64,000 bases of DNA from Polytrichum commune (lineage: Eukaryota > Streptophyta > Polytrichopsida > Polytrichales > Polytrichaceae): NCBI GenBank assembly GCA_950295325.1, contig OX485804.1, forward strand, positions 22,258,001 through 22,322,000, in the 5' to 3' direction. Shown in pieces: positions 1-64,000 of the stretch; position 1 is the stretch's first letter, and the number at the start of each line of letters is the position of its first letter. The notes below the pieces were generated by a model. The model was not told the DNA's origin. It was given only the letters and a program-made list of their open reading frames with translations, and did no database searches. Position numbers and translations under genes: made by a program.

Positions 1-9
1 GGCGCAGCC

Positions 10-3000
10 ATGAAGAAAAGAGCGCACGGGTACTCGCGCTGGAGATGGAGGTCAGGCGGATACCTGTTACTGGGGGTGGCTTTGGTCATAATTGTGTTGA
101 TGAAACTGCAAGAAGTGGTGCTTCGTGACACTTTGGAGTATCCAGAGCCCACCTTTAGTGAAACCTTGCAAATTACGAACAACAACTCCACCAAACCCAA
201 GCTGGCATTCATGTTTCTAGCGCGCCGAAACATGCCTTTGGACATCCTGTGGGACCATTTCTTTGAGGTACCTACCTAAGTCGGCACACACTTTCAAGTT
301 TTTTATTTCATTATTAATACAACCATGTATTGGAATTGAACTTTAGGGTTGCCAGTCAACATTTGCATATGGGGTGCTATGCATATGGCATTTGGGAGAA
401 AGAACTGGAAACATGTGGCATGGGTGGTTATGAGGGTTTTTGAACAAGCGGTACTGCATTTGTATTATTAGATGTCGCATCTCTGTGTAACCGTGCAGTA
501 AGGTTTTAAAAATTTCTAAGAGCTTGATGCTACTCTGCGTTCTCTCAGGGATCTCGGGAAGCAGAGTTTAGTGTCTACATTCATGCAAGGCCTGGATACT
601 CTTACACCAAGGATAATACCGACTGCCGCGCTTTTGTAAATCGGCAACTGCAAAACCCTATACAGGTAACGACATCTTTGTAGTAGTGGTCGTCTTGCAA
701 ATCACCAAGGATGAATGGCAAGAAATTTTTTTCCATCTATGTTAACATGGTTGCAAATGTTTCTCAGGGGTGGTGTAATTTCTGGTATTTTGAGGTTGCC
801 TCCAATTTTATGTTTGTCGTGTAGTGTAATTCAAATGTGTTGGTTGTGATAGTGTACCTGCTAGGCTAGGATTTTGTAGTCACCATTATTCATTCTTTTA
901 AACTCAGTCCATTTTATGCACTGGCGGATGCAGGTAGTATGGGGCGAGGCAAGCATGATTCAAGCAGAGAGGCTGCTTTTAACTGCAGCCCTGCAAGATC
1001 CATTGAATGAGCGATTCTTTCTTCTCTCTGACAGGTACTTTGACAAAGCATTGTTAGAGAGGTTCATATGCTCTGGCCAAGGAATTTTTAGAACTGCTTT
1101 GTTGTTTGCATATAATCTTGTCAAAGTTACTGACGGAGGATAGGTATTTGTTGCAAATGCAACACTTTAGTCACCATGTAATTAGAATTTTGGTTTATAC
1201 ATTAGACCTATCTGGAAATCATGCTGAAATTGGGCAGGAGTGAATGTGGTTATTTGTTGTGGCCATAATTATTGTCTTTGGTTGTGTGTTTTGCAGCTGT
1301 ATTCCCCTTTACAATTTTAACTACGTTTACAGTTATGTAATGGCGTCTCAGAAGAGTTTTGTTGACAGGTTTGTGATTTGTTTCATTTCTGTGCTTGAAC
1401 TCATACTTACAATTATTATAGTCCGGTGTTTAGAGCTCTCAAAGCAAGCAATCTGGAGATGCTCATTGCACTAACTTGTCTATCTGGTGGGAAGCAGTTT
1501 TGTTGATTATGCAGATGAGCAGTATAACATCCTCATGGGATCTGTTATCCCACAGGAAAAATGGCGCAAAGGATCTCAGGTATTGCAGTAAACATGCAGT
1601 GTGTATTGCATATCAATGAGATCAAATATATCTGAATATGTATGTGCTTGGGATTTTATTAGTTTTGATGATTTGAGGCTCCACTTTCAGACGAGTTGCT
1701 AAGAAATGATGATTTCTGTGGACTGACATAGACTGGGTCTGGGTGTTTTTGAGCAGTGGTTTGTGATAATACGAAAGCATGCAGAGGCTGTAGTAGCAGA
1801 TTCTACTGTGTTCCCAGTTTTTGTTGACTACTGCAAGGTTAGCTCCTCCACTTACCATTCTGTTAGTAAACCTGAGGCAAAAGGGGGTCTTGAGCGCTAC
1901 TAATGGTTATTTTTATCATAATTCAAGTGTGTAGGAGCTGCTGGGATTGAGTAGTGCTGTCAATGGCATGTACAGTGTCCCGCAATAGCAGGAAAGAGTG
2001 TTTAGTCATGTTGTATTGGATTTGTGACGAGAGTTTGATATGCTAGCCTTGGGGTCAAGTGCCACCTGCATGGGGTTGAGAAGGGAACAATGATGTGCCA
2101 TGGACCCCCAGCTGAGCCTTAGTCTTGTTAACTGGACCTGATACATGTCAGCAAGGACCTTATCATTCTGGGTTAGTGTATTAGTGTTTCTTTTGCAAGG
2201 TAGATGGTGACAGGACATGGAGTGGATGGTTGGCTGGCTTGTTGCAGAAGGTGGTCTTACCCGACAATTGGGACGAGAATACTGTGGTGAGGTGGTGTTC
2301 CCGGTGTTGAATAGGATGTCAATGTTCCCCTCACGTTATCTCTGCGCCTTTCCTATTTCCTTTTGTATAAAAACCTGTACGTTCAAGTCTGATTGGGCAA
2401 GTCTTTGACTAAATTCAATTTCCATGTCATCTTCACGAGGTTCCAATCAATAACATGATGACATGTGGTGGTCTTGGCTTAAAAAGAAAATTGTGCCTAA
2501 TCTGACCTGCACGTAAGGTAAAGTAGTTTCCTTTGTACTCCTAGGATGCATGTCCTTGTCATCAGTTTTCTCTTAAAGGGTGTCGATATTTCTCAACAAT
2601 CAGTTGCTTTGATATACCACAGACCAACAAGACCAAGAAACAGCACAATTGTATACCTGACGAGCACTATATTCAAACTCTTTTAGCGGTACACTCCTTT
2701 TGCTTTTGTCTTCATGTTTGGGTTTGTCAGGTTTCTGGGGGTTTTGGATCAACTGGCAAAAGGTTTCAGTTCTAAGGATTTTTTGTGGCAAGTTCTGAAT
2801 TTGGCATCAATCAGGTTTCTACAAGTTATTCATATCTGGTTATGTGTTCTCCATCGTCAATTGGCTTAATGAAATGGATCTGATAGCAATTGGTTGTTTT
2901 TGTGAACACCCACCATGATAAACCTGTATCTCTCTTAACCTTGCTATCTTTATGCAGATTTAGTGTTCTGCAGCCTTCAGAGTTTGGAATCTAGTTTCTA

Positions 3001-3680
3001 GCTTCTATTTGTGCAAGACAGGAATGTGAAGTTACAGTAGGGCATTTGTTTTCCATTCTTCTGAGAGGTGGTATGATATCAGATTGAGGACATGGAGAAT
3101 GAAATAGAACGGAGGACACTCACATATAGTCGCTGGGAAAACTCTGTTAAAGGCAAAGGTCGGCAAGGGTGGCACCCTGTTACTTTCAGCTTTGCTGATG
3201 CTTCCTTGAAGGCCATCACTGATATTCAGGTTTGTGTCCTTTTGCAACCAGTCATTTCTTTTTGCTGCTCAGAAGCTAAAGCATTTGGAATAGAGAAATT
3301 AAATTTAAATCTGCCAGGTTTCAGCTAAAGTAATATTCTGGTAACCGGGTTTGTAGCCACTGCAGGTGGGTGTTGGTTAGCTTTCTAGTTGTGGTGACTA
3401 TATTGGTTAACGGACTACCAAGTTATGAACACAATCTGTATTCTGGGCATCATGATATGTATAACATACTTGGAAGGTTTATATGGTAGAATAATTTGGA
3501 TGTTTGTATATGTTGCTTGTGTAGGATATCACAAATGTTCGCTACGAAACTGAGTCGAGGACAGAGTGGTGCAGTTCTTCTGGCCAGGCTAGGCGCTGCT
3601 TCTTGTTTGCTAGAAAATTCACAAAAGCTGCAGCATTTCGACTGTATGATCAAGTAGCTAGCTATGAATATCGATCTTGA
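10..3680 (+). CDS. Core-2/I-branching beta-1,6-N-acetylglucosaminyltransferase-like protein (GT14, DUF266), 10 exons, 372 aa
   Basis: Seen: exons at 10-267, 549-665, 934-1034, 1297-1368, 1498-1579, 1757-1837, 2248-2286, 2623-2688, 3083-3229 and 3525-3680. All have GT-AG borders, phases match, and the total is 1119 nt. The start is the ATG in gcagccATGaag, followed by a basic N-terminus and one hydrophobic segment (about residues 17-31), a type II Golgi anchor. The lumenal part carries family blocks: KLAFMFLARRNMPLDILW, FSVYIHARPG, VVWGEASMIQAERLLL, RFFLLSDSCIPLYNFNYVY, then EKWRKGSQWFVIIRKHA (residues about 203-219), HNCIPDEHYIQTLLA and GWHPVTFSFADAS, ending in a Cys-containing CFLFARKF tail. 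Known: the plant GT14 group is Golgi-located; its acceptors are mostly undefined. Inferred: a Golgi sugar transferase acting on cell-wall glycan or glycoprotein. It is convergent with the kinase gene; the 5' UTR probably begins outside the window. Confidence 0.93.
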
Positions 3681-5091
3681 ATGCAGCATCCAGTTCAAAG
3701 CTTTGAGATGATTGCAGCAAAGCTCTGTTGCAGTTTGAGCTCTGAGATGAATCATAGAGCCAATCATGACTGGGAAAAGCCCAGCATATTCATGTTCCTG
3801 CATTCAAACACTTCAAGCATATTTTGCACCATCAAACAACGGGCAAGGGAGCACAAACCTGAATGATGGGTGGTGCAATCTCAATTTTTTCGTCCACAGA
3901 GCCTTGCTCTTGTGCAGAGTCACGAGGCCTTAATGAGCCGGGTATGAAGATTTACCCCATGTTTTAGGTGACAGCATTTTTACACTTGTCTTGAACCTCA
4001 GTGCTGTCTGTAGTGTACTATACAAAAAATGAAAGCATGCTGCAAAGTTGCAAGATCTTGATCTGGTTCCCAGTGAAGTCCAGTGTTTCTTGTACTGAGC
4101 TGTAACACATTGTATTGCTGTGACTATTCACTACCTGAACAATATCTCTTCATTATAGGGCTTGAAAAGGGTTTGGCTGCAGACTGGGGGAAAAGGGTTT
4201 GGTTCTGAATTTATTGCTTCTACTTTCTCTGCACTCGCTAAATGTAGTCTGCAATACTGTGGACTTTTTATACAGTTAAGTATATGTGCCTGCTGCCTAC
4301 ATGCAAGCACCTATGGACATAAGCTGTCGTGATTAAGGGTTCAAGACCAAAGAAACTCCGAAACCGAGTGATCCTATTGGCAGAGAGCAAATTTTTTGAC
4401 CCAAGGAGTTTACACTAGGGTTTCGGGTCCAAGGTTTAGGATTTAGGAAGTGGTGCTAATGTAGCATCACTCTTCTGCCAAATCTCAGACGTCCCGCACT
4501 CAAGAAAATATTCCTCCTATTTTGAGAAACCAATCTTCAAGCTTGGGTCCAATCTTGAGTCCAAAAGCATTGTCCATTCAACTGGTGTTTTGGACCCCAG
4601 GTTTCTTAAACCCGGACCCTAATGTAAACCCATGCTAAGAAGCTTTCATTGCACATGAAATTATGGGTGGTGCATCCTTGATACGAAGGACCCTCACAGT
4701 ATTTACACCACATTGCATTGTCCCAATGGTTAAGAACAGTAATCTGAAACTTAGAGCGGGCTTAACTGGAAACTTATTCCCAATGGGGAGGATGCACTTT
4801 TTTAATCAAAACATTTGTATGCATTTAGTGGAAACCATGTCGTTGCATGGTCAGAGAACAGCTAGCTGAAGAAGACACATTCTATGTTATATGGGCGCCC
4901 CCATGGAATGAAGGAAAACTCACATATCCCAGTTATCACTAGTACCCATTCTCCCTGGTCTTGGCAATATCAGATTCCAGTGTACAATCATGGGTATAAA
5001 GTGCTTAGTACTTGAACCATCCTACATCTCTAGTTCAGTGGAGGGTTGTTCTAGCATTACTGCAATCCAAGCAAATTACTTTTGGACATGC
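3681..5091. other. Convergent intergenic region between glycosyltransferase and kinase genes
   Basis: This 1.4-kb stretch separates two convergent stop codons and should hold both 3' UTRs. I see no conserved ORF. Its middle is a dispersed repeat (about 4345-4645) listed separately. No clear terminator structure is visible, as expected for RNA polymerase II genes. Confidence 0.7.
4345..4645 (+). repeat. Dispersed repeat, single-arm copy of the foldback element at 23945-24615
   Basis: It shares an ordered series of blocks with 24303-24615: ccaag/agaccaaa near the start, then tttgagaaacca, gagtccaaaagca/tatccaaaag-type text, gtgttttggacccc, and aaaccca..ctaag at the end. The two copies are diverged with several small gaps. 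This copy lacks the opposite arm found at 23945-24250. It is an old element remnant in the 3' flank shared by two genes. Confidence 0.7.
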
Positions 5092-8000
5092 TCAAAGATC
5101 CTTGAAAATGAGTTGGTCTTCAGCTGTCAAGACAAACTCGTGTTTCATAGGGCCAAGCTTTGAGTAATCGTCAAAGCAGCTTGTGTCATCCTTACCCTGC
5201 ATCGCAGACATAAGAGAAGAAGAAAATCTCATCAATGTACAGATTACTTACTGGAAGTGCTTGGTTTGAGGCCAAAAACATTGATGCCACCTAGGTATTT
5301 GACAATGAGAAATTACCGAAACTTTTGGCCGTATGGGTGGAATGTCCTTTTTTCGAATGACTGAATCCCAGTCTGTGCTTTGGAACCATGCATGTGTCTT
5401 GAGGTCCTTCACACCTCCTTTCAAACACCCGAGCCTACCCCACCCCAATCGGTTGCACAGGTTTTAAAGTTTTAGACTGGAGATGTAGATGAAACTTAGG
5501 TGTTTTGTTGAGTGGCGTGTCATTAATTGTGGGTCTAAATGCCACTTTACACTATGGCCGAGGGCCGTGACCATTAAATTATGAGGGCCCTTGAATCTCA
5601 TCTGCGGGCTGCACTCTGCAAAATTGAAGTTGAATGTGGCGTGCTCACATGCCTTTTAGTGTTAAGACATAAGAGATGATCTCTCAACTCATTTCTATTA
5701 TATTAACATCCTATTCACGTGGGCCTTTCCACGATATAACTTACAGTAGACTAGAAGTTGTGGTATTCCAAAGGTGTTAGGGTCTTTAGATTATGTGTCA
5801 TACTCACCTCTTTGAAGTGGGCTTGACACAAAATCTGGTATATCATGAAACAAAATTCATGGTCTACTGGTGGAAACACTAATTTATGCTTCTCTACTCA
5901 TTTCATTTCATGCCATGTAGGTCTTCGTGTAGGTTTTTCATCCATTCAAAACTTCGTTGGACCTGTAGACCCTCAAATGCTAGTGTAAAGTGAAGCCTTG
6001 GGATACAGTAAGTGCCTTTTATAAAATAAATTGTGAGCCAAGGTGAGCTTCAGAGGAATTAGTGTATAGAAGCCCACCGTTTTGTCAGGTCAGCTACTAG
6101 AAGTCTCCGCAGAAGATCCTTGGCACTGCAACGTTCCCGAATAGTTTGTGTCAATAACCGACAACAACCATAGTGAATTATATTGCTCTTAAAAAACATT
6201 GAAAATTATTAAGATTCTACACAATTATAAGTTTTGTCAAGTTTTAATCTACCTTCGTGAGAAATGGCCAGGAAATTGTACTTTCCCACTCAAAATCTTT
6301 TGATACGTGCCAACGGCATCTGCCATGGTGATCCAACATCATTATTACTCTTAAGTTTATTTGGCGATATGGAAATCCATTAATTTATTATCCAATTTGT
6401 GTTGACGCCACATGATATGATAGCTGCGACTTTTATTATATTAGCCTTGCAGCAGTTAGAGAGTTATGATGATGTTGTAAGTTTAAATTACGTCCCAAAG
6501 GAGTCTCACCATCATCATAGAAAGGAGGATAACCAGCTAACATTTCATAGATTAATACTCCAAATGTCCACCTAGCATAACATCAATCAAACCACGTTGC
6601 ATGATTCATTTGTTCATTGGTTGTTGAATGTGATTCGCATGCATCTACTTATTAGTGTTCTTCCACACTTACCAAGTATTTTATATTACTTCAAACGAGT
6701 ATTAGAACGATTTGGCACATATGGTGCTTTTTCCAAACTCTAATATTATGAGCCCTTTGTGTTTTTGATGCAATGTACATTTCATCATGTCTATTAGCAC
6801 TTTTCTTATAAAGAAACAGAGTATATAGCATGACATCATGAAACCGTTAACCACAAAATGGGTTACCAACACTAAAATAAAATACTATTTTGTTGAGTTC
6901 TCGTAATGAAGTAAATCAAATTTACTATATGGTTGTTAGACCAAATAACCAAACCCATATTTGACTCATATCTACCTTTCAAATAGTGTTGTGCTTGAAT
7001 AATGCATGCTAGGTGTGGCCTACAATGAGCCACCCAACTATAGTGGGGGTTACCCAATCAATCATTCAAATGATGTGAGAACCTAGGAGATTTGGAATTT
7101 TTTGGAGGCAAGCACAAGATAACTTCCTTGACTCAATTACGGGAATTAAGAACATCCACCTTGAATGGAGGGTTGTTTTCCAATTGGCTATAGAGACTCT
7201 CATCGTGCATTGCACTAAAATATCTAATTAGTATGGATCATAATTTATCCAAAATTGTATGTGGGGTCAGAAGTGCACACAATAGGGTCACATAACTTAC
7301 GATATATTTTGAGAGCTTGGAATCCCTCCGGATGATCCCAAATTGGTGGATACAGGTTTGGCGAATCAACTCTAAGACTAGTTGAGGTTGATGCAAAATT
7401 TATGTATTTCTAATGACATTTACCAGTCAACAGGCTTGCCGTGACCCTTGTTCAGGATGATTTCAGGTGCAAGATAATCTGGTGTACCTGCATATGACCT
7501 CCATGCGAAATATTAGTAAATTAACCTCCATAGTGCCTGTGGTAAATTGACAATGCGAATATAGTAAATGAAAATAGGGGTAAACAAAACTTGGTTGAAA
7601 TTTTGTAACAACTTACCACACAAAGTGTAGGTTCTGCGATCAATTTGTTTAGCAAACCCAAAATCAGTAATCTTGATGTTTCCCTTCTCATCAAGCAGCA
7701 AGTTCTCAGGCTAGCACAAGAACGAGCACACATGCACACACACACACACACACACACACATTTTGTTTTTGTTTCATTGCTCAATTTCTGATGATCCGAT
7801 GAGAGGACAATTCTTATACTCGAAGCAATCTACTAAAGACTGGAAAATTGGAGAGGGCTTATTGTCACAATGTTTTACTTTTTCATTCTACCATACAAAC
7901 AGTGGCAATTATACGTTTGTGCATTATTTGAGCATCAATTGTTTTGGATATGAATTAGTCACCTTCAAGTCTCTATATATGATGTCCATGTTATGTAAAT

Positions 8001-10225
8001 ACTCAAATGCAAGTAATACTTGAGCTGCATAAAATCTCTGCCACCATCAGAGAATGCACACGTCAGGTTTTCCTATGTAAGATGAAATATTGCATCTGAA
8101 ACACAAACCTGAATCTCATATCTTTTATTATTAGGATTATCTTTTCTTCTGCAAACAGATGATTTTACTTTATTTAACCCACCATTGATGATTCAATCAG
8201 ACTCATGTATGGAGGACCCCAATAAATCAGGGTACCTGTAGAGCCATTTGCAGAGGAATTGATAAACCCAAATATTCCCAGTACGTGGCACACTGAACAC
8301 TTGGGTTAACCCTTGAAGGACCAAGGGGCTCAATGTACGACCTATGTACACAATTTCTACGAGCCCTACCCTGCCTTCAAACATATGTTTTGGTATTTAT
8401 GTGTTTGAAGCTTCACTTAGAATATTATCATTTGTGAGGGAAAAAAATAAAAATACACTCATTTGTGACATTGATGATCAAATGATGAAGTTCGTGTGTG
8501 CATCTAGGGGCACCTGGGTTGTGTACTTAAACACAAATCTTTAATAACATCAAGATACTCAACTGATGTAGAAAGTGCACTTGAAAATAGGTACGGTTGC
8601 TTTTGACACAATAAACTAAAATGCAAGTATGTAGCTCAAATAAACATTCACAGGCATGGAGAAGGCCTATCGGATGCTTAGGGGCTAATAATTTACAATG
8701 TTCTTTATTGTTATTTTTCCATGAAGTTGGTTGTGTAATGTAGGTGGCTTACAGTTGTTTGTTCATCAAAACGACCTGTGCTGCGAAGGTAGGTGAAAAA
8801 CTCCCCCCTACACCACAATGCACCCGATCATTATCAAAAACAAATAAAACAGTGGTACACTACCTTAGTAGCACTTGTTGGGTTTTGAAGATGAGTGACA
8901 CAAGGCAACTTCAATTCAGACGTACTGATTGATCAGAATTTAGAAATATTTTGTGATATTGTAGGTTAATTACGTACCCGCACACATACTCTATGATGAG
9001 ATGCACGCACTGATCATCCTGGCAGTATCCAAGCAAATTGACAACAAACGGGTGTGATATCCTCGCTAAGATAGACTTCTCTTGCTTCACGTGCAATACC
9101 TGTTGTGATGCTCTCCAAGGGATCAGCTTAAAGCATTCTTAAGCATGTGGAAGAAGATTCTCTTTCTATTCTAGCTTCAAGCTTGAAATTTCCAAGAATG
9201 AAGTTGTCAAGTGGTAAGCTCCCATTAGTCGACATGCCCTAAAGCCTTCAACCATCTACCTAGATTTTCAAGAGGAGAGGTGTGCCCCAACTGGAATCAT
9301 TCTTAGGTTATCTGGGTACCCTACCCACATACGCTCCTCGAGAAAATCCTAACTTAACTTATCATCCTCCAGAAATGATCATAAATTGCCCTGGATTTCG
9401 GAGGCTTTCGATTGACTGCCTATTATGGAGACATTTAGGTATTACACACACATCGATGCATACTACGAGTTGGGAAACCTAAGAAATAGATGTTAATTGA
9501 CAAGCCCTAAAGCCTTCTCCCACCTACCGAGATTCTTTGAAGAGGTGTGCCCAAATTGGAGTCATTCTTAGGTCATTCCAATACCCTAAGAATGATTCCA
9601 TTTGCACCCAGAAACTAAATGGGATAATCCAAAAAATGTGAAGGAAACTTAATATCCTTCAACCTATAATAAGTGCATTGGATTTCAGAGGCCCTTTTTT
9701 TTATTGACTGATTGGTACGAATAAATACAGGTCTCACGCACACAAACGCATGATTCGAGTTGGAAAGCTAAGAAAAAAATAGTTACCCACCACCACTGCC
9801 ACGTGGAAGGAAGAGGAATAACAGATAAAGCAGGACACAAAGTTGGGTGTCCTTTACCTGTTTGGTTTTTACGATGGAGGCCTTGGACAAAGATTTAGTG
9901 GCGCAAACTTGTCCTGTAGGAATGTAATGTGCAATATGCACGCGGCCAAAACTTCCCGTCCCCAATATGGGGCCCAACTTGAAATCCGAAAACTTGCAAC
10001 CTTCCAACCAGACCTACAAAAGCAATTAAGCCCTCCACGGAGTTAAGTAAATCGCAATCAATCACCGCTGCCGTGCCATGAGGACGATTTAACAATGATG
10101 CAAAAAATTGGTTTGTGCAGCATGCTGGAAATGTTTGAAGGAGTGGTAACCTTCTTTTGGGATGGCTCGGGGTCTCCGGAGCCGGAGGAGACGGATTTGG
10201 ACTTGGAGAAAAGCCTCCCAAACAT
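5092..10225 (-). CDS. Protein kinase A catalytic-subunit homologue (AGC kinase), 12 exons, 348 aa
   Basis: Seen: minus-strand exons at 10151-10225, 9858-10013, 8978-9099, 8864-8924, 7963-8037, 7617-7710, 7424-7487, 6510-6571, 6253-6319, 6078-6125, 5317-5434 and 5092-5196. They total 1047 nt and every phase fits. Motifs: Gly loop LGTGSFGRV (42-50), ATP lysine in CATK (K65), alpha-C glutamate in QEKSIL (E84), YRDLKPEN (159-166), DFGFAK (179-184), activation loop [16 protein letters not shown] with T192 equal to PKA T197, [27 protein letters not shown], and a C-tail with FDDY (322-325). Length is close to the 350 residues of animal PKA-C. Known: PKA-C is released from its regulatory subunit by cAMP and phosphorylates Arg-Arg-x-Ser sites. 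Odd: the Gly-Gly-Glu segment reads GTSE (118-121), the loop Trp is Tyr191, and the C-terminus is FKDL, not FxxF. There is no N-terminal myristoylation glycine. The first exon ([12 protein letters not shown]...) is the least certain; another donor about 20 codons further on also keeps frame. Confidence 0.93.
5541..5997. mobile_element. MITE-like element inside a kinase intron
   Basis: It lies within the intron between kinase exons 10 and 11 (5435-6077). Its ends are an imperfect inverted repeat: GCCACTTTACACTA then GAGGG at the left, and CCCTC then TAGTGTAAAGTGAAGCC at the right. A related copy with the same ends and interior blocks lies at about 23452-23845. No transposase ORF and no convincing target duplication are visible, so the superfamily is unknown. 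Confidence 0.7.
7734..7760. repeat. (CA)n microsatellite in a kinase intron
   Basis: About 13 CA units lie in the intron between kinase exons 5 and 6, roughly 25 bp upstream (in gene direction) of the PENLLL exon's acceptor. On the gene strand this reads as a TG/GT run just before the 3' splice site. Confidence 0.9.
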
Positions 10226-10989
10226 GGTGTTGAGATTTTAATTTGTAAACCAGCCACACTCAAGTGAACGCACATGATGAAAGCATGACTTGCCGGCCCC
10301 TCTCTCACATTCATGGACGTGGCTCACGTGTGAGGAGATGCAAAGATAGGGTTGATGTGAAACATGGTTGACATAATAACTTCAGCCATCACCAAAAAGG
10401 CATCCTCGGTCTCTACGACGAGATGAGTTGATTTGTGAAGGACCTTCGTGCCCAGAGTTGGCTACATCATCTAATTATCCCATCACCGGCAATCGGATGT
10501 TCGTTTGAAGATCGGAACCACTCACCACCCAGAAAGAATTACACGCACCCGACTTTCACACACGCGCAAATCAAAACGTGACTTCCAAGGCTAACGCGAT
10601 GCCAACTACATCCACGCTCGTAGTTCAACATAGGCCGCATGCAAAGCGCACAAAGAGCAAGGTCTACCATATTTTAGTTATGGGCATAGAGCATTTTCAG
10701 TGACACGATTGATCACTCGGGGTTCAACAATGCCCTCAATCCGAGCGTGGATATAGGTGTGCGAATTACAACATGTGACGAATGTGACGAAAGCGGAACC
10801 CTACTGCTCACCTAGAGCTTTCCGATGGTACCAAGGCCGCATTCATCGGCCTCGTGGTGTGAAAAGGGTGAGGATGCTGTCAAACATGCGAAGCACAGAT
10901 CAATTACAGATTTTGGATTTACACTTTCAATACGTATGTTGAGAATAAACGTAGATTTTAAGAATGGTTATCTTGATACATAGCGCTAC

Positions 10990-11490
10990 TGATCTACACT
11001 GATATGTGCAATTAGGTTGACTTCTCATGTAGGTTGCCTCTTTGCCCATGCAAATTACCTTGGGTCAAAGTGAGTTTAAAAAAAAAAAACTTATAACTTT
11101 GTTTATGAATTGGTGGAAAGAGAGAGAGAGGAAATTATCATTTGTACCTCTCCCTCATCCAACACAAAAGCCCTCAAATAGTATGCAATCTGGAGGTTAC
11201 TCTTTTTAGTTAATTTAACTCTGGAATTAGCTCTAGATACCTCAAATTAACCTAGTCAAAGTCAATTGAGATGAATCAGCCACAAACCTACAAGGGGTCA
11301 AGTTTTTAAGTTGGATGGATGAGAGGTACGCTCGTATGCGATCATTCCCTCTCTCCTCAATTTGTATAGCAAGCACATTTTAAAATAAACTCATGTATTT
11401 TTGTTGTTGTGGTAATAAAGATTCAAAAGAGTGTGGAATGTCGATATATTTGTGTGGAGCAACCTAATTGCACATATTGATGTAGAGCTT
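10990..11490. mobile_element. Short element with terminal inverted repeats (about 500 bp)
   Basis: The left end reads CTACACTGATATGTGCAATT then AGGTTG. The right end, reversed, reads CTACATCAATATGTGCAATT then AGGTTG: 23 of 26 positions match. No ORF of transposase size is present. The left 100 bp has an inverted, diverged relative at about 40065-40180, around CCATGCAAATTA and CTTGGGTCAAA. It lies about 0.8 kb upstream of the kinase start codon. Confidence 0.65.
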
Positions 11491-12649
11491 TTCAAAGGAA
11501 TGAAGAGTGCAATCATAATAAGCCTTGTGGTGTGAAAATGGGGTGTCACAAACAATAAACACTTCAAACACTACATCGTTTAGTGTCACGTACACTATTT
11601 CCAAAAGGTGATATTAACCATAACCAAAAGGTGATATATAAGGTAAATTCTCTATAACCTTAGAAATATGATGTTCAATAATTGTCAACAATAATAAATT
11701 TTTGGCTGAACAATGTGTTACATTTTGACATTTATCAGAGCATGGAGTGAGAAATGAGGAGAGAAGTAAGTGTTAATGTGGCGATTGAAGGTCAATCCAC
11801 CACATATGGGGGATCTCTCCATACATACTGTACCTTTATCATTAATATGGAATTTCATTATGCAATGGAATTTAACCATAATTATTGTCTGATGATTCCA
11901 CTGAAAATTGTTTTAAGCCTGCTTTTAATCTTTGTTGTGACAATAATTGGAAACATGTTGGCACTTAATGTAACTTATACATCAGCTTCAATGTAGGGTA
12001 GGTGACTACGGTATTAGACCAGTGACAACACATACCATGAATCATATGATAACTATATTGATTATCCCATTTAGTGTGTGTGGCAATAGTTCACAAAATG
12101 CACACTATTTTGCCAAATCTCAAAATTAAGGAGGGTTGAGACTTTTACTGAGTTATATTAAACTCATGAATATGTGCTCATTAACCATACACTGAGAGAA
12201 AATTAGTGCGTGCTCTAAAGTGTTGGTAGAATGTTAATATAAATTATATGCAAACACATGCTTGTTAGTACATAGAGCAACACTATTAGAATATATATAT
12301 GAATATATGAATTATCATATCACCAAACAACCATAGAAAATTCAAGCAACACATAAAGCTTGGAATAGGTTTGGCAGGCAAATGTCTCATTGTCTCTCTC
12401 TACCCTCAATGAGATTGCAAGGCTCAATCTGTAAGGAAAACCTGCACAAACACTTCACTTTTTTCTAACATACGGAGTACTTGCTTATGTGACATGAAGG
12501 CAAATATGAGTTAAATTTACAACTTTGTATTTCTCCAGTCTCCAAGAAAGGTTAGCCCTATACTATCTAAAAGTATCACAAATGAGTATTGGTTTGAGGT
12601 CTATCAAAGTATATTGATATCACATACATAACTTTCTAAGGTCGATGGG

Positions 12650-13015
12650 TCTCAAGTGGCACGTTTTCTTAATGGGACTCATATATTTGATTCTTTGTCA
12701 TTCAATGTGAATCAAAGAGCAAACATCATAATGACACATGTTTAAAAGAGATTGGAATATGCCTTCAGATGTTATTAAGCACTCTACACTCAATAGTCAA
12801 CACAATGGGGAGAACCTATGTATCTAGTTAAGGACTCAACAGACATGCACTTCTGATAGCCATAACTAAATCAAGGGAGGTCCGATTTTTAACTTGGTTT
12901 TTGCAAATGTTTCATTGTAGATTTGCTATTGCAACTTGAGTTTTGTGGTGTAAATCTAATCAGTAGAAGTTGGAGAACATGAAAAACAAACCAAATAACA
13001 CCCACATACCTTATG
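12650..13015 (+). repeat. Dispersed repeat, copy A
   Basis: It aligns along its whole length and in the same orientation with 45952-46322. Shared blocks in order are GATCAAAGAGCAAACA-type text, CACTCAA, GGAC/GAACCTATGTATC, CATGCACTT, GGGAGGTCCGATT, GTTTCAT, GCAGATTTGCTA/GTAGATTTGCTA, and GTAGAAGT..GGAGA. I see no coding content or terminal repeats. The type of element is unknown. Confidence 0.8.
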
Positions 13016-15094
13016 TGAAGAGGGCCAAGTATTCGTTTAAAAGCCCCACCATGGAATGTAAGACAAAACTTCTTCAAGTTGTTGATGAACTCAATGGTAC
13101 TAATATATATGTTGCATGTCTTACCTTAAAATACTACAGTTTAACAAACTTCAAGACTTTGAAAAAGTTACTCACCACTCTATTGATCTTATCATGCACC
13201 ATAACTTTAATTATGAAATATATACCGTTCAGTCTAGCGTAGTGGGTTGTTCTAACTTTCTGTAACCCAAACTCAAATTTGGAAGAGAACTTGCCATCAA
13301 GGAAACTAACCAAAAACAAGATTAATTTTAAGATTGTCACACTCACCTTGCAATGTGAGAGGAGTGTCCCATTCAAAAGAGAAGAAGGCTTGAATAGGTG
13401 TAGCTGCCCATAACATCCCAAGAACATCCCAACCATGGAATGTATGGAGATTATGAACTTGAAGACAAGAATAGTTTAGGGTTTCTAAACAAATAGCTTT
13501 TAATCATAAAGTTGAACTCAAGATTAGAGGGATGGCCTGAAGATGAACCTTGCATGTAACCAAAAGCTAGATTGCATAAGCTTCAAATTAGTCCATAACC
13601 TTGCCTACAAAGGAACCACTGTGAGAACCAAATGAATGTCTCCCAAAATCCTAGATCTTTTGGTGGCACTAATTCCATACTGTAACATAAAGAAGTTTAA
13701 TATCACCTTCATTAATTTCCCCCACACATTATTAGCTCTCCCTGACTAAATGAGATAATCAGTGTAAACCTAAGATTGTTCTTGTATACATTAAAGCGTA
13801 CTATAATGATTAGATTGACTTAAATTAGCATTGAGTGTTATTGGTATTTCAAAAAGGAACCAAGCACAAATTATCATGAAGAGAAACACATCAAAAACCT
13901 GTGTATTTTCAAAGTGTTGGTTAGAGGTTTATCCAAAACCAACCCTAGGCTCTCATGTCCAGGCAAGAATCTATAGGGGTCGCTTATGGGCAAGGATCTC
14001 AATTAGGTGTGGTTACCATAGTCAGCCCAAGAGTTATCCTGGTCAACCAATCTTGCAATCCATGCACTAAAAATGAGCTTGGACTTCAAATCCAAATCTT
14101 GACCTAGACTACAAAGATCTGTTGGATGTGACTTGTTCTTGGGAGAGAAGACAACTTTTGCATGTATAACATATTTTCAATACCTAGTGTGGACACTAAC
14201 TAGTGTACAACAATTCCAAAAAGCTATTGACAAAGAATCAAGTCACTAAGCAACCTGATCAATCACTAAGCTGACAATAAAAAGGCTAGGGTCGTCAATT
14301 CAGCTCAAAAGGGAAAAACATTGCTTGGATTGGTGCATAACAAACCCCAACTATAAGGTCATATGTATATGTGATTCAAAGACAAGGTTCAACTCCAAAA
14401 TACGCATTAACAACAACACAGTCCTCTTCAACTTTCTGATGCAAATCTAAACAAGCACTTTCCAAGACCTACATGCCAAACGTCCCTAGCTGAAACTAGA
14501 TGAAACTAGATGATGTGTTTTAGGTACCCAGTTACACATGATTCCACAACAACAAATGCTCCACATGCATGTCCATTCTGGAAAAAGCTTCTTGGAGCAC
14601 TCCCAAAGAAATTCTAGAGATTACGGGCTAGAGCAAGATGGATTTTGTAACGTGTGATCATGCACTAATTTTTTTCTTTTTAAATTAACAGTACAGAAAG
14701 CTTGAATGTCCGGCACCAGACAAACTGATGCTAGATCATTGCCTTCAAGCTCAAGCTTCTTGATAGTGTACTGTCCAACTTCTGCTACTCTGCAATCAAA
14801 GCTGATTCACAAGTTCAGCAGGATGTTCTACAGAAGGACTCATCAACCATAATCTCTTCATTCAACAAATCCTAGCACCTCACTGACTGACTAGCGACAC
14901 TTCCTGAATCCAGCAATTGTCCTAGATGTATTCCTTTCAACATTTCAATCTTGACAAGGATGATGTAAGGAGATTTGGTTGATACAATACAGATCAAGAT
15001 ATAACACTAGCAGTAATTTGACAATGCACATCAGCATCAGCATCAGCTATTTCCTAACTCCTGCTGCTATGCAGCCACCTCAACCACCCACTTT

Positions 15095-21728
<6,634 letters not shown>

Positions 21729-22440
21729 TTTTAACTACTTCCAACGCACAAACTCCCCGGTATCCTGATACACGGCAAACACACACACATACTGATCACA
21801 TAAGAAAAGTAACCCCGGCCCCCCCCCCCCCAAAACCCCTCACATAAGCCATTGCATCATACCTACTAATTCATCACTAAACGAACTATTCTATTTCCTC
21901 ACAACCACAGACACCGGGAGACTTGATGGTGATAGTATGCTATGATGATGTTCAGCTCTAGAAGTTTCACGAGTTACCTAATATGAGTTAGGCAGCGTAA
22001 ATTTAGAAAGATGAGGGTGTTTCATAATTCGGAACTTAATTAGAAAGCCACCTTACGTTCGTTGTCGGGGCAGCGTTGCGATAGAAGCGACGAGTAAGCT
22101 TGCTACGACAAATCGCAGCAACAAAAATGAAGCGGAAGAGAACCTGGGGTTAGCGAGGCCAACAAGAAAGCGGGCAAGGGGCCCCTTGGCGAGAAGACTG
22201 GTAGGTCGGTTGGTCGGTCGGTCGATAAGTCGGTCGGTAGCTGGTAGGTACGGGGTGGGAGGTGACGAGGCTCAGGTGGGGCGGTGGGAAGCTGAGTAGG
22301 TAGGTAGATAATGAGCCGCTTCAGGGGCTGACGTGTCCGTCAGCTGAAGGGACTGCAGTGCGAGGATCAAAGGATTTGGAAGTTGGGATTTTCGCGCCTG
22401 AACTCTTAAGCCGCTTCACACACGAGACTGAGGGCCCGTG
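21729..22440 (-). promoter_or_regulatory. Helicase 5' flank / probable 5' UTR and promoter
   Basis: The region is more GC-rich than the DNA beyond it. It holds a C-run (about 21819-21831), then GGTCGGTTGGTCGGTCGGTC-type repeats (about 22203-22245) that on the gene strand read as GACC/CCGA. Housekeeping plant genes often have such GC-shifted 5' ends. I could not place a TATA box or transcription start, and a 5' UTR intron is possible. Confidence 0.4.
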
Positions 22441-23451
22441 ACCATTGCGCTTCAAGCATTCTCATTGGTGGAAAAGGTGGAGCCGGCTCCAAGTTCGCTT
22501 CACATTACGCTTGAGGGACCCACGCAGTAAGTGGATGCAAGATGGATGTAAAGTCTACGTGGATTCCTATATGGCATCGAATGGATCATGTTCCATGGTC
22601 TCTTGGACTATTTTCAAGGACCATCTCGTGGAGGTAGGTCTAGTGTTGCATTTTTTTATTCTAGAGGTCGGATGCGACATTATAAAACGTTTTTTTAATA
22701 TTTTACATTGTTTTTTATGTTTTTTATTGAAAATCATCGAAGACATATCATATCTTCGATGTGAGGTCTTTTATGGCAAATCGTATCGAAAACATTCTCC
22801 TCTTCTAAGATCAGTTCTTCGAGCTCTTCTCCGCCCAAGTATTGACCCAAGAATGAAGACATTGCGAATGCAAACCACCATTCACAACTTGTCATGTGTG
22901 CCATGTGTTGCGTTATGTATTCCAAGTATTTGTCAGTTCGTGTGGCAACACTCAAGGCTCAGACACTGCCATTGAGTTTGAATGTACTAATGCTATATGG
23001 TAATATGGAACAATTGGTGAAGTTGAGGGTATCTATATTTGCCCTACTGGCCTGAACTGCCTATAGCCGTGAATTTATAATCAAAAAACATTAAAAAAAA
23101 TGTCTCAAAATTTGCCGAGTATCATAAAATTCATTTTTAAATGTGTATTTTAAAATAAATTAAAAATAAATGCACCACTAGGTAGGTCTAACACAAAATT
23201 GGAAGAATCTAGCATTATGTTGATTTATTATAATTTATCATGTGTAAGGACCCTACATGAATAGAATTTCATTGAAATGGTATTTAGTTGAGGGCCCGGA
23301 TACACATGATTTCACACTACACTTGAGGGTCCATGACCACACTACATAATTTTGAAAGTGTCTCGGGATGGCTTTTGAACACTTCTTTTGGGCTCTTACA
23401 ATTTCATGGTCGTGGCTCTTGGCCCTTGTGTCAAGAGTCCCGTAGGGCCAC

Positions 23452-23845
23452 TTTACACAAACCAAAAGCCATGACCATGGAAATCTAAGGCCCTTAAAAA
23501 TCATCCAAAGGTTATATTGTGAGCAATCAAAATCAAAATTTGCAAGTGATGGGCGCTTGTGCTTAGTGTAAAGTGAAAATGGACCATGTTGAGGGACTGC
23601 AACATGGGTTTGGGTTTGGGTTTGGGTTCCACCATGACAATCAAATATTTTTAGGAGCCAATGCGAATTTAGTGATTTTCATAACCTTTAGTTTTGTGTT
23701 AGACTCGCCTCTTTTTCACGGGCTTGATGCAATATATGAGATCATGAAATATTATCCACATGATGTCATGTGCAACTCCATGTAGATTTTTCATTAATTT
23801 GATCTCCTTGGTCTCTCAAGCCTTCACGGTCTAGTATAAAGTGAA
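23452..23845. mobile_element. Second member of the kinase-intron MITE family
   Basis: The left end GGGCCACTTTACAC and right end CTAGTATAAAGTGAACTTGG match those of 5541-5997. Interior blocks also align: the GACCAT...AAGGCCCTT...ATCATC segment near the left, and CATGTAGATTTTTCAT near the right. A further TAGTGTAAAGTAGCC end at about 23910 suggests an additional partial or nested copy. Confidence 0.6.
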
Positions 23846-23944
23846 CTTGGGATTGTATTTTGGCTTCTTGACCAATCACATTTGTATATCACAAGTCAAG
23901 GGCCCTCGAACTATAGTGTAAAGTAGCCTTATTAAGTAGGTTCA

Positions 23945-24615
23945 TGTCAAGGTCCAGGTCCATAGAAACCTGAGGTTTTAAACACCCTTTATTTGAACTT
24001 TATTTTCATAGTCAACACTAGACTCAAGCTTGGAGATTGGACTCTCGAATTGGGAGGAGTATTGTCTTCAGTAACAACCGCCAAGATTTGGCAGGGAAGT
24101 GATGCCACATTATCACCACTTTATAGTTTTTTCATAGATTGGACTCGAACACTAACAAGTATACTCCTTGGAGTCAAGTTTGCTCTCAGTTAATAAGATT
24201 ACTAGTTTTTAGAGTTTTTTTGGTCTTGCATCCTAGAGTAGAACCACCCTTAGCCCTTTGGCGTCACAATCAAGGCCATGTGTACCCTTGTTGAGGCCAT
24301 TATTAGAGTGGGTTAGCAATAAAGCCCAAGACCAAAAAAAACTCCCAAATCAAGCAATCCAGTCAGTTGAGAGTCAAATTTGGGACCGAATGAGTCTACA
24401 ATAGGGCCCAAGTCCAAAAGTACGAGAGAATGAAGTGGCATCACACTCCCACCAGATTTCCTATATCCCAACTCAGGAGATACCTCCACCCAATTTGAGA
24501 AACCAGAGTTGAAGGTTGGGTTTAATATTGAATCCAAAAGTATGGTCCCTTGTGGGGTGTTTTGGACCCCAATTTTCTTTGTACCAATACCTTCATATAA
24601 ACCCACTCTTAGATT
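23945..24615. mobile_element. Foldback element with two long inverted arms
   Basis: The left arm (about 23945-24250) and right arm (about 24303-24615) are reverse complements with moderate divergence. Matching blocks include GTGATGCCAC, TTTTTTTGGTCTTG, CTCTCA, GGGAGGAGTAT/GGTGGAGGTAT and AACACCC. The spacer is only about 50 bp. No ORF of transposase type is seen. A single-arm relative lies at 4345-4645. Confidence 0.75.
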
Positions 24616-24985
24616 TATTTTAAAATGTAAGATCAAGGGTGAAGCACAAGAAAATACATGAGTTCCGTAGGGACTTCTAGTCTTGTATAGATTGCCTCTC
24701 GTGTGCTAGGACCTATAAATAAACAAAAGTCCAAAGAGTTCTTTGTCCTATTTTTGGTTTTACTTGAGTCTAGTTCAGAGTTTGATTGTTTTCTTTTGGT
24801 AACATGTGAATTGAACTTGCGAACTTCTTTGGAGCCGTAAAGATGGTGGGCCCAACATGTCTATATCAAGAGCATTTGTTGGAACCAAGAACTTTTCAAC
24901 TAACAATCAAAGACATGATGCACCTACAAATACCCAAATGGATGTTCCCGCCCTTTTGAAGAGAGACTCCAGTTTTTGTGCCAAA

Positions 24986-25012
24986 AAGAAGAAGAAGAAG
25001 AAGAAGAAGAAA
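24986..25012. repeat. (GAA)n microsatellite
   Basis: An uninterrupted run of about nine GAA/AAG units. Confidence 0.9.
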
Positions 25013-26223
25013 CTCCATTTTGTATTGGTTTGGCCCATGTCGCATGCCATGTAGCATCTATTCATATGCATGAACTAGAAAAAATTCACAACTACCATGA
25101 TGTATAATTGGTTTTCACATGTTTGTAGTATAAATTTTGTCTTACATCCACGGCAACTTTGATCAATTTCTAAGTTTGGCATGTGCACCCATGATAGAGA
25201 GAGAGATAGGATGTCATGTACCGCTCCCTCAATTGTCACATTCCATTTGCAAAGGCAACCTACTGTTTCATGTTACAAGTTTGCCAAGGGTTTGCCCTAG
25301 TTATGACATTGGTTAATACCAACACCTAAGTGGTACCAATACCTTGTTGGTAGGATCCACCATGACACAAGGTTGTTAAGGTTAGGTGCTTGTAGTTCAA
25401 TTTTTGGATACAATAGACCCAAAGAACACACTCAAGGAAGACTTAAAAGGTGATTTTTAGGTCATCTAGATCTCAAATAAGTTTTACTAGGACAATTGCA
25501 AGTTTATTCCATATTATTTAGGATTTTGGTTGACCTTTTATACATTCGTAACAAGGAAATTAAGAGTCTCCTAATCACAATATATACTTTTGTGATAGTC
25601 TCTCAAATCTCACATTAATTACCCAGGTTGGCATTGAGTTCATTTTAATTGGACCTTGTGTTGTGCGCAAGCACAGGCACAACCATTGTCAATAGTCTTG
25701 CAAAGAGTATGTCATTTATGTTTCTTTACCAAAGGCAAGGGCACTTTGGTGTGGTCAATAGTCTTGAGTTAATTAATATTTTTAGTGTAACTTGTATTGG
25801 CAGTGCAATCACGCCCACATGGTTTTTAGTCTTCCCTTATCAATTCTTCATTTAATTATATTGTCAAGCAATTGTCTTTACCTCATCACCAATCCCAAAA
25901 GTAAGTATCCATTTGTATTAAATAGTAAGTTGTTCCTCTGCTCATGTTAAAGATCCATAGTCTTGATTTTTTTTATCATAATTTCCCTGATTTCAATTTC
26001 GATAACAAAGCTGTTTTTAGATATATGGATCATATCCAGTGATACATGTACAAAGATTGTGGCATAATAAAGAGATCTATGCATCACAAAGGTTCATTTT
26101 CCTTTTTATATTATTATGTTAGTCATAACTAATTTATAAATAGCATCTACAACTATGTTTCAATCTCATGTGCTCTTGTATTATTAATGTTATTTCCTTA
26201 GTCAAACTTGCTCCATGCAAAGC

Positions 26224-27711
26224 TGTGAGCCCAAAAGCACGTGCCCACATGTGTTTTAAGTTTAGAATTGATTAAGACCCGAGTTTAGATTTATTATTAT
26301 TTTATTAAAACATAAAAAGAGTGATGTTGTTAGCATGGAGTGGAATTGTGTTAAGTTTGGAATTCAAGTTAGGTAGGGGGTTAGTGTCGGGGCTTAACTA
26401 ATATAGGAATTAGTGAGGGTTAGGGGCTGCCTAAGGCGGGGAACCCAATTTCAGGGTTTTGGTGTTACAATCGGACCCTTGCTGTCCATTTTGGGAAAGG
26501 GCACCGTTGGTTAGAATTATCTGAACTCAGCGGTCACAGAGGGAGGGGGAAGTCCCTGGACCTAGGCGGCAAGGGGAGGAGTGCAGAGAGAGAAGGGCGA
26601 CAGAGAAGAAAAAAAAGGCTGGACAGCTGCGGCGGCTGGCAGGGTTGCGGGAGGTAGAGGAAGATCGGTGAAATGCGCGGGGGATGGAAGCCGATGCGGT
26701 TGGACTTGAAGCCAGGTTGGGGATGGAGAGAAAATGGGGTAATGGCTGGGAGAGAAAGAAATATAGCTACCCAGGACATTGCGAAATCAGGCTCCTGACA
26801 GGGGGGGGGAAAGGATGTAGCTGGATCAAAATTAGTTGTCACGTTGGGTTTTGATGTTTTACCCACCCCAGGGGAAGTGAGAGGATTGTGAGGAATTGTG
26901 AAGGGGGTGCTAGTATGGGAAGTGGGTGAGGAAGTATTGGAAGCATTCTTCTCCCCTGATGAATTGATCAGATTCGGGAAATGCGAGTGAGCAATGGGGA
27001 TCGATGCAGAATACGTTATGAATGAGGAGGATTGGTAATCAGGGGGGTCACACTGACGATCAGGAAGGTCGCAGTTGGATGGAAGAGGATGGAGGGAAGG
27101 ATCAGGGCTCGGTGCGGAAGCAAATGGGTGCCGAGGGTGACATGTTGTTGAAGGTGGAGGTCGGAAGACGTGGTTGTATGTTGTGGGGTGGTGTGACCTA
27201 CCAACCCCTTAAGGCAGCCTGAAACTGAATACGGAATAAGGGGGAGTTAGCCGAAACCAGCAGCTAGGCAGCGAAGGCGAGGGCAACCAGGAGGTTAAGG
27301 AGGACTGAGGGCCCTTCCGAGGGAGAGGAGGGGCAGTACCTAAGTGCGAGCTAAGCTGGCCAGGGGCATACTTAGGTGGTGGAATTAAAGGAAGGGTTGG
27401 TTGATATAGGTGGAGGCCACAAGGGAAGTCCAGGAAAAATACTCATTTAAGGGGTATTGGGGTTAAGTAGGGATGATTAGGGGGTGTTGAATCAAGGTGT
27501 ATGTGAGGGCATTATATGTAAGCGGCCACATTATGGGAGTGGCCAATACCACGGATGGTGGAACACTGTAATGCTTGATTGTTTAGTTTTCTTATTTGAA
27601 TAAAGTATTGTGGATTGATGTTTAATTGTGGGCACTATGGTTGCAAGTGTTAAGGGGAAGGAGGGTAAACCGAATCCGTGTCAGTGCCATGCCTTCACCC
27701 GGACTACGACG
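26224..27711 (+). mobile_element. LTR-like repeat, copy A (about 1.5 kb)
   Basis: It begins TGTGAGCCCAAAA and ends near GCCTTCACCCGGACTACGAC. The same two ends occur reversed near 62520. The interior is purine-rich (about 26540-27500). A polyadenylation-like AATAAAG lies about 110 bp before the end, as in retrotransposon LTRs. No gag or pol motif is seen. A solo LTR or non-autonomous retroelement is the likeliest reading. Confidence 0.5.
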
Positions 27712-29229
27712 CGCAAGGGTGGGGGTTTTGGACTGATAAAAGCCAAGTGACAACTCAAATGACCTTTTGACTACCTTGGATTACCAAAGGGTTAATGGAC
27801 AACAACCTTTTGGTTGCTCATCTAGCATCAAATAGTAATTGCCTTGACTTCTAAGGGTGAGGCTATTGTCTACACTCGTTCCTTCAAACAATCTTCTCAA
27901 AGATATGTAATGCAACTTCACCCTTCATAAACTTAATGTCAACATTGGGATCCCAATCCTCATAAGATCTCAACCATGTTGCTTAATTCCACAACTAATT
28001 TTAATCCACTACGCGGATTGTTTATGAATTCCCAATACACCACGAAATATCAACCTTTGATTGGGGATTCTCTCCTCCTACTACATATTCATTTACAGAT
28101 TCAACACATATATTCTTATATTTCTTAAGGACCACCTACTGACAAAATTGTGTTCTCCCATACCATAGCCTTAACATGCTAGGAGACTATCTGTCATTTC
28201 ACATTCATCACACTAAAGCTTGACTTTTGAATTCAACATACATAATGAAATTACAACCAAAACCAAGGTATCACAACCTTGAGATTGTTTCCAAATAGAC
28301 TCCAACTACAATTTACTTGTTGAAGTGGAAAAAAAAGGTCTTACAATCTAGTATGAATTCCCTTGATGCACTTTAAGTAGCCTCCTAAAGGTCTCTTAAG
28401 ATTTTTTTGCCTCAAGCAATACATGTGTGACTCTTCATCTACGAGACCATCGACTAATTGAATGTTCACCAAGCTTCTGTATTGCTCACAAAAAAAACTC
28501 ATTGAGAGAGAGTCTCCTCCAAGATTGCTAGCCTATATGTCTTTTTTGATGAGCACATGTCAATTTACAAAAATACACCTCTTTCAATTAGGCTATGGTC
28601 CTTCCAATCAATATTTCTAAGATCTCATGGCCATAAACGGTTCATACATGCTGGATTACTAATTTCTAGTGCATATCATGGCATGGTCCCACATTATTCC
28701 TAACTTGAGCAATAATAATATTTATAAATTAAAAAATCAAGACAACAATGCTTAACCCCTAATTTCCCAAGCAACCATTTTTTAGTTGACGAATGATCTC
28801 TTCCTATACTAACTCCACCTTACTCATTCACCCACAATCAAAATAATAAGAAATAAAAAGCGAACACATATATTTATCCATAGATAATAATAAAAACCAT
28901 GCAACTTGGAGATGATTAAGATGTGTAAAAAAATGTCAAAGTGGGAAGTGGTCTTGTTGTTACTGTGTTGGGAGCTCATGTGAGGGTGTTGACACCGATC
29001 ATTGGTTGCCACTCAAATGCAAACTTTGAAAGATATCAATGTTTTTTTTATCTTGGTAAAATATAGTTTTCCCTATGTTTATGTAGAAATGACCTTTGTG
29101 CTCACATCGACCATTCAATATAGCTTTCGGACACTCTCAAATTTTTGAGGAATTCTTTGCATATGTGGAGGTAGAAATATGGGACAATTCACATACTCTA
29201 AATGCAAGGTGGCTAGCTTGCATGGGTAG

Positions 29230-29256
29230 GATATATATATATATATATATATATAT
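29230..29256. repeat. (TA)n microsatellite
   Basis: About 13 TA units, followed by GGGGG-containing text and an eight-base G run near 29282. Confidence 0.9.
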
Positions 29257-30165
29257 TGGGGGATTGATTTGATTGGCAAAAGGGGGGGGGGCAACAACGA
29301 ACACAACAAACGAAAACACATCAAGTTGCACATCACAACTGCCCATAGAATAATACTTTATTTCCACACACAAAACCCCAAAGACACTAAAATACCTCCT
29401 CCACACTAACCTTGCAAAGGCCGCGCAAAAGGACAAACAAGGGCAACTGCCAAGAAGATGTGTTGTTGGCCTCGCCACTCTAGCCAAGTGAACCAAACAA
29501 CAAAGACAAGGCTTCATTTACAACTATTACAAAAGATGGTTGCCAATGTTTATCCAGCCACAAAGTCGATGCCATCCTTGGCTACAACCAATAATGTTGC
29601 CATTCACCACACTGCCTAGCAGGTCCTCTTCTCGCCAATGTTTTTGCATATTTTGTAGAGGACATGCTCTCCCATGATCCTCAAAGGCAACCTCTGCATC
29701 ATTGCAACATTATGTCAATGTCTTGCTCCTCCACTTTGTGATTGAGTGCAATTTGTTGTGCATCGAAGTACCACATGCTAGAAACCCATTGATCGTGTCA
29801 ATGAAGACGTTCAAAATGTTCTCCATCTTTATGTCATGAGGATTCATTATGGTCCTTCAAATGGAAGCCACATGTCCAACATCCATTCCCACAAACCTCA
29901 ATGGAATCACCCATGCAACAGAACTGTCCATTCTTGCACATGTTAAACAACGTCCTAGGAAGACTAACACCCAAATGTTACTTCATGCGGAAACATGCCC
30001 ACTAGTGAACCCATTGCAAATTTTGTTGTGGAACAACCTAACACGATTTTAAAGCCCCACCTTCCCAAATTTGGCATACTCTATTTTCCCCTCGTTTGTA
30101 TCATCAGCGGAGACATTGTGATGCAAGAATTCAAAGTGGTCCTCCCCATTGTCCTTCGTGCATAC

Positions 30166-31090
30166 CAGTGTTGAACGGGTATGTTGTAAAGTGCATATAG
30201 GGGAGGCCTGGTTTTTGAAAATTTCTTGGAAATGTAGAACATCGAGGTATTGATATTACAAAGGTTTTGTATTTTCAAGGTAGGGTATGTGTATGTGGTC
30301 TTGTAAAATTTCTTGAATTTTAGGGTACGTGTTATGGTGTGATTTTTTTTCATATACCAGGGTGCCCAGTGCAAGGGTATGGTATGTCATTTTAAGGTTT
30401 TTAAGAGAGAATTTAATAATTTAATAATTTAATAATTTAATAAAATAAAAATCCAAAACAGATGAAGCATGAACTTGAGCAAACTGATCAAATTGAATCA
30501 TGATTTGAATTTATCAAATTGTCATGCTTGACTAAGTATTGAATCGGATCAACATGGACTACTTCGACCAACATCAGTTTAATCAAACAAAGTTGAATTG
30601 ATAAAAAAACAATCAAACAATGCCCTCAAGCTAAATCTCACTCTAGCTCACCCGCTGCAATCAACTCCTCTTCACTAAATTTGTTTAGCAAACACAAACC
30701 CTAGTTGTTATATGAAGTTGGTGCTTCAAGCAAAGACAAAACATAATTACCTCTTCTTGAAGGTGCAACACCCTCTCTCCCACATTAATCAACGTTGCTA
30801 GCTTAACCCCAGCAACAAAGCTCCACTACTTGTAGTACGTTGTGCACACAACAAACCCGTACATCGCCGGAAGCAGGCATAATGAACAAAGACGTGCATG
30901 TTTAAGGGTTTCCAAGCTCATCGTTGAGCAAGGTACGGGTTAGTGACCAGGTTTAGGGTTGGCAGTGAGTCCAGGGCCCGGGTATGAACCTGGTATTTGC
31001 GCACTGCTTGGTAGTTCAAGCTGGTATCACAAACCAGTGTACATACCCTTTTACAGACCTGTGTGCGGGACAGATACCCATTCAACACTG
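30166..31090. mobile_element. Non-autonomous hAT-type transposon (925 bp)
   Basis: Terminal inverted repeats are CAGTGTTGAACGGGTAT (left) and CAGTGTTGAATGGGTAT (right, reversed): 16 of 17 match. They are flanked by a perfect 8-bp direct repeat GTGCATAC (30158-30165 and 31091-31098). CA-G starting ends and 8-bp target duplications are hallmarks of the hAT superfamily. The interior has no transposase-length ORF, so it must be mobilised in trans. It contains an AATTT-type tandem tract at about 30413-30441. Confidence 0.88.
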
Positions 31091-34000
31091 GTGCATACCC
31101 AAGAATGTATGCAATCCCTGATCTCTTAATTTCTTACAAGATACTACATGCCCTAAAGGTGCATTTGCTTCTCATGTCAATGCAACCTTCATTTTCTTGT
31201 TCAACACCAAAAAATTGCTAAAGTTACCCTTCATGACCATTTGGACATGTTTTTGGGTAAGTGCACCCCCTTTTTCCAAGACCACAAATCAACAATGCAA
31301 TGATCTTCAATGATCCTCTTCAATTTGACCAACAATCTTATATCAATATCCACTCCCCCACCCCACCACAATAGTCACAAAAGCTTCAAAAATACTTCAA
31401 GGATGCATGAGCGTGCTCATGTGCTTGCGCATGAGCCACAACTCTCATTCTTTGAGGCATGACAATCACAAACTGAATCGTAACCTCAATAAGCAAAATA
31501 CAAAAATCAAAACCAAGTTAAAAACAACGTAGATAGAAAACTTGAATCAATGAACAACACTACAAATAAGCCTCAACTTGTCCCCTAGGGTCCCAATGTG
31601 GTCCCAACTCCAATTGTTGTATGGCCTTCCGTTTGCAAAGAGACAAAAGTCTTGCCACTTAGCAACCTCCCCCCCCCCCTCCCCTTGCTCCCAACAATGG
31701 CCATTTTCCTTTTACACTAAATGTCACCATAGAATTTTTGCTAATTAGTGTGGCAACACACTACTTATTGTGGTTTGTGGATTTTGGCATGAAAATTTGT
31801 GGAGATGCTCAACTATTGAGTTGTTCCCATCAAGTGGACCACGCATGCATTTTGCTCGTTTTCTAGGTGATTATGATTGGTCAAGGGTATTTTGGGGGAC
31901 CAAAACATGGTATTTTCATGTGCATCCCTTCCTTCAATTTTAAATTTCAAAGGTTTATTATTCATGCCCATTTTCCCCTTGAAATAGCTCATCTTCCATG
32001 TTTCAAGATCTTACGGATAAATCCCATTTTAACCTCAAAATTTGTCCATGAAAATTCCACAACCAACATTCAGTGAAATAAACTCAAGCTTTATAGCATG
32101 ACATCAGTCTTTGTGTATGGTAATGTAAACACTAAGAAAACTCGTATGACTTTGTATAAATTCTCATAGACTCAAAGTTTGGGATTACATCCATAGTTTA
32201 ACATGCTTTACTTTACAACTAACTCCAATATACTCAAGAGATTTGACATAGCAACACATTGAGGGAAGAAAAAAGGGAAAGCATGCACTTTGGTTAACTT
32301 GTCACCAACAGAAAAATATTGTAAGGCTATAATTAGTTCCCAATATTTTATTTTTATACTTTGAAAGACTTGTTTCTATGTCCAAACTTGAAAACAATAA
32401 AAGACTTTAATGGCCAAATTAAGTTAGTGAAATTCACACGGTATGATAATGATTGACAAAATTTAGTCTTCCCTATAGTCATCCTAACATTGTCAATGAT
32501 GTGATTATGAGGCAACTAAACCTCTTTTTAATTCATTGATGATCGAGGAGTCGCTAAAAATTCCCAATAAATGATTGAACGTTTACATTGGATGGTGCCT
32601 AAGTGAAAATTTCCAAACTTGAGACACAATTTGTTGAAACCAAGACGTTTATCAACTTCTAGTATTGATCCTTCAAGGTTGTTGGCGAGTTCCTTAAATG
32701 TGACCTTGCATGGAATTAAAAACTAGGTGTTTTGCATTTGAGGAACCACAATGTCTTGATGTGTCAACTCTAGCATGCAAAGAGACAACATGTGTCTAGT
32801 GTCACATGTGACTCACACTGAATTGTGTCCAAAGCCACATGCAATAAATTTGGGCATGAAAAATATTCTCAAAAGTTGTCAATGTTCCAAGCCACTCATC
32901 CTTGGCTATTAGTCTTGTGAATTTCAATCAACACAAAGCAAAAGGAGATTATCCCATTCATTATTCAATGTTACCAGCTTCTCTTGAGACACCTCCATTA
33001 ATTCTTTTCACCACCTTCATGGCCCCAAATGCACATCAAAATAGTGATGATCTACCAATGGAGATGGATATTTTGAAAAACAAAAGTTTTGATATGGTGC
33101 AGACTTGTTACATTACATTTGCAAATTGGAGCATTATGAGCATGCTTTATATATTCTGCCCCACCGAAAGCCATTCCATTTCAACGTGACTACATAATCG
33201 ATGCTATGAAAGCTTCCACTCGAAATTCTAATATCCCTTAAGTTGTAAATAAATAATTGTCAATAACAGTCAGAGCATTTAGTGCACTTATTTTGAGAAC
33301 ACAAAATTCCCATTCAATTTGTTATTAAATTAGACAAATTGCGATCAACTTCTAAGTATCTTTTCTATCAAAACCCACCCGACTATTGTTGGACCAAAAT
33401 TGGGTCATCAAAGACTGTGTGTTCTCAGTATGCCACTTGAAGGATAAGTTACACTCAATTCCACATTGTAGTGCCATGGCGAGTTCAACAATTTCCATGT
33501 TACAAGGTATGTACTTTTATTTTGTGTCACATCAACTTTGCTACAAGTTTTGGTCAATTGTGTTGTGACACGTGGTGTTGCCGCTCCATGATTGAATGAA
33601 ATCATTTTGAAGCTTCCATGGTATAATTTGGAAGTATGAACTAGGATTTAAGTATATTTGGATTCAAGCATGAATTTTGGACAATTCCAACTGCCAATGT
33701 CATGTACACTAGATCGCAAAACTACACAAATATGATGGTTGACAAACATGAAATACAAACATTCAAAATTGTAATTGTTGTTGTTGTCGCCGTCCCCACA
33801 AGTGCACATCCCTTATTATTTGCAAACAAGTGATTTGTCCAAATATACTTAAATGTCAGTTAATAGTAATGAACATGGTATTGGAAAATCCACACAATGG
33901 TTGCATATCTCATCATCTACTTTCAACGGTCATTTGTGTCTTAGTGGTGAGGTTGCCTAAAACATTCACAAAATCAAAAAAGTTGGAAAGTGTCACCTAA

Positions 34001-36166
34001 GCAAGATTTTGTTCCAAATAACAAGAGATATATCCAGATAAGAGTAAGAAAGATCGTTCCTAGTCCCTTGCTTCCGATCGAAGTTAATTTCTTCTATACT
34101 TGACTGCAAATTATGCACATAATTGGCAACCTAACTGCAACCAAACAAGTCTATCGAACCCACAATTAAAAACTCTCCTTCCCTCCCCCTTCTCTCCTCC
34201 TATTTTAATCCTCTCACCCCTTCCAAGCTTATGACTATACAATGTTCTACGGAAAAAATAGAGGCATACAAGAAGAACAAGAAGAAGAGAGAGAAAGAGT
34301 CTTTAAGTTGCACTGATTTTCTTTCACTACATGGTTTTGTGATCCACTACAATGATAATGTTATAATGGATTTCTGATCCTTATTCATAGTTTTAAAAAT
34401 CATGTAGTGGAAAAGAACCAATGGTAAGATTCCACACTTCTTGTGGTGATTCTATCTTAGAGTTTCAAAGATTGAATTCTCGAGGACCTCGATTAAATTG
34501 GTATCAAAACCAAAATCGTAACACACACACTTGTGACGAAAAGTTTTCGCTAGGATGGCAAATAATGCAACTCATTCGCCTTCCTAATCACTACAAGATC
34601 ACGTGATCTTAACATTGGTAACATGTGACCTAGTCTCGACAATTAGACAATAACTGGCATTTATTATCAATTGCAAGCTCTTGCAATTTGCTACTCATAA
34701 CTACTTTAAGAGGTATGAGCATGTAGATAATGGATGTAATTGATGATTGCATTAAAGACTTAATCAATGTATTAGTACAATGTACAAGGCTATTGTAATA
34801 AAATTCAAAATTTCATTCATATTATAACAATCACCATAAGACTATGATTACATTCTACTGCTAAAGGTGTGCCAAAGCAAAATGGCCCCATGATCATCTA
34901 CAACAATTGAGTTTCATTTAAAAACTCACTAAAGATAATTGACATCTTTTGCGATAAGTTTGACATTACATATGTAGAGTTAAGATTGCACACACATGTT
35001 TTCAACTGTCCACGTGTCCAAGATCAGAAGATGATAACGTCAGTACATATGTTGATATCATCGAGCAACGATGAATGCCTGGACAAAATACATGCCTTGA
35101 CCTTTAGGGATTGAGGTGACCTTGGCTTTGAAAAGAGGAAAAAATGGAAATGAGTTACTCCAAAACTCTTGGTTACGGATGTGGTCCATTGCCAATGAGC
35201 TTTAAAAATGTTTCAAATTTGTGCAAGGTATGGATCCCAAAATCTCAAGATCTCAAACGTTTGTACATTGAAATTCAATCTCTCTTCATGACAATCATGC
35301 CAACATCATGTGTTATGTCCACATATAGTACTTGGGTACGAATCCGATCTCGGCATATGCATATTGTGATGCAAGACAATCATGAATCAAGACCTTAGGG
35401 CGGATATGTATTTACCTATTTCTTTGCTTATTTATTAAGTTTTCCCCCTTGTACTTTCCGTGAAGTTGGCCCACATTACATGTTGAAGTTTATACGTACA
35501 ATGAATGCATTTGTGAATCCATGTGTCCAAAATATACACATTCGGTTTCCGATCTCCGCAAGACTCGCGACCGTTCTCTTTCACGATATCCAAGTTGCCC
35601 GTATGTGTGTGTACTTTATAGACTCGTTGTGATCATGTGAAAGATTTCAAGCACAATCTTCCAATTTTGAATGCGGTATTCCAATTTGCGTTTCTAGTGT
35701 TGAATGTTACAAAACTAAGTATCTAACCAACTAACGACCCTTTATATCCAACACTATGTACCACATTTATACATTTGGGGGCTTCAAACGAAGAAGGTGG
35801 TAAGTTACATAGTGATGGATCTAGATTATGTGTTGGTGTTGGATATGCCCACTTTACATCTAGAATAAGTAAACAAAATCATGGGTTCACTTTTTACGTT
35901 CATCTAGAAATTCACTTATGAAATTGGGAGACCTAGGGTGGTCGTAAAACAAAGGAATTCAACTATATTTTTGGACTTGTTTGTGGTGCTAGTGATGGCG
36001 CATCATGTTGACAACATGAGAAAACAAATGTTCAATTGAGCTTGGACTATTTGGATGTTTGAAAATATTCCATGGAGACATTTCGATTTATATCCATCTA
36101 TGAGCATCGATGTTGTGGTAAGACATCTATTTAGAAGCATACAATTAGGTTTGTATAGGCAATTTG

Positions 36167-36517
36167 GGGCTAGTTCACATGAGGTCACAAGTCCCAACAC
36201 AAAAGCAAAGTCCCAACATTTGAGCCTAAAGAAACCATTAAAAGAAGGTTAATTCTCATGAAAGTTAGATTTTGATCATTTCACGCAAAAACATTTACGG
36301 GACTTGTGTTGAGAGCGGGATCTAGCTTTTTGCTCAACCCAATTCTCAACACAAGTCCCAAGCTTCACCTCCAAAAAATGTTGCCATATAAGCATCCATG
36401 CCAAACTTGGCACTTAGGACTTAGAACCCCATGTGAAGTGGTAAGTCCCAACTTTCCATGCCGGTATTGGCATCAAGTGACTTGGGACTAAGGACTTGGG
36501 ACCGTGTGAACCAACCC
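36167..36517. mobile_element. MITE-like inverted-repeat element (about 350 bp)
   Basis: The left end reads GGGCTAGTTCACATG and the right end reversed reads GGGTTGGTTCACACGG. Both are followed by CAAGTCC blocks. The interior repeats CAAGTCCCAA-type text several times. No ORF and no clear target duplication are visible. The ends resemble those of 55238-55766. Confidence 0.5.
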
Positions 36518-36830
36518 TTAATTATCGTGATACTTGTTTCATTCATTGTATCACTAGGCCCAACCATATATAACGAGTTTTCATCCACTATACACACAAG
36601 AAAAAATAAAATAAAAATGCATACGAAACACGGTAGCATCATAGTCCAAAAGTTTCCAAAAGTATCCAATTCTTAATTATTGACTAAAATCTTAATGTTA
36701 AGGTGCCAATATTTACTTGATCCAAGCATTAGTCGTTGTATGACAATGATGTGCTATACCTTGTAGAACATATCTTTAAGTGGATCTACACTTTTTGGAG
36801 GTCTAGAATTTGTCCATGACAATATTTCTC

Positions 36831-36866
36831 GTATGTATGTATGTATGTATGTATGTATGTATGTAT
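36831..36866. repeat. (ATGT)n microsatellite
   Basis: About nine perfect tetranucleotide units. Confidence 0.92.
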
Positions 36867-37213
36867 GGTTCATGTGCATCATTGTTTCGGGTAAATAGGA
36901 AATTTGCCCAACAACATGCAACTAGGTTTGTTTAGGCAAATTTGTTCATGAAGTTAGCTACCCTTTTTATTCATTCTATGGATTGTATCCTTTGCACAAA
37001 CGAGTTCCTAAACCCAATGTCAACTATGTGTAATGAAACAATACATGCATTCAAAAACATGTGATTTCACTTAATTTGGTATTCCCAAAATCATCCAATT
37101 TTACTTTTATCTATCTATATACATGCGTGTCTTATGGTATCTTACGAGAAGTGGTGGCCGTTTAAAGACCCGCTTAACTTAATACTTCTAACTCTCTTGA
37201 TGTTGGCCTTTCT

Positions 37214-37255
37214 CCAACCCCGGTTAGCAAGCCGGGAAGGTCAAACCGGGGTTGG
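37214..37255. repeat. GC-rich perfect hairpin
   Basis: Twelve-base arms CCAACCCCGGTT and AACCGGGGTTGG are perfect reverse complements around an 18-base spacer. It stands out from the AT-rich surroundings. Its function is unknown; it may be a transposon relic. Confidence 0.8.
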
Positions 37256-38355
37256 AGTCACATGAAGACTTGTCGGTTTCTTCGGTCTAGTGAGGCTATT
37301 TGCCAAGGATTTGCTTATCAAGGGGAGCTTGGGTACTTTGTACTCTCACGAGCATATGATGATGGGATTCATGCATGGCTCTCCTTGTATTGCGCCAACC
37401 CTTGTGAATGAGAATCATCCTTGATTGAGTACCTACAATAACTACGTGTAAGAGAATCCAACCAAGCATTTGAATTTGGTATTAGTGGTCTCATTGAAGT
37501 TGTTTCATTGTTGTTGGGTCTTGTTGGTCATTGAAAACATGATTTCAACAAATTTTAGCATGTAGATTCTAGATAGTGTATGGATATATATATATATATT
37601 ATGGGTTTCAAAAGTGTTTATTGTAGGTGTGTCGAAAATCAAATTCAACAAAGATCTCTTTTGGATAAGGGTTGTAATGACAAGGTGCAGTTATCATACT
37701 TTTGCACTTACATATGGACTTTGCACAATCACTACGGTGATGACACATGTAAATCCTATTTTTGAGCATATGAACACATGTATAATATTGATAGTAGTAG
37801 TAATAATGATAATAATAAATGGGATATAGTAATTGAAAATGGTCTTTAAAGGTCTCCGTTTGTCATTTTTGGACACCATTTGAACAAAGTATGAGAATTT
37901 AAAGTTTGAATTATAGGTGTGGATGAAAACTGACCACAATAGGTTCCTCATGGTCAAACCATGTGCGTTTAAGGAGAATGTTTTTTTAGGGATCGCTTTT
38001 GGGTAAGATTCATGCAAGTACATGTAATTACCATACTTTCTCACATCATTCCATATATTGCGATATCATGACATGTGTAAAAAATCCTATGATTTTAGTT
38101 CATGTGAGCCAATGAGTTGTGTTCTTGGTCCTTAGTTCAACATCAATTTACGGTAAATGCTTATTGCCCTCTTGTGAACCACGGCACCTTCCAATAAAAC
38201 AACCTTATGAAGTAATGATAATGATAGTTGACAATGCTAATCCATGTTGAATGGTTGGCGATGTGTTATCACTTCTAATTTTTTCACATAGTATAAATGT
38301 GCCCTACGGAGGAGTTGCATCATTTGAGTGATGAAATAGCGTGGATTTGAAAGTA

Positions 38356-38714
38356 CACTAAATAGTCCTATTGATATGGGCCACGTAAAGCTTCTAGAGC
38401 CCACGCTAATTATCATAATTAGAATTAGTGCGGATCATATTAGTTTTCAAACCCACGCTAGATCTCCAAAGAAAATCAGTGTGGGTCATACCAATTATTG
38501 TTATAGAAAAGGGAATGTGGGTGATTATTTGCTTTTGTGGTACTTTTGATGTAAGGTAACTTCTTTATTTTATGTAAGGTGTTGGTCGGAAGTCTTCATG
38601 AAGACTTAGGGGAAGACCCATGGTCTCGGACCCACAGTAAGTCCACCTTGACTAGAAAACTAGGGTGGCCCACCCTAGTTTTTCACCCACACTAATAGGA
38701 CTATTAGTTTAGTG
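38356..38714. mobile_element. Short element with CACTA...TAGTG ends
   Basis: The left end reads CACTAAATAGTCCTATT and the right end reversed reads CACTAAACTAATAGTCCTATT, a match apart from a four-base gap. The interior has repeated CCCACGCTA/GTGTGGGT blocks in both orientations. The termini suggest a CACTA-type non-autonomous element, but the 3-bp flanks (GTA and TTC) do not form a target duplication. Confidence 0.5.
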
Positions 38715-40064
38715 TTCAATAATTCGTAAGGTCTTCTATTGTCCTTCACAACAATCCCTCTGCGAACAAAATCTTTCATTTGTGCTTGCTTCCTCAAGAA
38801 GCTAGTGTCACGCTATTATAATGTCCAATCATTAGACGTTGTGTAATTATTGTAGTGTTGAAAACATTCAAGGAAACGAAAGGGATGTGTACATGACACT
38901 AGAGACTCTACAATTCCATTTTGCTCCTAACTTAGGGTCAAAAGTTTCGTCACTTGCAAACAACTTGCCAAGGTAACCCGATTCCAATGATGAGAGAGTT
39001 TCACGTGAGGAAGGTGTGCCCCTCCGCTCACCATGACAATCTGTGCTTTCCTTTACGTAATGATGTGCAACCATGTTTGAAGAAAGAGCTCCTTCTTGCC
39101 TAGGGGTGCTTAGCCTTGGGCCACGTAGGCGAGTCAACGAGAAAAACCCCATGGTCCATGAACTCCGTAACTTGCATGAGAGGAGAGGACATCACCCATG
39201 CATTCATGTGTAACTTAATAGGCAAAACAAAGGAGGTAACTTAAGAATAAATGTCTAGTATCAAAGTGCCGAATGATTCATGACGAGGAATTTAACATGT
39301 CTTCGAAGGGTACAATTCATTATTGGAATTCGAAAGTACTCGTCCCTGGGCCGGATCGTATATATGTACGTGAGATGTTGGTGTTGTGATCTTCTAGGGA
39401 GGTTAATATGAACTTCTCCAAAAGGGGGAGAGATGTGAACACAAATGTTAGATATTGGGAGCATCGTCCCATTACCTTACGTGGGTGTAAACTCTATGGA
39501 ACGACACATTCGGGGGTGGAAAGAGGCAAATGTGATAAGGACTAACTTGAGTGCAATGAGGAAAAGAGGGAGAGTGTGGTGACCACCGTGCCTTAGAAAG
39601 CGGAGGTAAGGACAAGTGGGAGGGAAAATGAGAAACATATAGCCTATATGGGACACCTGATATGAGTAGATAGAACTTTGGCATTCATCGAGTTACGATA
39701 ATTTTTAAAACAATTATAATACCTTGTAAGTTTTTTTCTAACAAGAAGAAACTCAAATTCATCCCATCATCAACCAGTTTGCTATAGTGCCATGGCAACT
39801 TTGGTGTCAATTATATCATTTGAAGAATTATAAAAAAGAATTGATAAATTTTGTCATTGAAAACCTTTTTTTTGTAAAGGATGATATAATATAATATTCC
39901 CTATATCAACATTAAATTTAATCGTTTGACAATGATTTGCCTAAACTGCCCTAAGACGGCAATAACTTTAGCTTTGGAGGCTTGGGTTTGTTACATAAAT
40001 GCTATACAATCTCATTTAAGTCACACGCATGTTTCACAAAAGTTAACTTATCATCATTTTCATG

Positions 40065-40180
40065 GATGTGTAACATACGGATAAATAAACAAGGTCATAA
40101 GTTATTGCGATCCCGTTTTGACCCAAGATAATTTGCATGGGTAGTCGCGAAGGTAACCAAATTGCATATATTAATGTAGA
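40065..40180 (-). repeat. Inverted relative of the 10990-11110 repeat
   Basis: Read on the minus strand, it shares ATATGCAATT..GGTT, CCCATGCAAATTA, CTTGGGTCAAA and CTTGTTTAT-type blocks with 10990-11110. Confidence 0.6.
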
Positions 40181-40182
40181 TG

Positions 40183-40262
40183 CCTAAGGGTTAGTTCCGT
40201 GTAGGCCGCCAACCCACTAGATTCTGGTGGGCTAGCAGCCTACATGGAAACTAACCCTAAGG
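40183..40262. repeat. Near-complete 80-bp foldback hairpin
   Basis: The arms CCTAAGGGTTAGTTCCGTGT and (reversed) CCTTAGGGTTAGTTTCCATG pair, followed by AGGC. The inner part, GCC-AACCCAC-TAGA against GCTAGCCCACCAGA, continues the stem almost to a small loop. It could be a minimal MITE or a small-RNA precursor-like hairpin. Confidence 0.6.
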
Positions 40263-41440
40263 GGCTTCACAATCTCAGATGATCCATGATAACATTTGTT
40301 TAAAGTTCAATAGTTAAAATACTCTAGCAATGTGGTTAGATCTCATAGATACCATTGTGATGACTACATAATATTGTTGATTTAGAAACATTTGTTTATG
40401 AAACTTCTTGTTTTATGGAATAAGAAGTTGTCCAAGTTATGTGCTTTCATGTTGTGAAAATGCTTGGAGCAAATGTGATTGCATGTAGGAATGAAAGGTA
40501 AACTTTTTATACATAGTAAAACATTCAGAAAAGTCTAAAATAGGGGGAAGGGTCAAGAGGGATATTAAGTCATCCTTTGTGTATCGTATCCTTATAGAGT
40601 AGAGGAGAAGTGTTATTGAAAGTGTTATGTGGCCATCAAGAAATGACATTATCTCGAGAGTGAAGGTGGATGGTATTGGTTGTATATATACATATGATAA
40701 CTTTATTTATGAATATTACTTTTGTCAAATAATATTTACCGATGACTCGAGTTTTATATTTATTGGCTATTTTGTTGCTTTTTGTATAACTTTATTATTT
40801 TACTAACATATAGTCATAGTCTTGGAACTTACTAGAGCTTCTATAAACACAATGTATATTAGAGCAAGGAAGACCCAAAGAAGGCATTATGTAGGAAGGA
40901 AGGGGTAAAAGGAGCGAGAGTAAAGAGGAGAGGGAGAGGGGATTTATTTACTCTAGATATATTATTACATATATTTGGTCGTAGTTTGGTTGCCAATTTT
41001 GTGCAAGCTTGCACTCAATTAGAGAAGGAATTAGCCTTGGCTGGAGGTGAGAGACCCACGTCACTAAGGCGACGTGAACGCCTCCCACGTGGTCGTGAGC
41101 TAGGAAGATCTTGGCCGTCGATTACGACTAACAGATCTAAAGTCTCTTATGTTGCCCCAACTTCTGGCTTTTTCTTCCCCTTGGTTAGAGCTTGAAAAAC
41201 TTCATGTTGGATGAAATCTTCACCTCCATCCACTCATGAATCTTAGATGAATTTTTCCAAACTAAGTCCTTCATTAAAATGACTTGTGGATAGATGGTGC
41301 CAACCGTGCGCGGGGGGGGGGGGTGGTTCAAACTTCTGCCCCTTCCTTCGGAAAGGTAGAACCAAGGGTACTAGGCATCAACTCCAAGTTGCTTTTGATG
41401 ACCAACCTTCAAATAAAATGAAATTTAACCAGTTGTATGA

Positions 41441-41529
41441 GAGCATTTGTGTGGGATTTTAAAGGTTTCCAAAGGGTTTTTGAAGTCCCCAATGAAGTTC
41501 CCAACCTTCAAAATCCCACACAAATGCTC
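41441..41529. repeat. 89-bp inverted-repeat hairpin
   Basis: GAGCATTTGTGTGGGATTTT then AAAGGTT at the left pairs with its reverse complement at the right, with one mismatch over 27 bases. The remaining spacer is about 35 bp and partly self-complementary. It is MITE-like or a potential small-RNA hairpin. Confidence 0.7.
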
Positions 41530-43301
41530 ACATATGATGGGATGAACAATCAACCCCTTCATCTTGCAAACATTGATTTTTCAATTGCGAGCTTTCATCT
41601 GTCATAAGTTTCTTTTTCAGGCTACCCGAGAAGTTTCGTAAATTATAGGACATGGCTTTGTGAATGAATAGCTTGGATGTGGTCTGCCCACGACCACACA
41701 CCCTTCATTCACATTGCCTCAGTGACATGGGTGAGAGTTTGGGCATGATAGATTTACGATGTTGCAGTTACTCTCACTTCCTAAGTAATTTTTGATTTTA
41801 GATTCCATTCATTCATGATACTATTTATTTACAAAAATGTAAGGATTTAAAACGTACCAAAGTTTGTTTGAATAATTGGCATGGATTTCATCCAAATTTC
41901 AGTCATCCATGAAGGTGTTTGTATTCTCATTTGTAAGAAGTGTCATTAGAAAAGGTTATTATTATGGCATAAAATATCATATGACACTAAACACAATATT
42001 CAGTGTAGTAGGAATGATTTTTTTATACTTTATATTCCTTGAATATCATATTGCTTCTTGCATGCCTATGCTATTTTCTTATAAAACATAGTCACAATGT
42101 CTAATAGGCCAATGTAAGACCCAAAGAAGGCACAAGGTATGAAGGAAGGAGGAGAGAGAGAGAGAGAGGAGGAGAAAGGTCAAATTTGTTATGGTTTCGT
42201 TAGATTACTGGATATTGTTGGGTTGCCAGTTTTGTGCACAACTTGCATTCACTTTGAAAAGGAATTAGCCTTGACTAGAGGTGAGGGTTGGGAGTTGATT
42301 TCTTGACCTAATATGGATATCTCTTCTTAATTAGAGTAAGATCTTGTCGATTATGTATTCTCAAATAATTCTTATTATTTAAATGTTTTTGGCACACCCC
42401 CCTCCCCCTCCCCTACTAATGTATTATTAACTGATAAAACACATGTCATGTACATAATAGTTCAGATTAAAAAAACAACAACAACACTAAGGGAAAGTTT
42501 AAAGACAAAGAACCTCTAGTTCCAAGACTTTGTAAATGGACCTAAACTTAGACTCAAGATTGGCGACAGAGTACACTCTTACAAGCATTTCTTGTACTTG
42601 AGTTGGACAAACAAAGTTGACAGGTAAAGTGGTTTCATAGAAGTCCCACTTAAGTTTGACATGCTTTGGAACTAGATTAGGGAACCAAAGAAGTGCCAAA
42701 ATGAATTGGATTGTTGGCGAAGACTGAAAATTACAAGATCACATTAGGGTCCAAGTCCAAAGTAACATCAATATGAAATGCTGCTTTTTGTGACACACAT
42801 TTTCCATAGACATTTTATTCGTTTGGGCAACTCAAGTGAAACATGAAACTATAAACTCTAACTTTGTCCGGTATGCAAAACCAAACTTCAACTTGGTTTC
42901 AATGCATGTCAAGATTGAAATCATACGCTATTGAGAGGATTTGCGTTTTCATTGCCCAAGGTAACAAGGAGAGGTCACCACCTCTTGGAAGGTACTCCTC
43001 CAATGGCACACGGGTAGGACAATCTCATGATTAGGGGTTGTTCTTTCTTATAATTGTAAATCCCACGAACAAAGTCTCACTTCAAGATTCTTGAGGAGTT
43101 GCCCTATAATTTGTGGCGGAATTGCCTTGGTTGACAAATGCACTTTCAAATCTTATAGGCAAGCCGAACTTGGAGCTTGTATGACATAATGAAGGATGAT
43201 GCAATGTATATAAGGTAGGGGTACACAACTCTACGCTTAGTACATGAAACACTGGTTATCAATAGAGTTATCCGTAAGGTCCGAGTCAAAGAGGAACAAA
43301 A

Positions 43302-43714
43302 CCCCGGGGAGGTCACTCCATTGTCAAGTTGAAAACCACGTGTGAAAGAAGTTTGGTACCCCTATATTATATGCCATAGATAATTTTAAAAATTATGATT
43401 TTTTTTCTATATATACATATCCATTGATAATATCTTTTTTTTTATATTTTTATATTTTTAGTCATCTCCATTTTTTCTAGTAATTTTTTTAGTTCAATTC
43501 TGCGTCATTCTAGTTAGAAACAATATGTTTTCTAGAAAAAATAAATGATCAAATTTGGTTATCAAATTTTACTATGTAATAGATACCATGTATATGTACT
43601 CATAATTTTTTCTTGATAAAAGTTTGACCCATTTTGTTGATGCAACTTAGAAAAAATAGATTTTTTTCTTTCGCACGTGGTTTTCAACTTGACAATGGAG
43701 TGACCTCCCCGGGG
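43302..43714. mobile_element. Non-autonomous DNA transposon with long terminal inverted repeats (413 bp)
   Basis: The first and last 49 bases are inverted repeats with a single mismatch; the outermost 41 are perfect, starting CCCCGGGGAGGTCACTCC. The flanks AACAAAAC and GACAAAAC form a near-perfect (7 of 8) target duplication if the element is taken to begin one base in. The interior is very AT-rich with no ORF. The terminal sequence resembles that of 57407-57938. Confidence 0.82.
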
Positions 43715-44707
43715 ACAAAACCGTGGATTTGATCCTTCTATGAGAAAGCTTTATATCAAGAGCTCCTTAGCTCATCATGTATTGGAGTCTATTTTGAATG
43801 CAAATTCTAGGACCTCCTTTTTACACTTTTTGCACTCTGAGAGAAATTTAGGATCTACAATAGGGTAAGCACATGGGACTCAATATCCTAAATCTCGGAT
43901 TGGCCTATGTAAGGCTAGCTTGGTCCACCCTTCTTAGTAGGATAAGTTAACAAGCCGGTTTTGAATAACCTGACACCACTCCTTGCGTACCATAATTTAA
44001 GCAACAAGAACTCTTTGGGTGACTTTGTGTTAATTCTCATTAATTTAAGGATTTAGTTTACGAATAAGTCTAAGAAGTCATTGGACTTTAACTCTTCATA
44101 TCGAACTTTTGAAAGTCCAAGCTTGGAAAGTATGTTTGTAGACATTGTAGTGTGCTTGTTGAACTCTATACCACACTACTAACTTGTTTGCTCTAAAAAG
44201 GCTATGATTAAATGTCGACGAAAAAAAATCATCACTTCACTACCAACATATGAGTCCTTGGTAATCATCTTGCGTCACTAAAAGAATTACGTAATTCTAA
44301 CAATATGGTAGATTTGTATATTTTCCAGTGATGTAGCAACTACTAAAACTGCCAAACCCTAAATGATGTGATATGAGTGCTCTGATCTTCATCTTTAGGG
44401 GACCAAAAAGGCTAAAAATGCTCTAAGATGTGTTGAAAAATGACAATTTCAAAGGCTTTTGATGATTATTTACAAAACAAATTCGAGAGGCACCAACAAA
44501 GAATCACATCCATGCAGTAAAAGGCCATATTCAAAAATTATAGTCATAGAAACAATAACTTTGAAAAATCACCTCATTGTCCTTAAATACGCTGGTCAAA
44601 CTTGAATTCTACTTTGAAGAGGATTTTGATTGTTTAGAACACAACCACTGAAATAAAGTTTCAAACATCCACTCTCTATTGCACTTTAAAAACAAATGTA
44701 ATTTAAA

Positions 44708-44729
44708 TTATATATATATATATATATAT
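44708..44729. repeat. (TA)n microsatellite
   Basis: About eleven TA units. Confidence 0.88.
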
Positions 44730-45951
44730 GTATGGTGCATGTAATGTAAGGTAGATGTGCGTAAGTCCACCAAGATGTGGACTTTGCTAATTGTCTCGCA
44801 TTAATTGCATGATTCATATCGTATGTGAGAAGTGGATGTAGAGAGGAAAACATGCAAATAACACACATCTGCCTTATCTTAACTCTTTCATTCTAGAGAG
44901 AATCCCACAAGTTCTTCCTAGAAAAGAGAAGTCATTGTGGAGCCAATTATGTCTTCATCTAGGGGCCCCACTTGGCATGAAGACTCTATGATATTTTCGG
45001 AATAGATAAGTGCAAATCTCATTCGATTTTCAATTTGATTTCAAGCAAAACGATGCTTTGAAGTTTTGAGAAGCTTGTAGAAGGTCACTTAGATTTGAAG
45101 AAGGGAGCAAATATTTATATTCAGGGTGTTGCCTGGTGCAAGGGTCATCCATCTTTAGTAGTGCAACAAGTTATAACACCTGGAACCAAAAATGTTTCAA
45201 AATTGGTATCAAGCTCATTGTGAGAAACACTCATCGCTTAGTCAATGAACTTTGACCACCTCTAGAATAGGCATAAGAACTCCAAATTTGCACATATTAA
45301 TGATGTTTATAACACTTTCTATTTATATCAAACACCTTCATCCATCCCCATCCAAATTTGGAAAAACAAGATTTTTATTGGTTGCCCAATTAGGGGACTT
45401 CAACTTTGTGACCGTTGGACCTTCTCAACTTCAGTTAAAACAAAAAGATAGTTCTTCCTAGATCTTTGTACCGGAGTTGGTTTCCACACACAAGTGGCCG
45501 ATTATAAAATATAATGGTGATAGTGGACTAAATATCCCTCAACATGAAGGGTGGTGTGAAAGTTCCAAGCTGAATTGCACCCTATAGCAACAAGGTATGT
45601 GTGCTTTGTTTGGTTTGTCTTTCATGTTCTCCAACTTCCACCCATTGTGTATACACAACACAACTTGTGTTGCATTAGCAAACCTAAGATGGAGCATCGA
45701 CAAACTTTGGATTGAAAACCTAACCTCCCCTTATTTAGTTATGGTTATTGAGAGTGCACATTTGTTGACTTCTTGACTAAATACATAAGTCCTCCCAATT
45801 GTGTTCATTATTGAGTGTGGAGTGGTGAATAAAATGCGAAGATGTAGTCCAAGTAGATCTCTTTTTAAACGCGCATCTTTATGGTGTTCGTTCTGTGAAC
45901 TTTACCAAACCAAATAGCATCCACATACCGTAAACTATTAAGCTAAATGAG

Positions 45952-46322
45952 TCTTAAGTGGCTCCAATTCTTAACCAAACCCCTAAAACTGATTGGTGTG
46001 TGGTTTAGTGAGGATCAAAGAGCAAACACCATAAAGACACACTTTCAAAAGAGACCAAAGTACGTCCTCAAAGATATAAGTAACTACCTTACACTCAACA
46101 GTGAGCTCAATTGGAAGGACCTATGTATCCAGTCAAGAAACCAACAAACATGCACTTTCGATAATCGTAACGAAAATCATGGGAGGTCCGATTCTCAATC
46201 CAGTTTTTGCATACGTTTCATCGCAGATTTGCTAATGCAACATGAATTTTGTTGTGTAATTCTAATCGGTAGAAGTCGGAGAGCACGGGGAAACGGAACC
46301 AAATAAAACTCCCACATTCCTT
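45952..46322 (+). repeat. Dispersed repeat, copy B, in the MYB 5' flank
   Basis: It matches 12650-13015 in the same orientation along its whole length. Its right border, near CCCACATTCCTTAG, falls about 540 bp before the MYB start codon. That is where the base composition switches from AT-rich to GC-rich, so it marks the distal edge of the promoter. Confidence 0.8.
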
Positions 46323-46859
46323 AGTTGGAAGAGTTGGTTTTGTGGAGCTTAGGAGAGGAGGGATTGAGGGAAGGGAAGGGAAGGCAAGTGGGGGGGGGGG
46401 GGGGGTCCCATGAGTGGCGGGGGGATGCGCAAGAGGCGGGCGCACAACACATGAGGGCAGGGCTGGGGCCGCCACGTGCGCTGCATGGCCCCCAGCCTCC
46501 CTCTCTCTCTCTCTCTCTCTCTCGCCCTTGGATGGATGCGATGGCCATTCCCTCCCCTTCTCCCCCCGTACTCCCCGCGCCCCCTTTGCGTGCCCCCCCC
46601 CCCGGTCCCGCCCCTCCCTTTCCCAGCTCGCCCGCGCGCTCCCTTCTTCGTCATCTCTCTCTCTCCACCTGAATGTGTTGCAGCTTCATCGACGAAAATC
46701 GCTCCACACACCAGCAGCGTCAATTACACGGCACGAGAACGGCGTCGATTGCGTGCGGTGCTGTTCCGTGGATCCGGCCATGGCTGTCGGCTGACGGGAT
46801 TCGCGCTGCTGCAGGAGGTGACGACGCCACGTGAGGCTAGGATTTGCATTGTGACGACC
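46323..46859 (+). promoter_or_regulatory. MYB promoter / 5' UTR region
   Basis: The composition changes sharply here: purine-rich with a G-run (46391-46406), then a (CT)n tract of about ten units (46500-46523) and C-rich DNA. CT tracts close to start sites are common in plant core promoters and 5' UTRs. An ORF open in the MYB frame runs through part of this region, but it is low-complexity (Pro/Ser/Leu) and unlike any MYB N-terminus. No TATA box is certain. Confidence 0.5.
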
Positions 46860-49800
46860 ATGGGCAGGGCGCCATGCTGCGAGAAGGACAGCGTCAAGCG
46901 AGGGCCCTGGACACCCGAGGAGGATACCAAGCTGCTTGCCTGCATCGCGCAGCACGGGACTGGCAGCTGGCGGACACTGCCTAAGAAAGCTGGTATACTT
47001 ACACAGCCGGGGCCCCGAGTCTCTAATTCATCATACAGCTCCGTGGAGTCACTGGGAAAAACTACTACGTATACTCCTGCTGCTGCTGCTACTACTACTA
47101 CTACAACAACTACAGAAGTCTAAGAAAGTCATGACAAAGTAGGACAGGTGAAGGGGGGGGGGGGGGACTTGGTCTCAAGCGCTGATGTTCAGACGTTGAT
47201 TAAGGTCGAGTTTCGAGAAGAAATGCGGTGAAAAGTTTAGAGGCATGTTGATGACTTGTGAGGAGTGCTGCAAGGGGAGTAGGGCCGTAGTATGTGAGCT
47301 GGAAGACTGTATTGGTTGCTTGAGGCTCCTCAGTAGGAATCTGTGTAGCTCCTGAAGAGTGTTGCAGTGCATCCACCAGAATAGCTGATATTCATCTTCT
47401 CAATTTCATGCAGCGTGCAACCTTGCGAGCAAATGTGAAGCAAAATTATTAAATCCTTTACGAGAACAAGACCGAGTGTTCCTGGTGCATTGAGTGCATG
47501 TCTCGATCGCGAGTTCGCAAAAGTGATAATTCGAGACAAACGCTCAGGAAAGTTTGTCTGTCAGTCTGTCCTGTGGCTCGGTGGAGCTGGAGTATGTGTT
47601 ACAAGTGCGAGCAATAATTAGAGGTGAAAGAAACCTGATTAGTGTCAGAAGTGTCATTCAAGTGTGGAGAGGATGCTCACAGCTTCTCATCCACTTCCAA
47701 TTGAACAACATTAAGCGTAGCACACGCAAGCCAATATATCACCGTATCACGAGATAGCGGCTATGTACTGCTTGTTATCAATTGCCGACCTGAATTGGAT
47801 AATATGATCGCGACTGGAATTAAAACAAGAATGATATGAGAAACTGGATGGATTTCACAGGATTGCAGAGGTGTGGAAAGAGCTGTAGGCTGCGCTGGAC
47901 AAACTACCTGCGGCCGGACCTCAAGCATGGACGCTTCACCGATCATGAGGAACAACTGATTGTCAACCTTCATGCAGCTCTAGGCAGCCGGTCAGATTCG
48001 CGAACCTTTAACCAATTAACCTGCAGATCAGACCTCGTCATTACTTTCTTCTTGAAACAAGGTTCATAATCATCATCAGCATGCCCCTGCCTTTTAGACT
48101 AGTCTGTCTGTGTGTGCTCTAATCCATTGGAATTTAGTCGCACCTTTTAATAATTATCATCCATCTTCTATTTCTCCATCAGTGTTTACATTTGTTCTAC
48201 CATCTTAGCGTTCTATGACCACCTGAGGTTGTTAGGCTTCCTCCGTACACTGATTCAATCCTCCTCCATGCTAACATTTTGCCGCTACTTTCAGCACAAT
48301 TGCTGATTATATTGCAAGTGGCAGGACGTCCTGTAGTGAGAAACATGAGACACGGGCTACTGTGCTGGCCAAGTCTACAATACCTGGCGAATACTTAATG
48401 AATGTCCTTTAGAAACGGGATCTGGACTCTCAGTCGATAGATAACGGTTGTCCTCGTAACGCTCGTGTTTAATTAACCAGTAGAGTGCTCCAAAAAGACG
48501 CACGTCATACGCTCTTTAAGAACTATGACCTCTCTTCCAATGGATTGTCATTGGCTCTTGTGAATTAGCTCAGACTGCTAAAGTTCACGAGGATGTGCTG
48601 GTGACAATGTCATGTACGCTTGTACTTTTGAGCATCATATAAATGGATCAGCGACTTGTCAACAGGTTTGGCTAAGGAGTTGCACTCCCCGTGGTCTAAC
48701 TTCGCGTTTCTTAACGCAAGCTCGGACGATTAAAAGAAACTGCATTCTGTTTCTTTGATCTCTTTTTTTAGAGAGCACCTAAGTAGATCAGGCGCTTATC
48801 AAGAGCTTTTTAGGGGCTTCTAAGGGAATTCGATTCTCACTGCCTTTTTTAACGCAAGGTCAACGATTAAAAAAAAGAAAAACTCCATTCTGTTTCTCCT
48901 TTTTGAGCACCGAAGTAGACCAGCGACTTCTCAAGAGCTTTTGGATCTTACCCGTGTCTTAACTGGTCGGACGAAGAAATTTCCATTGCCGTATTTGACA
49001 ACTTGAACGACGCAAATCTAGATTAGCATTCTATCAAAATCTCCTTAACGAATTCCCTTTTACATGTTCGTTACTCCCCGTTTTGAGAAGAAATTCGAAG
49101 GTAGGAATCAACCTTCCACTCCTTTGCTCTTGTGTACAGCTCGACTCCGTGGCATTTTGCAATATCCTCGTAGCCAATACGTTAACCATGCTCTCACTCT
49201 TTTTCTGGTCAAAGTAAGACTTGTTATTTCGGTTCTTTAGATTATGAGCAGCACATATGTATGTTGCCACCTTGTTCAACAACTGTTCAGCAAAGACGAT
49301 CTCGTCGTAAATTTCTTAGAGCAGAGAGGATGTCTCAGGAGTGACATTCTCATGAACTCAATTTTGCACCCTTGCTCGACTTCGAACCGAGAAAGAGATG
49401 AACTGCTGAGACGCAACGTTCTACAACACTTTTGTGAAGGTGCAATAGGAGCTTTAATTCAGTTAAGGACAATTAGATCCTTAACATGGACACTGTATGT
49501 CAATTGAACTTTGATTGGTTTAAACAGTTCAATTCAAATACCTTCAGGTAGAACTAAGGATCATCCCAAATAAAGAGGTAAACATTCTACTGTCGGTAGT
49601 ATATTCCATTAAGATATAAACGTCCGGCAGCCGGCCTGAGCATCCCTAGACAAATAGTTACTGAGGGGCAGCGTCCATGGGTCCATCTGCTTTGAATATT
49701 TTCTTTTACAAATCTGACCACATATCTGAAAAATTTATGAGGCCAGATTTCCTTAGATCTGGCTGTAGCTACCGCACAAGGCTTCTCTCGCATCCCAAAT

Positions 49801-52298
49801 TCTTTCATGGCCCCTGCTATTTTCAGGGAGGCGAGAATGGAGGATCCACCTTCCTTCCTCTCTGTGATAGACAATCTGGCCTCATCGATATTTCTTGGAT
49901 CTGGCCTCCATTTCTCACAACGCTACTTTCTGTCATCATAGAACTTCCCTCAGCTCCTGTCAGCTAATTCATTGTTGGAGTAGGGGCTGGGTAGGATTGG
50001 GTTTTTTCCGTGGGCTAGTATGGAATATATACGGTTTTAAGATGATCGTAGACCAGCTCAAATCATTCACATGACTGTTGATTGTTCTGGAGCTCCTATA
50101 ACAGAACGATGCAGGTTATATAGTTGTGATCCCAGCACACATTTAAAAGTTCTTGTTGATGGTTACGCCATGAAAATTGTCTACAGAAATCATTCATGAA
50201 TTCGAATAATTCATGCCATGTTTTCAGACACACGAGGTTCATAAGCAATGTTTGGATTGAAGCAGAATTTCAAAATAACATTCTGTGAGTAAATGCTGCA
50301 CATGTTGCAAGTGGTGTATATAATATTCCAATTTTGACATAGTGCACTCGGAGTTTTCCAAGTAACATGATCCATATCAGATAGCAAATGTGTTATGCAC
50401 ACCTCGATTTCCCTACAATCTGGTTGCATTTGACTATAAGACATCGACATCGTAGCTGACATTCTAGATTACCGAAGTAGGTAAGTTCATTGAAAGGGTC
50501 AGAACTGTGGAAATTTATTTCAAGGAGGTCAGTTGAGGGTTATTTTGAATGTTTCATTTTGAGTGATATTTCTTGATAAGCTCACCAGTGACCAGTTTTC
50601 ACATCATTTTTTTGTGAGCCAGTGACTTGCTTATGAGGACGAGAAATGGCTGTAATTCCGATTTTGGAACCTGGGCGTGCAGGTGGTCTCTCATTGCTGC
50701 ACAATTGCCTGGACGAACGGACAATGATGTGAAGAATTACTGGAATACGCGCCTCAAGAAGAAATTGTGTGAAATGGGCATCGATCCCATTACGCACAAG
50801 CCCATCTCCCAGCTTCTAGCAGATCTTGCTGGCAGTATGGCACTCCCTAAAGGGGGCGAAATTGCTGAGGCTGCACTTGGATGTTTCAAGGATGACATGC
50901 TAAATGTCCTCATGAGGAAGCGACCTGATTGGCAATTGGAAGGTTCTAATATTGCAGTGCCACCCCCAACACATGGCATCTCAATAGGGCGACAATCATG
51001 GGATATGGTTGCTGGCCCTCGGGCTTTTGTCTCCCAACCAAAGTCTGTCATGACAAGCACATACAACTCAAGCGTCAATGAGCAATGTAACCCAAGGTTG
51101 ACCAATCAAAATCTTCAAGTCGATGCCGTTGTCCAGAAGATCAAGTATAGTTTGTCAAGAGCTGTTCAATCGAATGAGGTAACCGAGTTCAATACAAATG
51201 TTACACCATTCTTATTTATTGTACACCATTTTGAGAATTAAAATGTTTTCACAGTTGAATTTATATTTTCTCAGTAGGATGTCTGGTTGATGTCTGATGA
51301 TCCAGCAAGAAAATGAAGCTACTAATCGTTGCGATCTATGATGCGAATAATTATAAGTACACTATATCTCGTTGTTGACATATAACTTTCATCTGTATAC
51401 AAATATGTTTCGAATTCAAGGTTGACACTCTCAATCATACTCCGCTAATGAGACAAACATGGAAAAAAAAGGAGATTCCAGTCAGGATAACATCTTATCT
51501 TACCAACCTTTATTGCAACTTAACATTCTTATAGGTCCAACTTGGTGCGGATATCATGAAGCCAAGGGAAGAATCATTGTCTCAAAATATGGCAGTCATG
51601 AGTGGACGATATTATCGAGGAGAGGGAGGAAGTCCCGGTAATTCACCACAACCTCTGAATCAATCATTGATTGGAAAGAAAATCTGAATAAAATTTTATT
51701 GCATACTCCCAAACTCAAACGTTTTTGTCTATTTCCTACAATGTCCCTGGGACTACCAAGAAAATGCAGAACCGCACAAATTAAATTTCTCCCAATGGTG
51801 GAAAGCCAGATGTAACTCAACTTGCTTCTTCAGCGACATGTAAGGATATGATAATCAACAGAATTTTGATAATCTGACATCACTGTTTATGCACTCATCA
51901 TTGCTTGGAAGGAGGCCTGGCTATCTCATGAATATATGTAGCTTACATAAAATTCATAACATCATAAATCTGTGATGTTGGCAGGTATGGCAGTAGGAGG
52001 AGAAAATTGCACAATCCAAACTCTACAAATGCCATGCATGGTTGATACACCTCAGATGTTTACCAATCTTTTGTGTGATCAACAAGAAACAAGCACCAGA
52101 AGCCATTGCCAAGAGAGTCCGAGCAGCAACACCCATGTTCCCACAAGCTGCGAAATGGAACCTTGGAGCCCAAGTCCAAGTGGCAGTAGCTGCAGTAACA
52201 CGAGCCTTGTCAATGGTGATGTGTCAGGGCTTGAAAAGGTGCTCAATTCAGACGTCTTTTTGTGGGACTTCTCAGAGCTCGGCTCCATAATGAGTTAG
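46860..52298 (+). CDS. MYB80: R2R3-MYB transcription factor of the MYB80 (MS188/MYB103) group, 5 exons, 391 aa
   Basis: Seen: exons at 46860-46992, 47861-47990, 50683-51178, 51535-51637 and 51985-52298. They total 1176 nt with matching phases. The protein starts [21 protein letters not shown]2 has W17, W37 and W57; R3 has F in the first position, then W89 and W108. The two introns interrupting the repeats are at the usual R2R3-MYB positions. After the repeats come GIDPITHKP (120-128) and [13 protein letters not shown] (149-161), a block typical of MYB80. The C-terminus is acidic/aromatic (FLWDFSELG). Known: in angiosperms MYB80 drives tapetum and pollen-wall genes in anthers. Inferred: in this plant, sporangial tapetum and spore-wall control. 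Exon 4 is needed to restore frame between exons 3 and 5. MYB35/TDF1 is the nearest alternative. Confidence 0.92.
47075..47110. repeat. Trinucleotide microsatellites in MYB intron 1
   Basis: Adjacent (CTG)n and (CTA)n tracts lie in the first intron (46993-47860). A pure G run of about 14 bases follows near 47153. Confidence 0.85.
48620..48960. repeat. Degenerate tandem repeat in MYB intron 2
   Basis: About two and a half units of roughly 130-140 bp. Each contains a GAGCA...AGTAGATCAGCGACTT-like block, TCAAGAGCTTTT, TTAACGCAAG, and ATTCTGTTTCT. The repeat lies in the long second intron (47991-50682, 2.7 kb). The remainder of that intron shows nothing I recognise. Confidence 0.75.
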
Positions 52299-54854
52299 AT
52301 TTATTATGTTCATACAGGTGCAAAAGGAAATGCTAGAATGCGAGCAAAAACCTGAAGGAGAAAAATAGGTCTTGTGAAGGTAACCCTTGATCCCCATCCC
52401 ATGATAGTCATCCTCACTCGATTCTTGAGCCTCTTGTAAAACGAGAAGCTCCTTTTTTCTTAAACGCTGCAACTATAGATTTCCACTTGAACCAAATCGT
52501 TAAGTCAAGGATACTAATTAAGATGGTCATATGCCCTTCACATATGACCGCTATTCTTCGCAAATAAATTAACACCCCTAGCTGATACTTTACAATGTAA
52601 TATACCCGGTTGCCACCCTTTGGACACCCCACAAGGAAGTAGAGAAGTAAAGACCACCTTTTGTCAAATCTCAAGGACAGTCTGATCATTGCATCGAGTG
52701 CCTTCAGATGACACAGTTTCGTTTTATTGCTTGTTGAATAGCAAGACCAAACACCACCAACCCCATGGACTTCCAAGCAATGTAGGTACGTTACTTCCCG
52801 GGGATCCTGCAAACCTTTAGCAATATGATTTCCATGCAATAAATTTCTGATGATACTTAGTACTCTTTGAAATCTACACACAGTGCGGGGTTATCAAATT
52901 TGCGATCTTCACCGTATGATTATTGTCTGATTGGCCCTTCAATTACTTGCGCATCAATTTTGCCTCTATCCATTTCAAGTACATGTATGATATTGTAATG
53001 AATAGCCTAGCTACGACCTCGCTGACAACCGGTAGGTGGTTAGGGTACTCTAAATGAACTCTTGATGATGAACTTATCTGAAGCCAAGAAAAATGAGATT
53101 AATAAAGAGGCACAAGAGCAAAGTAGGCTGGTGGTTACTCTGCAGACGTGTCCTCAAGTAGGACAAAAGTGTTTTTTATTTTTATGCCAACACCTGCTGA
53201 ATAAACTCATACAAAAAACCTTGAAAGAGTCCTTACTGACTCATGCAGCACATGACCACTCATTTGTTCTTGTTTTATTTAGTTTGTTGCTTTGCGATAT
53301 GTTTTTGTTCATCACCCAGTGGAAGCGTCTCTCAACAAGCAGGCGTGCAGGTTTGTCACTCTGGTAAAATTACAGCACTCACACTGCTTTCCATCATTGA
53401 AAGTAACGTAGAGAAAACTGTGAATGAGGGTCATCTTTTGGAACCTTCGATCCACTAGAGTGGGGATTCAAGAAAATGTGGCCCACATAAATATCACAAA
53501 ATGTTGAAGTTCGGGGCTAGGAGTTTTAGGGTTAATGAATAGTGTCTTGTGAACTACATACATGTAGCTATTTACTCCCAAACACTGTTTTGGACAAACC
53601 AATTCTCCAATACAATAGGAACTTTCCTTTATTTTTTCCACAAAATTCCCCATATTTTTGTCCACGAAGCTTAAAAACTCACATACAAAGGTTTCTTTGA
53701 TTTTATCTTCAAGTAAATCTGGTGTTTGTTTTGGAAAACTTGACAAAATCATATTGAACATTTTTGCAGACTTGGAGTTTCTCTTTTTGTTTATATATTT
53801 TGTAGATTACATGATAGTAGAAATTTCTGAAGTATGGTTAGGGTCACCAATATAATGGATGGAATTGGTACCATAGCAACTATTTTCTCAAATAAAATGT
53901 ATATGTACAAACTTGGTTGATTGCAATCTATATACAACAGAAGACATGGTGGTGGTGATGATGGCCTACCATCCCCCATCATTCTCGAGCCATGTTGTCA
54001 AAAAAATTAAAAATTAAAAAATCAAAAAATCCTATGAAATAAGGTCACATGTCAAAGATTTTGTATAAGAAAATTCATGTTACCAAAAGGTGGAAAGATT
54101 GGGGGGGGGGGGATGATGGCTACAAAAGATGTGTATGATATGGGGAATTTGGTGTGGCAGCCATGGGATGGATGGGGGTCATAGGGGGCATGTTGGCAGG
54201 TCATGTGCATGTGTGTGTGTGTCGGGGAAGGGGGGCTTATGGGTATGGGCATACATGCATGTGGCAAATATGCATGGGCATGGGGGGCATATGGCTGCAT
54301 GGGCTTAGAGGGTTGAGGTGGCTATATGCACATGTGCAATGTGTCGGGACAAAACATGTCCAAGCTAGTTTTTATTACATAATTTTTTGGTGTATCATAC
54401 ATGTAACCAAGAATGAAGACATGAACAATTTATGGACATCCAAAAAGTCACATCTATGTTTTGGTTTTCTCAACTATACATGTGTAAGCATGCCTAATAA
54501 GGTTAATTATTTTGATTGGACACTCATGTTTGAGTGGTGTGTGGTGTATTGTGCATCTAAATCCAAACACCAAAAATACCCATGTTAAAAAATATTGAAA
54601 CGAAGAAGAATTTCTATGTGCTCATAATTTGTTAGCCATACTAAGTTCAATAGTCAACACAAATGTCTACATACATATAGATTTGCTAACAAATCAAAAA
54701 GCACATGAGCACATTATCAAATTCAAGGGACGAACATGAAAGTTGAACTTGCTATTTATGAAATTAAGGTGTATATTTTTTGAATTCTTAAAGTGAAAGT
54801 TAAAACTTATGGATGCCTTTAATGGATGCTTCTTTAAGATATGTGTATTTCAAA

Positions 54855-55200
54855 CTTTGACATGCATTCATACATCGATATCCATTATAGGTCACAGTTT
54901 ATGAAAGGTGCAAGGCACCTTCATTGCATGTTTAATATCCTAGGAGAAGTGGCTGCGAAGTGTGTTTTAAATTAGCTTATCTTAAAACCACTCGACCTTT
55001 TAAATTCTGAAAATGAAAGTCATAGATAGCATGGAGGGATATTTTGTGAGTTCTAAAATGATATTTTGAAAGTCAATTAGATTCCAAACTTTGATACATA
55101 CCTATACGTTAGAATCCATTATAGGTCATGGTTCATGAGAGGTGCAATCACCTCAATTAATCGCGTGTTGAATATCCTAGGAGAAGTGGGTGCGAAGCTA
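54855..55200 (+). repeat. Two diverged tandem copies of a roughly 235-bp unit
   Basis: Blocks AAACTTTGA, ATCCATTATAGGTCA, TTCATGAGAGGTGCAA-type text and AATATCCTAGGAGAAGTGG then TGCGAAG occur at about 54855-54960 and again at about 55090-55200. There are many substitutions between them. They are non-coding. Confidence 0.75.
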
Positions 55201-55237
55201 GAACCCTCAAAAAAATGGTCCGTTTTAGGCTTGCTTA

Positions 55238-55766
55238 GGGGTTGTTTACACTACGGACCGTGAAGTCATCCCAAGGCCCTATAAAATCTATGATTGGTTG
55301 TTGAACTCGTCCCGAGACCACTTCAGTCTACACCTAGGAAAAAATGTCAAACTAACCATGAAGTTCAAGGTCCCCAAAAGACATATAATAGGCCTACATT
55401 ATCCACCAACATGGTCCAACGGGTTTTACGGTGGGAGAGGCAAACAAGGTGCCTCTTAAGAGAAGATGAAGAGAAGAGAAGACCAAAAAACAAATGATCG
55501 ACTTGAGATAATAATAATAAAAATAAATAAAAATGCCAATTTTGAACATATATTAAAAAAAATCAGCACCTTCACTTTTTGGTGCATGGTCATACCTCTT
55601 GATCCACATTTGGTTTACACCTAGTGAGGAGTCCAATGGCTTTGTAACTCGATTTAAAAAAAAATCGAACCTTGGAAGTTGAACCATCAAATTGGACAGT
55701 GGGAAAAGACCATCTTCCATATATATGGTCCGACTTCACGGTCCATGGTGGTAAATTAACCAGCCC
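55238..55766. mobile_element. MITE-like inverted-repeat element (about 530 bp)
   Basis: The ends share GGG.TG.TTA and a perfect inverted 13-mer GGACCGTGAAGTC at 55255 and (reversed) about 55728-55745. No transposase ORF and no clear target duplication are seen. The outer sequence resembles the ends of 36167-36517. Confidence 0.5.
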
Positions 55767-56460
55767 TTCAATTCACCCTTGACCTTGGGTGGTATTGGTG
55801 GCGGCCTTCAAGACAAATAAAAGCACGGATAAGTCAATGCCTTGGTGTGCGCCGTGCAAGCCATAAGTTACGTGTTAAACTTAAGCAACAGCTTGACGAA
55901 AACCTTGCAGCAAGTTGCAGCATGGTCACGAGCTAGGTTAATATATATTCAACGTAGTTAGTCGAGTCGTCTCGAATCTCCACCCAATCCAATTCAAATT
56001 TCCAAGTTCTTGGCTCCCGGCCTCTCCATGCCAGTCCCAGTCCCAGTCCCATGCCAGTCCCTACATATATATAACATCATAACTTACATGATGCTCCTGT
56101 CATGGTGGCAGATTCATCTGCCTGCCTGCCTGCCTGCCTCTGACAAGCTTGTCGCGAAGCCTGCTTTCAGATCAAAGTAACCCTGGCCTCTGCCAAATAA
56201 TGGCCGGCCGGCCGGCCCTCCCTCTGCCACGCATTTTCAAGTAGCTCTAGTTAATTACTGCGGCCTTTCGGAGTGCGTCCGTCGAATGAGTAACTTATAC
56301 AAACCCCGCTCGCGCGCGCGCTCGGATTGATTTGGCTTGCAAGCTACGATACTTACCAGGTCAACGAATTCAAGATCTGATGCAGCAGTGGATGCGGTTG
56401 CAGCAGCAGCAGCAGCAGGGGTCATGTCCGAGTGTGGGAAGATCGGCACCCGATGCAGAG

Positions 56461-58020
56461 CTCGATCCTTCACCGTACTCGTAATTTCTCCACCCTCGAT
56501 TTCCAGTCACTCGCTGATTTGCAATCCCAGATCTAAGGTCGACAGCAGTCGCGTTGTCCAGCTACACAGCGATGATCCGGGAGAACCGGGGGTCAGTTAC
56601 AGATGCCCCGGTTGAGTTTGAGAAATCACCGGTTGAATTTCGTCAAGACGACTGCAGGTGAATTACCCATTGTTTTGGAGGGAATCTCATAGAAGAATAT
56701 ACCCAATTTAATGAAGGAGAACCTTTCGATCCTTTACCCTACTCGTAATTTCTCCACCCTCGATTTCCAGTCGCTCGGTGATTTGCAATCCTGGATCTAA
56801 GGTACACAGCAGTAGCATTGTCCAGCTACACAGCGATGATCGGGGAGAACCGGCAGTCAGTTACAGATGCCCCGGTTGAATTTCATTGAGACGACTGCAG
56901 GTGAATTACCCATTGTTTTGGAGGGAATCTTATATAAGAATATACCCAATTTAATGAAAGAAAACGTTTACCGTACTCATAATTTCTCCACCCTCGATTT
57001 CCAGTCACTCGCTGATTTGCAATCCTGGATCTAAGGTCGACAGCAGTCGCGTTGTCCAACTACACAGCGATGATCCGGGAGAACCGGGGGTCAGTTACAG
57101 ATGCCCCGGTTGAGTTTGAGAAATCACCGGTTGAAGTTCATCGAGACGACTGCAGGTGAATTACCCATTGTTTTGGAGGGAATCTTATATAAGAATATAC
57201 TCAATTTAATGAAGGAAAACCTTTCGATCCTTTACCCTACTTGTAATTTCTCCACCCTCGATTTCCAGTCACTCGCTGATTTGCAATCCCGGATCTAAGG
57301 TAGACAGCAGTTGCGTTGTCCAACTACACAGCGATGATCGGGGAGAACCGGCAGTCAGTTACAGATGCACCGGTTGAGTTTGAGAAATCACCGGTTGAAG
57401 TTCATCCCCGGGGTGGCAACTAGTACAAAATAATTTGTAACAGATTATCCATCCATATTATCCTTGTACATTCATACCAAAGAATGATTTTACGGAACTT
57501 AGAATGGAGTGATGTAGTGCACATTGAAACCGTCCATCATACGTAACAATATTTTGGTTTGAAGATGACTATGTATTATGATGCATCAATAATTTGAAAA
57601 TGATGTGGACCTTCTCTTGGACAGGGGGGCTCGTCCATAATTTGGTCTCCATCAGACCTAATTATAATTTAGATAATCTACAAAAATTTGAAGATAATCT
57701 AGATTATTTTGACTTTTAAGCCCTAACCCTAACTCTCTTCTCAACTTCTCGGTGGCTTCTCTCCCACTTCTCTTTTGAAACTCTTGAATCCAAATAATTT
57801 GAAACATAATCTAGATTATATGTACGATTATGTGTTCATAATCTAGATTATATGTACAATTATGTGTACATAATCTATGCCTTTGTGAAAATTTTGGATG
57901 AGCCCCCTGTAATTATTTGTTTGAGTTGCCACCCCGGGAGTTCATCGAGATTGTAGGTGAATTACCAATCATTTTGGAGGGAATCTTATAAAACATACCC
58001 CAATTTAATGAAGGAAAACC
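56461..58020 (+). repeat. Tandem repeat array with dimeric higher-order structure, split by a transposon
   Basis: Four units share TAATTTCTCCACCCTCGATT, TCGCTGATTTGCAATCC, ACAGCGATGATC, GAACCGG, GTCAGTTACAGATG, and TTGGAGGGAATCT. The TAATTTCTCC block recurs at 56482, 56746, 56980 and 57244, giving spacings of about 264, 234 and 264. Units 1 and 3 (GGGAGAACCGGGGGTCAG) resemble each other, as do units 2 and 4 (GGGGAGAACCGGCAGTCAG), so a dimer of about 498 bp was duplicated. Unit 4 is interrupted at 57407-57938 and resumes to about 58020. Confidence 0.9.
57407..57938. mobile_element. Non-autonomous hAT-like transposon inserted in the tandem array (532 bp)
   Basis: Perfect 15-bp terminal inverted repeats CCCGGGGTGGCAACT lie at 57407-57421 and, reversed, at 57924-57938. 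A perfect 8-bp duplication AGTTCATC flanks it (57399-57406 and 57939-57946). Dropping the element and one duplication restores the tandem unit seen in units 1-3. A second internal inverted pair (ACAGGGGGGCTCGTCCA near 57625 and TGGATGAGCCCCCTGT near 57896-57911) and repeated ATAATCTAGATTAT palindromes lie inside. No transposase ORF is present. Confidence 0.92.
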
Positions 58021-61000
58021 GGAGGATGTCAACATGTGACCGGTTGGGCTTGCAAACACTAGGATCTTAACTGATTAGTATGCACAAAAAATTCTCCCCA
58101 ATCACTGCTATACAATCTAACCTCTGTATTACTTCACTCGATTGTATTAAGCCACCTCGACTATACGATGCATTTCATGTCGACCGAATTTTCTAGTGTT
58201 GATTTACCTTCGTATTACGACTACTATGCTCGTAATACGATCTTTTTAGGCCCAACTTGGATTGTGATAGAGGTAATTAATGTGCATGTGTAGCTGGGTC
58301 CATATGTATTCCAAGGTTCGTATGTGATTAGGGGCCATTCATGACTGGGGTGTCAAGAATGAGTGTCTCACCCGAGCGCGGCGTTTTCACAAAAGGTCAA
58401 CACTCCTGGTAGAACAAATGTTTTTATTCAAGAGAATAGAACGCTTTTTTTTTTTTTTTTTTTTTGCTTCGTACCTCTTTTTTTCTCGCTTCCCCCGTCG
58501 TATATTTTTCAATTAACGGAAAACGGACTAAAGTAGGTAGCTTTACATAGTTGGTACGATTAGATTTGTGTTGTGGAGCATATTTTGGATTGTACCTAGA
58601 TTTAGTATTCTATAATCAATACTAGCGACAAAGTTTATTTACATGGATTAGGGTTATCTAAGATATCATTCTGATTCCTTAATTGTTATCTATGGTTGTT
58701 GTCAGAATTGTTGACCTTAGGATTAAGGAAGAAAAGGACAACCAAAAAAAATTGAAATGATCCCGATTTCCTTCCTCACACCTATCATTCAATCATGTAC
58801 CGATAGAACTAGAGATGTGTTGCATACCGATTGTATAGCTTTACGTATGACACCAAACATGGGCCACATTACACGATGGCCTGGCCACATGAAAAAGAAA
58901 CATTTAGAAATAGAATTGGACGTAATAAAATATATGTGTATGGACACATGACACTTACACCAAGGTACTAGGATGGAAAACATGAAATAATTCACCTCCG
59001 ATGTACACTTCAATAATGAAATTGCTATTGATGTGGCCCAAACAAGTACTATGATCTCTATACAAGTCCTATGACCTATCTACTCATTTCAAAAAGGATT
59101 TGTCTATTCTTGGTTATTATTTAATAATATATAATATCTTTCTTGATAAGTCCTATGACCTATCTACTTATCTATTTAAAATTTATTACATAAATAATAA
59201 TAAATCGTAATAAAACGTGGAGATTCAATGCTACATAGTCCTCAGTTCCTTGGTCCCAAAAGTAGTACCCCAATCGTGAATGGATCCATTAGTGTTTTGA
59301 AACATGCATGGGAACTTTACAGATCATCGTACGCATTGGAGAATGTAGTGAGTATTGGGAAACCTTGGGAAACGTTGTGAGCATATATTTTCAGTGATAA
59401 CGTTCTTTCATAGTGAAGCATCTTCATCATGTATACAAAATGACATTCTACATTGAACTAGGCCATATTCTTGAAAAACCCCGACAATACGACATTTGAG
59501 GCCAAAATGTCCTATTGCTAAGAACACGGCACTTTCTTGCGCAATTATACGTGTCTTAATAAAGAGGGAGAAGAGTAGCATATGAAACATGTGATTAGTA
59601 CAAGATGGTCAAACAAATCCAAATCAAGGTTGTAGCCGCTTTCCTCATAATGCTCAGAGCTCATATGAATATCACATTCATTGTCAAAGTGAACATTTTC
59701 ATACCCATTAATTGGTCATATAGGTCCCCCTAATCATGTTGACCATTAGGCTTAGAATGGTTAGCATATTTGGATATGCAATCCAATCTCATTTAAACAC
59801 TTTTTTTTTAGTATACGCTCTTAGATCCACATGTAACCACATACCACTCAAATGTAGGTGTACATATCATGAATGCGATGGAATTACACATGCCTACATT
59901 TAAGTAGAGGTTTGGGGGAGTTCACTAGCTATAAGGTAGACGTGTGTTATTTGGATATCTTTCTCTTTGTACCAACTTCTTGTAAGTTGTAGGATATGAA
60001 TCATGTAATTTGTGCAAAATGATTAGCAAATTTAACTCATGCTCATAGCCAATTACCTCATAAATTTCAGAGCTCATGTGAATATCTTATTCATTATCTT
60101 GAGCACACAGTCCAATCTCTTTTAAGCATACATATTTTTGGTGCCAATACCTAGACCCACAATTAACCACATACCTCAAACATTGGTGTCCATGTTATTG
60201 TTGTATGCGGTTTGGGCATGTCTATCTTACCTATAGGGGTTCACTTACCATCTATGTGCAAAGGGTGTTTTATGGGAGGTTGTAATATGATGGCATTTCA
60301 AATGATGTATTTAAGATGCATTGGAACCCTATCTTTGATCATTCATGGTTATGTAATTTGCAATCAAAGTGATCATCCCCCCTCTTCCTAGGGTAAAGTA
60401 ATTGCGCCTAAAACAAATACGTTCATCTTTGTGCACACTTCTAAGTTCTAGGCTATTGAATGCATAATTGTTATGAATTAATCGTCAAAATCCAAATTGA
60501 GGTTGTATCCACTTTCCTCAAACTTTGTGGAGTTTAAGTTCATCCATTGGCGAAAACCCTACCTTCCCTTGTCAACAACTTGTGATGAGATATTGTTATG
60601 GATGATTGAAATTTGGATGAAAATCCACTTGGTAAGAGATAGTAATTGCAACATTGTAAATCTATAATTCCACCCAAAAATTACAAGGAATGACAAATAA
60701 TGTTGGATTACCATTTAGTGTTGGTGACACTATACAACGGCTTACAATTAGTATTGAGCAAGACAATTATAATTGGTGACACTAAATATCATATTTAGTG
60801 TAGTTGGTATGGCTTTGGGATAGAAAATAGAGCCATCTAGTTTCGATCTTAATGTAAAGCCCTTGGACTCTTTAGATGTTGATGAGGGACCTCCACTTAT
60901 TATGAAACTAGCAACAACATGCTCAATTGTGAGATACATTTTTTAATGGAAAACCCATTATAATTTACTCTTGCATATGTAATGAAATCATGGTAGATCA

Positions 61001-61590
61001 AAGAAGCTCAATAAGACATATATTGCTAAACATGGAAACTCACCCTAAGGGTGTGTGAGACCCAAACCGACACCCTTATGCGTTGTGAGGCCAAACCCAC
61101 CACCCTTAAGCATCCTAGTCCAGGTAATGGGTTTGGAGATCACATGTGTAACATAAAAACTTGTAGCAACATGGAATGTAAGTTCCACCTTGATGGACTT
61201 CAAGTCATGACATTTTATTAGTGTGATCCTCTTGCGTAGGTACATCCTTAGCTTTATCAAGAGTCCATCCCACCGCCTTTGTCACACATGCCCTTAAGGA
61301 TTTCCCTCTTGCAAACTTGGTCATGACTGACGATTCTTCACTAGTGTATGACACCTCGCTGAGGCCATGACTTATTGATTCCATGAGGCACATAAGTCTT
61401 CAATACAAGTGTTGAAAAACACTTATACAACTTGTCATTACCTCTCCTTCCACAAGTCCCTCACAATTCCTTCCCAAGTTCACACCTTAATGCAACTACT
61501 AATCCAACTAGCTTAATTATCTAGCCTAACTAACTAGCCTATTAACTAATAGTAAATTAGTTGATCGACCCTACTTAAATTTGGTAGTAA
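58021..61590. other. Intergenic DNA without recognised genes
   Basis: AT-rich DNA with a T run at about 58446-58466 and only short ORFs lacking motifs. I see no element with convincing ends here. Confidence 0.6.
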
Positions 61591-61819
61591 GCAGTTGGTC
61601 TGAAGGCTTAGCCGGTTGCAGGTAGCTGGTCGAGGTTTAGCCGGTAGCAGTCAGCTGGTCGAAGGTTTAGCCGAGTAGTCAGCTGGTCGAGGCTTAGCCG
61701 GTAGCAGTCAGCTAGTCGAAGGCTTAGCCGGTTGCAGGCAGCTGGTCGAGGCTTAGCGGTAGCAGTCAGCTGGTCGAAGGTTTAGCCGAGCAGTCAGCTG
61801 GTCGAAGGCTTAGCCGGTA
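61591..61819 (+). repeat. Minisatellite built on a GGCTTAGCCGGTAGCAGTCA-like unit
   Basis: About eight degenerate units of 24-31 bp with the cores CTTAGCCGGT, AGCAGTCAGCTGGTCGA and AGGTTTAGCCGAG. Longer and shorter versions alternate, which suggests a higher-order repeat of three to four units. It has no coding signature. Confidence 0.88.
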
Positions 61820-62439
61820 AACCCACAAGATTAAACACCACTAATCTAACCTAAGTCTAGATGCTACAAGTCTAAATATCATAATTCTAAAGACCATGAA
61901 TCTAAACACTATAAATCTAAATGCTAGAAGTTGAACACTATGGGCTAAGCTCTTGTTTCCAAATACCTTAAATCCAAGACTACATCCAACAATGTGAAGG
62001 TAACTTCAAGACTAATTAGTCTTGGCTCTTCACCTTGAAACCTTGTAGACACACGTGTTCCTCTCTTGCTTCCCACACACCCACACTTATAACACATGAG
62101 GTGCCAAGGAGCACGAAGGAAAGAGAGAGAGGGGCAAGTGAGGGTTATATAGTTAGGTGAAAGGGAGGAGGTGAGCACCCCCAAGGCTCAAGATAAGCTT
62201 TTTGATCATTTCCTACTTTGTAGGCTCTCATCCTATCCTTTAAGCCTTCAACTCTTAAACCAACAACATAGATCCTAATTCAAACATTTAATTCAAGGAG
62301 CTACCCTTGGTTCACCACACACTATGCTCACCTAACTAATGAACTTTCTTCACACCGCTAAACTTCTAATCAACCACTCCACACAAGCCTAAGGCCTAAA
62401 CATAACTTACTCAAGTCTCACTCTTTTTATATTTTTGTG

Positions 62440-64000
62440 AATAATCATAAAACATCAAAACATAACTTCTAATGGTTTCAAAGGGTTAAGAACACATGTG
62501 GGCACTATTTTGGGCTCACATACGTCGTAGTCCGGGTGAAGGCTTCGGCTCGCATGATTGTAGTTTTACTTACCCAACCGGGGAGTATGTCACCCCTTAC
62601 ACCATCACATAGATATATTTCGTATCCCTTTATTCCCAATGTCACAATATGCGAGCATTCAAAATTGCCCCCTGTCTTAACATGTGGATTACAAACTCCT
62701 AGTTTAAATAGAGGATTTTCCTACCCTTAACAATCCCTACACCACAATGGAGGTAAGCTCTCCAATTTCCTTCCCTCCCTTCATCCTATGATTAACAAAA
62801 CCCTTCCTAACTAAGTATGCCTACTAGCCTTTAATCTGCCCTTAGTTATGAATAACGTCCCCCTCCACATTGGTTCAGTACCCCAGGGGTTACAGTTATG
62901 GTTGACTGGTCCCCTCCCCTGGAACGCCCTTCAAAACAGCACTACTGCAGTCCCAGGGCCAAGCCCTCGACTGTCCCCTGTTTTCTGTAGCTGCCCTATG
63001 TTGGTTCAAGCTGAGCTCGTCCTAGGCCAAACTGCAGTCCCCGTAAGGCCATCCTCACGAATCCCCCCTTCGCAGCTCCTTGCTGAATCCATCAACAATC
63101 TGCGAGGGCCCACCTCCTTCCTGCCACCCTGATTGCATTCCATCCTCCCCGATTGCAGCACTGGTCTTAGCCTCACCCCTGCCATCAGCATATTTGCTCC
63201 GTTAATGTGGCCTTCCTGGTCCATCAGATTACACCTGATTCCAGCTCCTTCACTCTGCCCTGAGAACACTAATCCAGCGATTCAATTGAGTCCAGCGCCT
63301 CTTAGCGCTACCGCAGATGCCGCATCCCGCTCTCCCTACTGAGATTCGGGTAGTGGATTCAAATTCGACAATGCTCTCCCTGTCCTCTACCCACTCACAT
63401 AGTTATAAATCTGACCTTCGCAATCCACCGCTTCTGTGGCAATTCGGTGTTGTGGCCCATGTCACATTCCACCCAGCTGCAGTATCCCGATTCGGTTGGC
63501 GACAACCGGCACTGATGCAACCGCTTCCGCTCTTTAGCTCGGAGCTTCGGGAGCTCATCTGAACCGCCGTCAACCAGCGTCCTCTCCTCCCAATGTTGCC
63601 CCTTTCTCGTCCAACATTACTACCTCAAGCTGCCAGGGACGACATCAATTTCTCAGATTCGCCCAGTTCCTTCACCCGTCCGAGGACAGGCTCTCCTCTC
63701 CCCTGTTGAGCTCTTCCCTGCCACACCAGCTCGTCCTAGCCACACACAGAGCGAATACCGAAACACCCAGCAACCGTTGAGCCATCCCCGACCCCGGAAT
63801 TCTCTAGGGTCACCAGTGTGCCCATCCAAACCAATCACTACCTAATCCTAAAATGGTTAATAAAACCAGCTGCCGGTCTCACTCCCTTGCCCAAAGCCTA
63901 CCCTTTCCATAGCCAATTCAACCCCCTAATACTAAGTTCTTAACCTTAAATCCTTTTACCTTACTTTCTATTGTTACTAAAACCTCACAACACACAAGCA
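62440..64000 (-). mobile_element. LTR-like repeat family, copy B and adjoining second start
   Basis: Read on the minus strand, the segment from the window end to 62523 finishes with GCCTTCACCCGGACTACGAC, like copy A at 27711. It also shares GCATACTTAG, a GGGAATAAAGG polyadenylation-like signal, and GTAAGGGGTGA-type text upstream of that end. Two bases later (62520 downward) a TGTGAGCCCAAAATAGTGCC start matches copy A's beginning at 26224. One member's end thus abuts another member's start. The far boundary is outside the window or unclear. Confidence 0.5.

Follow-up and report, generated by a model that had tools for sequence, protein, structure and literature searches.

Protein kinase A (PKA) is the kinase that cAMP switches in animals and fungi, and plants are usually said to lack it. 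For the antheridium of Marchantia polymorpha, a cAMP-dependent protein kinase has been reported (Higo et al. 2016, as cited in PMC5159850), and by that citation this kind of gene is already known. Plant cNMP-dependent kinases are treated as still controversial in PMC6174285, and the accessible sections of PMC12237933 and PMC9225146 yielded no mention of plant PKA genes. Genome sequence of Polytrichum commune now points to a gene for what is most likely a true PKA catalytic subunit. Two such genes were found in the genome, and a cAMP-gated module is proposed around the pair.

The gene lies in a 64-kb window, which is the whole stretch of DNA analyzed (contig C2:22258001-22322000), and its features are collected in Table 1. 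Kinases C1 and C2 denote proteins, contigs C1-C5 denote assembly sequences, and kinase positions are given within the window. Kinase C1 is read on the minus strand from an ATG at 10225 to a TGA finishing at 5092, exactly the extent given in the preliminary description, whose twelve in-frame exons (12/12 in one frame, 11/11 introns GT-AG) and YRDLKPEN, TLCGTP and FDDY motifs were all recovered. The complete in-frame kinase described there also stood, but its 348 residues became 346. A first model of 344 aa had ended exon 11 at a weak donor, GTTTCG, which was dropped for GTAATT 6 bases downstream because the latter is canonical, is found at the corresponding position of the paralogue and closes a two-residue gap relative to bovine PKA. 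The splicing is predicted on the basis of reading frame, paralogue and homology.

Table 1. Predicted features of the kinase C1 gene (positions within the window)
Feature	Position	Strand	Basis
PKA catalytic-subunit gene C1, 12 exons, 346 aa	5092..10225	-	spliced model, PDB phmmer, Pfam PF00069
Exon 1: start codon and N-tail	10151..10225	-	spliced model; length 75 equals exon 1 of proposed paralogue
Exon 2: glycine loop GTGSFGRV, ATP lysine K65	9858..10013	-	spliced model
Exon 3: helix C glutamate E84	8978..9099	-	spliced model
Exon 4: E120 (PKA E127)	8753..8807	-	spliced model
Exon 5: YRDLK, catalytic D159	7963..8037	-	spliced model
Exon 6: PEN, DFG, activation-loop T190	7617..7710	-	spliced model
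Exon 7: GTPDYLAPE	7424..7487	-	spliced model
Exon 8: E223 (PKA E230)	6510..6571	-	spliced model
Exon 9	6253..6319	-	spliced model
Exon 10: terminates within codon of R273 (PKA R280)	6078..6125	-	spliced model
Exon 11: terminates at GTAATT donor	5317..5434	-	spliced model; donor common to paralogue
Exon 12: FDDY, C-terminal FKDL, stop	5092..5196	-	spliced model

The 344-aa version served as query in the PDB, NCBIfam and Pfam scans and in the own-genome search. PKA catalytic subunits were its best matches in the PDB by phmmer (370 bits, E = 7.4e-110, well beyond chance), with yeast TPK1 (337 bits) and PKG1 (269 bits) at lower ranks. A comparison with kinase profiles, suggested in the preliminary description, gave 235.8 bits for Pfam PF00069, and the NCBIfam scan returned bacterial kinase families only, all far under their cut-offs. 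Over the kinase core, identity reaches 163/291 (56%) with bovine PKA, 146/291 (50%) with yeast TPK1 and 129/290 with PKG1, and stands at about 43% with the plant's own S6K (109/254), whose pieces best match human S6K1, and with its own kinases provisionally labeled AGCVIII-like (97/222 and 95/221). The catalytic residues K65, E84, D159, N164 and D177 are kept, T190 of the activation loop lies in TLCGTP, and the FDDY motif of the C-tail spans F320-Y323. In addition, E120, E163 and E223 match PKA E127, E170 and E230, the acidic residues that recognize RRx(S/T) substrates.

A second catalytic gene, encoding kinase C2, was found on contig C4, its twelve exon lengths identical to those of kinase C1. 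The proteins share 236/346 residues (68%), and the codon differences fall mostly at third positions (0.286, 0.147 and 0.578 at positions 1, 2 and 3 over 346 codons), with a dN of 0.237 and saturated synonymous sites. This pattern indicates that the paralogue pair is under purifying selection. Kinase C2 has FEDY for FDDY and ends in FVEL, the final Leu replacing Phe as in kinase C1.

A regulatory subunit with two cNMP domains, for which a search of the same genome had also been suggested, is encoded at C5:223963-228755. Its best matches are PKA regulatory chains (5kbf, presumably the Plasmodium regulatory subunit, at 232 bits, and RI-beta at 221 bits), and matches to cGMP-dependent kinases are weaker (177 bits for the best, 138 bits for PKG1). 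It carries an RI-like pseudosubstrate, RRTGVSAE, aligned with RRGGVSAE of RI-beta, and both cyclic-nucleotide domains have cAMP-type pockets (RAATV). A profile search of about 7 kb upstream of this gene, whose start was not located, detected no dimerization/docking domain (+ strand, best E 0.54), and genome-wide the RIIa profile matched once, on contig C3. This regulatory subunit without a detected dimerization domain is the freshest part of the finding. PF00027 had ten matches in the genome, two in this gene, two at a PKG-like locus and six others, among which there may be a second regulatory gene.

Contig C3 also contains exons of a CAPE-like phosphodiesterase (PF00233) and of a class III cyclase (PF00211, 37.4 bits), lying 9.6-11.8 kb apart on one strand; the first cyclase piece by itself had no Pfam match. 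Together they form a candidate CAPE, which by prediction would both synthesize cAMP and break it down. Among plants, CAPE has been reported only where sperm swim (PMC8115329). The plant probably makes swimming sperm, and CAPE's published distribution, together with the cited antheridial PKA of Marchantia, makes it plausible that kinase C1 acts in sperm; the possible connection with motile sperm raised in the preliminary description is thereby supported indirectly.

Because a second catalytic gene, a regulatory subunit and a CAPE-like enzyme occur in the same genome, kinase C1 is regarded as a true PKA that is probably cAMP-gated. The gene had been described beforehand as a complete PKA-C homologue and as a cAMP-responsive or derived kinase; the PDB score, the identity to bovine PKA, the tree and the kept residues support this description, as do the regulatory subunit and CAPE-like enzyme. 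An unlikely alternative, which retains a small share of probability, is a kinase of PKG type or else a PKA that has been freed from cAMP and is either constitutive or under another regulator. It would agree with the Tyr and Asp found at bovine W196 and E203 and with the Leu in place of the terminal Phe, but yeast TPK1 carries the same Tyr and Asp, the positions R194, K213, Y247, L277 and K285, presumably those contacting the regulatory subunit, are conserved, and the genome encodes a regulatory subunit that has an intact pseudosubstrate as well as cAMP-type pockets. Against the PKG version in particular, merely 34 residues precede the aligned core of kinase C1 and no cyclic-nucleotide domain is fused to it. 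Constraining kinase C1 with PKG1 was rejected by the AU test (p = 0.031), the SH test alone falling just short (0.056), and constraining it with the plant's own PKG-like kinase was not rejected (p = 0.159). The latter (contig C1:6.51-6.53 Mb) is, like kinase C1, an AGC kinase close to PKA/PKG, but it has cyclic-nucleotide domains upstream of its kinase exons on the same strand, the two probably forming one protein; no such domains accompany kinase C1. The PKG label of this own kinase is weak: one fragment scored 107.7 bits with PKG against 104 with PKA, and PKA ranks first once the pieces are joined.

Far less probable is that kinase C1 belongs to a different class of plant AGC kinases (AGCVIII or S6K) and only resembles PKA, although such a reading would fit the statement of a review that typical PKA is absent from plants (PMC3499706). 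In a first tree, which took in an 84-residue PKG1 fragment and three single-exon own kinases (C3:8.17, C5:18.86 and C1:66.19; presumed non-AGC), kinases C1 and C2 paired and other kinases fell between the pair and bovine PKA with low support. The final tree, with these three kinases removed, the full PKG1 kinase domain in place of the fragment and yeast TPK1 included, favored a PKA grouping of kinase C1 (split support 94.2/82); the plant's own S6K, AGCVIII-like and PKG-like kinases entered it as incomplete, exon-derived tblastn pieces (at least 24 bits, one strand), not as gene models. The AGC tree proposed at the outset rejected placement with S6K (AU, p = 0.022) and favored PKA, but the AU test did not reject AGCVIII (p = 0.178). 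AGCVIII kinases are marked by a DFD loop and an insertion between DFD and APE (PMC3499706). Kinase C1 has DFG, with 25 residues from DFG to APE, the same stretch as in bovine PKA, and an AGCVIII identity was rejected on this absence of DFD and of the insertion; the FDDY C-tail and the closer identity to bovine PKA than to the AGCVIII-like and S6K kinases also oppose this class of explanation.

Genes of this kind are typical of fungi and animals, but contamination by such an organism, or recent transfer from one, is scarcely credible for a gene that lies within a chromosome-size contig (kinase matches past 69 Mb), has on contig C4 (59 Mb) an old paralogue sharing its exon layout, and has its partner genes on contigs C5 (53 Mb) and C3 (59 Mb). 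A pseudogene or untranscribed relic is just as hard to credit, given twelve exons free of frameshift or stop, every splice site intact and codon-position divergence that shows constraint.

For a true, cAMP-gated PKA, the RRTGVSAE segment would occupy the catalytic cleft of kinase C1 or C2, cAMP from CAPE would bind the two RAATV pockets and release the kinase, and the phosphodiesterase domain of CAPE would reset the system, with spermatogenesis or sperm motility as a plausible place of action. A fuller scheme, given somewhat less than an even chance as a whole, is a complete cAMP-gated PKA whose regulatory subunit lost or never had a dimerization/docking domain and would form a 1:1 holoenzyme without AKAP anchoring, with cAMP supplied by a cyclase-phosphodiesterase fusion, the module having been passed on together with swimming sperm until both disappeared in flowering plants. 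With CAPE-like exons, a regulatory subunit and two catalytic subunits in one genome, the pathway becomes testable, and the PKA module becomes a candidate effector of plant cAMP. PKA-C, PKA-R and CAPE are predicted to be co-retained or co-lost when streptophytes that have motile sperm are compared with those that lack it.

Compared with mammalian C-alpha and yeast TPK1, kinase C1 has the catalytic residues, TLCGTP, the arginine-binding glutamates and FDDY, and its genome encodes the regulatory subunit separately. It differs in having no glycine after the start Met, and hence probably no myristoylation site, and in its chain end FKDL, where the position and first Phe of the hydrophobic motif are kept but the last Phe is Leu, the PKA motif being FxxF (PMC3499706); in its Tyr/Asp pair it departs from C-alpha and agrees with TPK1. 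The regulatory subunit resembles RI-beta and 5kbf in its inhibitor segment and two cyclic-nucleotide domains, whereas an RIIa-type dimerization/docking domain is so far undetected for it by upstream and genome-wide profile search, its start not being located. Kinase C1 may be an orthologue of the antheridial kinase of Marchantia, and the setting is similar: a PKA found alongside CAPE, a candidate CAPE in P. commune, in a non-seed plant that bears sperm.

As read from its sequence, the genome of Polytrichum commune is predicted to encode intact genes for two PKA catalytic subunits (kinases C1 and C2), most of one regulatory subunit (R) and exons resembling CAPE, a cAMP enzyme with PDE and adenylyl cyclase domains. 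The window (contig C2, 22258001-22322000, of a 407.8-Mb assembly in 64 contigs) holds kinase C1, whose coordinates in the preliminary description were exact and whose twelve exons indeed join in frame with GT-AG introns, although the protein has 346 aa rather than the 348 claimed. An exon 11 donor GTTTCG (344 aa) was replaced by GTAATT, six bases further, because the latter is canonical, is common to the paralogue and closes a two-residue gap relative to bovine PKA.

Locations of the PKA-related genes and of other features in the window and genome
Feature	Location	Strand	Remarks
Kinase C1	window 5092-10225	-	twelve exons
Kinase C2	C4:14.906-14.914 Mb		twelve exons
R	C5:223963-228755		seven exons
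PF00233 matches	C3:45.2627-45.2641 Mb		
PF02197 match	C3:40418010-40418108		
PKG/PKA-like kinase	C1:6510677-6530854		
DEAD-box RNA helicase piece	window 15336-15911	-	
DEAD-box RNA helicase piece	window 17799-18416	-	
Myb_DNA-binding match	window 46455-47120	+	profile positions 1-31 of 46
Myb_DNA-binding match	window 50618-51238	+	profile positions 22-45 of 46

In a phmmer search of solved structures with the 344-aa version of kinase C1, the top hits were catalytic subunits of mammalian PKA (370 bits, E 7.4e-110), followed by yeast TPK1 (337 bits) and PKG1 (269 bits). Kinase-core identity was likewise highest with bovine PKA (163/291, 56%), compared with 146/291 for TPK1, 129/290 for PKG1, 117/287 for human S6K1 and, among provisionally labelled kinases of the same genome, 109/254 for S6K, 97/222 and 95/221 for two AGCVIII-like kinases and 99/230 for a PKG-like kinase. 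A maximum-likelihood tree of ten sequences grouped kinases C1 and C2 with bovine PKA and TPK1, apart from the remaining six (SH-aLRT/ultrafast bootstrap 94.2/82); three single-exon kinases of this genome were left out, and an earlier tree including them gave a less clear placement. Five constrained trees were compared with the best tree, which the PKA constraint equalled (AU 0.726). The AGC tree proposed in the preliminary description favoured PKA, but a grouping with AGCVIII was not rejected (AU 0.178), nor was one with the PKG-like kinase of the same genome (AU 0.159); PKG1 (AU 0.031; SH 0.056) and S6K (AU 0.022) were rejected by AU. According to passages of PMC3499706, AGCVIII kinases have DFD and an activation-segment insertion, whereas kinase C1 has DFG and a DFG-to-APE stretch of 25 residues, as in bovine PKA, which rules out AGCVIII identity on anatomy.

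Identity to bovine PKA (bovine numbering) was found at the glycine loop, K72, E91, D166, K168, N171, D184, T197, E208, R280, E127, E170, E230 and R133, and at R194, K213, Y247, L277 and K285, which we take to be contacts, the roles of all compared positions being presumed from PKA. Kinase C1 differs at R134, W196, E203 and F239 (S, Y, D and Y).

In a protein search of the genome (117/926 candidates scored, so that matches are a lower bound), exon matches above 60% identity outside the window fell in one place, readable as kinase C2, with exon lengths equal to those of kinase C1. It has 346 aa, 236/346 identical to kinase C1; its first exon was picked by eye. Differences at codon positions 1/2/3 (0.286, 0.147, 0.578), dN of 0.237 and saturated dS indicate, at the coding-sequence level, an old duplication under purifying selection.

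PF00027 gave 10 matches in the genome (17/17 candidates scored), the best and fourth-best by E-value lying 2 kb apart on contig C5. There, joined exons yield 295 aa of R with two PF00027 stretches, so the regulatory subunit with two cNMP domains that the preliminary description had suggested seeking is present. In the PDB it is closest to PKA regulatory chains (5kbf, presumably from Plasmodium, 232 bits; RI-beta, 221; then RI-alpha), with RII lower (188 bits) and cGMP-dependent kinases at 177 bits at best (5ezr, 4rz7; PKG1 138). R carries RRTGVSAE, a pseudosubstrate that has neither Ser nor Thr at P0 and is matched in the alignment by RI-beta RRGGVSAE. Each of the two pockets has the sequence FGELALLxxxPRAATV; Ala at this pocket position marks selectivity for cAMP over cGMP. 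PF02197 (RIIa) had no match at R, and a small dimerisation/docking profile found nothing over C5:216501-230000; lack of this domain is provisional because the start of the gene was not located. The only PF02197 match (10 candidates scored) sits on contig C3 within an open frame; counted from its first Met, this frame is 217 aa long, and it resembles ropporin/radial-spoke RSP11-type flagellar proteins, which fits a plant with flagellated sperm. On contig C1, two cyclic-nucleotide-binding domains precede the exons of a PKG/PKA-like kinase, all on one strand; the loop fragment of this kinase is closest to PKG1 by a small margin. Four of the 10 PF00027 matches were assigned, two to R and two to this PKG/PKA-like locus.

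On the strand of both PF00233 matches (two candidates scored; one confirmed on re-scan), two class III cyclase-like pieces lie ~9.6-11.8 kb further downstream; when joined, these pieces score 37.4 bits with PF00211, nearly all from the second, and the first alone had no Pfam match. The PDE and cyclase pieces stand in the order of CAPE (PDE N-terminal, AC C-terminal), and we infer that they belong to one transcript.

Elsewhere in the window, the helicase piece at 17799-18416 has DDX17 and DBP2 nearest among solved structures, and the Myb matches are perhaps separate or split domains. Neither a tRNA (ARAGORN, bacterial code) nor an Rfam family at gathering threshold was detected in window 1-64000.

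By analogy with PKA biology, R would hold the catalytic subunit via its pseudosubstrate, cAMP made by CAPE would open the complex, the freed subunit would phosphorylate RRx(S/T) targets, and the PDE of CAPE together with phosphatases would reset the system. The literature suggests antheridia and sperm as a plausible place of action. Passages of PMC5159850 cite a recent paper for expression of a cAMP-dependent kinase in Marchantia antheridia, taken to be Higo et al. 2016 because Higo is the name that these passages attach to the reference number.

As regards known systems, TPK1 likewise carries Tyr at the position of W196 and Asp at that of E203, as its sequence confirms, and yeast PKA ends in Phe. 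Passages of PMC3499706 also give Phe as the PKA chain end, whereas the last residue is Leu in kinases C1 (FKDL) and C2 (FVEL). According to passages of PMC8115329, CAPE occurs in bryophytes, lycophytes, ferns, cycads, ginkgo, Coleochaetaceae and Characeae, every one of which has motile sperm; it has not been reported from Klebsormidiaceae, Zygnematophyceae or angiosperms, and CAPE-like proteins of non-photosynthetic stramenopiles are said to be of independent origin; given this distribution, the exons found here suggest a sperm-bearing streptophyte. No land-plant PKA regulatory subunit was named among the open-licence literature matches listed. Passages of other papers state that plants lack typical PKA (PMC3499706), call plant cNMP-dependent kinases controversial (PMC6174285) and describe streptophyte PKA/PKG-like kinases as substantially diverged (PMC4143559). 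The 56% identity of kinase C1 to bovine PKA does not fit this last description. Since the PKA family is old and already includes a reported liverwort kinase, kinase C1 is a new member of an old family.
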